DNA of 64,000 nt from Methyloglobulus sp. (GCA_013141505.1 JABFQX010000017.1:1-64000), one strand, 5' to 3'. Positions 1-64,000 are shown, counted from the first letter of the stretch. Translations and numbers: made by a program. The notes: generated from the letters alone by a model not told the origin.

Positions 1-581
1 ATACGCCATGACTTGTAACTCTGCAGAGATATGGACACTTTTTCTTGCTCCATTTCTAGGATTACCGATCCCATTGCTGCCCATCCACATCCTATGGATC
101 AATCTGGTCACAGACGGCCTGCCGGGGCGGCATCATGCAGCGCCCACCCCGTCCACCCCAGGAAAGTATTTTTGCGCAAGGCATGTGGCAGCATATTCTT
201 TGGGTAGGGTTACTGATGGGAGGCATTTCGCTGTTTTCACAAAGCTGGGCTTATCACATAGGTTCCACCCACTGGCAAAGTATGGTGTTCACCGTGCTCT
301 CACTGTCACAAATGGGTCATGTGTTGGCGATCCGATCGGAGCGGGAATCGCTCTTTGGCCAAGGGCTGTTTTCCAACATACCGCTTCTCGGTGCTGTATT
401 GTTGACTTTTGGCCTACAGATGGCCGTACTTTATGTGCCAACATTTCAACCCATTTTTAAGACCGTAGAGTTAAGCCGTGATGAACTGCTGATCTGTTTG
501 GCCCTTTCTTCAGTCGTATTTTTCGCGGTGGAAATAGAGAAGTGGATGCGTCGACGGGGCTGGATTTACCGGAATGGCTAG
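1..581 (+). pseudogene. P-type (Ca2+-type) cation-transporting ATPase, C-terminal part, frameshifted
   Basis: Frame of ORF 8..460 gives TCNSAEIWTLFLAPFLGLPIPLLPIHILWINLVTDGLP, the conserved P-type ATPase M5-M6 region. The rest (MQRPPRPPQESIFAQGMWQHILW...) continues in another frame at 135..581. Confidence 0.8.
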
Positions 582-828
582 CATTGTCTATACAAATCCC
601 AAGCTGAAAGAGTTTCCCCTAGGGGCGATTTAACGCATACATCATCTATAAACATTAAGGGATAACCAACCTGTGCCAAGTGTTGTTAAGGATCAAGGTC
701 ATAAAAAAATTATGGGCATGACTTATTTACATGACCCTAAACAAGGTTAAGCCAATTCAATTTTAACACTGCCTAATTGTTAATGCGTTTATTTCAAAGT
801 GCCCCGTCAGTGCCCCATAGGCAACAAA

Positions 829-857
829 AAAGGGCTCCGGTTTCCAGTAAGCCCTTG
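829..857 (-). terminator. Rho-independent terminator on minus strand, probably the original terminator of tRNA-Lys
   Basis: Minus strand AAGGGCT-TA-CTGG-AAA-CCGG-AGCCCTT followed by TTTT, directly downstream of att copy 1. Confidence 0.7.
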
Positions 858-864
858 AATTTGG

Positions 865-910
865 TGGTGGGTCGCATGCGATTCGAACGCATGACCATCG
901 CATTAAAAGT
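865..910. repeat. att core copy 1 (tRNA-Lys 3' fragment), left end of element 1
   Basis: TGGTGGGTCGCATGCGATTCGAACGCATGACCATCGCATTAAAAGT, identical to 4458-4503 and 40658-40703. Confidence 0.95.
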
Positions 911-1043
911 ATCAATATGATATAAGCAACATAAATAAAATCAATGCCTTGCAACGACTAGCACAGTAATATGAAACAACATAAAGCATTGATAATACTT
1001 TATTTACACAATTTGAAAGCTACGATATAGCTACGGTGGAATC

Positions 1044-1238
1044 ATGAAAGTTGAAATTGACGATAAATTTATAGGGCAATTGCAAAGCTACACAACGCTA
1101 CCTTTAACCAATTCAGATTTTGAATTCTTGGCTCAATGCTTTTTTGATATTGGCTTGCTTACGGTTGATTCTGTACTCGAAAAGCATCCTGAATTGACAT
1201 TCCGCGAGTTGCTCATGATGTATTTTAGAAAACACTAA
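1044..1238 (+). CDS. Hypothetical small protein (64 aa)
   Basis: ORF with an ATG start near the left end of element 1; no family recognised. Confidence 0.5.
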   Translation: MKVEIDDKFIGQLQSYTTLPLTNSDFEFLAQCFFDIGLLTVDSVLEKHPELTFRELLMMYFRKH

Positions 1239-1258
1239 ACAACCTCCCATCTTTCCCG

Positions 1259-1368
1259 CCAGTACTTATCCACAAGTGCATAGCCCCTTGCTGCGGCTGG
1301 GGTAGCGAAGCGGCAACCCCAGAAGCCGCAGGCGTAGCGGGCTGTGTACCCTGTGGGTAAGTGTCTGG
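1259..1368. other. Long imperfect hairpin (about 110 nt)
   Basis: CCAG..CTTA..CCACA..AGCCC..TGCGGCT..GGGG pairs, with bulges, with the right arm ending GGGCTGTGTACCCTGTGGGTAAGTGTCTGG. Confidence 0.65.
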
Positions 1369-1421
1369 CTTTCCGCTGTTTATTATTCTTCCATTTCTTT
1401 ATAGATAACTTTGATGATGTA

Positions 1422-1603
1422 GGCTGTCAGCTTCAAGCTGCCGTTACGCAACTTAGCAAACGTAGATAGCAAGGCAACAAAATAAACAGCTAACCGAATC
1501 CTGCCCTGACTTTAGGAGGGGCAGGATAAGGTTAGGTACTTAGTTTGGAAGGTTAATAGCTACCTAAAGAATAGGCTTAGCGGAGGCTTGAAGCTGACCA
1601 GCC
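1422..1603. other. Large nested stem-loop structure (about 182 nt)
   Basis: Outer arms GGCTGTCAGCTTCAAGC (1422-1438) and GCTTGAAGCTGACCAGCC (1586-1603); inner hairpin CTAACC-GA-ATCCTGCCC...GGGCAGGAT-AA-GGTTAG (1490-1535). Confidence 0.65.
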
Positions 1604-1984
1604 GTAAGCGTCAACACGGTTTCAATACTACTTCCTTGACATTCCTTAAAATGACCTTAAGATATGCGCGTGTTATCGCTTAACTTTTAGAGTAAGTCGA
1701 TTCATATTAACCATTTTATTAACTTTCGATCACGATATAAATTAATCAATAGGAAGGTATCAAGCCCTAGTCAAGGCTTGATAAGCGAAGCAAGGATATG
1801 GATATAGCTTCGTTGGACGCTGCAACCCCTCGCCATAGGATGGCATAATATAAGCAATATACTCATCTATGTTAGGTAGCGTGACTGCTTCTAACCGTGG
1901 TCGGTAAACCCAAAAGGTGCGCCGATATGCTATTTCAAAAATATCAAAAATCGCGCTACCCGCATTCAATGCAGGTGGTCGCGT

Positions 1985-2689
1985 ATGTCGTCTAAATCAT
2001 CCCAATTTATTGTAGACCGTCTTAAATCAAGGCTTTCAAGGCTTAAACGCTCAGTGATAACTGCTGGTCGCTTGCATGAAGAGGAAATTCAATCTCAGCG
2101 TATCAGAATAACTCCATGGATGATAACTCTCACTTACGCCCCCGGCGTTGAATGGTCTCAGTTACATATCACAGAGACAATAAAATCCGTTCGTCAATGG
2201 TGTGAACGCCGTGGCGTTAAATTTCGTTATGTTTGGGTGGCTGAAATCCAAGAAAAGCGAAAATTGAAACACGGTGGCCATTGCCTTCATTACTACATTG
2301 TTGTCTGGCTGCCAGGACATCTAAATCTTCCGAAATTCGACAAGCGCGGCTGGTGGTGCCATGGCATGACCGAAACCGTTAAGGCTCGTTCCCCAGTAGG
2401 CTATCTTGCCAAATACGCTTCAAAAGGCGGTAAAACCAATCAATTCCCCAAGGTCGCAAGAATTAGCGGCTCTGGCGGTCTTACGGCTGAATCTCGTTGG
2501 CAAAAGTCTTGGTGGTCAATGCCTATATATGTTCGTGAACGGTTTGATAATTTTCTACATAGACCAACCCGTTTAAAAGGTGGTGGGTTCTATTCAAGGT
2601 TATCTGGTGAAATTATTGATTCACTTTACGAGGTTGTTAAACTCTCCCCGTTAATTATCACCCCGAAGCAGGTTTTTAAGTATGCATAA
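1985..2689 (+). CDS. Rolling-circle replication initiator, inovirus G2P / REP_ORF2-like
   Basis: MITLTYAPGVEW...YVWVAEIQEKRK..HCLHYYIVVWLP..DKRGWWCHGMT...SPVGYLAKYASKG; matches motif 2 and the YxxxY motif 3 layout of HUH Reps. Confidence 0.75.
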   Translation: MSSKSSQFIVDRLKSRLSRLKRSVITAGRLHEEEIQSQRIRITPWMITLTYAPGVEWSQLHITETIKSVRQWCERRGVKFRYVWVAEIQEKRKLKHGGHCLHYYIVVWLPGHLNLPKFDKRGWWCHGMTETVKARSPVGYLAKYASKGGKTNQFPKVARISGSGGLTAESRWQKSWWSMPIYVRERFDNFLHRPTRLKGGGFYSRLSGEIIDSLYEVVKLSPLIITPKQVFKYA

Positions 2690-2739
2690 CGACTCAATTT
2701 ATGTTTCTGGCTTTGGGCTTGTCTTTAATAAAATAAGCG

Positions 2740-2806
2740 CGCCACTATTTTTCGCGAAAGCTAAAATGGGATCCATCCGATTTTAGCGGCGAAAAATCAC
2801 GTGGCG
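2740..2806. other. Three-tier perfect-arm hairpin, candidate replication origin or packaging signal
   Basis: CGCCAC-T-ATTTTTCGC-GAAA-GCTAAAAT-GGGATCCATCCG-ATTTTAGC-G-GCGAAAAAT-CAC-GTGGCG (6+9+8 bp), 50 nt after rep. Confidence 0.75.
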
Positions 2807-2848
2807 ATTAATGCCTTCGGCTGCCCGCGTTCGTCCTCGGTTCGTCAC

Positions 2849-3031
2849 GATGCACAACTCCCCTTCGGTACGCTGTGCATCACGACTGCCCAAATGACTT
2901 GACGCCGTGTCGGATGGCCTTGCATGTTGACTACGCTTCCGCTCGCGCTCCAACTCCGTCAACACGCCCGACCCCTACGGCTACGCGGGGGTCGTCGTAC
3001 ACCGCTCCACTAACGTTACGCTTCCGTGTAC
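2849..3031. repeat. Array of four stem-loops, each containing TACGC
   Basis: GATGCACA/TGTGCATC (2849-2881), TGTTGAC/GTCAACA (2925-2964), CGACCCC/GGGGTCG (2969-2994), GTACAC/GTGTAC (2997-3031). Confidence 0.65.
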
Positions 3032-3268
3032 TCCTTCCAAGTGATACGCACCCCATGGTAAACAACCAGCCAATACCTAACAACCCATTTCGTAAGCTCT
3101 GTCCTTATTGTGGTTTCTATGTAAAGAACCCAAAGATTTATTTTGAGCTGACAAGCATATCAGGCAAGACAGGCGAGGTATTAAAACTAATAAAGATTTG
3201 CCGCAACTTCTTAGAATCCGATTTAGAACGAATACTAGGTTCAGTTATGCCAAGGGTCGAGGACTAAA

Positions 3269-3574
3269 ATGAAAACACTAATACTCGAAGAAGCCGCAAA
3301 AATCCTACACATGCACAAAGTAGTTTTACGCAACAAATGCCGATCTGGTGAAGTCACCGCTGCTAAGCTAGGCAAACGCTGGTTATTTCTTGAGGTAGAC
3401 CTTACAAACTGGCTACGTTTACAATACTCCCCGCTAGCGTTGCAGGGTGAACAAACAACGGAGGTAAAACAATGTCACTCTACAAACGAAAAGATAGCCC
3501 TTACTGGTGGATTAAACTTGAAATCAACGGAAGACGAATACAGAAAAGCACTGGGACTAACGATGAAAACCTAG
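3269..3574 (+). CDS. Excisionase / AlpA-like DNA-binding protein
   Basis: MKTLILEEAAKILHMHKVVLRNKCRSGEVTAAKLGKRWLFLEVDLTNWLR, MerR/HTH_17-type fold, directly upstream of the integrase. Confidence 0.65.
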   Translation: MKTLILEEAAKILHMHKVVLRNKCRSGEVTAAKLGKRWLFLEVDLTNWLRLQYSPLALQGEQTTEVKQCHSTNEKIALTGGLNLKSTEDEYRKALGLTMKT

Positions 3575-4393
3575 CCAAAGAGTACCAAGCCAAAATTGAG
3601 CAGGACCAATGGCAACAATCAAGGCTTGGCGTTAAACCCGGTTATCTATGGCAAGATGCCGTGTTAAGGTGGCTTAAGGAAACGGAACACAAAGCAACCC
3701 ATAAGGATGATTTATGGATTCTTCGTGGTGTTGATGTTCACTTGCATGGTTTAAAGTTATCTGAAATTGACCGCGATAAACTTGATTCCATTACCGCTTC
3801 AAGATTGTCCGATGGTGTTGGAAACGGCACTGTTAACAGGATGCTTGCCGTTATCCGTGCTATTCTTCGTCGGTCATGCCATGATTGGGAGTGGATAGAA
3901 CGTGCGCCTAAAGTCCGCATGTTGCCAGTGCAAAAAAGGCGTGTGCGATTCTTGACGCAAGATGAAGCGGCTAGGCTTATCGGTGAGCTTCCACCACACT
4001 TATCCGCTATGGCAAGATTCAGCCTAGAAACTGGATTACGTCAATCTAATGTTATGGGCTTGCAATGGTCTCAAATTGATTTGGAACGTCAAAACCCTTG
4101 CGCTTGGGTACATCCAGACCAATCTAAGAATCGTAAGGGTATAGCTGTTCCATTTTCTCATTCGGCGGTTAGTGTTGTTCGGTCTCAGATTGGAAAATGC
4201 CAAACACACGTTTTTAGTTACAGAGGTAATCCAGTTACGGTGGTTAATACCAAAGCATGGAAATCCGCTCTTAAACGCGCTTCAAGAGCTTGGCGGATGG
4301 GAATCCGTAGAAATGGTTAGACGTTATGCCCATCTAACAGGCGATCATTTATCAGTTTATGCAAAGAGCATGACCAATAATTTAGGCGTGTAG
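3472..4393 (+). pseudogene. Tyrosine recombinase/integrase with internal deletion and frameshift
   Basis: N-terminal part in ORF 3472..4320 (TGLRQSNVMGLQWSQID); the C-terminus LQELGGWESVEMVRRYAHLTGDHLSVYAKSM is in another frame; the HDLRHTxAS segment is absent. Confidence 0.85.
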
Positions 4394-4417
4394 CTACGAA
4401 CTGGCTACGGTATTAAA

Positions 4418-4446
4418 AACTTAACATTGGTAGTCAATGCTAAGTT
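4418..4446 (-). terminator. Element 1-borne terminator facing the tRNA-Lys att site
   Basis: Minus strand AACTTA-G-CATTG-ACTAC-CAATG-T-TAAGTT followed by TTTT. Confidence 0.6.
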
Positions 4447-4457
4447 ATTGAATTTGG

Positions 4458-4503
4458 TGGTGGGTCGCATGCGATTCGAACGCATGACCATCGCATTAAA
4501 AGT
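4458..4503. repeat. att core copy 2 (junction of element 1 and element 2)
   Basis: Same 46 bp as copies 1 and 3. Confidence 0.95.
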
Positions 4504-4902
4504 GCAATTAGGCACATATAACTTATTGTTTTGTATTGATTTATATCAAGTTTTTTATGTCGCGTATCACTACCAATCACAACAAATCATAGCTAAGTCG
4601 CGTAAATCTCGCGCACAATTTTCTGGCTCTATGACCTCATTAGCACTTATCTGACCCATAAGAATTCACTTTGGGTGGTGCTTTATGCCTGTGACTTATT
4701 GGTAGGCAAACCTTATAAGGCTGTAAATGGAAGCTAGCAACAGCACATTATTTCTCATCGGAATTACGAAATCAGATTGTAGCAGCTGAGAGTGTCTGCT
4801 TGATATGAGAAGCACAAATAACGGCTTGTGATTGAAACTTTCTGACCTCGATATATCGATTTTTACACGCACACCTCATCCAATTAAAATCGGAGATACA
4901 CC

Positions 4903-5550
4903 ATGACACCAAAACAACGAGACCTCATAGCTGACCTGCATATGAAGATATGTAGGATGGACATTTACTACCACTTGCTGCAAAGAAAAATGAATGAATT
5001 ATCGGAATCAATTGATAACACAGTCATTATGGACAAACATGAATTTACTGTTGATGAAATCAATAGACTAATCAGTTTTAACCAAAGACTAACCGAGCTA
5101 GAACTGTACCTATATGATTTGGGGTATAAAGAAAGCACACAACTGGCTGCCCGTGTTTCCGATCCTGACGACCCGCTGGACGATTACGAAATAGAGACAA
5201 CACTCTACTTTATATTAGGTGAAGACGATCCTGATTTTGATGAAGACGAGGACAATTTCTTAACCCAGCGACATATTAGTCTCAAACGCATTGATAGGGA
5301 ATATGGACTCGGGGATGAGGTTGACCATCGTGAACCATATCGTAACTTTCCTGAAGGTCTTAAGGAGGTGCGGAATTGCTGGTTGTTTTATGACCTTTAC
5401 ACAAATAGCCGTGGCTTGGAACAACCCTCTATAACATTGCGCGACTGTTTACGAGTTGATTCGATCTGGGCGGATGTTGCCGTCCACCACCAAGCAACCT
5501 TGGATATTAAAACGGGTAAGTGGATACAGCCTACCGGAGTACAAAAATAG
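4903..5550 (+). CDS. Hypothetical protein
   Basis: 215-aa ORF preceded by a GGAG-type site. Confidence 0.6.
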   Translation: MTPKQRDLIADLHMKICRMDIYYHLLQRKMNELSESIDNTVIMDKHEFTVDEINRLISFNQRLTELELYLYDLGYKESTQLAARVSDPDDPLDDYEIETTLYFILGEDDPDFDEDEDNFLTQRHISLKRIDREYGLGDEVDHREPYRNFPEGLKEVRNCWLFYDLYTNSRGLEQPSITLRDCLRVDSIWADVAVHHQATLDIKTGKWIQPTGVQK

Positions 5551-5610
5551 ATTTCTATAAAACTCAAGAAAATGTACAGCTATCAAAAAAATATTGCACT
5601 AAGCATTATA

Positions 5611-6011
5611 TGAGCCCAGAAAATACCCAAAAACTCTTCGATACGTTTCCTCATCTATATCGGGGGCGTGTAAAATCCCTTCAAGAATCGTTGATGTCGT
5701 GGGGATTTACTTGCGGCGACGGCTGGTTCGATTTGGTCTGGACACTTTCTCAGGATATCGAAGATTTGGCAAGAACAACAGGATTAGAACCACATAGTGA
5801 TGAATGGCCGGAAGCCGTCCAGGTGAAAGAGAAACATGGGATGTTACGTTTCCATCTGAAAAGAACGCCCCTGACAACAAGATACAAAGTAGTAGTATTG
5901 ATACGCGAAGCTGAGTTACGTTCGGCAATAATTTGTGAAGAATGTGGGATGCCTTTGGTTACAGTAGCCAGTCACGAATTTGAACCGTTGCGTGATGTTT
6001 ATACCAAGTAA
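5611..6011 (+). CDS. Hypothetical protein
   Basis: MSPENTQKLFDTFPHLYRGR...; internal ATG of ORF 5520..6011 preferred; contains CEECG. Confidence 0.5.
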
Positions 6012-6488
6012 AAGATACTGTTATAAACTTGGATATGGAAATGTCCGAAATTGACGAGCTTTTTTAACAGTATAACAAAACAGCCATCCAATAATTTGAC
6101 ACAAGCGGTCATGGTCTTAAATCTATCTCTTGTATAACTGACAAATTTGATGATTATCATCAATAGACACTAAAATAACTGGACTTGCACTATCAAAACC
6201 ATCCCATAAGTTAATTGATTTTTACCAAGGGGCTAACCGCAATATACTAAAGCAGCCAATCGAAGTTTCTAAACTGGTTATTCTTTGGACTAGGATTTTT
6301 CGACACTTTGCTGTCTGTCGACCATAGTGATTCAATGACAGCGATTTAGTCTTAACCAGACATAGCCGCCTATCGCCGATGATATACAAAAAGGAAATTG
6401 AAATGCAGATCAATCAATTATCATGTCGAAGATCATTTTCAGATAGATATTCAGTTAACTTTCTATTTCCTTGTTAGGTCTAGATGAT

Positions 6489-7325
6489 ATGACAACTTTG
6501 GTTTCGTGGATAACTTATAGTACTACTGGTGAAAAGCCAGAACTTCCTCGGGCAATCTACATTGCATCTGATAGTCGGATTACCTGGGGCTCAGAATCCT
6601 TGCGTTGGGATGCGGGTAGGAAGGTTTTTAATTCGAGAGAAAGGCCTCATATCTTTGGTTATTGCGGAGATGTCGTTTTTCCAAGTCTTGTACTTGGGCA
6701 GATAGTAGCCGCTATTGATAATGAAATTTTATTTGAAAAAAAATGTACTCCAGATCAGAAGCATGAATGCATTTTTGTAACTATACAAAATTCATATCTG
6801 GAAGGACATAACCATCCGGTTAAAGATTTTTCAATATTACATGCTTATAGGTCAGCCGCATGGCCAAATACCGAGTTCTATTTTTGGCACATTTCTTATA
6901 AATCGAAGATTAAGACATGGGCTAGCGAAAAGCTTCGGTTACCAGAAAAAACGGGAATGATTATTTCACTTGGTTCAGGAGCTGCAAGTGCAAAAAATCA
7001 TGAGGGACGTTGGAAAAAATCAGATGTAGGTGGTACAAGCCGGTCGTTTTTTTCGGCGTTTTGTGATGCTATAGACTCTGGAGACGATAACCTTTCAGGA
7101 GGGGTACCACAACTATGTGCGTTATATCCCAATCTACCGCCAAAAAGTATTGGAGTAGTTAAAGATAATCGATATTTTTTAAATGGAATGGAAGTCCTGC
7201 CTGGACCCAAGCTTTCCAATATCGAATGGACAGACGAATTATTTCGAAATATTGATCCAGAAACCAATATGTTAAAAGAAGGCGCTAGACCTTTTGTTAG
7301 GCCTGCATTAAAGAAGGGGTTGTAG
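6489..7325 (+). CDS. Ntn-hydrolase, proteasome/HslV-like
   Basis: MTTLVSW...AIYIASDSRITWGS...WDAGRKVFNS...IFGYCGDV; Thr after Met, Asp in SDSR and Lys in GRKVF align with T1/D17/K33 of HslV-type proteins. Confidence 0.6.
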   Translation: MTTLVSWITYSTTGEKPELPRAIYIASDSRITWGSESLRWDAGRKVFNSRERPHIFGYCGDVVFPSLVLGQIVAAIDNEILFEKKCTPDQKHECIFVTIQNSYLEGHNHPVKDFSILHAYRSAAWPNTEFYFWHISYKSKIKTWASEKLRLPEKTGMIISLGSGAASAKNHEGRWKKSDVGGTSRSFFSAFCDAIDSGDDNLSGGVPQLCALYPNLPPKSIGVVKDNRYFLNGMEVLPGPKLSNIEWTDELFRNIDPETNMLKEGARPFVRPALKKGL

Positions 7326-7892
7326 AGGGGAGGAGCAAGTCATTAAGCAGCCGCTTTCTGGTTATTGCCTGCCATTATATCACTTATTTTGCGTGATTTG
7401 CACAACAAACCCTAACAAAGCACAACTAAAACTCAAAAATCCACGCATTAATTTCGGCTATAACACATCCTCAACCTCAAAATTTTGATTTGATTTTGCT
7501 CCGCTGCCTTCAATAAAAAAGGTATCTATTTTTCCATCTCCTCAATGTTTTCTTTTAACGTTTTACTCCATTCTATAAACGGATTGTCAATCAACTCTAC
7601 CTCGTTTACAGTAATCAACACAGATATTGCCAGTTTAACCACACATAGAACATTGATTTTATGAGTTATATTTTCTCGTTTTTGGAAAGTGTTCGGTGTT
7701 GACGGTGACAAAAATTGGGTGTTGATTGACATGGATATGGGGTTATTTTCTGAAGTGTTCACTGTTGGCAAACCTCGAAAATTCAGGCAATGAATAAAGA
7801 AAATATTTGTCTATTATTCATGCACTTAACACGTATAATACCATCAAAACACTGCACAACAAGGTTACTATTGGTTAGGTTTATCAATCAGC

Positions 7893-9116
7893 ATGAACAC
7901 AGTTCATCAACACACAAATCAATTTAGCAAAACATCGGGCAGCCAATGGCATGCCGAACAACAACAACTTCACATCGACCTTGAACCACTACTAGGACTA
8001 CCCACTACCTTGATTTTATCAGGCTGGGACATTGGAATTGGTTGGAGCACAGTTATCGAAGGCGAAACTACTGTCTATAACGACCCCTTTGGCGCATCGC
8101 CATTTCCTATTGAGTTTTTCGGCCATGAACTATTGAAGCCTTGGGTGGCAACCATCCCTGAGAATATCATTGCCTTGTTTAAACGCTATAAAGGCAATAC
8201 GTTCGGTATTCTGATGTTGGTCAACCGACATTCTTATCTCAAAGAACTATTCGAAGACCACCCGGCATTGTTCTGGTTTGCTTATACCTATGCCAAAGAT
8301 AATCACTGGCAAGAACAAAAGTTCGTCGCCTGTTGCAAAAGCAAAAGGTCGGAAATCCTTAAAGTTTGCGGATTACCAAATACACCTTCGGCGGTAAAGT
8401 TGTTGCAGAAAATTGAGGCCAACTATTTTAACCGCTATACCTATGACCAGATTCGGGAATTATTTGGTGTTGAAGACTACGCGGTTCTCAATCACCGTGG
8501 TTCAGTACCCATCCGTTGGGTGGCCGTGCTAAAAAGATTTCCTGCCCTTCTTTACTCACCATTTGTACATAACTGGCAAGGGGATTGGACATCAGAGGAA
8601 TATGAGCTTCTTCGCGACATAGCCCGAATGGTCGCAACTCATGATGATGAAGATTACTTACGCTGGCTGAATGGGTGCAGGGATTTAGAAACACTCAAGG
8701 TACAGCATGATAACTTGGTAAACCGGATGGTTGAACAAAACCGAAAACACTCAGGCTATGAAATTTTGGGCAATAAGACCTATCCTACACCGCCTCTTTC
8801 GGGCATCGAACAAATTGAGCCGATTTTGAATTCACATGGATTAAGGGATGAGTCCGAACAACAGCGGCATTGTGTCGCAGCCTATCATAGTGAAATCGTA
8901 CAAGGCCGTTACTACGTCTATAGGATTCTTGAGCCAGAACGAGCAACTTTAGGCGTTAGTGTATTTAAAAAGAAAAATGGAGAGAATTCGCTCCGTATCG
9001 ACCAGTTGAGAGGCTATAAAAACCAGAAAGTGAATGAGGATACTGAAAAGTTCGTGTTTGGCTGGTTTTATAATTCAGAAGAATGTAGCCAAATCTCACA
9101 CTTCAAGAAAACTTAA
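7893..9116 (+). CDS. PcfJ-like protein
   Basis: C-terminal LRDESEQQRHCVAAYHSEIVQGRYYVYRI....RATLGV....LRIDQLRGYKNQKV matches the PcfJ domain pattern. Confidence 0.65.
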   Translation: MNTVHQHTNQFSKTSGSQWHAEQQQLHIDLEPLLGLPTTLILSGWDIGIGWSTVIEGETTVYNDPFGASPFPIEFFGHELLKPWVATIPENIIALFKRYKGNTFGILMLVNRHSYLKELFEDHPALFWFAYTYAKDNHWQEQKFVACCKSKRSEILKVCGLPNTPSAVKLLQKIEANYFNRYTYDQIRELFGVEDYAVLNHRGSVPIRWVAVLKRFPALLYSPFVHNWQGDWTSEEYELLRDIARMVATHDDEDYLRWLNGCRDLETLKVQHDNLVNRMVEQNRKHSGYEILGNKTYPTPPLSGIEQIEPILNSHGLRDESEQQRHCVAAYHSEIVQGRYYVYRILEPERATLGVSVFKKKNGENSLRIDQLRGYKNQKVNEDTEKFVFGWFYNSEECSQISHFKKT

Positions 9117-9469
9117 TCATCAAAATGTGCTGATGTAAGAATTTTATCAGCGTTTACCCGACCCGGTTACCAGTAATCCTAAAATTTAGCCTCGGGTATG
9201 GCCATGATCTTCCCTAACACCTCAAATGATTATGCGCCTTGCAAACACGTATCGTAGTTTAAGTCCGCTCCCATTGCGCTTTAGCCAATAAATGTGAAAA
9301 ATTTACTTTATTATTTTGACAGATGGAATAAGATCAAACTTTCCATATTAATTTAGATCAATAAAAATATTCAGATAATTGATTGACCTTTAGTAAGGCA
9401 AGAATTAATAAAGTTGTTTTAAACATATTTAATAGTGATCCCAACTGTAAATCTTAAGAGGTATTAATC

Positions 9470-10081
9470 ATGAAAAAAATATTGCTACTAACATTTGTGT
9501 TACCAACACCAGTTTATGCAGATTATGCCGATATATTTACACACCAACAATCCTTAGTGAATAGTCAAGCCACTTACAACAGTGCCATGAAAGATTATAA
9601 CAGAATAAATAAGCGTCGACAGGGACACGGCAATCCAGAAACACCTATTAACATAGATATTGTTCCTGGTACAAGGACGGTGTTTAATGATGGCTGGGTA
9701 AGTACTGCGCAAACGAATTGGGTGACAGTTGTAAAGGATAACACCGCAGTATTGTTGCATAAATCATTTCCTTTTACAGATGAATTACGCAGAAACATTC
9801 CGCTTGCCTGCTGGAATCAAGTTGCTTGGTCAAGGTACGACGGTTTAGCTTTCTATCCAAAACCAAAAAGTGAATTTTATGGTAACCCTTATGATTTTCT
9901 ACAGGTAGATGCAATAGATAAAGGAACTGGGCAAAGGGTTTTTTTAAGTTTTTTATTAATAGCAAACAATGGTATTGTTAATTGTATTGAAGCGATTAAC
10001 GCAACACCGAACGAGTTCATGCAATATTTCCCGACCATGAATTCATTACTGGCAATGTCCTCTTATTTGCCTAGAAACTGA
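9470..10081 (+). CDS. Hypothetical secreted protein
   Basis: Signal peptide MKKILLLTFVLPTPVYA; AGAGG-type ribosome-binding site upstream. Confidence 0.6.
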   Translation: MKKILLLTFVLPTPVYADYADIFTHQQSLVNSQATYNSAMKDYNRINKRRQGHGNPETPINIDIVPGTRTVFNDGWVSTAQTNWVTVVKDNTAVLLHKSFPFTDELRRNIPLACWNQVAWSRYDGLAFYPKPKSEFYGNPYDFLQVDAIDKGTGQRVFLSFLLIANNGIVNCIEAINATPNEFMQYFPTMNSLLAMSSYLPRN

Positions 10082-10213
10082 AAGTGAACTTTGCAAAATA
10101 AAAACTAGAGATTAACCACGAAAGGAATGGAAGTTAAACCGAAAAATCTAAATGCTTCTATAAATAGTTGGAATTTTTATAATACTTGCAATCACAGAAA
10201 CTAAATCTGTCAC

Positions 10214-12286
10214 ATGTTGGATTTTCGCAACCAAAATTTACGGGGACGCTCTTTTCGCGGTCAGGATTTGGTCGGTGCTGATTTTAGCGGTGCCGACTTA
10301 CGCGGGGTAGATTTTCGCGGTGCTGATTTGACCAATTCTAAGTTTTGCAAAGCGCACATGGGACTTAGTTATCGAAAAAAAATCTTACTGCTGTTGGTAA
10401 GTCTGTTTATAGGTTTTGCAGCTGGTCTATTTATTGTTTTCGGAAATAATGTATTTGGCGTTGGTTTCAAATCTATCGCTGAGTATTTTTTTGCTGTCGA
10501 AAAAAATAATTTAATCTATTTAGCCACTGTAATTTATCTTGTTGGTCTAATTACGAGTATATGGTTCACTCTAAGAAAGCAAGAATGGCGACCATTAATT
10601 TGGTATTTTCTAGTTGCTGCAGCGGTAACGGGAGCAGCAGTTGGAGCAGGACCGAAAGCGGCAGCGGAAGCTGGAATCAAAATGAGACCGTTAGCGTTAG
10701 TGGCACCGGTAGTGACAGCGGCAGCAGGAACAATATCGGTTACAGTAGTTGGAGCGGCAGTCGGTTTTGAAGCGGCAGCAGCAGTAGAGTGGGTAGCAGG
10801 AGTTGCAGCTGTAACTTTTGCTGGGCTTATTCCGATATTGGTAAAAAATGGAAAGGTATCAGGAGATGGTGGAGTAGCGATAGCGGTTATTAGTATTGCT
10901 TCCGCATTGGTGGGTTGGTATCTGAGTCATCGTAGTTTAAAAACCGAAGAACCTTTGCTTTTACCCTTGCGCAAGCTTAGATTGGTTTTTCGCTGTTGGG
11001 GCGGAACAGATTTTCGCGGTGCAACCTTAGTTAATACCGATTTTAGCGAAGCGGATTTTAAAAACGCCAACTTTTATGGTAGCACTATCATTCGTTGTAT
11101 CTTTCAAAATGCACTTAATTTACATTTAGCTAATACTTTAAATACCCCATTAGAACCTTTGGAAGTGCGGCAATTGGTTCTTGCCGGACAAACCGAAGTC
11201 AAAGATTTTTCTTACCATAACCTACGCGGCGTGGTGTTTGCCGGTTTGAATTTACAAGGTTGTAAGTTTCATCACGCAGACCTATGCGAAGCCGATCTGC
11301 GTGGTTGTATTTTAAAGGACTGCGATTTCACTGAAACTATGGCTTATGGTGCTTTGTTTGACCATGCCGAGTTTACTGCTGCCATCATCGACAACTGGAG
11401 CATCGACAAAGCCACGCAATTCAATGACGCAAAAGCGAAATTTGTGTATTTGAAGCGTGATAAAAGTGAATGCAATCCGCCGCAAGGAGAATTCAAAGAA
11501 GGCGATTTTGCTAAGCTGTACCAGGACATCGCCAATACTGTGGATTTTATCGCCCATACTCCCGCCGAACTGCAAGCCTTACTGCGCGCCATAGAAAAAA
11601 TCAAAGACGACGGCATTGATATCTTCATCCAGCAAATGGAACGCAAGGCCGATTCGGTCGCACTCCGGGTTCAAAGCGAAGGCGATGTTGAACTGGATAA
11701 AGCCGCGATTTATGCCCAAGTAGAGAAACAGAAAGAAATAGAATTAACAGCTTTGAAACATGAATTTGAGCAAAAATTACTCATCCAACAAAATGAAATG
11801 GAAAAAGAGAGAATTAAGCATGAAGAAAAAGCCAAGCAGGTTGACCTGCTGGCTGGATTGCTGCACAAGGCTATCGATAAGCCTTTTATTGTGAATACCG
11901 GTACGATTGGAGAAATTACTATGAATAATAACAGCCGCAGCATTCAAAACGCCACAATCCAGAATAGCGCGGTTAGCTTGGGCGATAATAGTGCGGTGAC
12001 CAATCGCATCCAGCAACTGCCGGAGAACCAGGGCGAATTAAAGGAAGTATTAATGCAACTCATAGCCTTGCTGGAAAAAAGTCAGGTTACTGTCTCTGAA
12101 AAGCAAAAAGTGGAGCAGGAAATTAAAAACTTAGCCGAAATTGCCCCCAAACCTGCTGAAGAACGCAAAAGCTCAGGAGGTAAGGCTATTACCGCACTAA
12201 AGGATTTAACTTCCATCTTTAAAGACTTGCCAGAAATGGGTCTTAAGTATGGGGAGTTATTAGCAAAATTGTGGATGCTAATTTGA
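10214..12286 (+). CDS. Pentapeptide-repeat membrane protein with C-terminal coiled coil
   Basis: ADFSGADLRGVDFRGADL repeats flank a multi-TM segment; a second pentapeptide block then a KEIELTALKHEFEQKLLIQQNEMEKERIK coiled coil. Confidence 0.8.
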   Translation: MLDFRNQNLRGRSFRGQDLVGADFSGADLRGVDFRGADLTNSKFCKAHMGLSYRKKILLLLVSLFIGFAAGLFIVFGNNVFGVGFKSIAEYFFAVEKNNLIYLATVIYLVGLITSIWFTLRKQEWRPLIWYFLVAAAVTGAAVGAGPKAAAEAGIKMRPLALVAPVVTAAAGTISVTVVGAAVGFEAAAAVEWVAGVAAVTFAGLIPILVKNGKVSGDGGVAIAVISIASALVGWYLSHRSLKTEEPLLLPLRKLRLVFRCWGGTDFRGATLVNTDFSEADFKNANFYGSTIIRCIFQNALNLHLANTLNTPLEPLEVRQLVLAGQTEVKDFSYHNLRGVVFAGLNLQGCKFHHADLCEADLRGCILKDCDFTETMAYGALFDHAEFTAAIIDNWSIDKATQFNDAKAKFVYLKRDKSECNPPQGEFKEGDFAKLYQDIANTVDFIAHTPAELQALLRAIEKIKDDGIDIFIQQMERKADSVALRVQSEGDVELDKAAIYAQVEKQKEIELTALKHEFEQKLLIQQNEMEKERIKHEEKAKQVDLLAGLLHKAIDKPFIVNTGTIGEITMNNNSRSIQNATIQNSAVSLGDNSAVTNRIQQLPENQGELKEVLMQLIALLEKSQVTVSEKQKVEQEIKNLAEIAPKPAEERKSSGGKAITALKDLTSIFKDLPEMGLKYGELLAKLWMLI

Positions 12287-12337
12287 GCAATCCTGGACAA
12301 CGTTTTTCAACTTTAGATTTGAGGCTATGAGTCACTT

Positions 12338-12532
12338 TTATCGGCATATTGTATCAACCAACTGTTTAAACCAGTTTGGCCGGAAGATCACCACAAACAA
12401 TCCTATGGTACTGGTGATGAGGAATATCGGTATCAGCATGAAAACCATGAGGACTAGGCCACAGTTGATTCTGGCGACAAAAGGGGCGGCTTTCATTGTT
12501 TCTGAGTACCACTCATAAATAACGACTTCCAT
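12338..12532 (-). CDS. Small membrane protein
   Basis: 64 aa, strongly hydrophobic (CGLVLMVFMLIPIFLITSTIGLFVVIF). Confidence 0.4.
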   Translation of the reverse strand: MEVVIYEWYSETMKAAPFVARINCGLVLMVFMLIPIFLITSTIGLFVVIFRPNWFKQLVDTICR

Positions 12533-12659
12533 AATGAACAGTAAGACAACAGCGAGTTTCAGTAATTCACCGTAATTGAGTTTTAGAGAAACCTTAAAAA
12601 CAAGAACAAATAGAAAACAAAAGCGCTATACTTTTAGCTTTCCCTTAAAAGCTCAGTGT

Positions 12660-13094
12660 ATGCTTCACCAGTTCAAACAAGTCCTTTTCCCCCAACTGAA
12701 ACCGAGCAAGGTCTTCATTCCCTTATTCAACGGCAAGGTGTCCGCAGGGTTTCCTTCGCCTGCCGATGATTATGTCCAAAAAACCCTGGACTTAAACGAA
12801 TTGCTGGTACAAAAACCAGCGGCAACCTTTTTTGTCCGCGCACAGGGCGAATCCATGCTGGGAGCTGGCATCCATCCGAACGATATTCTGGTGGTAGACC
12901 GTTCTATCGAGCCGAAGTCCGGAAAGATCGTTATTTGTGCTTTGAATGGTGAATTGACTGTAAAACGGTTGGCACGGGTAAAAGGAAAGTGGAAACTGAA
13001 ATCAGAGAATTTGGATTATCCCGATATTCCCGTCCATGAAGAACTGGAATTGGTGGTATGGGGTGTCGTGACCAATGTGATCCATCCCGTGTAA
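12660..13094 (+). CDS. umuD: UmuD-like SOS autopeptidase
   Basis: VSAGFPSPADDY..LDLNELLVQKPAATFFVRAQGESMLGAGIHPNDILVVDRS...GELTVKRL; Ser/Lys dyad. Confidence 0.85.
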   Translation: MLHQFKQVLFPQLKPSKVFIPLFNGKVSAGFPSPADDYVQKTLDLNELLVQKPAATFFVRAQGESMLGAGIHPNDILVVDRSIEPKSGKIVICALNGELTVKRLARVKGKWKLKSENLDYPDIPVHEELELVVWGVVTNVIHPV

Positions 13095-14377
13095 TGCAAC
13101 CACTATTAGCCTTAGTCGATTGTAACAATTTTTACGTTTCATGTGAGCGGGTTTTCCGGCCTGACCTGATTGGAAAGCCCGTGGCGGTACTCAGTAATAA
13201 TGACGGCTGTATGGTTGCCCGTAGCCAGGAAGTCAAAGACTTAGGGATTAAAATGGGTGTGCCAGTATTCCAAGTTCAGCACTTGGTTAAACAGCACAAT
13301 ATCCAATTGTTTTCATCGAACTACACGCTGTACGCCGATATGTCGGCACGGGTGATGTCCATATTGGAAGGGTTTGCGCCTAGTATCGAAATCTATTCCA
13401 TTGACGAAAGTTTTTTGGATTTAACGGGCGTTTGTGAGAAAGACCCGATTGATTACGGACAGAAAATCAGGAAAGCGGTGCTACAGAGAACGGGGATTCC
13501 GGTTTGTGTCGGTATGGGACCGACGAAGACCTTGGCAAAGTTAGCTAACTACGGTGCAAAGAAATGGAAACATACCGACGGGATGCTGGACTTGTCCGAC
13601 CCTGTGCGCAGAGAAAAGTTTATGAAGCTCGTACCTGTTGACGAAGTTTGGGGCATCGGTTCACGGACTACTGCAAAACTCAACCAACTAGGCATCAAGA
13701 CCGTTTGGGATTTGGCCACTCAACCCAGTAAGCGTATCCAAGCGCAGTTCAATGTCATGGTAGCCCGAACCATATTGGAGTTGAACGGGATAGGCTGTAT
13801 GTCGCTGGAAGAAATTTCCCCAGACAAGCAACAGATTGTCTGTTCGCGCAGCTTTAGCCGGAAATTGACAGACTTTCGGGAGTTATCAGAAGCCCTGTCC
13901 GAATATTGCACACGGGCTGCGGAAAAGCTAAGGCATCAACGGTCAGTCACGGGCTGCATCAGCGTGTTTATCAGGACAAACTTGTTCAATCCCTCAGAAC
14001 CCCAATACCAACGCTCTGCCAGTATCAAGCTTAGTGCAGCCACCCAAGATACTCGAACCATAATCACTACGGCAAACCGCTTACTGAAAGAACTCTTCAA
14101 ACCGAATTACAAATACCATAAATGCGGTGTGCAACTCAGCCATATCCAACCAGCCTTGTCGTTTGCCCAGAATGACCTGTTTGATGTTGCTGGTAATAGC
14201 TTGCTTGAGAAGAGCGACCAATTGATGCAGACGTTCGATAAGATCAACCGGCGTTTCCCGAAGAGCCTTTCAATGGCCGCATCCGGGTTTGATAAAACGT
14301 GGATAGCTAAAGCAGAACGAAAAACCAAACACTATACGACGGATTGGAATGAGTTAGTGGATGTTATGTGTGTTTGA
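13094..14377 (+). CDS. umuC: DNA polymerase V subunit UmuC
   Basis: MQPLLALVDCNNFYVSCERVFRPDL...SIDESFLDLTG; TAATG overlap with umuD. Confidence 0.92.
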   Translation: MQPLLALVDCNNFYVSCERVFRPDLIGKPVAVLSNNDGCMVARSQEVKDLGIKMGVPVFQVQHLVKQHNIQLFSSNYTLYADMSARVMSILEGFAPSIEIYSIDESFLDLTGVCEKDPIDYGQKIRKAVLQRTGIPVCVGMGPTKTLAKLANYGAKKWKHTDGMLDLSDPVRREKFMKLVPVDEVWGIGSRTTAKLNQLGIKTVWDLATQPSKRIQAQFNVMVARTILELNGIGCMSLEEISPDKQQIVCSRSFSRKLTDFRELSEALSEYCTRAAEKLRHQRSVTGCISVFIRTNLFNPSEPQYQRSASIKLSAATQDTRTIITTANRLLKELFKPNYKYHKCGVQLSHIQPALSFAQNDLFDVAGNSLLEKSDQLMQTFDKINRRFPKSLSMAASGFDKTWIAKAERKTKHYTTDWNELVDVMCV

Positions 14378-14454
14378 GGGTTGGTAAGCAAAAACGGAAG
14401 ATCATTTCCAAATGGGTTAATGTTGCTAAGTTATCGTGCTGATACAGAACTTAC

Positions 14455-14847
14455 TTAGCCGAGTTTTTGCCTTTCACGAATTAGATCAATCAACGACATC
14501 GTTGAAGAATGCAATAACCTGCGAGATCGAAGTAAACCAAATGACTTACCAAGACTTAAAAAAGTGAAGACAAAAACAATCCCAACGAGTGTTTCAAGAC
14601 CAAGGCGACTTGATTGATGATATCCACCTAAAATAAGAACAGATGGATATAAGAATGTCATCATATAAAAACCAGCAGCACCGAAAGAACAACCACAGTC
14701 ACCATTTAGCCGATTTAACCTTTTTTCCCAATAAAGGTTTTCCTGTGGGTTCAAGTCACCTAAGTTGAACAATAATAATGGGCGAGATCTTCGATGCAAC
14801 CATTCACTCAAGATTACCTCATTAGTTACTACAATAGTTTTCATCAT
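14455..14847 (-). CDS. Hypothetical membrane protein
   Basis: 130-aa ORF with hydrophobic segments, last gene of a three-gene minus-strand cluster. Confidence 0.5.
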   Translation of the reverse strand: MMKTIVVTNEVILSEWLHRRSRPLLLFNLGDLNPQENLYWEKRLNRLNGDCGCSFGAAGFYMMTFLYPSVLILGGYHQSSRLGLETLVGIVFVFTFLSLGKSFGLLRSRRLLHSSTMSLIDLIRERQKLG

Positions 14848-14858
14848 TCTAAAAAACC

Positions 14859-15773
14859 TTACGAAATAATGAAGCCAGGATTCGCCGAAAATGCGTTTTG
14901 TATAATAAAGTTGGCATTGTCCTTAGCCTTATCACGAAGGGCTTGAGTTGTGCGCTTGCCATCAACATAGAACCACCAGAGCCAAACTGCTTGCCACCGC
15001 CAAGCTCCATCGTATTCCCAGCTTTCGTCAGCCCCATCCCCTGAACCATAGCCTGAACCCGGTGGGAAAGTTCCCCGATGTGATTTTCCCGCAATGTGCC
15101 TACACTCATGCACGAAGGTAGATGCACGACCTGGAACATCTTTCTGAGAGCCATAGAAAAAATTCAGATATAACTCAATTCGCTTTGTTGTTGCGATTTC
15201 ATTTCCTATGGTACAAAACCAGCTAGCGACATAGCCCCAAGCAACGCAGGTCTGGGTTGTGAGCCAAATCCAGCCTTTACAAACCCAACTAACAGCCTCG
15301 CATAACCACGAGCAAGGCCACCAATCGCAACACTCCCAACTACATGATTCGTAACCATCACGCTGGTATCGCGTACAATCCCATTTTACATCGTTTCGGT
15401 ACTGGGTACAGCCCGCACCAAAGGTCGTTGCAATCTTATCGCCACAAGTAGCCCGTAACACATAGCCGCTCATTTGCTCTCTTACATATCGCCCTGCCCA
15501 ATGGAGCATACTGCTACCGTAATCCTCGTTCTGGTAGTCCTCTGCAGAATAGTTAAGTACCCATAATCCATTGAAGGCTCTTGCTAAAGGCTTGTCAGTA
15601 TTACAGCAGTCATCAAAACCCCACCCGTCTTGCCACCAGTCAGAATCAAAATGGTAGCTGTTCCAAGCCCAATCAACGAACGGCTGGTAACAAGAACGAG
15701 GGCCATAAAGATTATCCCCACTCACATCTTTATCTGGAACAGAATATTCACAATCAGCCATAATATCCTCCAA
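14859..15773 (-). CDS. Trp/Cys-rich protein with HExxH-type motif (putative metallopeptidase)
   Basis: CSWECCDWWPCSWLCEAVSWVCKGWIWLTTQTCVAWG then STFVHECRHIAGKSH. Confidence 0.6.
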   Translation of the reverse strand: MEDIMADCEYSVPDKDVSGDNLYGPRSCYQPFVDWAWNSYHFDSDWWQDGWGFDDCCNTDKPLARAFNGLWVLNYSAEDYQNEDYGSSMLHWAGRYVREQMSGYVLRATCGDKIATTFGAGCTQYRNDVKWDCTRYQRDGYESCSWECCDWWPCSWLCEAVSWVCKGWIWLTTQTCVAWGYVASWFCTIGNEIATTKRIELYLNFFYGSQKDVPGRASTFVHECRHIAGKSHRGTFPPGSGYGSGDGADESWEYDGAWRWQAVWLWWFYVDGKRTTQALRDKAKDNANFIIQNAFSANPGFIIS

Positions 15774-15777
15774 TATT

Positions 15778-16608
15778 TTATTTAATTACCGGCGGCACTT
15801 TCGGAGTTGGCCGCGCAGGGATGGTTGGTTTTCCACTCGGCTTTGCATCCTGTGCCAGCGGTGGAACTGGACTCACGTTAGGGCGACGAAAAGGGGGTGC
15901 AAGATCACCAAAAGGTGCGTTGCATACACCAAAATCTTCCGCCCGTGCTTGGCGCAGTTCAATGAAATAGTGTTCGCTTGTTGGGAGTTGTTCTTGAATT
16001 CTAGTCCGATTATTTTCACCATCTGGTAAATGGATAAGTGCTTGGCTCGCAGCAATTCGTAAAGATAGTGATGAAAGCTGGAGAAAGCTAACAAGAGAAT
16101 CCTGAGCATCTTTGTTTTCATTAGCAGCTAATATTCTGATTCCCTCCAATGCTCGCATACGGATCGTATTTTCTTCTGCTACGGTTGAATAAAGGTGTAT
16201 GTTGCGCGACTCTTCTGGGGGTATCGATGATCTTACAATGTCATTTAAGAAAGCAAGAACTGCTGGAGATTCGAGCTTAGTTGCGCAATAAACAATTGCC
16301 CAACGTGCGTCGTATGCTTCGAGCGCAATAGAATTATAAACAAAGTTAAGCTCTTCTAAAACAATACTCAAATTTTGTCGCATTCTTTCAATAGTCACTT
16401 TTTCGGAATCATCGGTCACATTTTCACCGCTGAATGCAATTCGCAAATAATCACGGATCAAGATACCGGCTTCAGTGTTGTGTACTGGTAAATTAGCAAC
16501 TTCAACTTTTGCTACAGTTGACGGAGTGTTTCCTCGATTCCGAAACAACAATAAGATGGCAATCAAAAGAAGCATGCCAACTAAAATAAAGATTATAAAT
16601 TCGGACAT
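15778..16608 (-). CDS. Membrane-anchored hypothetical protein
   Basis: N-terminal TM segment FIIFILVGMLLLIAILLLF; helical-repeat-like body; Pro-rich C-terminus; 4 bp upstream of the HECRH gene. Confidence 0.6.
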   Translation of the reverse strand: MSEFIIFILVGMLLLIAILLLFRNRGNTPSTVAKVEVANLPVHNTEAGILIRDYLRIAFSGENVTDDSEKVTIERMRQNLSIVLEELNFVYNSIALEAYDARWAIVYCATKLESPAVLAFLNDIVRSSIPPEESRNIHLYSTVAEENTIRMRALEGIRILAANENKDAQDSLVSFLQLSSLSLRIAASQALIHLPDGENNRTRIQEQLPTSEHYFIELRQARAEDFGVCNAPFGDLAPPFRRPNVSPVPPLAQDAKPSGKPTIPARPTPKVPPVIK

Positions 16609-16939
16609 ATTAGACTCCTCGTACTCTATAATTCTTGTACTTCACAGACGTAATTCCTGACGTATAGTTAAGAGCGCATCCTTTTATTCGGTACAGTCAT
16701 ACTTTAGGTAAATACACCTTAAGCAGAAACTTTACATGTGTTTAGCTTAATCAAAATTAAAGCAAATGTATGTGACATTTTTAACTTTAAAGGGGTGGAA
16801 TATTACCACTTTCGAAAAATTCTCTTGTAAAGACAAAACGCCTCCTGCAATAGTATGAAGTCCTGTGCCGAAGCCAAGCATTACATGAAAGAATGCTGTG
16901 CAGCGGAATTAGACTGTGAGGGGATGGTGTTGTGAAAAA

Positions 16940-17623
16940 CTATATGAGTGCAATTGGTCTAATACAAATTGCATCATTATGCCTTGGGTTGTTTACCCAA
17001 TTGCTGACAGGGATTGTTTCCATTTCGGAATAAGCATCACAGACCAATAACGCTTGAAGATCATCTCTTTTCGATTGCCCATCTAACCAATTAGTGTAAT
17101 TTTGTGGATCAAGTATCACAGGCATCCGGCTATGGATTGGCTGCATCAACTGGTTAGCAGAAGTGGTAATGATGGTACAGGAATAAACCGTTCCATCACC
17201 ATGCTCCCAATGTTCCCATAATCCAGCGAAAGCAAATACTTGACGGTTCGGGTGGGTAATAAGATAAGGCTGCTTGCCTTGTTCGGTTAGCCGCCACTCA
17301 TAAAAACCGGTAGCGGGAATCAGGCAGCGGCGTTTTAAGAAAGCAGAGCGGAACGAAGATTTATCGGCAATGGTTTCCGCCCGCGCATTAATCAAGTGTT
17401 GGCTGATCTTGCGGTCTTTTGACCAACTAGGAATCAAGCCCCAAAAAAGTTGAACTGATTGGTTGTTAAGGTTTATATCAATGTTTTCATCTGATGGCAC
17501 AATGGCAAGGATGTCTTGCGCTGGAGTAATATTGTAACTGGGTTGAAAATCAAACAGGCTTGGCAGATTAAAGGCTTCTTTGACCTGTTCCGGCGTTGCA
17601 ATAAGGTTAAACCGACCACACAC
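16940..17623 (-). CDS. SOS response-associated peptidase, HMCES/YedK family (DUF159)
   Basis: GTG start gives MCGRFNLIATPEQV; ALIPSWSKD-type GLIPSWSKDRK, NARAETI, RCLIPATGFYEW, HSRMPVIL motifs. Confidence 0.9.
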   Translation of the reverse strand: MCGRFNLIATPEQVKEAFNLPSLFDFQPSYNITPAQDILAIVPSDENIDINLNNQSVQLFWGLIPSWSKDRKISQHLINARAETIADKSSFRSAFLKRRCLIPATGFYEWRLTEQGKQPYLITHPNRQVFAFAGLWEHWEHGDGTVYSCTIITTSANQLMQPIHSRMPVILDPQNYTNWLDGQSKRDDLQALLVCDAYSEMETIPVSNWVNNPRHNDAICIRPIALI

Positions 17624-17897
17624 AGCCTGTACCACTCCCAGATTCAAAAAACTGACCGTTCACTATCTCGTTGAAATAGTTTGCTGAATTGAAATTCAAT
17701 CGAATACCCCCCATATTTAACTATACCAACCTTTAAAAACAACCCTGATTAGGGTTTTGTAAAGGACAGATATTAACCGAGAATAAAATAATCAGATAGC
17801 TTGCCGAAACTTTTGGTTAATTCACATGACTAAAACGGCCTGTTGGTAAATTAAAACCCGACAACTATTTTTTAACAACTTTAAAGAGGTAAAAACT

Positions 17898-18116
17898 ATG
17901 TCATCAGCTTGGGCTGGCGGAACAGATGCCATCATTGAGAGGATGGACAAAATGACCGCGCTCTATATCGAAGAAGCACGGAAATCGATCTATACGGGCG
18001 AATCTGCCGTCAATTGCGAAGAATGCGGGGAACCGATTCCGGAACAACGCAGGAAGGCAATCGCCTGTAAATATTGTTTGCCCTGTCAGGCGGCGTTAGA
18101 GTCAAAATCAAGGTAA
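17898..18116 (+). CDS. TraR/DksA-family zinc finger protein
   Basis: CEECGEPIPEQRRKAIACKYCLPCQ. Confidence 0.85.
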   Translation: MSSAWAGGTDAIIERMDKMTALYIEEARKSIYTGESAVNCEECGEPIPEQRRKAIACKYCLPCQAALESKSR

Positions 18117-18280
18117 AGCGCTTTACAAGTGTCAGACAGCATCAAGGAAATAACCAGTACTTTAACGTAACTTACCAAGGAAACAAGCTTCATTGAAAAG
18201 GATATAAGTCGGCCTGAGTCAAGGCTGACTAAGGGCTAAGATGGAGTGGTAATATTGACGAATTATTTGGATAAAAATTT

Positions 18281-18382
18281 ATGGCGTTTATCGTTGAAGT
18301 CCCTGTGAACTTGATAGCAGCTATTACCGCGATTACGACCGCAATCACATCGCGAATAATAGCCAAAAACATCAAGAAGTAG
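18281..18382 (+). CDS. Possible 33-aa hydrophobic peptide
   Basis: MAFIVEVPVNLIAAITAITTAITSRIIAKNIKK followed by a strong terminator; no clear ribosome-binding site. Confidence 0.3.
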   Translation: MAFIVEVPVNLIAAITAITTAITSRIIAKNIKK

Positions 18383-18393
18383 CGTACTCCTGT

Positions 18394-18427
18394 CCTCGAT
18401 AACTTAAGAAATTATCGGGGCTTTTTA
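18394..18427 (+). terminator. Rho-independent terminator
   Basis: CCTCGATAA-CTTAAGAAA-TTATCGGGG then CTTTTTATT. Confidence 0.7.
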
Positions 18428-18608
18428 TTATTATTTATTGTTATTATTGCCGTGTTGTTTACACAAAGTTTCATATTGGAATCCAATGTGAGCGAGAACT
18501 TTAAACCTAAGCACTCCCTAAGTCAACCCTAAAATTGCCCAAGGATAATCTTTGTTCAGGCGCTACTGAGTTCTGGTTAGTCTGTCCTGTATTCCGCTTT
18601 AGTAAAGA

Positions 18609-18689
18609 TCAAGGGCAACTTTGGGTATCACCATCCAGCAAACAAATAATGGGAATGCGTCGCTTCGTATCGACCAATTCAAAGGTTAA
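18609..18689 (+). pseudogene. Remnant of a second PcfJ-like gene
   Basis: Translation SRATLGITIQQTNNGNASLRIDQFKG* aligns with ERATLGVSVFKKKNGENSLRIDQLRG of the 7893..9116 protein. Confidence 0.7.
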
Positions 18690-18718
18690 AAAATAGACTT
18701 CAACCGTTATAAATCCAG

Positions 18719-18964
18719 CTACCTGCGTAAAATATAAATACCGATACACAACCCGAAACCAGCGGCATAGAGTTGCCATGTCTCAGATATGGCGTAGGGA
18801 TAAAGCATAAGAACAATACCGCCCCATTTAGTAACGATATCTGATGCCTTTTTGCCGTACCGATAGGCGGCAAAACCAATGATACCAAATAGGATGGCAC
18901 CAAAAAGGTAGGCTGGACTGGGTAGCGTTAGCCCCATTGATTGTAGGTTTTTGAGTTCGTCCAT
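18719..18964 (-). CDS. Small membrane protein
   Basis: 81-aa ORF with two hydrophobic segments. Confidence 0.5.
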   Translation of the reverse strand: MDELKNLQSMGLTLPSPAYLFGAILFGIIGFAAYRYGKKASDIVTKWGGIVLMLYPYAISETWQLYAAGFGLCIGIYILRR

Positions 18965-18998
18965 GTTTCGTTTCGGATAAATTCCTCAACTAGCGGAA

Positions 18999-19304
18999 TC
19001 ACGAAGGTTTGGTAAAATGGCCACAAGGGACATTCACGCAATCCCTCATTTCCTTGCCCGGTTTGAAATGGACAACGGCCTTAGAAGCTAATTGGACGGA
19101 CTCGCCTGTTTTAGGGTTCCGGGCAATTCGGGGAGGCCGATGCCTTAAGTCAAAACTGCCGAAGCCCCTTATCTCGATACGTTCGCCCTTGACCAAGGCA
19201 TCCACCATCTGGTTCACCATACAATTCAGTGCAGATTCGACATCCCTTTCCTGAAAATCCGGCATTTTTTTATTGAGCACTTTCACCATTTCAGATTTGA
19301 CCAT
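18999..19304 (-). CDS. IHF/HU-family DNA-binding protein (IHF-beta-like)
   Basis: MVKSEMVKVLNKKMP...GERIEIRGFGSFDLRHRPPRIARNPKTGESVQLASKAVVHFKPGKEMR. Confidence 0.9.
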   Translation of the reverse strand: MVKSEMVKVLNKKMPDFQERDVESALNCMVNQMVDALVKGERIEIRGFGSFDLRHRPPRIARNPKTGESVQLASKAVVHFKPGKEMRDCVNVPCGHFTKPS

Positions 19305-19433
19305 TGTTTAGCTCCTTTTGTAATAGCAGGATTAGTTTAGCAGTTTCAGTGCCTACTCGATGAATTGAGCCTTCGTCACATCCTGTTAACGAAGGCTCTT
19401 AATTGCTAGTATCAAGCAAATAACTGAAATTAC

Positions 19434-20516
19434 TTATGCACCAGTAGCCTCAGTTTGTTGGATTCTTTCAAACAATTCCCTAGCGGCAGTTTTTGCAGCA
19501 ATAGCTTGGTCTTCATCCAAGGATTTGATCTCAAGGGCATCACGTCCATCAACATACATCGGACCACCTACGTCATCGTCATATATAGACCCATCTTCAT
19601 GAATAGCATAATGATCCGATACCGTTAAGTCCGTACCCATCAATTGCGCCAAGTAAACCCAAGTCCATTTTTGTTGAAGATCGAAGTCGTCGAATTCCTC
19701 GATGAGCCTTTGAATGGCCTCAACATCTCCTTGTTCGGCAGCAACAACCAGCCAACGTCTCATGTCCTTGGTGCGCCCTAAGCGTTCTGCAATCTCGGCC
19801 ACACGAATGGGGTCATCATCCACGGAAACATTAACTGTCTCAAAGAACGAAGGGTCATCAAAATGTTCGGCCATATCGAGAAGTGCTTCCCTATTGCCAA
19901 GACGGGCAGCTTCTTTAAGGTGAAGGGAAAACTTTTTTGATTTGGCGATAAGTGTTTTGTATTCGTCTGCCCATTCCTTTTCAACACCGGAAAGCACACG
20001 ACCGTTCTGTTCCTCTAAATACCAGTAGTCATGGCCGGATTTTGGCTCACCTGTCACATTTATCAAAGCCAAAGCAAAATGGGCGTGTGCGTTATTTTTA
20101 TTTGCAGCAACCTCCAGGCAGTCCAACAATATTTGAGGTAGTTCCCCTATGATCCAATCTGGGTAATCATCCCCAATCGAATAATCACTGCGAAGGCTGT
20201 CAATAAGGTCACTAATCGTTATGCAATCAATCTGATGCTCATTAACCAATTCTTGTAAACGAGTTGAAGCGATACCTGCTGTTTCTAACGAATATCCAAG
20301 TTCATTGCATCGCTTTAAGATGGAAGTATTGTTTTGCGATAGATGCTTTTCACCGTCTTGCTGAAGTGTAAAAACAGCTTCAGAGCTGAGTGCAGCATAA
20401 GAATTAAAATTAAATGATGCTGCCAGCAACTCATAGATATGGCCTCTTTTGAAGTCATTGCCTGTGCTAACTTGAAGGCTCTGTTGTGCGGAGTAGATAA
20501 ATTTTTTGATAGTCAT
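19434..20516 (-). CDS. Hypothetical protein with helical (Sel1/TPR-like) repeats
   Basis: 360 aa; AHAHFALALINVTGEP, AARLGNREALLDMAEHF, AAEQGDVEAIQRLIEEF pattern. Confidence 0.5.
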   Translation of the reverse strand: MTIKKFIYSAQQSLQVSTGNDFKRGHIYELLAASFNFNSYAALSSEAVFTLQQDGEKHLSQNNTSILKRCNELGYSLETAGIASTRLQELVNEHQIDCITISDLIDSLRSDYSIGDDYPDWIIGELPQILLDCLEVAANKNNAHAHFALALINVTGEPKSGHDYWYLEEQNGRVLSGVEKEWADEYKTLIAKSKKFSLHLKEAARLGNREALLDMAEHFDDPSFFETVNVSVDDDPIRVAEIAERLGRTKDMRRWLVVAAEQGDVEAIQRLIEEFDDFDLQQKWTWVYLAQLMGTDLTVSDHYAIHEDGSIYDDDVGGPMYVDGRDALEIKSLDEDQAIAAKTAARELFERIQQTEATGA

Positions 20517-20677
20517 AGTTAAACATTTCCTAATTGTTCTCGCCAGTTTCGGGTTAAGAGCACACGTTTAAGTCCCCGAAGACGAGGGATTAAGAAAATA
20601 GTTTGTATGACTGCATCATGTTTTGCCTTTTTTTACTCGTGTGCAAGTACGGTTGGCACCTGCAATAATTCTAGCCT

Positions 20678-21544
20678 TTGCATATAAATTTGTCTACAGT
20701 GTTGTCATTACTAATCAGCAAGTTTGGTCTAAAAAAACACAGGCATCGACTAAGTGAATTTTCTTGCCGTTTTAAACAACTGTGTGTTTCACTTAAATTA
20801 GTATTTTTTAAAATCAATTACCGCCTTAAACAAGTGACTTCCCTATACAAACTTTTTCTTATCATCACTACTCTAGCCTTAATATCCCTGGCTTATTTGT
20901 TACTTTCAGGGAAACTAGGTTTGGTAAATACCCAAGAAGTGGAGAAGAGCTTTAGCCAGTTTATTTCTATGAAAGGGGCAGATGAGTATGTCATCGCCCA
21001 ACTTGATACCAATGAAGAATTTAGTGTCGAAAAGTTCAACCATGTTATGGGATTCCCTGTCGGCGATACCAATGCGAAATTGTCACTCGTGGCTAATTAT
21101 AAATATTACGTCAAATTGGCAGAACTAACACACCATATTCAAGATGGCGTTGTTTATATCGATGCCCCCAAGCTGTACCTTTCTACCCCTGTCGCTTTTG
21201 AGTTTTCTTCGGTTCAAGAAAGTGCAGTTAAATTTATGTTTGGAGTAGACGAAAAGGCACTCCTTGACCAGCTAAAGAGTGAGGCATCTGAAAAGTTAAG
21301 GGCGAAAGGTCAATCACAAGTTGGTGTTGTGTATGACAAGGCTGCAAAGGCACTAGCCGACAACTTTAACAATTATTTTAAAGCGAATGGTTTTGGTGGA
21401 AACTATAAAGACATTGTGGTGACATTTGCCAGTGAAGGCAGTACATCAAAAAGGCAATACAAATATAACGAAAGCTATTGTGGCGAAAAGCCATGCCGAC
21501 TAGCGCTTAACCTGGGCAAAGGGCTAATTTTAAAGATCAATTAG
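20678..21544 (+). CDS. Hypothetical membrane-anchored protein (DUF4230-like)
   Basis: N-terminal TM then FSVEKF.. LSLVANYKYYVKLAEL.. pattern; family assignment tentative. Confidence 0.45.
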   Translation: MHINLSTVLSLLISKFGLKKHRHRLSEFSCRFKQLCVSLKLVFFKINYRLKQVTSLYKLFLIITTLALISLAYLLLSGKLGLVNTQEVEKSFSQFISMKGADEYVIAQLDTNEEFSVEKFNHVMGFPVGDTNAKLSLVANYKYYVKLAELTHHIQDGVVYIDAPKLYLSTPVAFEFSSVQESAVKFMFGVDEKALLDQLKSEASEKLRAKGQSQVGVVYDKAAKALADNFNNYFKANGFGGNYKDIVVTFASEGSTSKRQYKYNESYCGEKPCRLALNLGKGLILKIN

Positions 21545-21555
21545 AAACTAGGCTA

Positions 21556-22314
21556 TTATCCAACGCCAAGAATCCAGCCTTCGACTCCTGCAATCCCACG
21601 TTCCGGCGGAGTAAGGTTTGGGTTTAAATACTTTGACAATTGTCCATTCTGGTCGGCCTGTTGCATCCACGCGGCAATTGAATAGGCATCGTGCTGGTCT
21701 GGAGTTCGATCTTCTGGTGCAAAACCTTTTTTGTAGAGCGATGGGTAAGCCTCTACGATTGCAGAACGATCCAAAGGAATTTCCCAACCATCGAATGGCC
21801 AGAAATGTACCGATCCGCCTAGTTCATTTCGGATGTAACGCAACCAAGGCAAACCAGCGTGCGTCGATTTGGCAACCTGGCCTTGTACATCAAAATGGAA
21901 TACCGATTTAGCTTTGGCGCGTTCTTCGGTAATGCGCCGCCAACGATTATTGCCCATCCGTTCATCACCCTTTCCACAAATGCCGTCACGGACAAAATCG
22001 ACATACGTGTTTCCTTCGTCGGTAGGCCAATGATGATGAAAATCGTCCAGAAAGTTAGGCCAATCCGGCGGCAGGTGATGTACCTCGAAATAACGTAGTG
22101 GAAACGAAAATCCGTGGTCGATTCCTACCAGAGTAGGTACCTCCATACGCAACGTTTCAACCAGCCATTCGGCGATACCGCGCCTTGTCCAGTATTTCCG
22201 TGGACTTGGTTGCGGCAGTACTTCTTTGGGTTCAGTGTCTTGATTAGCGCTATACACCCGCAACCCTTTTAGGCCGGAAGTTGGAGTTTCCGCGCCGGAG
22301 TAGTCGATACCGAT
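21556..22314 (-). pseudogene. DUF429-like (predicted RNase H-fold) protein, likely 5'-truncated
   Basis: Reading frame extends upstream of the called start to IGIDYSGAETPTSGLKGLRVYSANQD, preceded by TAA with no start codon. Confidence 0.55.
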
Positions 22315-22403
22315 TTATTGGACAAAATTACGAGGGGTTTGGGTATTCAAAGAAAAGTTTGGGGCTATGTTTTTACTGGTTTAAAAATAAAACTTACTTG
22401 GTG

Positions 22404-22901
22404 CTATTGACTTCTAACAGTTATAGTTCGATTTGAGCACTGATTTTCAATGAACTCTATAACGCACACGCTTTTTTCCAGACAGTCTCTAACCCTATGA
22501 ACAGAAATGCTTGTATTTTTTCCGTGAGCAACTTGATGTCTATTTGACATTATAGAATCAATAGCTTCTTTGTACTCTGGATAATCTGAGAAGAATTTTT
22601 CAAGATCTGAACCCCATTCCTTCTTAAACTGAGAAGCTACTTCAACAAACTTTTTAGATTTTGGATTTTGTATTTTATCTAAGTGTTTAGACGCATATTG
22701 AACAATGTGTGGTGCTGCTGCATTGGATACGAAGTCGATGTAGACTGTACTAATCGCATTTTCAAGAAATCCAGAAACCAGTACGCATAGATATTTCCCC
22801 CAGTGCCCTTGAAGCTCCATATCACCATGAGTAAATAGCTGTGTATCTTCTATTAGTTTTATCAATTTTTGGTGTTGTTTTTTTAAGTCATAGTTATCCA
22901 T
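22404..22901 (-). CDS. HEPN-domain protein (RiboL-PSP-HEPN-like)
   Basis: R-x4-H motif in MSNRHQVAHGK; located 3 bp after the DUF262 gene. Confidence 0.65.
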   Translation of the reverse strand: MDNYDLKKQHQKLIKLIEDTQLFTHGDMELQGHWGKYLCVLVSGFLENAISTVYIDFVSNAAAPHIVQYASKHLDKIQNPKSKKFVEVASQFKKEWGSDLEKFFSDYPEYKEAIDSIMSNRHQVAHGKNTSISVHRVRDCLEKSVCVIEFIENQCSNRTITVRSQ

Positions 22902-22904
22902 GAC

Positions 22905-24014
22905 TTAATCTTCCAAAAATATTTTTTTTGCTATGTCTATTCTTGTTAAAACACTTGCTTTATTACCAGTTGATTGCGATATGGCTTCGACAAACTCATC
23001 ATTGGATGTAAGCTTATTATATTTACTCATCACAAAATCTTTGTTAGGAACACCATCCCTCTTAATTTTCTCAGTTAACGCAACCATTACTGCTTCATAA
23101 AAAGCAACATTGATTGCTGCAACACGTCTAAAAGGTCGTGAATTTATTGAATCTAGGAATATATCGCAGCATTGCTTAAAATAGACCGTATATTCATCAA
23201 TTCTATTAGTCTTGTCATAACGATGCTTTTTAACAAATTTACTTAAGAACTCTTTCATAGGGGGTTCATATTTCACATAATCATCTAACATTGCGAAATA
23301 TCTGATTATAAGCTCCTGATCCTTCATTCTTTCATTTACGCGCCCATAAATATTTCTCCATGAATCATGACTGTTTAGTTCGCTAACTTTATTTATTAAA
23401 TTGCCATGGTAAACCGCTGTTCTTATTTCTTGCGGTGACAATTTCCGACCTCCAGAATTTAACCTTTCAAAAATGTGATAGATACTTGTGTCATCATCGG
23501 CTGGTGCATCCTGCTTAACAACTGTCGCGTGTATTACACAATTTTCTAAATTTATTCTGTCTTTTGACTCTAGTGCTTCAAAGGTATTATTTTCAAACTG
23601 AGGCTGTACTTTAGATAGTCGAAAAACACGTTGCCTTGTTTCACCTTCAACAGGATTAAACACACCATTAAAAAAATAGAGAAGTGAAAGAAGGCGTTGT
23701 TGACCATCTATAACTAGCATTTTTCCCGTATCCGCTTCCTGCGCCAGAAAGATGCCAGGAACCGGCAAACCCAATAATAGGGACTCAATAAATCTTGAAG
23801 ATTCAGGTAGCTTCCATACAAAATTTCTCTGAAATGGAGGTATAAAAATATCTCCACGCCTTATTCTTTTTACTAAACCTTCAACATCGAAATCTATCCC
23901 ATAGGAAGTTATATCGTATCGACTAATTGGCTCTAGCTCATCCTCAACAGCTTCATCTTCTACATTTTGTTCTTCTTCTAGCTCTTCCTTAAGCTCATCT
24001 ACATATTTGCTCAT
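22905..24014 (-). CDS. DUF262 domain protein
   Basis: FIPPFQRNFVWKLPESSRFIESLLLGLPVPGIF...LVIDGQQRLLSLL. Confidence 0.88.
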   Translation of the reverse strand: MSKYVDELKEELEEEQNVEDEAVEDELEPISRYDITSYGIDFDVEGLVKRIRRGDIFIPPFQRNFVWKLPESSRFIESLLLGLPVPGIFLAQEADTGKMLVIDGQQRLLSLLYFFNGVFNPVEGETRQRVFRLSKVQPQFENNTFEALESKDRINLENCVIHATVVKQDAPADDDTSIYHIFERLNSGGRKLSPQEIRTAVYHGNLINKVSELNSHDSWRNIYGRVNERMKDQELIIRYFAMLDDYVKYEPPMKEFLSKFVKKHRYDKTNRIDEYTVYFKQCCDIFLDSINSRPFRRVAAINVAFYEAVMVALTEKIKRDGVPNKDFVMSKYNKLTSNDEFVEAISQSTGNKASVLTRIDIAKKIFLED

Positions 24015-24202
24015 AATATCTCCAGAATTTTAATACCAGTCCGTATGATGGTTAAATTAATTGTCCTCACATCGCCCCCACAATCTCCTGAAAACAAGCA
24101 ACTCCCGCTACAACATTATCTATATTCTCAGCGGCTAAATCATCAGGCTTAAGTAAACTACAATAGTTCGCTAAGATTCTATCTAATCAAATCTAATCCA
24201 AT

Positions 24203-26278
24203 TCAAATCATCTCAACCTGTTTATCAAAAGCCTGCTGAATCAACTCTATCACATCATCAAGTTCATGTAGCTTTGATAAGCCTACTTCTACATCGCCAT
24301 TACCCCAGCGTCCCAACCCGGAAACATCTTTGCATAAACCCTTCGGGTCGATGACTTCGGGGAATTCCATATTCAACGACAATCTGAGTTTAGATTTTTG
24401 CGGCACAATATCGACAAAATTTGTTTCTGATTTGTAGGCGATGTAAAGCTTCTTGAATTCTTCAGTGACTGATGAATCGATGTTCATGATGCGTATTTTT
24501 AACGCTTCATAGAGTGCCAACATATCCCCGGTCAAATACTCGTATTGATCTAACGAGTATTGCGAGGCGGCATTTTCCTTTGGACGAAATTGCTCTAATT
24601 GTTCATCGGTAATATTTGGCGCAAACCAAATTTCATTCGCTTTTTGTGCTAACTGCTCAGCCCGTGTTTTTATTTGCTCAACATTCCAAATATCGGTTGT
24701 ACGCAGAAAATCATTCAAGCGAATAGGCGAATGGTTAAAGCCACCTTCAATGGTTTTTTTCTGGCTAAATGAGCGGTCGCTTAGTTCTGAGTTATAGCCC
24801 GTCAGCGTCAGGTTGCCCAATGTATGAAGATATTCGTTTTGGATGGTTTGCCATTCTTCACCTAACATTGCTTTCCATTCGTTCGATACATCCTTGTTCT
24901 GAGGCAAGATATGCTCAATTGTGTATTCGTCGATAGCAACATGCTCTTTACGTTTATGGTTTTCTAAACGATCCAGCATGTAGTTACGATTTCGGAAGTT
25001 ATAAACATCCTTGATAGTGATCTCTTTTTGAAATTCCGCATCAACTGGAAAACGTTTGTAGCTGTCCATTAGTAAAAACGCCGCCTGAACACTCTCAAGG
25101 TAGTTTACTTTACGTACCGATTTATAAAGGTTGGCAAAAGTCTTGTTCATGCTATTGGTTGGTATGCCGCAAATTGCACGGCGGAACACGTAGTTTTCTA
25201 CCAAACACAAAATTTGGTAGAAATCTGTTTCCGGAAGAACTTTTAGATCATAGTCATTGTAGACCGCCAACAGGAAAGGATAACTGACATCAACCTTTAA
25301 CCGCGAGATGCGTTTGAAAGCTTGTTGCAACACATCCCTTGGCTCTTTGTGCATGACCATATTCACATAAAACTGAGCATAACGATGAATATCGGCGACG
25401 ACTTCTTTGATAGTGCCGGGTGCATTCTTGCTTTGCACAAAATGTTTGAAGGCATCATAAACTTGGTCAATTCTTGGAATTGCTCCAGTTTTAACCGATA
25501 AATAATCCCGCATAAAGGAGTTGAACCAAACCGCATATTCATTACCGAAATTTTGTTCCATTGGAAACCAGTATTTTTCATACAGTTCGGTTTGCAATGT
25601 AACTTCCTGCCCCATGAGTACGTAATTGCGGATCAAATCCGCTTGTGACAAATCTAGGCCAGTGCTGTTTAGGCTTTCAAAAATCAGTTGTGGATTGTCG
25701 ATGTCTTTTTCCAGCGCTACATCCACAATAAACAACCGCATTAAACCGTTGTAAACATCGACCACATTGTCAGCGGTAATCCGTTGTTTAAAGAATTGAT
25801 AGTTTTCGTAGACACGAAGTGATTTTGGCTCAATAGGGTTAATGCCTTTGAGCAAATCGATCAAGGTTTGCTTATCACTGCGGGTTAACAGCAATTTAAA
25901 ATGCAGTTCGCCGTCTTCTTCGGCATTAAACAGGTAATAGTTCTGTAACTTGGTCGCGTTGGTTTCTATGTTGCAGTCGTTATCTTTAACAAACTCAGCT
26001 AGAGCAGCAATTAATAAGGTAACAGTTGTCAATCGTTGTTGACCATCAATGACTAAAAGACGCGGAACATCTGCTAATGTATGAATACTTTGCTGAAAAT
26101 ACACTACCGAGCCGACAAAGTGGCCGTGAATATTGTCGCTTTGGCTGATGCGTATTATGTCTTTAAATAATTGTTCGCACTGTGCTTGATGCCAGCTATA
26201 AGTGCGTTGGTAAATAGGGATTACAAATTGCTTAGGACCTTTAATTACACTAAGTAAATTGGCGGAGCTGGCTTTCAT
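24203..26278 (-). CDS. GmrSD-like DUF262-DUF1524 protein with C-terminal DUF5655-like domain
   Basis: FVIPIYQRTYSW..LLVIDGQQRLTTVTLLI; YTIEHILPQN (His-Me motif); C-terminal LSLNMEF..DPKGLCKDVSGLGRWGNGDVEV. Confidence 0.88.
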   Translation of the reverse strand: MKASSANLLSVIKGPKQFVIPIYQRTYSWHQAQCEQLFKDIIRISQSDNIHGHFVGSVVYFQQSIHTLADVPRLLVIDGQQRLTTVTLLIAALAEFVKDNDCNIETNATKLQNYYLFNAEEDGELHFKLLLTRSDKQTLIDLLKGINPIEPKSLRVYENYQFFKQRITADNVVDVYNGLMRLFIVDVALEKDIDNPQLIFESLNSTGLDLSQADLIRNYVLMGQEVTLQTELYEKYWFPMEQNFGNEYAVWFNSFMRDYLSVKTGAIPRIDQVYDAFKHFVQSKNAPGTIKEVVADIHRYAQFYVNMVMHKEPRDVLQQAFKRISRLKVDVSYPFLLAVYNDYDLKVLPETDFYQILCLVENYVFRRAICGIPTNSMNKTFANLYKSVRKVNYLESVQAAFLLMDSYKRFPVDAEFQKEITIKDVYNFRNRNYMLDRLENHKRKEHVAIDEYTIEHILPQNKDVSNEWKAMLGEEWQTIQNEYLHTLGNLTLTGYNSELSDRSFSQKKTIEGGFNHSPIRLNDFLRTTDIWNVEQIKTRAEQLAQKANEIWFAPNITDEQLEQFRPKENAASQYSLDQYEYLTGDMLALYEALKIRIMNIDSSVTEEFKKLYIAYKSETNFVDIVPQKSKLRLSLNMEFPEVIDPKGLCKDVSGLGRWGNGDVEVGLSKLHELDDVIELIQQAFDKQVEMI

Positions 26279-26293
26279 TACTTTATTATTTAG

Positions 26294-28879
26294 TTAATCT
26301 GGCAAACCAGGTTTTAAATTATTCATTAATGAAGACTCCCAATTTTCATATCGCCCATCCTTCACTGCTATGAAAAAATGGGGGTAATCTTCCGGACTCA
26401 AAAAATAAAAATGATATGTCCAATGCCAGCCAACTTCCTCTAATTTCCGATTCAATTCCTCATAATGTTTTATGCCTTCGCGCAACTTAGCTTTATTTTT
26501 ATTGGAATCATCGCCATCCGCCTTAATCTCTATAACCAACACCTCTTGTTTCCCGAAAACTTTGATAAAAAAATCAGGATTAAAGTTTTCAGATTTAACG
26601 TGCGTCTTTGCGGTTGTTTCCGGTTTGTAAGAATAAGGGAAAGCGTAAAAACCCTTGTCCGGGCTTTTTAAAAACGAATCAAACAATCCAATATTCTGAA
26701 AAATGTGCTCGACAAATTTTGTTTCCGGCTTGGATGATGTGACGATAAAATTAGTGGGCGATTTAAAATCGGTTAGGGAAATGGGATGTAAATTGCTTAA
26801 TAAGTGCTTATCTTCGTCTCTATAATAATCTTGGCTAACAGCAATCCCACGAATTTTCATAAATTCTTTCCATAACGACTTTTCATCATCCAATAATCCC
26901 GCATCTTGATTTTCCGAATAAAAAACATGGGTATCGTTTTTCAATCCATCTTCGGAAAACGACTGACGGTTCAGCTTGCTTAAATCCGCATAAATAAGGT
27001 TATTAGGTTTCATTTCAAAACGTGGCGATGTCTTGCCTAAATCCCTGAACAACGGACCAAACGCCTGTTGGGTTTTGAATAGATTCTCATGGGAAATGAA
27101 ATCCGTTTCTTGATTTGTACGCCGCAAATTATCTTGGATTAAATTTGCAATACGAATACTAGTCCAACGCAGCGAAAGCTCTTCATCTTTATCTTTCAAA
27201 AACAGCTTGATGCGCTTGACGGCCTCATCTATTGTAAAAATATTGCGATTTTCAATTAAGGTCGCTACTTTGCCGGAGCGGTTATAGGTTGTTATTTCTT
27301 CATAGCTGCGTGACTGCGGGGAATAATCAATAACTTCCGGCTCACTAGCCGTTTTTAATTTAACTTCTTCGGTTTGCTGGATAACTTGATAATCAAGGTT
27401 GTATAAATCAAACACATATTTCTTTTGCGCTTCTAAATACCCCCAAGACAGCCTATTTTCTATTTCCAGAACATCACGATATAAATCGGCGATTTGCTGT
27501 GTCCAACGTTCATGATTATTGATTTTGACCATCACGCTACCAGATAACCCCGAAGGCATTCGCAAGCCGCGTCCTAACACTTGCGAAATTAACAGCTTAG
27601 AATTAAATGCTTTGTTTTCGTGCGGGACAATCTGAAACACGTTCTTTACATCCCAGCCTTCGGTCAACATACTGACCGAAACAATCCATTCCACCGGGTT
27701 CTGTGGGTCGTCAACAGTCTTAAGTAACTGCACATTGTCACGACGCACTTTATCCGGTTTATCGACTATAGCTTTTACCCGTTCGCCGTCATTTCCGCTG
27801 GGAATACCGGACGCAACCCAAATGACCTTTTTCTCGGCTTCTTGACGGCTCAGTTTTTCTTTGTCGACAATAAATTCCACCAGCTCGTTCCATACTTCCA
27901 CACAAGAAGCGATTTTTTCTGTGACAACAATACTGATAGGTTTAAGTTTTCCAACATAAGCATTCCGATTTAGCAGATGGTTTTGGTAGGTTTCTTCATA
28001 ACTGCAATCAACGCCAATTAGCCGCTCCAAAGCATAATCGACCTGTTTCACAACTTTCGCCTCAATTGCTTTCTTCAAGCTATAACGATAAACCACATCA
28101 GGAAAATAGCTGTCGCCAATATACGGTGTACCCGTAAAATTTACTATAAAGTGAAAACCAAACTCAGGGTTTTGCAGAAACTCCAACCAGCGTTTAGTCG
28201 CTTGGTCTACACCGCTAAATATATGATGCGCCTCGTCATTCAAAACCAGCGTTCTATTGCCTTTACCTGTAAAACTGTCGCGAATGGACGAACCCGTCCG
28301 GTCATAAACCGCATGAATATTCTCCACGCAAATATCCCCCGCCAATATCGGGTCATTCGCGCTTTTCACACCTGGGTTAAGGTAAACCGCGCCCAACTCC
28401 TGCAGAATGGAGGTTAAATTAGGATCGGCACTCAACTGAAAAAACTTACTTTTCAGGCCATCCTCAATGGTTAATGTCGGACATAAAACCAACACTTTAT
28501 CAACTAAACCCTCAGCCAACAACAACCTCGCTAATCCGTAAATCGCAAAACTTTTACCTGTCCCCGTGGCTAAATCGACACTCACAGATTTTTTATCAGC
28601 AAGGGCAAAACTGGATAAATAGTTTTGGAGCGTCTCGCCAAAATAACTTTGCAACTTAGTATTACGGTCAAAATTTTCAGCGGCTAATTCTCCGGTAGTT
28701 TTGTATTTGCTTGACAGCAAAAACTTCAAAACTGTTTTAATAGCTTCAGTCTGGAAGGAATAATGTGTTCCACTTAATTCCGCTAAAAACGCATCATATT
28801 TATTAAAGATATTTCTGACAGCGGCATCGTCATCCTGGATTTGTAATACAAAATCATCATTTCGATAAGTAACAGCCAT
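26294..28879 (-). CDS. Type III restriction endonuclease, Res subunit
   Basis: DLATGTGKSFA (Walker A), LNDEAHHIF (DExH), QVLGRGLRMP (motif VI), C-terminal NPDFFIKVFGKQEVLVIEIKAD (PD-ExK). Confidence 0.9.
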   Translation of the reverse strand: MAVTYRNDDFVLQIQDDDAAVRNIFNKYDAFLAELSGTHYSFQTEAIKTVLKFLLSSKYKTTGELAAENFDRNTKLQSYFGETLQNYLSSFALADKKSVSVDLATGTGKSFAIYGLARLLLAEGLVDKVLVLCPTLTIEDGLKSKFFQLSADPNLTSILQELGAVYLNPGVKSANDPILAGDICVENIHAVYDRTGSSIRDSFTGKGNRTLVLNDEAHHIFSGVDQATKRWLEFLQNPEFGFHFIVNFTGTPYIGDSYFPDVVYRYSLKKAIEAKVVKQVDYALERLIGVDCSYEETYQNHLLNRNAYVGKLKPISIVVTEKIASCVEVWNELVEFIVDKEKLSRQEAEKKVIWVASGIPSGNDGERVKAIVDKPDKVRRDNVQLLKTVDDPQNPVEWIVSVSMLTEGWDVKNVFQIVPHENKAFNSKLLISQVLGRGLRMPSGLSGSVMVKINNHERWTQQIADLYRDVLEIENRLSWGYLEAQKKYVFDLYNLDYQVIQQTEEVKLKTASEPEVIDYSPQSRSYEEITTYNRSGKVATLIENRNIFTIDEAVKRIKLFLKDKDEELSLRWTSIRIANLIQDNLRRTNQETDFISHENLFKTQQAFGPLFRDLGKTSPRFEMKPNNLIYADLSKLNRQSFSEDGLKNDTHVFYSENQDAGLLDDEKSLWKEFMKIRGIAVSQDYYRDEDKHLLSNLHPISLTDFKSPTNFIVTSSKPETKFVEHIFQNIGLFDSFLKSPDKGFYAFPYSYKPETTAKTHVKSENFNPDFFIKVFGKQEVLVIEIKADGDDSNKNKAKLREGIKHYEELNRKLEEVGWHWTYHFYFLSPEDYPHFFIAVKDGRYENWESSLMNNLKPGLPD

Positions 28880-31398
28880 CAGCTAACTCCCTTGAAGGTG
28901 ATTTTTTTCTCATTTCCATATTTATCCACCAGGATCAGCATTACGGTTTCACCGCACTGGTTTTTAGGTAAACGAATATCCAGTTTTTCACAAGCAGCGG
29001 CCTTATCTTCAAAGCCTCCGCTCACTTCCCTTCGCGCTCGTTTGAGTTCTTCCGTCACCAAGTCCTCAGCCCAAAATACCTGGGATAACTTAAATACCTC
29101 GTCTTGGTAACCCAAATCCACCAGCACCATGGATAAAGTAGCAAAATTTGGAAAATCTTCGGGATCAGTTGCCAAGGTATTGGCACGGAATTTTGTTAAC
29201 CGGATAACATGATCTTGTTCGCCTACATTGAATACATCCTGATTTTCAACATCCGAACTCAAGCATGACCATTCCACCAATGGCTGCGAGATAAAATCAA
29301 AACCGACGGCATCAATTACTGCATTCACATCGGCTTCTGAGGTCGGCTGTGGCAATGCGCCGGGTTTATTGTTTTCCAATAAGCGCTGTAATACGGATAA
29401 AGGCACTTTCAGGAAAATATAACGAGTATTGCCGCGTTTGATCTCATCCTGCATAAAGCCCATTGCCACAATGGGTGCGATGATATAAAAACGGTCGCCT
29501 GCTTGTCCGCCCGTCACCGAATGTAGACTTTCGACAAAACTTTCCTCCAGCACCATGTCTTGGTTATTGGGATAATCCCAAACAAATGCTGAATCGCCGC
29601 CGATATAACCATCGGCTTCAAACGCCTTGATTTTATGCGGTGCGTCGCGTAGGCTGAATAACTGCATAACAAACGGCTTATACTCCGCCCACGGCAGGGC
29701 ATACAGTTTTTGTTTGTCGTAAATACCCGCATTCAGCAATACAAATTCCTTAGCCTTAAGCGGTTGGGATTTGGGGCTTGGGGTTTTCGGTTCAACAAAG
29801 GAAATCAAGAAGGTAATGCGTCCCACTGTCACGGCTTTTTCACCGGCTTTTAAGCCTTCGGTGTCTTCCAGCACACTCAAGTTTGACAACTGCAATTTGT
29901 CCTCGGGACACACCAGCGAAAAGCATTCGGGCTTATTACCGCTCAGGTATTTGTCGGTAAATTCGGCTAAGTCTTCTAGCAAGGCATCTGTAATAATCAG
30001 ATCGCCGCGCCGCGCTTTGTCGTAGATCATGAGTAAGCCACGACTATCGGATTTGGAATGCTCGGCAAAATCGCTCACCCGTTCGTATTCGCGGCGTTCA
30101 TCCTTAGCCGCTGAACCGACATTGCTTGTTAAATTAAGCAGTCGTTTTTGGATGGTGTAAATCGCCAGCTTGCCGCAATCCATACCGATCCAGCGGCGGC
30201 TCAGTTTTTCGGCGGTGGCAACGGTGGTGCCGGAACCGGCGAAGGCATCCAGTACGATGTCCCCCATATTGGATGAAGCTTTGATTATTCTCTCAATTAA
30301 ATCTTCCGGTTTTTGAGTCGGATAGGCTAATCGTTCTGGTGATTGATTATGTATCAATTTTGTATCTGTCCATACGTCTTGTAATGGAACACCTTCAACT
30401 TCGTCAGCAAATCTTTTTAGCCTAGGCATTCCATTTTTTGGCCAATGAATCCTTCCAAGCTTATCTAGTTCATCCAAAGCGATTAGAGGATTAGACTCAG
30501 CTGTAGTAGACAATAAATTCCTAACAGATTGAGAAATTGCCCAATGCCTACCTTTTTTTGATGGGTCAATTCCACGCCAAGGTTTTCCACTATTTCCATC
30601 TTTAGTTATTCCAGCAGCAGTTAAATCACCACGGGCATAGCGTTTTCCAGATGCTTCATCAATTTGGTCGAAAAATTGCTTTAAATAAAGCTGACTAACT
30701 TGATCTTGCACTTTATTCCATACCCAATTTTCTGATTTTGAATAGAAGAAAATCGTATCGTGAATCGCACCGTATTTATTTGCATCATTGTGAGCACTTT
30801 GCCTTTTCCAAATTATTTCATTGCGAAAATTTGTTTCAACAAATACCTCATCCAATATCGCTTTAAGATAATGTGATTTTTTAGTGTCCAAATGCACATA
30901 AATTGAACCGTCATCCGACAGAATTTCCCGCAACAACACCAGCCGCTCACGAATGAACTCAATAAATTGTGCGCCCATGACCTTATCCCGATACGCCTTT
31001 TCGCGGTCTTTCATAAAGTCCTGCTTGGTGGCAAAGGGTGGATCGATATAAACCAGTTTGATCTTGTTTTTGGTGCCGTAACGGTTTGCACCACGTTGGT
31101 CGTTGTAAATCGCTTTTAACGCTAACAGGTTGTCACCGAAAATCAGCAGATTGCGCCAATCGTCTTCAAAGGGATTATCGCTATTGAAACTGCGCATTTC
31201 TTGTAACGGCGCGGCTGGGGTGCGGCTGAGTATATCCGGCTCTGACTTTTTACCTTTGTATTGCAGTTCATACACCGCCGTCCGTTCAACGTAATCAGTA
31301 TTGTCGGCAAACAACAGGTTTTTATAATGAATGGGTAAAGGCTTGCCTTGTTCAATTATCTGTATGATGCGTTGTTTTTCTTGTTCGGTAAGCAGCAT
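28879..31398 (-). CDS. Type III DNA methyltransferase, Mod subunit (beta-class)
   Basis: LVYIDPPFATKQDF then DAFAGSGTT; TGATG overlap with res. Internal ATG at 31398 preferred. Confidence 0.9.
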   Translation of the reverse strand: MLLTEQEKQRIIQIIEQGKPLPIHYKNLLFADNTDYVERTAVYELQYKGKKSEPDILSRTPAAPLQEMRSFNSDNPFEDDWRNLLIFGDNLLALKAIYNDQRGANRYGTKNKIKLVYIDPPFATKQDFMKDREKAYRDKVMGAQFIEFIRERLVLLREILSDDGSIYVHLDTKKSHYLKAILDEVFVETNFRNEIIWKRQSAHNDANKYGAIHDTIFFYSKSENWVWNKVQDQVSQLYLKQFFDQIDEASGKRYARGDLTAAGITKDGNSGKPWRGIDPSKKGRHWAISQSVRNLLSTTAESNPLIALDELDKLGRIHWPKNGMPRLKRFADEVEGVPLQDVWTDTKLIHNQSPERLAYPTQKPEDLIERIIKASSNMGDIVLDAFAGSGTTVATAEKLSRRWIGMDCGKLAIYTIQKRLLNLTSNVGSAAKDERREYERVSDFAEHSKSDSRGLLMIYDKARRGDLIITDALLEDLAEFTDKYLSGNKPECFSLVCPEDKLQLSNLSVLEDTEGLKAGEKAVTVGRITFLISFVEPKTPSPKSQPLKAKEFVLLNAGIYDKQKLYALPWAEYKPFVMQLFSLRDAPHKIKAFEADGYIGGDSAFVWDYPNNQDMVLEESFVESLHSVTGGQAGDRFYIIAPIVAMGFMQDEIKRGNTRYIFLKVPLSVLQRLLENNKPGALPQPTSEADVNAVIDAVGFDFISQPLVEWSCLSSDVENQDVFNVGEQDHVIRLTKFRANTLATDPEDFPNFATLSMVLVDLGYQDEVFKLSQVFWAEDLVTEELKRARREVSGGFEDKAAACEKLDIRLPKNQCGETVMLILVDKYGNEKKITFKGVS

Positions 31399-31800
31399 AG
31401 TCTTCCTTAGAAAGGTCACCGAAGTGGTGTTTTCATCTTATTATTTTTGTAACAACGGGATTTATTATGACTATTCTCTGTTATAGAGCTTCCGATAACA
31501 ACCTTGTATTGCTTATATTTGGAGCTATCGGTATATTTTTAACCCCAAATGCATCAATTTTGAGTATTTTTATTCTTTCAACGATCCTAAGTTAATATTG
31601 TTATTGGGCAACGCTATTTAAAGTAACCCAGTTTGTTCCCCTCAGAAGGATAGCTTACCTAACACTAGACCAGTACAAGGATAATACAACCAAACATATA
31701 GATGGTCTACACCAGATGATTGATATAGCCCAGTATTACCAATGGATGGAACTGCCATCCATTCCTGTTCCTTAGCATCCAACATGAATTATGTAATAGA

Positions 31801-32760
31801 TTAAGCCACCTGAGCTAGAAATTGTTGCTCATACTCCCTGTGGACTAGGCTCCTCAACCCTTCTTTGTGGGCGGCATCGAAATCCATATCCCTTTTCTTA
31901 AAAGAAAGGGGCTTTATCCGATAGTTCTCAAGCAGCTTTAGGTAACGGCGTCGTTCTTGATCTACTAGGATATACAAAGCAGAGTTAAGCCCGTTTTCAT
32001 ATGCATCATCCCTAAATTCCTTAGAAAATCCTTCATCTTCAAGGAAACTGTCTTTATAAAAGTTAATTGCCTTAAATTCCTTTAGCAAATGCCGATCTAG
32101 TTCAGCCATAGTACAGTCCAAGTTCCTTAACCTGATTTCTATACGATGATGGCTGATGTTTTCAAAAGAAGGATAGAAATCAAAGTCCAGAGCAATACTG
32201 TCTTCAATGCCTTGTTCAGCACGTTTATCGTACATGGTGATCCTTCGATTACTCATCTCACTGCCTATGACCTGGCTAATGATTTTGTAACCAAATTTAT
32301 CCCTATAGATTTCAGATTGCTCAATCCTACTTCTATGGATGTACAAGCCTGGTTCCATATCAAAGACATCAAGGGTAAGGTCTAGCCTAGTAAGACGGGC
32401 ATGGAAGTAAATCTTTTTCATCACGTCTTTAGTTAGGAGCTTTATTAAGAACAGTCTAAATTTCTTTCTACCTCTAACTCCTAGATTACGTGGATTGTAT
32501 TCTACTCGTAAGAAGTTATGGCTTGTGTTGATTGGATAGACTGATAGCTTAATAGTATTCCATTGGAATATCTCAAATTGGTAGTTATTCTGGTATCTAC
32601 CATTATTATGTCCATATACCCGTCTATTATATTTCTCATAAAAATTTGGATCATTTAATCTATCGATTAAAAGTAATCTCTTACTCTTTCTAATTGGAAA
32701 TGTAAAAGCTATCTTGTCGTAAAATAGAACTTGTATTGGATCAATGAAGTTATGTTTCAT
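31801..32760 (-). CDS. Replication initiator, Rep_trans-like
   Basis: TRLDLTLDVFDMEPG...RITMYDKRAEQ...HRIEIRLRN pattern. Confidence 0.6.
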   Translation of the reverse strand: MKHNFIDPIQVLFYDKIAFTFPIRKSKRLLLIDRLNDPNFYEKYNRRVYGHNNGRYQNNYQFEIFQWNTIKLSVYPINTSHNFLRVEYNPRNLGVRGRKKFRLFLIKLLTKDVMKKIYFHARLTRLDLTLDVFDMEPGLYIHRSRIEQSEIYRDKFGYKIISQVIGSEMSNRRITMYDKRAEQGIEDSIALDFDFYPSFENISHHRIEIRLRNLDCTMAELDRHLLKEFKAINFYKDSFLEDEGFSKEFRDDAYENGLNSALYILVDQERRRYLKLLENYRIKPLSFKKRDMDFDAAHKEGLRSLVHREYEQQFLAQVA

Positions 32761-33122
32761 AGTAGATTCCTTATTCTGTATTATGATTACTGTTATATAT
32801 AAATTACAAATATTTGATTGCTATAAACAACTGCACAAATATTATTTGATTAGTTATTTATAGGCTTTATTTACAGTATTTATTTCTACAGAAAAAAGAG
32901 GGGTGTAATGACTAGAATAGAGTTGATAATTATTGATTAAAACTAGATTCATTCTAACTTCTGAATTATTACTCAACTCTTTCAACCTATCTCATCTACT
33001 CTATTCACTTCACATCGCTTATTCACTCTATTCCATTACCCTGGGCTACGTCCAACATGCTGTTAGTTCTATTAATATTCCGTTATAAATAACTGTTTAC
33101 GGTTCGGAAACTAAAAAAAATA

Positions 33123-33246
33123 TGTACGAAATGTACGTATTTACTCAACTAGATTAGTAGTAAGGGATATCGAATTTAAAGCATTAGCGCAAAATACGTT
33201 CAATCAAATATCATGATGGCCGACATAAAACTGTACATTTCGTACA
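33123..33246. repeat. 14-bp inverted repeat pair upstream of rep
   Basis: TGTACGAAATGTAC (33123-33136) and GTACATTTCGTACA (33233-33246), perfect reverse complements. Confidence 0.75.
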
Positions 33247-33369
33247 ATTTTAAGACGTAATTTATAACATCGTATTTTACTGAAATTAACAGGTATTGAT
33301 GTGTGGAAAAACCCCATTCTCAATACCCGCATAATTTATTGACCATTTTAAATGGACTCGATAAATGGT

Positions 33370-35148
33370 TTACTTTTCGGGCTGTCTTAGTTGATAGTGT
33401 TGTTTGTCTGTACCAAACAATTTGGCTCTGCTGACCAGTCGGTCATAAGGGTGAACGATAAGCTTTGCCCTATCGAGTTTCTTCCAGAATGGCTTATTAA
33501 AATCTTTTTTATAGTTATCAGGTATGAGTGCGACCAGATCTTCGATAGGCAGATCTTTATCAATAAAAATAGTTCCGGTTTTGACATTATACCAACCAAT
33601 TTTAGTACCTTGAGGTTGCCCATGTTTCCAGCCTAGAGTTGATGAGTCCTTTACTTGAGGCTCACCTCCAACTTTATGGTCAATTAAATGCATACGACCC
33701 TCTTTAAGTGCATCCCGAAGCGACTCGAACAAAATACTGCCAATTGACCTTGTGTAAATAGCTCGTTGTTTCTTGAGTAGGCTAACCAATCGACTTTTTA
33801 CAATCTTTTGATATTTAATCGCCTCCTGTTTATCAATAACGCCTTCCAATTTAGCAAACATAAGGAACAGTTTCCAAGCGATTAGCATACCAACCGCTTG
33901 GTTTACGGTTCGTGGAGATGATTGCTGCAATCGAACCATCAGTTTCTCGCGGTAGGTCTTTTTCCAGTCTTTAATTTTGTCATTTAATTCGATCCGATTG
34001 ATGAGTAAATATTGGATAAACGCGATATTAACCTTAACGAAATCCCCATTTTCCGCATACCCTTGAAAACGAGTTAGTGTATTTTGGTCAATGTCACCCC
34101 GAACAAAGGGAACAAAAATACCACGCGCGAGCAAAGATTCATTGACACCATTCGGAGCGAATTCCCCCGTGGCAATGGTCATTGTATTGATCCTGCCTTT
34201 ATCCTCTATGCTGTCACCTTTCGAATCTTTACGTGAACGTGAAGAACCGTTAGCACAGGCACGCAAGATCGTTTCCGCTTTATCTGTAAATTCCTTTGCT
34301 TTACCTGAATTTACGTTGTAAACAAAGTCATCGACAACGAGAATTCCGTTTCGTGCTTGAAGTGCCAGCTCTATCAGAGCGTAATCTGTAGAATCCCAAC
34401 TGACCATATTGTTGGCGGACTCAAGAGTGCCATAAAACGAGGTGCATAGTTGGGCGACGGTGGTTTTATATGTTTGCGTTTTCCCCACCAAAAAAAACCA
34501 GGTATCCATCTCCATTGATTTAAACAATGTGGTCGATGCACGAAACGCTGCTAGACACGGCACCAACCCAATAAATCGATTTTTTTTAGATAAATTAAGA
34601 AGATTGAAGACCTTTTTGACCGACAGTTCCAAATAGGAATTTACATCTAAGTCCAATGGTATTTGATAAAAGCCGAGTTTAGTATGGAGCTTGGTTTTTG
34701 ATTCGTATTTAATTCCATTACTACTAACCGATCCATTGTTAAACAGGAATTTTCGGTTACTCCCAGACTCCTTGATGTAACCTACTCGAGAGAAAATATT
34801 TATAACAGGAACGTTAGGGTTGTACTTCTTAATCGCTCGGATGAGATGGTCATTAACCTTGCTCGTTATCCCTATTGTGTTGATTTCACCTTTTAGTCCA
34901 AGTTTACTTCCTACCCACTTGAACTGCTCAAACTCTACATTTGGTATATTCAAGCTTTTTATTTTTTTTCCTAATTGATAAACATCGAAATTGACAAAAA
35001 TTTCAATTTCGCCTGAAGTCTTACGAAAGCATATCTCTTCCTTAATTACGACTCGAAAATTGGCAAGTTCAATAAAATCAGCATCTTCACTCAGACAAAT
35101 CTGATAGGTATCTTTTTTTACTGAATATTGAGGAATAAATTTATTCAT
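33370..35148 (-). CDS. DUF927-like AAA+ helicase/primase-type protein
   Basis: FFLVGKTQTYKTTVAQL (Walker A variant), GILVVDDFV (Walker B), ATGEFAPNGVNESLLARGIFVPF. Confidence 0.65.
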   Translation of the reverse strand: MNKFIPQYSVKKDTYQICLSEDADFIELANFRVVIKEEICFRKTSGEIEIFVNFDVYQLGKKIKSLNIPNVEFEQFKWVGSKLGLKGEINTIGITSKVNDHLIRAIKKYNPNVPVINIFSRVGYIKESGSNRKFLFNNGSVSSNGIKYESKTKLHTKLGFYQIPLDLDVNSYLELSVKKVFNLLNLSKKNRFIGLVPCLAAFRASTTLFKSMEMDTWFFLVGKTQTYKTTVAQLCTSFYGTLESANNMVSWDSTDYALIELALQARNGILVVDDFVYNVNSGKAKEFTDKAETILRACANGSSRSRKDSKGDSIEDKGRINTMTIATGEFAPNGVNESLLARGIFVPFVRGDIDQNTLTRFQGYAENGDFVKVNIAFIQYLLINRIELNDKIKDWKKTYREKLMVRLQQSSPRTVNQAVGMLIAWKLFLMFAKLEGVIDKQEAIKYQKIVKSRLVSLLKKQRAIYTRSIGSILFESLRDALKEGRMHLIDHKVGGEPQVKDSSTLGWKHGQPQGTKIGWYNVKTGTIFIDKDLPIEDLVALIPDNYKKDFNKPFWKKLDRAKLIVHPYDRLVSRAKLFGTDKQHYQLRQPEK

Positions 35149-36261
35149 AATTTATATGCCTAATTGGATCAATTTTTAAATTTAAATGCATGGAATCTCT
35201 CCATCACAAAAGTTTTTTTCCCTGTAATTGTTAGGTATGCCATCTGCCAAAGCATTGATCTAAGCCATTATCAAGATGCTACTGGGATCAATCCCGTCGT
35301 TAAGTTTCGTCTGAGGCTATAAAGCCAGCTTATTTGATATTACTCATCCCGCTTCGGCGGCCATTCAAACTATCAACAAGTTGCAGCCATTGACAGTCAT
35401 ACAAATTGTCTTCGTCGGGTGTCCTATCGTTCGTTACAAGTGCTTACAAACATCATGGTGACAAAAACCATTAAAGCTTTGCTCATGTAATGTTAATATG
35501 CAATCACAAAGTGTTTTTATTCTTGTTATTATATTTTATTTCTTTAATTATGTTTTGTAAACTTTATTAATGATGATAGTTCACATTTTAAACTATCGCC
35601 CGTTGACAATAATTATTGATTAAATTTTTTAACTACATGAATAAATTACATAATGTTAAGAAATGATACGCTAGACAACCAGTTGGGAAAATATCGTGCT
35701 GTCGTGCCATGTGATAAGATTGGCCTATGGGGGAGCTAAACGGACAAAAAAGTGTTTGTTCAGGACGCTCTCAAGGTAGCCAGAACCGCTTCATCATTGC
35801 AGGCTGGTTAGAAAAATATAAAAGCGTACAAAAAGGCTTGCTCACTGTTGGATGGGGTGAAATAGGCTTGGCATTGCTTAAAGCCATGCAAAATAATGAC
35901 CCAAAGCCACTGATTTTCAGAGTTCATCGGCTGGATATGCAAGGACTGATAAGCCCATCTCTTAAGCCATTACCTTGTTTACGTAAGCCTTTTGGTTGGT
36001 TTAAATGTTTCTCAATTTGTTTCTTTGAAGGAATACAATCGTTTAGAAGGGAATAATGACGGTTAATCAAAGTGTTATGATTTTAAAATCGCTAATTATG
36101 AAGTTTAGAAATGGCAATTTTGATGAAATAAGCAGTTGTGAGCTATTGACCTAATCTAACATTATTTTGTGTCTACAAAATATTTAGTTCTGCTAATTCT
36201 TCATTACTTTTACAAAACAATGTAAAATTACAAAAATATTAAAGATAATAAGGAACAATCA

Positions 36262-36555
36262 ATGATTAGACGGCATGAAGAACAAATAATGAATCGGTTT
36301 GACTCAATTTATGCAAACGGAATGGCAGTATTTACCAGAGATGAACTGTTGTTATGGTATGGGCTAACGAAAATCACAAAAACCATTTATGCTGACCTTT
36401 GCGCTAGATGGGAGAGAACTCTTGAAGATTATCTTGGCGAAGATGTTGCCAATAACTTGATAAAGAAAAATGAAGAAGAAATCTTAGTGATTGTAAAGGG
36501 AGACCATTTCATGATGATCCGTGAATCACTCTGTTCAAAATTGAGTGAATTTTAA
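36262..36555 (+). CDS. Hypothetical protein
   Basis: 97-aa ORF; AAGGAAC site upstream. Confidence 0.5.
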   Translation: MIRRHEEQIMNRFDSIYANGMAVFTRDELLLWYGLTKITKTIYADLCARWERTLEDYLGEDVANNLIKKNEEEILVIVKGDHFMMIRESLCSKLSEF

Positions 36556-36745
36556 CCGCGCATCTCAATAGAAAACATTTATACACCCTTACTTTTGTCG
36601 CCAATTGCCAACAATTTACAAATCGTTCAAACCCGTAAGCCTCTTAGCCTATATCTTATAAGCAGATATATATTGACATTTATATGCATATTTGATACAA
36701 TATAATTGTGGGAAATCACACCCTCAATTCACCCTCCAACGTATC

Positions 36746-36824
36746 GCACAATCATCAGGTTTGAAATTCTCCCTTCGGGTTTGAAAATTCGGAGTGCTTT
36801 CGTGCGCCTGATGGTTTTGTGTGC
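36746..36824 (+). ncRNA. Possible structured 5' leader
   Basis: Pairs GCACA/TGTGC and CATCAGG/CCTGATG enclosing a CCCTTCGGG hairpin, just upstream of ORF 36863. Confidence 0.3.
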
Positions 36825-36862
36825 CTGGACATTTTTATCATTTTTATATTTAGGAGAACCAA

Positions 36863-37138
36863 ATGGCATCCCCATTTACCAACTTTAATATTGCGCCCTC
36901 ATTGGATGTTATGGCTACCTGCATCCAACGGACTAATGAGACCTACCAACGCTTGCTAAATCAACCTGAATCATCATTTGAATTCTGCACAGAAGCAGGC
37001 AAGAGCCTGCGTTTGCTGTCACGTCGGTATACCCAGGTTCTGATTGCTATTGTTGATTCACAATCTGATTCAGACCTGGATGATGACGACTGGGATAAGG
37101 AGGAAGGGAGGTTAGTAGAAGAAGAGCTTGAAGATTAA
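36863..37138 (+). CDS. Hypothetical protein
   Basis: 91-aa ORF preceded by AGGAGA. Confidence 0.6.
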   Translation: MASPFTNFNIAPSLDVMATCIQRTNETYQRLLNQPESSFEFCTEAGKSLRLLSRRYTQVLIAIVDSQSDSDLDDDDWDKEEGRLVEEELED

Positions 37139-37179
37139 GCGACTCATCTTGTCCGTTAACTTGTTATGGAGAAAAAAAT

Positions 37180-37509
37180 ATGAAACAGACCTCAACCACA
37201 ATCCAAGCCCGGTCTCGGTTTGAACTGGGTGATCTGTGTTACACGCCAGGAGCGCAAGCTCTGTTAATTGAATACCGAATCAGCCCTTTCCAGTTATTAG
37301 CTCGGCATGTCGTTGGTGACTTTGGAAATGTGTGTGCAGAGGATGCCCAAACCAACGAAGAAGCCCTTGAATTGGGCGGGCGTGTGATGTCGGTGTATGT
37401 ATTAACCCCACCGAAGGATGATAACGCAACCAAGGCATCAGCCAAGGTCTGGGTAATCACCGAATCGGATCGCAGTGTAACAACACTGTTATTACCGGAG
37501 GAATATTGA
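37180..37509 (+). CDS. Hypothetical protein
   Basis: 109-aa ORF preceded by GGAG; same direction as neighbours. Confidence 0.6.
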   Translation: MKQTSTTIQARSRFELGDLCYTPGAQALLIEYRISPFQLLARHVVGDFGNVCAEDAQTNEEALELGGRVMSVYVLTPPKDDNATKASAKVWVITESDRSVTTLLLPEEY

Positions 37510-37701
37510 AGAACTGTACTTGATTTTACCATCATTCAGAGCCTTAAAGCACTGAATAGCCTGTTTTATAGGCCGCATTATCATCATAACGGGTAGAGGT
37601 CTTACCCTACACAAACCCTGATCCACTTACTATTGCACGAACAAGATGTTTGTCGGTTCAGTATTTTTTTGCAATTTTTATCAGTCCTAAGAGAGTAATT
37701 T

Positions 37702-37998
37702 ATGAGCAACAAAAACGAAACACCCAGCAAATCAACTTCGAACCCTGTAGCAGAACCTAAAACAACTGAGGTAAAACCGGAACAACAGCAAACTGATTCA
37801 GGCTCAGCCGAGAAACCATTTGCGTCTGTCAGCAATCCAACTGAACTGTCCAAGGAAGTCGTGGAACTGGTTATGGAATTGCGCGATACGGTTAAACGCA
37901 TCGATCCAAAGAAACACACTACCAAAACCCTACGCCGTTCGTTGTCCAATGTCAGGGACATCCTGGATGACATCGACAAATACTACGCCAAGGATTAA
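37702..37998 (+). CDS. Hypothetical protein
   Basis: 98-aa ORF with acidic/low-complexity N-terminus. Confidence 0.55.
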   Translation: MSNKNETPSKSTSNPVAEPKTTEVKPEQQQTDSGSAEKPFASVSNPTELSKEVVELVMELRDTVKRIDPKKHTTKTLRRSLSNVRDILDDIDKYYAKD

Positions 37999-38071
37999 GG
38001 GTTTAACCTTCTGTGATAACCAACTGTCTATCTACAACTTAACTGTTAACAGATAGACCCCTCTAAAACCC

Positions 38072-38119
38072 GGACGTGATAATTGTTATGGGCAATCCTG
38101 CTCAGGCATAGTCACGTCC
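38072..38119. other. 48-nt hairpin
   Basis: GGACGTGA ... TATG ... CATA-G-TCACGTCC, upstream of a 54-aa ORF. Confidence 0.5.
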
Positions 38120-38150
38120 AAAATTTGGAGATTTATCTAAAGGTCAAGCC

Positions 38151-38315
38151 ATGACTGATCTTAATCAACTTGGATTATCTATGGGCAAGTTAATTCACAC
38201 TCAAATCAATATAGTAACCGTGCGAATTTGCGAAGGATATGAGGTATGGGCGCGAAACGACAGCGACCAATACACAAATATGTCATGCATGAAATGCATA
38301 GCAAACGCGCGATGA
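38151..38315 (+). CDS. Possible 54-aa protein (not in supplied ORF track)
   Basis: MTDLNQLGLSMGKLIHTQINIVTVRICEGYEVWARNDSDQYTNMSCMKCIANAR*; GGAG upstream. Confidence 0.4.
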   Translation: MTDLNQLGLSMGKLIHTQINIVTVRICEGYEVWARNDSDQYTNMSCMKCIANAR

Positions 38316-38432
38316 GTTGACGGTATCTCGACAAATTTGCACCTAGCAAAGGGAATTACTATTTCCCATGCCAGCACCACCACCACTGCTTAGATAATGG
38401 CTTCAACATAATAGTAAATCCCAGCAGTAATG

Positions 38433-38450
38433 TTTCGCCAATTGGCGAAA
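38433..38450. promoter_or_regulatory. 18-bp perfect palindrome TTTCGCCAATTGGCGAAA
   Basis: Self-complementary, intergenic, upstream of ORF at 38631. Confidence 0.5.
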
Positions 38451-38630
38451 ATAGTAATTTGAAGTAACAAAAACGCTGGCAGCACAGAATATTTATAGCC
38501 TGTTACGGCGCATGGCAAAACAAAACAAGCAGTTATTGACCACTGCTCACCCCACGACCCAACGGCAAGCAAGTACGAACTCTCGCTTTTGACCGTGATT
38601 TTATTTTTAGCTTTTTTAGGAGAAGAACCG

Positions 38631-39056
38631 ATGCCTTATCTGATTGAACATATTGATGCCATTGCCCGGCAGAAACAACGAGATGTCTTATTCGTAGAAT
38701 TCCATCCCCAAGACACTGAAGACGACGCACCTTTTTCATATTTGAATTTTGAGTATGAACAGGATGCCAGAAGACAAGCTTTTCTGGACTGGTTGGATGA
38801 ACATTCGATTGGCTGGTGTCCAATCGCACCTATCGCTGATGAGTGTGGATTTGAGAGCTATCTAGGACAGGTCTATATCGATCTGACGATGGACGAATCC
38901 GATACTTACTGTGAACTACGAGATCATCTTGAACACCCTGACGGTTCGATGCGCGATGACAATGTCCGGTTTTATGTATTGAAGTTGGAGGTCGCCATGC
39001 AAAATGCCCATCACGACGAACCTGGGTTTTGGGAGCGATGGGCTGATACCTTTTGA
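38631..39056 (+). CDS. Hypothetical protein
   Basis: MPYLIEHIDAIARQKQRDVLFVEFHPQD...; AGGAG before the internal ATG. Confidence 0.55.
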   Translation: MPYLIEHIDAIARQKQRDVLFVEFHPQDTEDDAPFSYLNFEYEQDARRQAFLDWLDEHSIGWCPIAPIADECGFESYLGQVYIDLTMDESDTYCELRDHLEHPDGSMRDDNVRFYVLKLEVAMQNAHHDEPGFWERWADTF

Positions 39057-39326
39057 CCCATTGTTGGAATTGTTGTCGGTCTATTTTTGGCAATAATTTT
39101 ACAACATCGTTATCTGCAAAATCGGCATTTCGACAAAACAATTCACGCATTTTTTCGTAAAAAATAAGCATTAAATTTCAACAAAAATTAGTGATGAACA
39201 ACATCACTTTTAAGTGTGTTTTTGTGCGCGAAAAAAATGCGAATAAAAAACACCTCAAAAAACGCGGGGAAAACGGCATTTTTTAAAACTGTAAAGGCAT
39301 TGCACTTACAACAACAGGTGCAATTT

Positions 39327-39695
39327 ATGTCATCAAAAAAACCAGAAAAAACACAAATGATTCTTCCCAGAATTATCCGTATGCGCGACGCGCCATTTTA
39401 CCTAGGTGTAAACAAAAATTTCTTCAATAGTGAAATCAGACCTTATTTGTCTGCGATAAAAATTGGTATTCAAGGCATCGCCTTTGACCGAAATGAAATG
39501 GATTCGTGGGTAGATGAATACAAAAAATTTAACGGCAAACCCGCAATCAAAACATTGGAGCAAAAAACATGGCAAAAAAGACACCAGGCCTTACCAAAAG
39601 GAACGACATCTGGCACATCAACAAGGTCATACGAGGCCACCGAATTTACGAAAGCACTGGAACGCGCGACCTCAAAGAAGCGGAACGCTACTTAG
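39327..39695 (+). CDS. Xis/AlpA-like DNA-binding protein
   Basis: MRDAPFYLGVNKNFFNSEIRPYLSAIKIGIQGIAFDRNEMDSWVDEY; overlaps the integrase start. Confidence 0.55.
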   Translation: MSSKKPEKTQMILPRIIRMRDAPFYLGVNKNFFNSEIRPYLSAIKIGIQGIAFDRNEMDSWVDEYKKFNGKPAIKTLEQKTWQKRHQALPKGTTSGTSTRSYEATEFTKALERATSKKRNAT

Positions 39696-40591
39696 CAATG
39701 CGCATAATGGAAGTTAGAGACCAAATGATCTATGGGGAAAGAAAGGCCTACACATTTGTGGAAGCAGCCACCAAATATTTAAATGAAGTAAAAAAGAAAA
39801 GCCTTGACCGGGATGCGGTCACTCTGAAGGCGGCAGTACCGTTTATCGGTGACCTACCGCTAGAGCATATTCATATGGGAACATTGGGCAAGTTTATTGC
39901 TGCAAGGAAAAAAAGCGGCTTAACCAACAGTACCATCAACCGTGATTTGGCAATCATCAGCCGAGTGTTGGTATTAGCCGCCCGTTTATGGCGAGATGAA
40001 AACAATAACTCTTGGTTAGTCGAAGCTCCACTTATACAGCTTTTAAAGGATGACAAACGCAAACCTTATCCCATCAATGAAGAGGAGGAGGGGCGATTGC
40101 TCAATGAATTGCCAGAACATTTGCGAGAGATGGTTTTGTTTGCCTTACATACAGGGCTTCGGGAAACCGAACTAACGGGTTTAAAGTGGAGCGAAGAAAA
40201 TCGTAAGCTGGGGATTTTTATTTTAAAAGGTCATCGAACTAAGAATAGTGAGGATCGTATTCTTCCCTTAAACAGTACAGCTAAAGCTATCATTGAAAAC
40301 CAGCGGGGTAAGCATGATGAATATGTATTTACTTACAAAGGCGAACCTGTGTTGAGAATCAATGGTCATTCTTGGCGTAAAGCCCGTACCCGGGCTAACA
40401 TAACACAATGCAGGGTGCATGACCTACGCCATACTTTTGGAAGACGGTTACGTGCTGCTGGGGTAAGTTTTGAAAATCGTCAGGATTTGTTAGGTCATAA
40501 ATCCTCACGAATTACCGACCACTATTGCAAGGCTGACATTGACGAATTGAAGGAGGCCGTAGAGAAGATAAGTCGCGTAAATCTCGCGTAA
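39569..40591 (+). CDS. Tyrosine recombinase/integrase of element 2
   Basis: HTGLRETELTGLKWSE, VHDLRHTFGRRLRAAG, LLGHKSSRITDHYCKAD; R...HxxR...H...Y all present. Confidence 0.93.
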   Translation: MAKKTPGLTKRNDIWHINKVIRGHRIYESTGTRDLKEAERYLAMRIMEVRDQMIYGERKAYTFVEAATKYLNEVKKKSLDRDAVTLKAAVPFIGDLPLEHIHMGTLGKFIAARKKSGLTNSTINRDLAIISRVLVLAARLWRDENNNSWLVEAPLIQLLKDDKRKPYPINEEEEGRLLNELPEHLREMVLFALHTGLRETELTGLKWSEENRKLGIFILKGHRTKNSEDRILPLNSTAKAIIENQRGKHDEYVFTYKGEPVLRINGHSWRKARTRANITQCRVHDLRHTFGRRLRAAGVSFENRQDLLGHKSSRITDHYCKADIDELKEAVEKISRVNLA

Positions 40592-40606
40592 CCATATTTA
40601 AGGCAT

Positions 40607-40639
40607 AAAAAAGTAGCTGCAATGGAGTGCTAACTACTT
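40607..40639 (-). terminator. Element 2-borne terminator now downstream of tRNA-Lys
   Basis: Minus strand AAGTAG...CTACTT then TTTT. Confidence 0.6.
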
Positions 40640-40657
40640 GATTTATATGATAAGTTG

Positions 40658-40733
40658 TGGTGGGTCGCATGCGATTCGAACGCATGACCATCGCATTAAA
40701 AGTGCGGTGCTCTACCGGCTGAGCTAGCGACCC
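40658..40733 (-). tRNA. tRNA-Lys (anticodon TTT)
   Basis: GGGTCGCTAGCTCAGCCGGTAGAGCACCGCACTTTTAATGCGATGGTCATGCGTTCGAATCGCATGCGACCCACCA, 76 nt. Confidence 0.97.
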
Positions 40734-40806
40734 AACAAAGACTTACAATTATAACAATCAGGTTCTTGATTGCAAGGATTTTTCTTTCTATGATATCTAA
40801 AGATCG

Positions 40807-41481
40807 TTATGGCTTATAACTGGTTGGGTCAAGGATACCCGCTTGATAAAAGCCTTGAGCACGGAGTCTACACGCATCACATAGCCTACATGCACGACCT
40901 TGTTCGTCAGCAGAGTAACAGGAAACGGTTGTGGTGTAATCAACGCCAAGTTGGGTACCAAGCTTTATAATTTCGGCTTTACTTAATGCTATGAGCGGCG
41001 TGTGGATGGTAAATGGATGACCTTCAACACCGGACTTGGTGGCAAGGTTGGCTAATTGCTGGAAAGCATTGATAAATTCCGGCCTACAATCGGGATAGCC
41101 TGAGTAGTCGACGGCATTTACGCCGATAAAAATATCCTGACTTTGTAACACTTCCGCCCAGCCTAAGGCAAACGAAAGAAAAATGGTATTTCTGGCTGGT
41201 ACGTAGGTGACAGGTATGCCATCCTGTAGATGATCGGGGACTTTAATCGCATTATCGGTTAAAGCTGACCCGCCTATAGCGTTAAGCCCTAGGCTCATGA
41301 TTTTGTGATCTTTTACCTGGTAGCTTTGGGCTATTTGGCTGGCTGCGTTGAGTTCGGCCTTGTGCTTTTGTCCATAATCAAAACTCAAGGCATAACATTC
41401 ATAACCCTGTTGTTTGGCAATAGCCAAAACAGTGATTGAATCCAAGCCGCCCGATAACAGGATGATCGCTTTTTTAGCCAT
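40807..41481 (-). CDS. queC: 7-cyano-7-deazaguanine synthase
   Basis: [36 protein letters not shown]. Confidence 0.95.
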
Positions 41482-41485
41482 GTGG

Positions 41486-42127
41486 TTATTTGCCTCTTGC
41501 GTCATTCCAAAGCAATTTATGCAACTGAATTTGGAAGCGCACCGGCAATTTATCCGCCAGAATTTTATTAGCTAATTCAGTGGGATTTTGCTGCCCCATG
41601 ACCGGAGAAAACAACACTTCACAAGAATCGGACAAGTTATATTCTGAGGTCATTTGCTTTGACCAAGCATAATCTTCATCATTGCCGATGACAAATTTAA
41701 CTTGATCACTTTTGGTGAGATGCTGAATATTTTGATATAGATTTCTATTTTGCTCGCCAGAGCTAGGGGTTTTAAGATCCATCACCTTAATGACGCGAGG
41801 ATCGACCATTGAAACGTCGAGTGCGCCGCTGGTCTCAAGGGACACAACGTAGCCCAGATCAACCAGTTGTGTCAGCAAGGCAAGGCATGCGGTCTGGGCA
41901 AGGGGTTCGCCGCCCGTTACCGTGACATAGCGCGATCCATAACCGCCAACTTCGTCAATAATGGCACTGATTGTTTTTTTTTCGCCGCCAGTAAACGCGT
42001 ATTCGGTATCGCAATACGTACATCTTAACGGACACCCCGTCAGCCTGATGAACACAGTGGGAATACCCACCGTGTTCGACTCCCCTTGCAAGGAGTAAAA
42101 AATTTCTGAAATGCGAAGTGAACCCAC
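41486..42127 (-). CDS. queE: 7-carboxy-7-deazaguanine synthase
   Basis: [28 protein letters not shown]. Confidence 0.95.
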
Positions 42128-42129
42128 GG

Positions 42130-42990
42130 CTAAGGCGTGCTTGTATCAAGCGTAAGCAGTTTCTTTTCAGCTAATCTTGCAGCTTTTGAAGCGGGATATT
42201 CAGTAGTAACTCGCGTTAAATACTCCCGGGCTTTGGCCGAATTCTTCTCTTCGACTTCGATATAACCCAGCTTTAACAAAGCGTCAGGCACTTTTGCCGA
42301 TTCAGGATGCATTGCCACAACATCATTGAAAGCCTTGCGTGCCGAAGCGTTATCCTGGTTGACCCGATGGGCTTCACCTAACCAATACTGGGCATTACTG
42401 GCATAACCACTTTGCGGATGCGCGGTTAAATAGATGTTGAACTGGGCGATGGCTTCGCTGGTTCGGCCATTTCTGAGCGCATCGTAGGCTTGTTGGTATT
42501 CTTGCTTTTCCGCTTCAGAAACCGGGGCTGGGTTATCGGCTTGTGCAGGTGTTACAGACCCGCCTCCCGCATTTTCAGAAGGGTTGGCTTTCGTTTGTTG
42601 CTCGGCAACGGCAGGTGCTGCTACAGCTTGCCCTGTTGAATCTGCGGACGTATCTGGAGTAGGTGAATTGTCCGCTGATGGCTGACCGGTAGCGGATTTG
42701 TTTTCTAAGCCCTGTAAGCGGTCATCAAAGTCCGTGTACATGGTTTTTTGCTTCTTTTTCAGCTCTTCAATCTGAAAAGCCTGTTCTTCAACCTTGCCGG
42801 TCAGTTGTTGTACCTCAGCCTGCATTTGCTCAATCCGTTTCATCATTTCATAATTAGCAGTTGATGAGACCGGGTTGGGAACATTGACGACCGAGTTTCC
42901 AGACAAGTTGCCACCGGTTTCAACTACGGGCGGCACTTCTGCACAAGCAACGCTGCAAGCACTCAGAAACAAAACAATCCGCGCATTCAT
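42130..42990 (-). CDS. cpoB: Tol-Pal system protein YbgF/CpoB
   Basis: Coiled coil plus TPR (YQQAYDALRNGRTSEAIAQFNIYLTAHPQSGYASNAQYWLGE). Confidence 0.92.
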   Translation of the reverse strand: MNARIVLFLSACSVACAEVPPVVETGGNLSGNSVVNVPNPVSSTANYEMMKRIEQMQAEVQQLTGKVEEQAFQIEELKKKQKTMYTDFDDRLQGLENKSATGQPSADNSPTPDTSADSTGQAVAAPAVAEQQTKANPSENAGGGSVTPAQADNPAPVSEAEKQEYQQAYDALRNGRTSEAIAQFNIYLTAHPQSGYASNAQYWLGEAHRVNQDNASARKAFNDVVAMHPESAKVPDALLKLGYIEVEEKNSAKAREYLTRVTTEYPASKAARLAEKKLLTLDTSTP

Positions 42991-42996
42991 GGCTAT

Positions 42997-43575
42997 TTAC
43001 CTTTGGTAAGACAATTCGCAACGACGATTGCGTTCGTAAGAACCTTCGTCACTGCCAAATACGGCAGGTTTTTCTTCGCCATAACTGACCAACTCCAATT
43101 GCCCATCAGAAACGCCTTGCGCTTTCATCATGCCAGCGACCGCTTTTGCCCGTTGGTCACCCAAAGCAATATTGTATTCGCGTGATCCGCGCTCGTCGGC
43201 ATGACCTTCCAAGGTCAGCTTTTGGTTTGGATGGCCGACAAGATACTTGGCATGGGCATTGATAACTTGGATAAAGTCCGGCTGCACATCACTACTATCC
43301 AACATGAAGTAAATGGTGCTTCTGGACAGCGGGTTGTTAGGGTCACTGAATTCTGGCCCCAAAAAGGAATTATTGCCCGTCACGCCGGTATAACCTGAAC
43401 CTGCCATGCCCGATAAGGTCGAGGCACCATTCAAACCACTGGTTGAGGCATCATTAATGCCGCTGGCTGCGTTATTGGCGGCATTGTCCAGGCTGTCCGT
43501 GGCTTCATCTTCGCTGCAACCGGATAAGGCGAAAACAGCAATCAATAACAGCCATAGTATTTTGTTCATCTTCAT
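42997..43575 (-). CDS. pal: Peptidoglycan-associated lipoprotein Pal
   Basis: Lipobox LSGC; OmpA-like LEGHADERGSREYNIALGDQRA. Internal start chosen. Confidence 0.92.
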   Translation of the reverse strand: MKMNKILWLLLIAVFALSGCSEDEATDSLDNAANNAASGINDASTSGLNGASTLSGMAGSGYTGVTGNNSFLGPEFSDPNNPLSRSTIYFMLDSSDVQPDFIQVINAHAKYLVGHPNQKLTLEGHADERGSREYNIALGDQRAKAVAGMMKAQGVSDGQLELVSYGEEKPAVFGSDEGSYERNRRCELSYQR

Positions 43576-43630
43576 AGTCATCAATCCTGAGTAAATTATG
43601 TATGGAATTCGGATAAGTTCAGCAAATCTT

Positions 43631-44902
43631 TTAAGGCGACCAAGCGGGTTCTCGCACTTCGCCGCCCGTAAAACCCAGTCTTTGCTGCATTTTACCATCT
43701 AATGACACCGCCGATAAGAAGCCAGTTCCGCCTTTTTTGGAAGCGTACAGGATCATCGTGCCATTCGGCGCAAAACTGGGCGATTCGTCCGCAGGCCCCG
43801 TAGTGACCACGTTGATCGAACGACTACCGACTTCCATAACGCCAATCCGGTAATCGCCGCCGTTGCCATGCACCATGGCGATGCTCTTGCCGTCGGGCGA
43901 AAAACTGCCACGGGCATTATAATCACCGGCAAAGCTGATGCGCTGTTCCTGACCGCCACGGCTTGGCACCAAATACAATTGCGGCTTACCGCCACGGTCA
44001 GAGGTAAACACTATGTGGCTACCGTCCGGCGACCAGGATGGCTCGGTATCAATGGCATAACTTTTAGTCAATTTCGTTAGCCCCTTACTGGCTATGTCCA
44101 GGACATAAATATCCGGGCTGCCATCTTTTGATAAAGTGAGTGCCAGTTTAGTGCTGTCGGGCGACCATGCGGGCGCACCATTGATACCGGTGAACTCAGC
44201 CACCCGTGTCCGTTGACCAGTTGCCAGTGTTTGTATGTAAACAGCGGCATTTTTGCGCTCGAAAGACACATAAGCCATCTTGGTTTTATCCGGCGACCAG
44301 GACGGCGACATCAACGGCTCAGACGATGTCGCGATAGTTTGCGGATTAAAACCATCGGTATCGGCAACCTGAAGTTGGCTTTGCTTGCCTTGCTGATTAT
44401 GAGTGACATAAGCAATACGACCGCTGAAAGCACCTTTTTTACCGGTCAGCTTTTCAAAGATTAAATCGCTGATCTGGTGTGCCGTCCGACGTAAATCAGC
44501 AGCCGATGAACTCATCTGATAACCTAACAGTTGGCTGGATTTCAGTACATCCAACAAATGGAACTGGATATTGTATTGTCCGCCCACGCCGCCGTTGACT
44601 TGCCCTACGACAAGATAATTCTGGTTCAATGACTGCCATTCTGGAAACTGCACCGCCGAAGCTGAACTCGGCCTGCTCCGCATAGCCTGTTCCGCCAGCA
44701 TCTTGAAATAACCGCTACGGGCAAGGTCGGCATTCACTACCGAACTAATGTCTACGGGCGCACCTGCTGTAGCAAATGGCACGACAGCGACGGGAGTGCC
44801 GCTATCTGAGCTTTCGGTGATGTCGATTGTTAATTCGGATCGACCAATTAGCGGTAAAGTAGCTATTAAACATAGCGTTACGATTTGTATAAAGAATTTC
44901 AC
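43631..44902 (-). CDS. tolB: TolB
   Basis: Beta-propeller SWSPDG repeats; gene order. Confidence 0.95.
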
Positions 44903-45009
44903 GTTCCTGCCTCTTTTAAGCCATTATCCAAGATGGTTTAGTCTGGAAATTATATACCACAAATGTTAATATAGACTGAATATCAAGAAGATATTGGGCA
45001 AAGTTAATA

Positions 45010-46380
45010 TTAATTCGCGTTAAAAGTAAAATTAATCGACCTGAACGCCCGTGCCAAATTCTTATCTGATGGGATAGGTAAGGGTGAAGCTCGCTCAATT
45101 GCGTTTTCAACAGAGCGGGAAAATATATCGTTGCCATTACAGTTCACATTGGCATCCACAACGGATCCATCAGACGATAACCTGAGCTTTACACTGCAAG
45201 TTGAACCGGATGACCCAGGCGGCGCAACCCAAGCACGTTTAACTTTTGTTCTGATCATTTCTTTGTATTTATTTATTTCAGCCTGATCTGCATTTGCTTT
45301 GGCAGCCGCTGCCTGAGCTTTTGCTTTTTCAGCGGCATCCAGCTTAGCTTTTTCGGCAGCTGCTAACGCTGCCATTCGTTCAGCTTCGGCTGCTCTTTTT
45401 GCTTCCGCATCCGCCGCTTTTTTAGCCTCAACTTTGGCTTGCGCAGCGGCTTCTGCTTTAGCTTCGGCTTGTTTTTTTGCTTCTAGTTCAGCGGCTTTTT
45501 TGGCATCGGCTTTAGCTTCTGCCGCCGCCTGTTTTTTTGTTTCGGCTTCCGCTGACTTTTTGGCATCAGCTTTTGCTTGAGCGGCAGCTTTGATTTTCGC
45601 ATCAGCTACCGCTTTCGCTTCTGCGTTGGCTTTTTTCTTAGTTTCTTCTGCCTCTTTTTTAGCTTGCGCTTTTTCTTTAGCTGAAGCTTCGGCTTTTGCC
45701 TCGGCATCGGCTTGCTTCTTGGCTGCTAATTCCGCTGCTTTTTTTGCGTCAGCCTTAGCTTCTGCGGCGGCTTTGGTTTTTGCCAATTCTAATTTTTTTG
45801 CTTCAAGGGCTGCTTTTTTGACTGCCTCTGCTTTAGCCTTTTCTTCGTTGGCTTGTTTTGCTGCTATTTCTGAGGTTTTTTTCGCATTTTCCTGTTCTTT
45901 AGCTATTGCTTCCGCTTTTGATTTTTCCTTTGCTTTTGCCTCTTCTTGCTTTTTTGCTTCGGCTTTTTTCTCGGTGGTAGCTCTAGCCAACTCTTCTTTC
46001 TTAGCCTCTACTTTTTTTTGCGCTTCTAGCTTTTTCGCTTCAGCTTCAGCTTCGGCCTTTGCCTTAGCTTCTTCTTTTGCCAAGACAACAACTTTCTTGT
46101 TATTAATTAATTCTGCTTTTTTTGATTCGACTTCTTCAATCGGCTCTGCTTTTCCCTGTTCATTTTTTTGCTGAACCAATTGTTTTGGTTTTTCAACACG
46201 TCTCGAAATAGTGGAATAAATTTTTCCATCAACAATCGTGGCATTAATGATGTCAACTTCGGGCAGTATCAATTCCGGTTTCGGCTTAAATAATGCACTT
46301 AAGGCAAATAAACCCAGTAAAGTAAGATGCAATGCCAGGGCTAATAAGAATGCCCGGGTAAGCTTTTCATTCCTATCCAT
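45010..46380 (-). CDS. tolA: TolA
   Basis: N-terminal TM, long Ala/Lys/Glu coiled coil, TonB-like C-terminus. Confidence 0.93.
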   Translation of the reverse strand: MDRNEKLTRAFLLALALHLTLLGLFALSALFKPKPELILPEVDIINATIVDGKIYSTISRRVEKPKQLVQQKNEQGKAEPIEEVESKKAELINNKKVVVLAKEEAKAKAEAEAEAKKLEAQKKVEAKKEELARATTEKKAEAKKQEEAKAKEKSKAEAIAKEQENAKKTSEIAAKQANEEKAKAEAVKKAALEAKKLELAKTKAAAEAKADAKKAAELAAKKQADAEAKAEASAKEKAQAKKEAEETKKKANAEAKAVADAKIKAAAQAKADAKKSAEAETKKQAAAEAKADAKKAAELEAKKQAEAKAEAAAQAKVEAKKAADAEAKRAAEAERMAALAAAEKAKLDAAEKAKAQAAAAKANADQAEINKYKEMIRTKVKRAWVAPPGSSGSTCSVKLRLSSDGSVVDANVNCNGNDIFSRSVENAIERASPLPIPSDKNLARAFRSINFTFNAN

Positions 46381-46387
46381 TTAATAC

Positions 46388-46816
46388 TTACTTACCATCA
46401 TCCGATTGGGTCATTAACCCGACCTTATCTACACCCGCATTTTTAAGTGATGCCATAAGTTCAACAACAGTGCCATAATCCACTCCTTTATCAGCATTAA
46501 TAAGCACTTGTGGATTTTTGTTAGTGCTCATAGCATCCTTGACTTTTCCATTGATGTCTTCCTGTTGAATCTCACTTTCATCACTATCAATGGTTATGTA
46601 GTATTGGCCTTCCTTTTTAATCGAAATGATGATGGGTGAAACACCTTCCCCTGATGAATCTACAGTTTCCGATTTTGCTTTCGGTAAATCCACTTCAACG
46701 CCCGTTTGCAACATCGGCGTGGTAATCATGAAGATAATCAACAATACCAAGGTCACGTCGATATAAGGAACGACGTTGATTTCTGCCATCGGCTTTCTGC
46801 GTTTATTTTTTCTCAT
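46388..46816 (-). CDS. tolR: TolR
   Basis: MAEINVVPYIDVTLVLLIIFMITTP. Confidence 0.95.
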   Translation of the reverse strand: MRKNKRRKPMAEINVVPYIDVTLVLLIIFMITTPMLQTGVEVDLPKAKSETVDSSGEGVSPIIISIKKEGQYYITIDSDESEIQQEDINGKVKDAMSTNKNPQVLINADKGVDYGTVVELMASLKNAGVDKVGLMTQSDDGK

Positions 46817-47508
46817 TTGCTGTGCGCCTGTCTTTGCAGTAAGACCACGAATTCTTCGACGAACAACTCGTAGCGTCCGGTTAAGCTGTCCAGACGTGAA
46901 GAAAACCGATTATAGGCAATGACCGCTGGTATCGCCGCAAATAAGCCGATTGCCGTGGCAATCAAGGCTTCGGCAATACCGGGCGCAACTTGCGCCAAGG
47001 TCGCCTGTTTGACTGTGCTGAGCGACATAAATGAATTCATAATGCCCCATACCGTACCAAATAAGCCGATGTAAGGGCTGATGGAGCCGACCGTCGCCAG
47101 GAACGGCAGATGCTGGTCGAGACGATCAAGTTCCCGCGACAGCTCAATCCGCATCGCGCGTTGTGCGCTTTCTACCTGTACCATCGGGTCAACAACTGTG
47201 CCGGTTTGCCGCATCCGGGAGAATTCTTTGTAACCTGCGAGAAAGATTTTTTCGATACCTTCCGGCTCAAAATCTTTGGCGGACAATTTTCGATATAGAT
47301 CCGCCAAGGCCACGCCTGACCAGAATTCGCCTTCGAATTCGTCGGTGATTTCTATGGCATGGCTCAACTCCTTGCGCTTGGAAAAAATAAACGTCCAAGA
47401 TGCCAAAGATGCGGCAGCCAACAATAACATCACAAATTGGACGACAAAACTGGCCTCTTTGATCAAATGGAAAATCGATAAATCAGTGTTCATAGTTAAA
47501 CTGCTCAA
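46813..47508 (-). CDS. tolQ: TolQ
   Basis: ATVGSISPYIGLFGTVWGIMNSF; MotA/ExbB family. Confidence 0.95.
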   Translation of the reverse strand: MSSLTMNTDLSIFHLIKEASFVVQFVMLLLAAASLASWTFIFSKRKELSHAIEITDEFEGEFWSGVALADLYRKLSAKDFEPEGIEKIFLAGYKEFSRMRQTGTVVDPMVQVESAQRAMRIELSRELDRLDQHLPFLATVGSISPYIGLFGTVWGIMNSFMSLSTVKQATLAQVAPGIAEALIATAIGLFAAIPAVIAYNRFSSRLDSLTGRYELFVEEFVVLLQRQAHSK

Positions 47509-47890
47509 ATAGTTTTTCGGGAATCGCTTTCGGTTTAAGGGTATTTACGTCCAAACAGGCAATACGGACATCGCCCGTGACCAGGATTTCATGTTCCCGG
47601 CGTATTTGTTGGCTAAATTCTAGACTAGCTTTCTTAAGATGGCTTATTTTCGCATCCACATGCACAAGCTGATTAAACCGCGCCGGTTTAAGATAGTCAA
47701 TTTTTACTGAACGCACCGCAAAAATGATGCCTTCCTGGGTCATTAACGCATCCTGCTCGAAGCCCATTGCCCGGAGATATTCTGTCCTGGCGCGTTCCAT
47801 GTACTTTAGGTAGTTGGCATAAAATACGACGCCACCGGCATCGGTGTCTTCATAGTACACGCGCACCGGCCACACAAACGGCTTATTCAA
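47483..47890 (-). CDS. ybgC: Tol-Pal thioesterase YbgC
   Basis: [29 protein letters not shown]. Confidence 0.95.
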
Positions 47891-48917
47891 ACAAATCCTC
47901 GGATACGCCTAATATTTTTGGCGGTTTTAAACCAAAGTGCAAATAGGCTTGACTGGTTACTACCCGTCCACGCGGTGTACGCATGATAAAGCCTTGTTGT
48001 AACAAGTACGGCTCTAAGACATCTTCAATCGTGCCGCGTTCTTCGTTGATTGCCGCAGCCAAGGTATCCAAACCGACGGGACCGCCGGAAAAATTTTCGA
48101 TCATCGCCAATAATAATTTACGGTCGAGTGCATCAAAACCGTTAGTATCCACACGCAACATGTCCAGAGCCTGAACAGAAATGCTATCTGTTATCACCCC
48201 CGTTCCTTTGACTTCGGCATAATCCCGTACCCTTCGTAGCAAGCGATTGGCGATACGCGGAGTACCACGCGAACGGCGGGCAATTTCAAAAGCACCCTTG
48301 GGTTCCATTCTGATACCCAATACCTTCGCCGAACGGGTGGCGATGTCTGCCAACTCAGCAACCGTATAAAACTCCAGCCTCTGGACGATACCAAAACGAT
48401 CTCGTAAGGGTGATGTCAATAATCCTGCCCGTGTGGTTGCACCGACCAAAGTAAATGGCGGCAAATCCAGTTTAATTGACCTTGCAGCCGGCCCTTCACC
48501 AATCATCAAATCCAGTTGATAATCTTCCATTGCCGGATACAAGATTTCTTCCACCGCTGGACTTAAACGATGAATTTCGTCGATAAACAGCACGTCATGG
48601 GATTCAAGATTAGTCAGCAATGCCGCCAGATCACCGGCTTTTTCCAGCACCGGCCCCGACGTTTGGCGAATGTTGACCGACATTTCCGTCGCAATAATAT
48701 TCGCCAACGTAGTCTTGCCCAAACCGGGTGGGCCGAAAATCAACACATGATCCAAGGCTTCATTACGTGCGGTCGCCGCCTGAATGAAAATTTCCATTTG
48801 GGTACGCAGTTCTTGTTGCCCGATATATTCCGCCAAGCGTTTAGGCCGGATAGCGCGGTCTTGGCGCTCTTCATCCGGCTGGCTTTTGGGGCTAATCATG
48901 CGGTCGCTTTCTATCAT
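47883..48917 (-). CDS. ruvB: Holliday junction helicase RuvB
   Basis: [26 protein letters not shown]. Confidence 0.97.
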
Positions 48918-48977
48918 TTGAGTTATAGTTTATTAAATATCAGCAATTTATGTCGATATAACTGAAAAGCATTGCGC

Positions 48978-49313
48978 CTAATTTAAATTTCTGAACAAAT
49001 AACGCAACTTTCGAAAATAATTTTCATTAAGGGAAATGGTCGTGTTTTTTTCTTTTCGATATTTTTTATAACCAAGACCTAAGCATAATGTAAAAAAATA
49101 TAAAATCATCCAAACTAAAACATAAAAACCAATTGCCACGCCGACTGGCCCATCAATGTCGTCTGTTAAGTAAGCACCAACAAAGTAAAAAAATGCGATG
49201 GGTAGCAATAGTATACTGGCAATAAACCATCGTCCTTTTGGCATGAATAATGGTAAAAACACCAGAAATAAGGGCGCTACGACGGCAATCTTATTCCAAT
49301 CCAGTGAATTCAT
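48978..49313 (-). CDS. Hypothetical membrane protein
   Basis: 111-aa ORF with several hydrophobic segments. Confidence 0.5.
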   Translation of the reverse strand: MNSLDWNKIAVVAPLFLVFLPLFMPKGRWFIASILLLPIAFFYFVGAYLTDDIDGPVGVAIGFYVLVWMILYFFTLCLGLGYKKYRKEKNTTISLNENYFRKLRYLFRNLN

Positions 49314-49321
49314 TTTTCATA

Positions 49322-49373
49322 GTTCCCACGCTCCGCGTGGGGACTATAATCCCGTTGGGTGCATTCCATGCAC
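49322..49373. repeat. REP-like double hairpin
   Basis: GTTCCCACGC-TCC-GCGTGGGGAC (49322-49344) followed by GGTGCAT-TCC-ATGCACC. Confidence 0.75.
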
Positions 49374-49382
49374 CAAATTAAG

Positions 49383-49669
49383 CTAAAGAATTCTATCAAT
49401 ATCTTGTCGTCCCAATATGCTGATAATTTCTACTGTATTATCCACGATGCGGTAGAAAATGCTGTCCACGCCGCAAACACTACGCCTGTATCCGGCGCGG
49501 ATAAAATCCACGGACGGGTAGAGTTGAGGATTTTCCGCAATTTACTCAAAGCGTTCAAACAATGCGTCAAAATAGTTGTCGGCTTGGGCTTCGCCAAATT
49601 GACTCACGCATAGCAATAGATGCGCCGTAAATCCTCCTTGGCAGCTTCCGTAAGCCTATAACTTGCCAT
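49383..49669 (-). pseudogene. ParE-like toxin, decayed
   Basis: MASYRLTEAAKEDLRRIYCYA* then, after a frameshift, SQFGEAQADNYFDALFERFE*IAENPQLYPSVDFIRAGYRRSVCGVDSIFYRIVDNTVEIISILGRQDIDRIL*. Confidence 0.8.
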
Positions 49670-49892
49670 CGCGCCGCAATTCTTTCATGGCTTCGGCATT
49701 CTGTGCGACAAACCCGCTGGTTTCGGCTTTGGCCAGTTTGGTACGGATCGTGTCAAGTTCGCCCTGTTGCGCCCGCGCCTTGCGGATGAGGTCGTTGACA
49801 ATTTCGCTCTTGCTATTGTATTCCTCGCTTTCGATCAAGGTATTGAGCCAGTTGTCGTTGGGTGGTGTAATCGTGATACTTTGTCTGGGCAT
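49656..49892 (-). CDS. ParD-like antitoxin
   Basis: MPRQSITITPPNDNWLNTLIESEEYNSKSEIVNDLIRKAR. Confidence 0.85.
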   Translation of the reverse strand: MPRQSITITPPNDNWLNTLIESEEYNSKSEIVNDLIRKARAQQGELDTIRTKLAKAETSGFVAQNAEAMKELRRDGKL

Positions 49893-49991
49893 GGCTTAGT
49901 CATATTTGGTGCATAATTGATTCTTTTTTACACCATTTCTGCAAGCATTGTCAAAGTTAAGCTCTGAACAAGTTGATTCCGCTCATGGTTC

Positions 49992-50052
49992 GACAGGCTC
50001 ACCACGAACGGAATCAACACCTTGCCGTTCGTCCTGAGCTTGTCGAAGGACA
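49992..50052. repeat. Interspersed palindromic repeat
   Basis: GTTCGACAGGCTCACCACGAACGG and CCGTTCGTCCTGAGCTTGTCGAA are imperfect reverse complements. Confidence 0.75.
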
Positions 50053-50075
50053 TTATCAGAGCTTCCCAAATAACC

Positions 50076-50684
50076 CTATCTCGCCGCGCCTTGTAATGCC
50101 AGCCGGATAACCTCCTCACAGGATTTGCCTTCAGCACCAATATTTTGCACCATTTTACCAGCATCCAGAGGCTTATAACCTAAAGAACATAAGGCGCTGA
50201 TGGCTTCCTGTTTGGGATTTGCTTTTGTTGGTAACATCACCGAATTCACTAACTCGATAGCATCTATCGACGAATCTCCCAAATCGGGCAAACGGTCGCG
50301 CATTTCAATAACCAAGCGTTCGGCAGTTTTTTTGCCAACTCCAGGTAAACGCACTAGAGATTGTGTGTCGTTATTGTGGATACAACGATGAAATTCTTCG
50401 GCTGTTTGTCCAGAAAGAATCGTTAACGCCAACTTGGGGCCGACACCATTCACCTTGATCAAGGTCCTAAACATCGTCCGGTCAGCTTCTGTAGAAAAGC
50501 CAAATAAGATGTGGGCATCTTCCCGCACGACCAAATGCGTGTGCAACAGGATTTCAGTACCGATGGCAGGCAGGTTGTAAAACGTCGTCATCGGTGCTTC
50601 CACCTCGTAACCCACGCCCTGCACATCCAGCAATAAAACGGGCGGCGCTTTATGGATCAATTTACCGCGCAAAAATCCGATCAT
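50076..50684 (-). CDS. ruvA: Holliday junction protein RuvA
   Basis: MIGFLRGKLIHK..GVGYEV; GVGKKTAERLVIEMRD. Confidence 0.97.
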   Translation of the reverse strand: MIGFLRGKLIHKAPPVLLLDVQGVGYEVEAPMTTFYNLPAIGTEILLHTHLVVREDAHILFGFSTEADRTMFRTLIKVNGVGPKLALTILSGQTAEEFHRCIHNNDTQSLVRLPGVGKKTAERLVIEMRDRLPDLGDSSIDAIELVNSVMLPTKANPKQEAISALCSLGYKPLDAGKMVQNIGAEGKSCEEVIRLALQGAAR

Positions 50685-51181
50685 TTACCCCAACCTTTCT
50701 GCAAGCGCAGTGCCGTTTGTTGATGATGGGCATGACAGATACAAATACCCAGCGCATCGCTGGCATCAATCTGCATCTCGCCTTGGATATTTAACAGAAT
50801 TTTCACCATGTGCTGAACCTGAGTTTTTGCCGCGTTGCCCTTCCCAACCACCGCTTGTTTAACCTGCTTGGCGGAATATTCAAACACCGGCAAACCCGCC
50901 GCCTGCACCGCACAAATCGCCGCACCACGTGCCTGTCCCAGTTTTAATGCGGAGTCAGCGTTGATATGCATGAAGACTTGCTCAATTGCCATTTGCTCTG
51001 GCTGATAACGTTCCACTACTTCCAATAAGCCTTTAAATATCTGCTTCAGACGATCAGGAAAATACTCCGCCGTCACCTTGATACTGCCGCTGGCGATGTA
51101 TTGGAAACCGCGCGGGGACTCTTCAATCACACCGTAACCAGTCAATCGTGAGCCGGGGTCTATGCCTAATATCCTCATCAA
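50681..51181 (-). CDS. ruvC: Holliday junction resolvase RuvC
   Basis: MRILGIDPGSRLTGYGVIE. Confidence 0.97.
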   Translation of the reverse strand: MMRILGIDPGSRLTGYGVIEESPRGFQYIASGSIKVTAEYFPDRLKQIFKGLLEVVERYQPEQMAIEQVFMHINADSALKLGQARGAAICAVQAAGLPVFEYSAKQVKQAVVGKGNAAKTQVQHMVKILLNIQGEMQIDASDALGICICHAHHQQTALRLQKGWGK

Positions 51182-51258
51182 ATATCGTAGGTTGAGTTAG
51201 ATTTGCTTCTTATATGTTGGGGTTTATATCTCACCCTACCCTATTTGACCAGCTTTGT

Positions 51259-51951
51259 TCATGGGCGAAAATTTTCGGGCCACAAAAAGTAAGGGCCATA
51301 CTTTGAACTCATACGAAACTCGCCACCAACCTCTTTCCCTTTAGCTGTTAAATAATGTTTGCCATCTTTTAATTCGAGCAAACCGGAAGTAACGAGCTTC
51401 TCTGTAAACTCATTAGTTTTTATTCCTAATTTCTGTGCAAGCTTTGAGGAGGTCAGCTTTTCAGATTTCTCATCTGCATCTGATTTACCCTCTGGTTCGG
51501 TTGTCACCCGCTCCAAAGTGATGCGAACTTCATCACTTATACGAATAATACGTTGTGCTTCTTCATATGCATCTTTGTAAAGGTCAGCGTCATCTGCACG
51601 ACGAATTAGGACACCCATTTCGTTGTTGTTGATTTGGCTGAACTCATATAGGTTGAGGCTAGTAATGATACAAAGCTCTTCATTCAAATAGCACTTAGCA
51701 TGTAAGTTTTTACAAAAGCTGGTTCGAATGTAAGTGAGCTCTTTTAACCAGTTAATTTCTTCGGGTTGAAGCTCGCTTTTACCATAAACAATTCGAACAT
51801 CTATCTTTAGCCGATTTTTATCAGCTAAAAGCTCTTTCATCCGGTCATTCAACTTTAAAAATGGGCTTATCAGGATAAGCCTATCTTTAGCATTTTTTAT
51901 TAACTCTTCGAGAAAATAATTTGTAGCACTGGTATTAAGAAACTTTGCCAT
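51259..51951 (-). CDS. Phospholipase D-like domain protein
   Basis: LHAKCYLNEELCIITSLNLYEFSQINNNEMGVLI; single HxK motif. Confidence 0.75.
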   Translation of the reverse strand: MAKFLNTSATNYFLEELIKNAKDRLILISPFLKLNDRMKELLADKNRLKIDVRIVYGKSELQPEEINWLKELTYIRTSFCKNLHAKCYLNEELCIITSLNLYEFSQINNNEMGVLIRRADDADLYKDAYEEAQRIIRISDEVRITLERVTTEPEGKSDADEKSEKLTSSKLAQKLGIKTNEFTEKLVTSGLLELKDGKHYLTAKGKEVGGEFRMSSKYGPYFLWPENFRP

Positions 51952-51980
51952 ATTGACCTATTTGATTGAATATTTTCATC

Positions 51981-52004
51981 GTTCCCACACTCCAGCGTGA
52001 GAAC
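51981..52004. repeat. REP-like hairpin
   Basis: GTTCCCACACTCCAGCGTGAGAAC, same family as 49322-49344. Confidence 0.65.
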
Positions 52005-52032
52005 GCAGCCCTGGGCTCTCTAGCGTCACGCC

Positions 52033-52560
52033 TCACCAAACATCTATCTCCATCAACCCCAACTGCCCCGCATAACTGCTCGCACTTAAATAACGCCAAT
52101 GTTCTGGCAGGTTTACATAACCGCGTTTTACTGGATTGGCATGGATGTAATCCAATTTATCGCGCATCATCGCCTCACTAAATATCAGTTCGGCATGTAC
52201 GCCTTTCTGCCAAATCTGATATTCCCGATCTTGCTTATGCGCTAGTTTGGCAAAACATAAGAGTTTCAACAACATCTCTGCTTGCTGTAGCTTAAGATAG
52301 TCGATAATCTTCCTTGAAGTAAACGATTTGAAGCTGCTTACACATTTGTTTAATTTGCGCCTGAGCGATAAAGTGTAAATGGTTTTCTAAAATGACGTAA
52401 CCATAAAGCCGTAAGCCTTCGTTTTCCCGTTGGTATCGCCAACAATCGAGCAAGATTTCTACCGTGTCAGGGCGTGTAAAAACAGGCAGCCATTCTACAA
52501 CGGTACAGGTCAGAAAATGTGGCTTATCGGTTAGGTGTAACGGCTTCTTCCCATTTGTCG
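52033..52560 (-). pseudogene. REP-associated tyrosine transposase (RAYT, Y1_Tnp), frameshifted
   Basis: PHFLTCTVVEWLPVFTRPDTVEILLDCWRYQRENEGLRLYGYVILENHLHFIAQAQ in one frame, then SRKIIDYLKLQQAE...WQKGVHAE...KLDYIHANPVKRGYV..PEHWRYLSASSYAG in another. Confidence 0.85.
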
Positions 52561-52687
52561 GTTGTACTATTTGACTGGACGCTGGAACGATAAGTTAACT
52601 CTTTCTATAATGTCATTATTCATAATTGGTATTGAAACCAGCGTTCCGCATGTCGTCATCAATCGAAGGCGCTTGTTATGATTTACC

Positions 52688-53239
52688 TTAAATATCCATA
52701 AACAACATCGGAATGCCGTAAGTTAAGACAAAGTAACTGAAGGCTAAAACCACACTGGCGCTCATATTAAACTTCAGTAATTGCCGAAAGATGTAGCTGA
52801 TAATCGCGATATACCAGATAACCAAAAAAATGCCCGCGCCAATTGATATTTCTTCGGCTTTTTCAATATGCTCCATTATCATCAGGTGATACATGCCTTC
52901 GGTTGCTGTCGCAAGGGTCATGATGAGGTTTTCACAGACGAAGATAGCTGTATATAACTGGTTGTAAAAATACCACTTTTTTTCGACAAGCAAGATTGCG
53001 CCCACAGTGGAGAATGCCATGATGGTACGCAACAATACTTCCAGAGTTCCATCTGCGGGGTCAGAAATCAAGCCTTCAACGATCATCCCGGAAACCAGGT
53101 AAAAAATAACGTTTTTCCACATGAACGATCTTGGCGGGACTAAATCCTCAGGGTTATTGATGAAAAAACACAAGCCAAGGTATTTAAATAATAATTTCAT
53201 GGGAAAATTCTGGATTAGTGGTTTTAGCAAAAACTGCAT
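52688..53239 (-). CDS. Hypothetical membrane protein
   Basis: 183-aa hydrophobic ORF. Confidence 0.55.
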   Translation of the reverse strand: MQFLLKPLIQNFPMKLLFKYLGLCFFINNPEDLVPPRSFMWKNVIFYLVSGMIVEGLISDPADGTLEVLLRTIMAFSTVGAILLVEKKWYFYNQLYTAIFVCENLIMTLATATEGMYHLMIMEHIEKAEEISIGAGIFLVIWYIAIISYIFRQLLKFNMSASVVLAFSYFVLTYGIPMLFMDI

Positions 53240-53520
53240 TGAAACAAGGTCGGCGCGGCATTATAGGATAAGGCTTGAGGAAAGTCGAAGTTTGGCAATT
53301 AACATGTAGCATTACCACTTTTCAAGCCGATTTTCGGTAAAATCTAAGTAGAAAATTGGTGTATGAGGTGCCTTCATAACTTATCAAAACACCTCGTGTT
53401 TCTTAGAATTAAGCCACATCACCAGTGTATGGTTTACTAAAAAAGGAAATTTTCCCGGTTTCATCCATTATCGCCGTATGAAACAATACGCGATTTGAGC
53501 CAATCAACCTTATCTAAGTC

Positions 53521-55779
53521 ATGAGAATCCATTTTACCTTGCTCGTTGCCGCACTATTGTCGCCTTCAGTGTTTGCCGAAAATACAGCGCCTGATGATAA
53601 GCAAACCAAACTGGATGCCTTTGAATTACCCGACGTGGAGGTCATAGGCACGACACCACTGGGTGCGACAGGCTTGGTACGCGAAAAAGTGTCCGGTAAT
53701 GTGCAATCGGCGGAAGACGAAGACATTAATCGCCATGAAGCATTGGAGTTATCCGATTTCATGCGCCGTCGTCTGGGCAGTGTGAATATCAATGATGTGC
53801 AAAACAATCCCTTCCAGCCCGATATCACCTTTCGCGGCTTTAGCGCTTCGCCTATATTGGGCACACCGATTGGCCTGTCGGTTTATCAGGATGGGGTGCG
53901 TGTCAATGAAGCGTTCGGCGATACAGTCAACTGGGATTTGATCCCTAAAAATGCTATCGCCAATATTGATTTAATTCCTGGCTCCAATCCACTGTTCGGC
54001 TTGAACACCTTAGGCGGTGCGCTTTCGGTTCGCACCAAAAGCGGCTTTAGTCATTCTGGCACACGGGCGCAAGCATACGGTGGTTCATTCGGGCGCAAAG
54101 CCTTTGAAGCGGAACATGGCGGCTCGAAGGGCGATTTCGATTGGTTTTTATCCGGCAATGTCTTTGAGGATGATGGCTGGCGACCGTTTACCCACAGCGC
54201 AGTTAACCAAGCATTCGGTAAAGTTGGCTGGGAAAATGACAAAAGCGATGTGGATTTCAGTTTTACCTTTGCCGATAACCGGTTGACCGGGGTAGGCCCA
54301 GCACCGGCAAACGAACTGGCGGCCAATCGGCAGGCTATTTATACAGCACCCGACACCATCCAAAATACCTTGTATTTTTTTAACTTGAAAGGCGAACATC
54401 GGTTTAGTGATGAACTCAATCTGGCGGGCAACAGCTATTACCGGGGCAATACTACGGATTCGCTGAACAGCAATACCGGCAATGTCGATGAGAGTTGTGA
54501 GACTTTTAATGATTGTCTTGATCAAGGTCAGCCACCCGCTTCCAATGTCAGCAACCGCATCGTCCAGGGTGGCTCCGGCATCAATCTGCAATTGACTTCG
54601 ACCCATCCATTGCTGGGACGTGAAAATCAATTGACCGTCGGCGGCGGTTTCAACACGAGCCACACCCATTTTTCTCAAGCTGCACAAAATGCAGTGTTCA
54701 GCCCGGAACATGCAACCATAGGTATAAGCCCCTTGTTAACCAGGGTGGACATCAATGGCGATACTGATTACGGCAGCTTGTTCGCCACCGATACCTTTAC
54801 CGTCTTGCCCTGGCTACATGCCAATGCATCCGTGGGTTGGAATACCGCTGACGTGGTGCTGCACGATAAGATTAATCCCGCTTCGGCGGTGACTTCATTA
54901 AATGGCAACCATAGTTTTGACCGCTTAAATCCATCGGCAGGCTTTACTTTAAATCCATTGAAAGCACTGGACATCAAATCGCCTTTTGAAGAGCTGACCT
55001 TTTACGGCAACTATAATGAAGGTTTTCGCGCACCGACACCCATCGAGTTAAGTTGCGCTAACCCTGATGCCCCGTGCAGCTTGCCCAATGGCTTTACTGA
55101 CGATCCACCGCTTAAACCTGTGGTATCGAAGACTTTTGAGATAGGGTTGCGTGGCAAGCTGAATGATGCTTTGCAATGGAGTGCGGCTGTTTATCATTCT
55201 CGGTCAAGTAATGACATCCTGTTCAGGAATGCACCGGGAAGTACGGTGAACGGCTATTTTCAGAATGTCGGCCTTACCCAGCGTCAAGGTGCTGAGTTGG
55301 GGCTTAGCGGCACTTGGCAGAAACTCAACTGGTACCTGAATTACAGCTTTGTCGATGCGACTTATCAAACCACGGCAACCCTACAGAATGCAGTCGGTGA
55401 AGTTAACGTCACTCCAGGAAAACGCATACCCGGCATTCCCCAACAAACCTTCAAGCTAGGGGCGGAATATGAAATTATCAGCAACTGGTTTTTCGGCGGT
55501 GATATGCAGTATGCGTCGAACCAATATTTGCGTAGTGATGATGACAATAGCTACCCTAAAGTCGGCGAATACACTATTGTCAATTTGAACACCCGTTATG
55601 CGATCACCAAAAATGTAGAAATTTTCGCAATGGCGAAAAATATTTTCGACAGCACTTACGAAACGTACGGCGTAGTTAACCAAAACTTCTTTAAACCTGT
55701 GGGGGAAAGAGGTATTGGCTTTTTAGGCCCGGGCGCACCTATCTCAGGTTGGGCGGGCGTGCGTATAAAGTTTGATTAG
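53521..55779 (+). CDS. TonB-dependent outer-membrane receptor
   Basis: Signal peptide, plug domain (PDITFRGFSASPILGTPIGLSVYQDGVRVNEAFGD), C-terminal barrel. Confidence 0.92.
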   Translation: MRIHFTLLVAALLSPSVFAENTAPDDKQTKLDAFELPDVEVIGTTPLGATGLVREKVSGNVQSAEDEDINRHEALELSDFMRRRLGSVNINDVQNNPFQPDITFRGFSASPILGTPIGLSVYQDGVRVNEAFGDTVNWDLIPKNAIANIDLIPGSNPLFGLNTLGGALSVRTKSGFSHSGTRAQAYGGSFGRKAFEAEHGGSKGDFDWFLSGNVFEDDGWRPFTHSAVNQAFGKVGWENDKSDVDFSFTFADNRLTGVGPAPANELAANRQAIYTAPDTIQNTLYFFNLKGEHRFSDELNLAGNSYYRGNTTDSLNSNTGNVDESCETFNDCLDQGQPPASNVSNRIVQGGSGINLQLTSTHPLLGRENQLTVGGGFNTSHTHFSQAAQNAVFSPEHATIGISPLLTRVDINGDTDYGSLFATDTFTVLPWLHANASVGWNTADVVLHDKINPASAVTSLNGNHSFDRLNPSAGFTLNPLKALDIKSPFEELTFYGNYNEGFRAPTPIELSCANPDAPCSLPNGFTDDPPLKPVVSKTFEIGLRGKLNDALQWSAAVYHSRSSNDILFRNAPGSTVNGYFQNVGLTQRQGAELGLSGTWQKLNWYLNYSFVDATYQTTATLQNAVGEVNVTPGKRIPGIPQQTFKLGAEYEIISNWFFGGDMQYASNQYLRSDDDNSYPKVGEYTIVNLNTRYAITKNVEIFAMAKNIFDSTYETYGVVNQNFFKPVGERGIGFLGPGAPISGWAGVRIKFD

Positions 55780-55782
55780 GTT

Positions 55783-56007
55783 TTAGTAACAACCACACCC
55801 GCCACCTTGGGCTGCATTGCCACCTGCCGCCGCCTCGCGGCTACCGTAATTGTGCGCTCGTAACGCACTTTGCAACGGGTAGGGATCTAATGCCATCTGC
55901 GGCTTGGCAAGATTGCCGCGTTCCCAGGGCTGCACGGGTGCACAGGCGGTTAAGCCCAATGCGGATACTGTTAACAAGCAGATCAAAATAGGCAATATAT
56001 ATCTCAT
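55783..56007 (-). CDS. Small lipoprotein, DUF4266-like
   Basis: MRYILPILICLLTVSALGLTACAPVQPWERGNLAKPQMALD...; GGGCGCY tail. Confidence 0.75.
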   Translation of the reverse strand: MRYILPILICLLTVSALGLTACAPVQPWERGNLAKPQMALDPYPLQSALRAHNYGSREAAAGGNAAQGGGCGCY

Positions 56008-56259
56008 GAGTATTTTCCTTATTAGTCTGTAGAAGAAGTTTAAGTCGTGCAGGGTTTGCCTTTCCGATACCCTGATTAAGCATTGTATTGCCTTTTTAGC
56101 AAAAAGACATAAGCACGAATCGTTAAGATGCGGCATGTCGGCGATCATTTTAATTAGCGCGATGCCCATGAAATCAAGGCAAGAACATCTTGCGTGTATT
56201 TATTAGGCTGATACGTTTATTTAAAATAAGCTATTAAAAACAGAATTTTTCATCCCTCT

Positions 56260-56772
56260 ATGAAACACGTAATATTATTTTTATTGTCGCTCCTCCTCAT
56301 TTCCTGCGTCGGAATTCCCGAAGGGATTGAACCCACCACTAATTTTGAAGTAAACCGATACCTGGGTAAGTGGTACGAAATTGCGAGGTTGGAAAACCGT
56401 TTTGAACAAGGCTTGGATAAAATTACCGCTGAATATAGCTTACGGGATGATGGTGGATTAGCCGTTATTAATAGCGGTATTAAAGTCGACACGGGTAAAC
56501 GAGATTCTGTCGAAGGCAAAGCTTATTTTACAGGCAGCTCCGATGTCGGCAGCCTTAAGGTATCTTTTTTTGGCCCGTTCTATGGCGCTTACAACATTAT
56601 TGCGTTGGATAAGGAGCATTACAGTTTCGTCATGATTACAGGTTCTGATCGAGACTATCTATGGATTTTATCGCGTACGCCAAAATTGGATGAAGCAGTT
56701 TTGAAAAATTTGGTTTCAAAAGCAAAAGGTTTAGGATTTGAGACCGATAAGCTTATCTTTCCTAAGCAATAA
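56260..56772 (+). CDS. blc: Lipocalin (Blc-like lipoprotein)
   Basis: Lipobox LLISC; FEVNRYLGKWYEIARLENRFEQGL. Confidence 0.92.
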   Translation: MKHVILFLLSLLLISCVGIPEGIEPTTNFEVNRYLGKWYEIARLENRFEQGLDKITAEYSLRDDGGLAVINSGIKVDTGKRDSVEGKAYFTGSSDVGSLKVSFFGPFYGAYNIIALDKEHYSFVMITGSDRDYLWILSRTPKLDEAVLKNLVSKAKGLGFETDKLIFPKQ

Positions 56773-57012
56773 CTGAAGATTTGAAGTAATACCTCTAACG
56801 ATCCCCTAATGAAAATCTATCAATTGTATCGCCGTCAAACGCTTGCAATATCTGTACGGGAGGCCTGGACTTTTTTCTCATCGCCTTACAACCTCAATTA
56901 AATTACGCCTGATTTTTTAATGTTAACGTCACGTCTAAAGTACCAAAACATATTTACAAATGACACGAGTGGCGTTTGCCTACGTTCATTAGCGATTCAT
57001 CAGGAAAACTCG

Positions 57013-57173
57013 TAAGGCGGATTCGGAGCGGAGCGGCAATCCGCCTCGCCAAACAATGCACAATTTTCAGATACACATCCAAACTCCAAAACCTATACCC
57101 GGAAATGTCCGGAACCTACCCAGCATTGATAGGCTTCGTTTATGGCGGATTGCCTATCGGCGAATCCGCCTTA
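57013..57173. mobile_element. MITE-like palindromic element (161 bp)
   Basis: TIRs TAAGGCGGATTC / GAATCCGCCTTA plus inner GGCAATCCGCC / GGCGGATTGCC. Confidence 0.6.
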
Positions 57174-57307
57174 GGTTGAAGTGACATGGTTTTCCAATCA
57201 GGCCGGTTCAAGAACCGTAGAGCGAAACAACGTAGTGTATTCCGCCCATGAAATTTAACATCGGCGCAATGCCTTTCAGTAATTGCACCCTACGGCCCAG
57301 GTGATCA

Positions 57308-58189
57308 TCAATTATTAGAAACCTTAACCATGGTGAGGTTGCAATCACCATCTTGGTTCGCACAATCTACAGGGTCTTCACCTGCGATCCAGAATGTGGA
57401 ACTCCTGTAGCGTGGATCCTTAAAAACGACGAAGTCGTGGTCGCCTTGGTGACCTGTGGCCTCAAGACATCTCGCCTCAACGAAGTCAAAGAGGGTATAT
57501 GTGTAACAGCCGTAGCCATGTCCTGGCGGAAGGGGGGCGAGGTCAGACGGCTCGCTCACGTCATTGTAGTAGTAACCGAAGTACGGGGTTGGCGCGAAGA
57601 CGACAGTCTTGCCAATGCGGTCAGGCTTCAAAGTGCCATTATTGTCCCCAGTCCCTTGGAAAAGTATGTGCCTGGTTCCTATCGCGGAGCCAGTTGGATC
57701 GGTCTCAAACCAACCAAACTCATTGATTTCTCGGGCATAAGAAGATGAATTGAGGAACAAAGTCGCCCTCAATAGCCTATCAGTAGTATGGAAATAGACC
57801 TTATTGTCGCGTGTGCCGCCTGTGTCGTTCACCGCATCATAAGGCATTGCCCAAAACGGCAAAGCCCCCGGAGCGAAGAGCGCACTGCCGATTCCTTGGC
57901 AATCACCGTCCGAAATCATGCAGAATCCCGCGTTTTTTTCCGCGAAACTGCCCGAATAACTCCCATAAGCCCCCCACGGCGAATCCCAGAAAGGCATAAA
58001 GTCATCGTCTAGGTCTATATAGGCGTCGGGGTTGTTGGGGTCTTTAGTCGTCGTCCAGGTTTGCCAACCGGCTCCTGGGCTGCCTATCAAAGTTGTTTGT
58101 GCGTACGATGAGGTTCCACAAAGCACGGCTGCGGCAAGCGCAGTCAGCATGGTGAAACGAATTTCTCGAAAAGTCTTGATGTTTTTCAT
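57308..58189 (-). CDS. Hypothetical secreted protein
   Basis: Signal peptide FTMLTALAAAVLCGTSSYAQ; no family recognised. Confidence 0.6.
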   Translation of the reverse strand: MKNIKTFREIRFTMLTALAAAVLCGTSSYAQTTLIGSPGAGWQTWTTTKDPNNPDAYIDLDDDFMPFWDSPWGAYGSYSGSFAEKNAGFCMISDGDCQGIGSALFAPGALPFWAMPYDAVNDTGGTRDNKVYFHTTDRLLRATLFLNSSSYAREINEFGWFETDPTGSAIGTRHILFQGTGDNNGTLKPDRIGKTVVFAPTPYFGYYYNDVSEPSDLAPLPPGHGYGCYTYTLFDFVEARCLEATGHQGDHDFVVFKDPRYRSSTFWIAGEDPVDCANQDGDCNLTMVKVSNN

Positions 58190-58690
58190 GGTTGTTCTCC
58201 ATTATTGTTTTGTAAAAGACCGCTAGGTTTTACTTTTTGCCATCAAAAAATCGCCAAGGATGAAAAGGTTTTTATTGCATGTACTCACACTGAGCATTTT
58301 ATGGTGGCGCACAACTGAACTTATTTGACTCAGCAATACGGTTAATTATCTGCGTATTGCGTCCTCAGGCTAACAAAGATTTCAATAAAAATCTGTGGAA
58401 TATTTCATATCTTTTTGCCTGTATTTATGCTAATAGGTGCTTAAACAGCTTACTGAGGAAGTATGGGCTTAATTTCTGAAAAATTTAGCTGGCAACCACG
58501 GCACTATGGTCATACTAAATGCGATGAACCTTATTAGCCCTTCATAATTATTTTCCTTATCTTGTGGCAGAAGTTTTAGTCCTACAAATTTTGCTTTTCC
58601 GACACTCCGATTAAGCCCATTGTATTGATTTTTTAACAAAAAGGCACAAGCATGAATTGTTGAGGTGCGGCATGTCGGCGATCATTTTAA

Positions 58691-59776
58691 TTAATGACAC
58701 GAGTGGCGTTTGCCTACGTTCATTAGCGATTCATCAGGAAAATACGCGGGCAAGGCTTTATGAAGGATTGACTTAAAGTTGTATCCGGATTCGGTGCGAA
58801 TTAAGCCCTTATCTAGCATCATCACACCCATAATTATCAAGACGATTGCAGACACCCGCATAAAATACTGTGTAGCAACGCTTGATAGTTTTCGCGCCAG
58901 CCAACCAAAACTCAGCAAAGCCGGCAATGTGCCCAAGCCAAATAAGGTCAACATGGTCGCGCCTTCAACCGGATTGCCATTGCCTGCTGCCAGCACATAC
59001 ATGGCTTGTAAAGGGCCGCAGCCGAGCAAAAATCCAGAGAAAAACCCGATGAAAAAAGGGCTGCGAGATTGTCGCCGCTTCGCCATCGCAAAACGTGCCA
59101 TCGCTTCCGGTTGTTTGATGCGGATATGTTTTAGGGGTGACAGGATATTCAGCATATTCAAACCGAATAGCATCAAGAATAACCCTGCTACTATAGCACT
59201 AACACCACCCATGAAGGGCGTGATGGTAAATAACGAACCCAAAAATCCGAATAGCCCCCCAAACAGGGCATAAGACAGGGTTTTGCCTAATCCATAAGAG
59301 ATATGAGATCGGTAAGCCGGATGGCCTCGCTCCACATCCTTAACGGTATAGCCAAGTACAAAATTACCGCACATGCCAATACAATGCAGTCCAGAAATCA
59401 GGCCAACGATAAATATCATGCCGTTACCGGTGTGTGAATTAATCTCAGGGATACTGGTGCGTTGCCATAATTCTCTGGAAAACAACATTAACAGGATAAC
59501 ACCGCCAACAAACAGTATCGTCAAGCCAATCTTAAAGAAGCGCTGCTTTTTAGAGGAGTTAGACTGCAACTTAACCGCATAACCCTTGGCGGCAATCAAA
59601 CGGCCAATTTCTGCCAAACTGGTTTTTGAGGTATCAAAACTGACATTAATGTTAGCGTGGGCATAGTCGGCGTGGACTTGGTAAATCCCTGGGATATGTG
59701 CCAGCGTTTCTTCAATAATGGTTTCGCAGCCATTACACTGCATACCGTTAATGTTTACTTTTTTGGTGACGTTCAT
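58691..59776 (-). CDS. HMA domain plus TauE/SafE (UreH-like) transmembrane protein
   Basis: MNVTKKVNINGMQCNGCETIIEETL (CxxC heavy-metal domain), then IVGLISGLHCIGMCGNFVLGY. Confidence 0.85.
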   Translation of the reverse strand: MNVTKKVNINGMQCNGCETIIEETLAHIPGIYQVHADYAHANINVSFDTSKTSLAEIGRLIAAKGYAVKLQSNSSKKQRFFKIGLTILFVGGVILLMLFSRELWQRTSIPEINSHTGNGMIFIVGLISGLHCIGMCGNFVLGYTVKDVERGHPAYRSHISYGLGKTLSYALFGGLFGFLGSLFTITPFMGGVSAIVAGLFLMLFGLNMLNILSPLKHIRIKQPEAMARFAMAKRRQSRSPFFIGFFSGFLLGCGPLQAMYVLAAGNGNPVEGATMLTLFGLGTLPALLSFGWLARKLSSVATQYFMRVSAIVLIIMGVMMLDKGLIRTESGYNFKSILHKALPAYFPDESLMNVGKRHSCH

Positions 59777-60094
59777 GGTTTATCTCCTAAGTCTGGTTAT
59801 CGCCAGTTGCTACAGGTTGTTGCCATACAAATTTAAGCGCATTCCCGACAAATGCGCCGTCGGGAATAGTGACATAGGTAGCTGAGCCTAAATCCACAAA
59901 CAAACCGACGTAATTTCCGGACTGACCAAATGAGCTTATGCAGTGGAATAACAGTAAGTTTGGTCATACGGTCAATTTTTCTATCTTCCGGTCAAAAAAT
60001 GCGAGCCGATGGCGACGCCATCAACCCGCAAAAAGATGAGAGGAAGGATGCAAACTTACGGGGTGGAGAACCAAGAAATGTAAGCCCGCGATGC

Positions 60095-60138
60095 CCGGTT
60101 TTGAAAGGACAGCTATTGAACTGCGATAACAAAACCGG
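60095..60138. other. Intergenic hairpin
   Basis: CCGGTTTTG (60095-60103) pairs with CAAAACCGG (60130-60138). Confidence 0.5.
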
Positions 60139-60417
60139 ACGCTAGATATTAAGCAAATTAGATGCCAGCTATTCTGATGGGTTAAGGTCTGTTCTGCCGG
60201 TTGAGCGTGGCTGTTGTTTTTGCTGTCTTATGACCATAAGACATTGATAAAAAATATGTAATTTTTTATTTATTAGCGTATATCATGAGTACTAAGGATT
60301 TTTGGGAATGCCAGATTTTTAGCGAAAAAATCCAGTCTATTTCAAAAACTGGGTCATATCCCCCAGTTTAATCAATTTTTACTGTGGCTACAGGCCACGG
60401 GAGGCAAGGCTTCCAGA

Positions 60418-60466
60418 AAAAAGTGGGGCATATGACCCACATACTGGGTCATATGCCCCACTTTTT
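60418..60466. repeat. Perfect 22-bp hairpin
   Basis: AAAAAGTGGGGCATATGACCCA-CATAC-TGGGTCATATGCCCCACTTTTT. Confidence 0.85.
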
Positions 60467-60713
60467 ATGCGCTTAGTTGTATTCTATTTTTAGTATTGAT
60501 GGAAACTAAGAAAAAACAGGCGGAATAATGTTTTTTGACCCTATCGCTTTTGTTCAGTCTTCAATCCAATCGACAGCCATTCTCGTTCAATACTGAGAAT
60601 GGTAACAAGAATGGTGAGACGGTCAATGATAAGCGAGCAATGATGGGTAACAAGCCTAGCCATAATTGCTTATGGCCTTACAATGCAGCAATCATTGAGT
60701 GTTTAATACGATT

Positions 60714-61295
60714 TTAGAGCGGTGCGGGGTTGTCGACATCGGGTTTACAATTTGGTTTTATTATTTTGGCGGGGTTACCTGAAACCAGCGAATACGGCGG
60801 TAGGCTTTCTGTTACGAAAGCACCGGCAGCTATTCTGCTCCCACGACCTATCGTTACTCCTCCGACAATGACTGCATTGGGGCCAACCCACACTTCATCT
60901 TCGAGTATTGGATAGCCAATCGTTATTTTCCCATCAGTACCCTTGCGGCCATTTTGCCCCAGGGTAACACCATGAAATAGCGTGACATTTTTGCCGATAT
61001 GGCTGTTTTCGTTAACAACCAGCCCCCAACCATGAGTGATAATGAAACCGGCGCCGATTTTTGTGCGCCAAGAAAAATCCATTCCGGCCAACTGTGTTGA
61101 AACACGGTGCAAGATTTTAAATAAAGGCAGGGTCATGCGAGCTGCGCCACTTGAATTTGCCACTGCCTGACACAGACGCATCGTCAGGACGGGGCGAAAT
61201 GTTCTGAGTGTAATGACACCTTTAGCAACAAGTAACCAACTAAACGCGTTAAAATGCCGGTGAGTGTCTGCCTTTATATAATTCAAGGTATTCAT
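60714..61295 (-). CDS. Serine acetyltransferase-like hexapeptide-repeat protein
   Basis: IGKNVTLFHGVTLGQNGRKGTDGKITIGYPILEDEVWVGPNAVIVGGVTIGRGSRIAAGAFV. Confidence 0.85.
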   Translation of the reverse strand: MNTLNYIKADTHRHFNAFSWLLVAKGVITLRTFRPVLTMRLCQAVANSSGAARMTLPLFKILHRVSTQLAGMDFSWRTKIGAGFIITHGWGLVVNENSHIGKNVTLFHGVTLGQNGRKGTDGKITIGYPILEDEVWVGPNAVIVGGVTIGRGSRIAAGAFVTESLPPYSLVSGNPAKIIKPNCKPDVDNPAPL

Positions 61296-61503
61296 TTAGT
61301 TACAAATTTTGGCTTTAAGTGATTGGATGGTTAACGAACAGCAGTCCACGTATTCATGGAAGTCAATGAGAGAGTCAATGTTGCTGTAAGCCATTTTAAC
61401 ACTGAATTATTTTAATGGCATCAGAAGGCCAACATATATTAAACAACCAGATAATAGTAAATGAGGGCTTTGCATACATTCAAGCGTCCCAACCGCCTGA
61501 CCG

Positions 61504-62340
61504 TTATTTCAAATGCTCAAGTATTCCATCCAATTCTTCCAGGCTGGCATAATTGATAACCACTTTTCCCGCGCCACTCTCTTTATGGTCAATCATCACT
61601 TTTGCACCCAACTTGGCAGTCAGTTGGTCTTGCAGCCGCAAGGTATCTTTATCAATGACTCTTGGCAGTTGCGCTTTAGGTTCAGTTTGGGCATCTTTGA
61701 CTATTTTTTCCGCCGCCCTCACGGTCAAACCTTCACGGGCGATTTTTTGCGCGGCGGCGATTTGTTTGCCCGCTTCCAAGGACAGCAAGGCACGGGCATG
61801 ACCCATTTCCAGTTGACCGCTAATCAGCAGTTTTTTAACTTCCGGCTGTAAGTCCATCAGTCGCAATAAGTTGGTGACTGTCACCCGCGATTTGCCGACT
61901 GCATCGGCAAGTTGCTGATGGGTCATGGCATATTCATCAAGCAGTCGCCGCAATGCTTCGGCTTCTTCAAGGGGATTCAAGTCCTGGCGCTGGATATTTT
62001 CGATGAGCGCTATCGCCATGGTGGCGCGATCGTCGATGTCTTTGACGACGACCGGCACTTGTTGCAAACCCGCCAGTTGGGCGGCACGCCACCGGCGTTC
62101 ACCCGCGACAATTTCGTATTTGTCCACACCGATGCTGCGAATGACGATGGGCTGGATAATGCCTTGTGCTTTAATGGAATCTGCCAATTCCTGAAGTTTT
62201 TCAGGATTCATGTCTTTACGGGGCTGGAATTTGCCGCGCTGCAAATATTCAATCGGCAAAGTATGTGTCGGGTTGACCGGTTCTTTGGGGGAGACATCGC
62301 CGAGTAGCGCATCTAATCCTCGTCCTAATCCGCGTTTCAT
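61504..62340 (-). CDS. parB: Chromosome partitioning protein ParB
   Basis: KRGLGRGLDALLGD; GERRWRAAQLAGL. Confidence 0.97.
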   Translation of the reverse strand: MKRGLGRGLDALLGDVSPKEPVNPTHTLPIEYLQRGKFQPRKDMNPEKLQELADSIKAQGIIQPIVIRSIGVDKYEIVAGERRWRAAQLAGLQQVPVVVKDIDDRATMAIALIENIQRQDLNPLEEAEALRRLLDEYAMTHQQLADAVGKSRVTVTNLLRLMDLQPEVKKLLISGQLEMGHARALLSLEAGKQIAAAQKIAREGLTVRAAEKIVKDAQTEPKAQLPRVIDKDTLRLQDQLTAKLGAKVMIDHKESGAGKVVINYASLEELDGILEHLK

Positions 62341-62405
62341 TAATGCGTTTACCTCTTAGATGGTTTTAAACTTGGCCGTCAGTTTAAGGCCTAGATGGGT
62401 TTATG

Positions 62406-63185
62406 TCACGACTTCTGCTTGCCGCTTTCTTTCCTGAGCATTTCACCGGCCAGGGCAATATAGGCGATTGAGCCACGTGAGGATTTGTCATAAGTCAGCA
62501 CCGGCACACCGTGGCTTGGCGCTTCCGCCAAACGAATATTTCTAGGAATACAAGTCCTGAACACTTTGTCGCCAAAATATTGAATGAGCTGTTCAGACAC
62601 GTCTTTGGTCAGACGGCTTCTTTCGTCGTACATAGTCCGCAATATGCCTTCAATATGCAAATTCGGGTTGACGGTAGATTGAATGTTTTTGATGGTTCGC
62701 GTCAGGTCGGTTAAGCCTTCCAGGGCGTAATACTCGCATTGCATGGGAATCAGTACGCTATCGGCGGCAACCAACGCGTTCAAGGTCAGCATGTTTAATG
62801 ACGGCGGACAGTCAATCAGGATGTAATCGTAAAATGGTTTAATTAAGATAAGGCCATCATCCAATCGCCGCTCCCGACGGTCTTCCTTTTGCAACCTGAT
62901 GTCCGCAGCGGTGAGGTCAGAATTACCGGGAATGACATCAAAACCCAAGTTGGGTTGTTTGATGATGGCTTCTGTGGGCAGTATTTCTTTCATCAAAATA
63001 TCGAAACTGGTATAGCTGACCGCAACCTTATCCACACCACAACCGATAGCTGCATTGCCTTGCGGATCCAGATCAACCAGCAACACCTTACGTTTGGCAG
63101 CCGCCAGCGCCGCCGCAAGATTGACGGTGGTTGTGGTTTTGCCAACTCCCCCTTTCTGGTTGGCTAGCGCAATAACTTTTCCCAC
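62406..63185 (-). CDS. parA: Chromosome partitioning ATPase ParA/Soj
   Basis: IALANQKGGVGKTTTTVNLAAALA. Confidence 0.97.
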   Translation of the reverse strand: MGKVIALANQKGGVGKTTTTVNLAAALAAAKRKVLLVDLDPQGNAAIGCGVDKVAVSYTSFDILMKEILPTEAIIKQPNLGFDVIPGNSDLTAADIRLQKEDRRERRLDDGLILIKPFYDYILIDCPPSLNMLTLNALVAADSVLIPMQCEYYALEGLTDLTRTIKNIQSTVNPNLHIEGILRTMYDERSRLTKDVSEQLIQYFGDKVFRTCIPRNIRLAEAPSHGVPVLTYDKSSRGSIAYIALAGEMLRKESGKQKS

Positions 63186-63219
63186 TCGATTACCTACGGG
63201 TTGTCGTGATTTTCTTCAA

Positions 63220-63831
63220 TTAATTTACGCATATCAGATTACGTTCTGCATCTACGCCAGGGATTTTGACCGCAATAACTTGTTTGTTATTGCTTACTTT
63301 TACCAGTTCTTCATCCAGACATCGGGCTTTCATGGCAATCAGTTTGCCATTGTCTGCCAATAAATGTTGGGTCATGGCAATAATATCAGACAATTCCGCA
63401 AAAGCCCGCGTCAGGACAGTGCTAAAGCCTTGCTCCGGTTGAAAATCCTCAACACGGCTATGGCTGACCACCACATTAGCCAATTTAAGCTCCAATACGG
63501 CTTGTTGCACAAAACGGGTTTTTTTGGCATTGCTGTCGAGCAATGTGAAAGCCAATTCAGGCAAGCAGATAGCCAAGGGAATACCCGGCAAGCCCGCGCC
63601 CGTGCCTACATCAATAATTCGTGAACCATCCAGATACGGCAAAACCGTCAAGCTGTCCAGTACATGTAACCTGAACATATCTTCTTTGCCTTTGATTGCT
63701 GTCAGGTTATATGCCTTATTCCATTTTTCAATCAGGTTTACGAAGGCGATGAGTTGTAGAATTTTGCCTTCATCGACGGTTAAGTTGAGTTCGGCAATAC
63801 CCTCAACCAAAATAGTGCGAAAAGCATCCAT
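63220..63831 (-). CDS. rsmG: 16S rRNA m7G527 methyltransferase RsmG
   Basis: WNKAYNLTAI..; IIDVGTGAGLPGIPLAI. Confidence 0.95.
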   Translation of the reverse strand: MDAFRTILVEGIAELNLTVDEGKILQLIAFVNLIEKWNKAYNLTAIKGKEDMFRLHVLDSLTVLPYLDGSRIIDVGTGAGLPGIPLAICLPELAFTLLDSNAKKTRFVQQAVLELKLANVVVSHSRVEDFQPEQGFSTVLTRAFAELSDIIAMTQHLLADNGKLIAMKARCLDEELVKVSNNKQVIAVKIPGVDAERNLICVN

Positions 63832-64000
63832 CAAGCGCTTTTCTTTTTCAGATAAACCAATAGCAAAGAGATTGCCGCAGGAGTCATACCCGGAATTCGT
63901 GAAGCCTGCCCCAAGGTTTCTGGGCGCTGCGCCCTGAGTTTTTGGCTGACCTCGTTTGATAAACCGGGAACGCCGTTATAATCCAGGCTATCAGGAAGAC
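63831..64000 (-). CDS. mnmG: tRNA modification enzyme MnmG, C-terminal end (truncated by window)
   Basis: Minus strand [60 protein letters not shown] overlap with rsmG. Confidence 0.92.

Follow-up and report, generated by a model that had tools for sequence, protein, structure and literature searches.

RS1, the satellite of the CTX phage, uses XerCD and dif, encodes rstB and rstC, and has a known helper. The Xanthomonas filamentous phage XacF1 integrates by host XerCD (PMC4076744), and trees have shown that inoviruses exchange their replication modules, also between the HUH and Rep_trans types (PMC6668415). Since surveys of filamentous phages rely on the Zot/pI gene (PMC6813254), elements without Zot/pI are invisible to them. 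Here, we describe an element of this sort in Methyloglobulus sp., in a stretch of 64,000 nucleotides that we refer to as the window. The element, at 863-4503, is a complete integrated unit of ~3.6 kb flanked by identical 48-bp direct repeats. It is quite likely a small integrative rolling-circle element in a state of decay, a judgement that covers identity and decay and leaves the route of transfer aside. More tentatively, and at rather less than even chances, we propose that it represents a persisting kind of filamentous-phage satellite of 3.2-3.8 kb, which integrates into tRNA genes, has a common leader and Xis-Int backbone, and swaps a whole initiator-plus-origin cassette between the unrelated Rep_trans and HUH types. 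The virion-less, tRNA-integrating family, the swap at the level of sequence and the origin motif all appear to be new.

A small element in tandem at tRNA-Lys

The gene order in the element is 64-aa ORF, structured leader, Rep, small zinc-finger ORF, Xis and integrase. The features, in window coordinates, are as follows:

863-910, plus strand: outer direct repeat (att site), a copy of the 3' part of tRNA-Lys(TTT); 48-bp exact match to 4456-4503
1044-1238, plus strand: 64-aa ORF, function unassigned; ORF call and similarity to the tRNA-Asn relative
1258-1370, plus strand: 113-nt long hairpin, candidate single-strand origin; z -5.9 (ssDNA, DNA parameters)
1332-2008, plus strand: leader segment common with a relic on contig 33 of the same genome; 94-98% identity
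1985-2689, plus strand: Rep, 234 aa, PF23343 REP_ORF2-G2P, Cf1-type; PF23343 4e-25, phrog_2969 1e-37
2682-3267, plus strand: small zinc-finger gene, split by a 304-bp repeat; sequence reading, counterparts of 47-50 aa in relatives L074 and L039
2715-2733, plus strand: probable double-strand origin, left part, GGGCTTGTC-TTTAATAAA-A; motif comparison
2734-3037, plus strand: 304-bp dispersed repeat inserted in the probable origin; genome copies, no target duplication
3038-3048, plus strand: probable double-strand origin, right part, CAAGTGATACG; motif comparison
3269-3574, plus strand: Xis-like protein, 101 aa; HTH_17 4e-9, phrog_2907 2e-7 (excisionase PHROGs)
3472-4320, plus strand: tyrosine integrase gene, broken; PF00589, open frame stops after ~263 family residues
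4172-4393, plus strand: rest of the integrase C-terminus, in a different frame (LQELGGWESVEMVRRYAHL); alignment with relatives
4456-4503, plus strand: inner direct repeat (att site), border common with an adjoining 36-kb island; exact match to 863-910
40658-40733, minus strand: intact tRNA-Lys(TTT), integration target; ARAGORN

The chance expectation for exact 48-bp border repeats is 0. A third copy, with one mismatch against both element borders, lies at 40656-40703, at the 3' end of tRNA-Lys(TTT), the single tRNA found by ARAGORN and one that is intact in four congeners. Direct repeats that restore the 3' end of the tRNA, as in integration of the tyrosine-recombinase type, are present. The 36-kb island occupies 4458-40658, and its own integrase adjoins tRNA-Lys. 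The three repeat copies therefore indicate two elements in tandem in tRNA-Lys, with the 3.6-kb element at the far end of the island, away from the tRNA gene. In congeners, no unoccupied tRNA-Lys followed by the same gene was found. Neither Rfam over 1-5000 nor a comparison of the element DNA with phage and plasmid DNA gave a match.

All the parts listed in a first-pass annotation of the window (a 64-aa ORF, a G2P-like Rep, a Xis-like protein, an integrase and structured DNA) were found, with corrections of detail. Its four genes stand, and a fifth, the small zinc-finger ORF, had been overlooked; the integrase gene is present, though not intact, with its HxxR segment deleted and its frame shifted. 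The structure seen in over 1 kb of DNA is real; it is not a single feature, being made up of the unrelated leader and 304-bp dispersed repeat. The reported lack of virion and transfer genes was borne out by gene content: there is no classical relaxase in the element, and no Zot/pI morphogenesis ATPase in the element or in the whole host genome. On gene content alone, with no virion genes and a Rep of the helper type, the element has the makeup of a satellite. The 64-aa ORF matched nothing in Pfam, PHROG or NCBIfam.

The assignment of the Rep to the filamentous-phage G2P/Cf1 family also held, the HMM check against PF23343 giving 4e-25, and together with phrog_2969 and the similarity to Cf1/XacF1 this makes it a rolling-circle Rep of the inovirus type. 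The nearest named phage Reps are those of the Xanthomonas filamentous phages Cf1/XacF1 (36-37% identity), and the nearest plasmid Reps are from cryptic plasmids of 1.45-1.6 kb in Halomonas, Acinetobacter and Sulfuricurvum (32-39%). The Rep tree does not separate plasmids from phages, and its row closest to the Rep of the window is a Zot-bearing inovirus (L149, 44%). A PDB fold search with the predicted Rep structure (model pLDDT 78.7) returned insignificant matches only, including circovirus and AAV Rep domains.

Defects of the Rep, the integrase and the probable origin

The catalytic tyrosine segment of the Rep, YxxKY, is kept, with Y140, K143 and Y144 invariant. Its HUH motif reads HYY instead of HYH, a call that presupposes correct alignment around a 7-residue insertion; His is found at this position in 99% of 86 relatives. 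In an alignment of the integrase with seven relatives that are intact, the closest at 62% identity, the match ended after VNTKAW/KSALKRA. Beyond that point, the intact relatives have ~26 residues with HDLRHTWASWHV, which are absent from the window integrase, where the join falls at a GCGCT near 4277-4282. Having lost this segment, the window integrase is therefore without the HxxR box of tyrosine recombinases, and the catalytic R, HxxR and Y are not found in one frame, as they are in the relatives.

The probable double-strand origin was recognized by comparison. Three plasmids (pHA020_2, pAT205-2 and the Sulfuricurvum 1452-bp plasmid) have GGGCTTGTC-N9-ACAAGT in common within the start of rep, and XacF1 has the same motif at 343, inside rep. 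A scan of 2.9 million viral contigs for the motif plus a following GAYAC yielded 104 stretches. The family Rep, as found with a search model, was present in all but one of the 80 motif stretches examined, one of these Rep matches (L157) being weak and distant from the motif; typically, the motif lies 48-66 nt ahead of the conserved Rep domain. Conversely, among loci collected by Rep protein alone, a set picked blind to the motif as a guard against circularity and overlapping partly with the DNA-motif set, the motif (with ≤3 mismatches in 15) was nearby in 77/80, compared with 1/80 in shuffled sequence. Third codon positions in the motif core are invariant in 47 distinct sequences and, in the inovirus L185, the motif lies in non-coding DNA, which together indicate that it has a function as DNA. 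Judged from these sequence comparisons, GGGCTTGTC-N9-ACAAGT is the probable double-strand origin of this PF23343/Cf1-type Rep family. No description of the motif was found in a limited search of the open-access literature. An f1-like TCTTTAATA beside rep was considered as the nick site and set aside, as the hairpin common to the plasmids and XacF1 explains the place better.

In the window, the motif does not precede rep but follows it by 26 nt, within the 5' part of the zinc-finger gene, a part that overlaps rep and includes the probable origin. The 304-bp insertion cuts the probable origin hairpin exactly and also splits the zinc-finger gene, of which 3055-3267 (70 aa, CPYC) remains open, the original start being at 2682. 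The repeat has ~20 copies in the genome at 97-100% identity. It was considered as a MITE and rejected, since its ends are not inverted and there is no target duplication. A conserved G lies four bases 3' of the insert.

The broken integrase, the split origin and the HYY in Rep are three independent defects, so that, as read from its sequence, the window copy is probably dead. A satellite or defective relative was one of the readings offered by the first-pass annotation, and the damage to the integrase, origin and Rep HUH motif goes beyond what was seen then.

Initiator exchange and relatives at other tRNA genes

The leader, at ~1255-1985, folds far above shuffled sequences (z -7.6). It begins with the 113-nt hairpin, whose stem includes the DnaA-box-like TTATCCACA and whose tip has GGGGTAGCGAAGCGGCAACCCCAGA. 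The tRNA-Asn relative has a similarly built hairpin (z -7.7), with a 25-nt tip that is 92% identical and with different stems; an exact search of viral and genome contigs for the tip gave no other copies. Primosomes are loaded on DnaA-box hairpins. By analogy with the single-strand origin of ICEBs1 (PMC4595007), our best guess, from these two sequences only, is that the leader hairpin may serve as a complementary-strand (single-strand) origin, a packaging signal being the alternative.

The contig-33 relic matches the window over the leader and again over the start of xis-int (~95% identical), with 95% identity to Xis over the 44 aa that survive. The match stops within the first codons of rep (ATGTCGTCTAAA..), and beyond the break the relic encodes a Rep_trans (PF02486 8e-20; phrog_453 3e-57). 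The same leader is followed by a different Rep, and the Rep has therefore been swapped: on this comparison, the window element is a Rep_trans-type element with a G2P-type initiator substituted. We infer that Rep_trans is ancestral because it is the common state. The right-hand join of the swap cannot be placed, since the relic has deletions of its own and an IS21-type insertion. A protein search found no Rep of the window type in 237 genomes of the bacterial family, in which PF23343 matches are mostly remote, so the swapped form is known from one copy; nor was the window Rep found among 369 sampled genomes of the class. In the Rep_trans relatives, the corresponding position within rep is taken by another hairpin, CCC..CG..GTAATACG..GGG.

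Relatives were reached by searching with the 64-aa ORF and with Int. In genome G157, a 3814-bp element (L039) lies in tRNA-Asn between 89-bp repeats (96% identical) and contains a 68-aa ORF, a ~920 bp leader, a 358-aa Rep, a 50-aa zinc-finger ORF, Xis and an intact 353-aa Int; this 68-aa ORF has the same position as the 64-aa ORF of the window, with which it shares 39% identity. In the congener G001, a 3218-bp element (L074) in tRNA-Met encodes only Rep, a 47-aa zinc-finger ORF, Xis and Int. Both have the same layout as the window element, with intact integrases and without virion genes. Further Rep-Xis-Int clusters occur in G099, G102 and G050. The trio of rep, xis and int, which the first-pass annotation proposed to search for, does recur; in these tiny relatives, the Rep is not G2P but belongs to Rep_trans, with PF02486 present in each of the three tested, and its nearest counterparts are inovirus RstA proteins. 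The Reps of the tRNA-Asn and tRNA-Met relatives are intact and diverged (40-48% identity). Complete virion-less relatives at other tRNA genes, with diverged and intact genes, indicate that the small form is a persisting kind.

No Zot was found in the loci of the tiny elements. In more distant loci of the same bacterial family, Zot adjoins Rep_trans in 6/10. One locus (L426) is a full integrative inovirus with Rep, ssDNA-binding protein, coat, Zot, Xis and Int, in which Xis-Int are related to those described here, and its existence makes an inovirus origin plausible; another (L313) has Rep_trans, Zot and Int. At L075, in the same bacterial family, related Xis-Int flanks an element with a Mob_Pre relaxase (PF01076 1e-35). 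The Rep_trans tree, with weak-to-modest support, assigns the tiny elements to two positions separated by viral sequences, and this split placement suggests that they may not be one lineage and that virion genes may have been lost repeatedly. The family probably derives from, or shares modules with, integrative filamentous phages, without the virion module.

Mode of spread and comparison with known systems

In a working member, Int and Xis would excise a circle of 3.2-3.8 kb from the 3' end of the tRNA gene, and Rep would nick the double-strand origin hairpin to start rolling-circle replication. On the displaced single strand, synthesis of the complement may begin at the long leader hairpin, and the element, as a circle or as its single strand, would integrate anew at a tRNA gene in the same or another cell. 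Between cells, it would most likely be carried by a helper, with a filamentous phage as the leading candidate. Helper packaging, as for RS1 (mentioned in PMC11389934), is favoured because of the kinship with inoviruses. Among the six genomes examined, Zot is absent from the host, G157, G099 and G001 and present in G102 and G050, both of which hold tiny relatives. In the window lineage, the Rep_trans gene, taken as ancestral, was replaced by a Cf1-type G2P Rep together with its own origin; afterwards, the HxxR segment of the integrase was lost, the 304-bp repeat entered the origin, and one Rep HUH histidine disappeared.

Conjugation is a possible route, because related Xis-Int serves the Mob_Pre element of the same bacterial family. 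An integrative and mobilizable element, whose Rep doubles as relaxase and whose circle is moved by a conjugative system with no phage helper, has a precedent in the Rep_trans proteins that are relaxases of streptococcal IMEs and ICEs (PMC7563843, PMC6499999). We nevertheless regard it as unlikely, as the nearest matches of these Reps are inovirus RstA, the Reps of Cf1-type phages and those of non-mobilizable plasmids of 1.5 kb, and no tiny element contains a coupling protein or accessory mobilization gene. We give a similarly low probability to a cryptic rolling-circle plasmid in chromosomally integrated form, spreading by transformation or vesicles and with no specific helper. Rep and origin are indeed common to plasmids of 1.45-1.6 kb that encode little else (pHA020_2, pAT205-2), and integrated Rep elements without structural genes are known in other HUH families (PMC6668415); the Rep tree, however, mixes plasmids with phages, and the closest row is the Zot-bearing inovirus L149.

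The least probable reading, to which we give very little weight, is a one-off internal deletion of a filamentous prophage. The first-pass annotation named this as the case that would overturn its view, and half of it is true: the full inovirus L426 with its related Xis-Int, and L313 with Rep_trans, Zot and Int, come from the same bacterial family and are consistent with such a source. A one-off event is opposed by the independent, complete virion-less elements in tRNA-Asn and tRNA-Met, with their intact integrases and diverged, intact Reps, and by the small ORF and leader hairpin common to the window and the tRNA-Asn relative. The probable origin motif offers a DNA handle for Cf1-type rolling-circle replicons for which no protein model is needed, and it opens nicking, replication and helper packaging to direct tests.

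Among known systems, the Xanthomonas phages Cf1c/XacF1 (Coriovirus) have the same Rep family and origin motif; they differ from the window element, which encodes its own tRNA-type integrase and lacks virion genes, in having coat, Zot and further virion genes. The plasmids pHA020_2 (Halomonas), pAT205-2 (Acinetobacter) and the Sulfuricurvum 1452-bp plasmid resemble it in Rep family, origin hairpin and lack of particle or transfer genes, and in pHA020_2 rep is likewise followed by a small ORF with a Cys pair, but these are free circles without Xis-Int. RS1 is, like the Rep_trans relatives, an RstA-type Rep element without virion genes, whereas the relatives have their own Xis-Int, tRNA sites and no known helper. 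The inovirus L426 has Rep_trans at one end and Xis-Int of the same integrase family at the other, the two being separated by ~5 kb with ssDNA-binding, coat and Zot genes, which the tiny elements do not have. The integrated HUH-Rep elements of Kazlauskas et al. 2019 (PMC6668415) also integrate site-specifically and encode no structural proteins, but their Reps, of the CRESS type with helicase domains, belong to different families. Streptococcal IMEs with Rep_trans relaxases (PMC7563843) are likewise small integrated elements with a Rep_trans-type initiator and an integrase, differing in that they target the oriT of ICEs, have proven mobilization and live in different hosts. To these systems, the contig-33 pair adds a close-up, on a 94-98% identical leader, of an initiator exchange that had been inferred for inoviruses from trees.

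Insertions at the tRNA-Lys gene

Window 4458-40658: island of 36 kb, sharing its tRNA-Lys with the 3.6-kb element
Window 31801-32757: Rep_trans-like protein (weak match), inside the island

The island carries an integrase of its own, and its cargo includes restriction genes (methyltransferase and helicase-type) and two DUF262/GmrSD-like proteins, which PADLOC labels NsnA/Orf5-like. Just beyond the outer copy of the tRNA-Lys repeat, window 780-862 looks like the terminal part of an integrase region from a different element. With its GTGCCCC repeats and terminator-like hairpin, this segment is possibly the leftover of a third, older insertion.

A dispersed repeat and a relic sister element

Window 2734-3037: 304-bp repeat, strongly structured
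Source genome (G000), contigs 6, 13, 18, 29, 33, 36, 49, 63, 69, 73, 74, 80, 83, 85, 88, 93 and 96: further sites of this repeat
G000 contig 33, 9800-12156: L010, relic sister of the 3.6-kb element

The 304-bp repeat is present in G000 in about 20 copies of 97-100% identity, every one followed by NNNG and none accompanied by a target duplication. Its left end recurs as a palindromic 75-bp version on contig 48; no autonomous partner was seen. In L010, a deletion has fused Rep_trans into xis, and an IS21-type insertion has severed the integrase; this insertion in turn bears a copy of the 304-bp repeat.

Larger and mobilizable relatives

In four of the larger relatives (L070, L072, L076 and L077), an ORF of 280-307 aa without family assignment precedes Rep, which in L077 is a protein without a Pfam match. 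At L075 (G044 contig 32), a Mob_Pre relaxase-Toprim protein adjoins a related Xis-Int: mobilizable elements use the same integration module.
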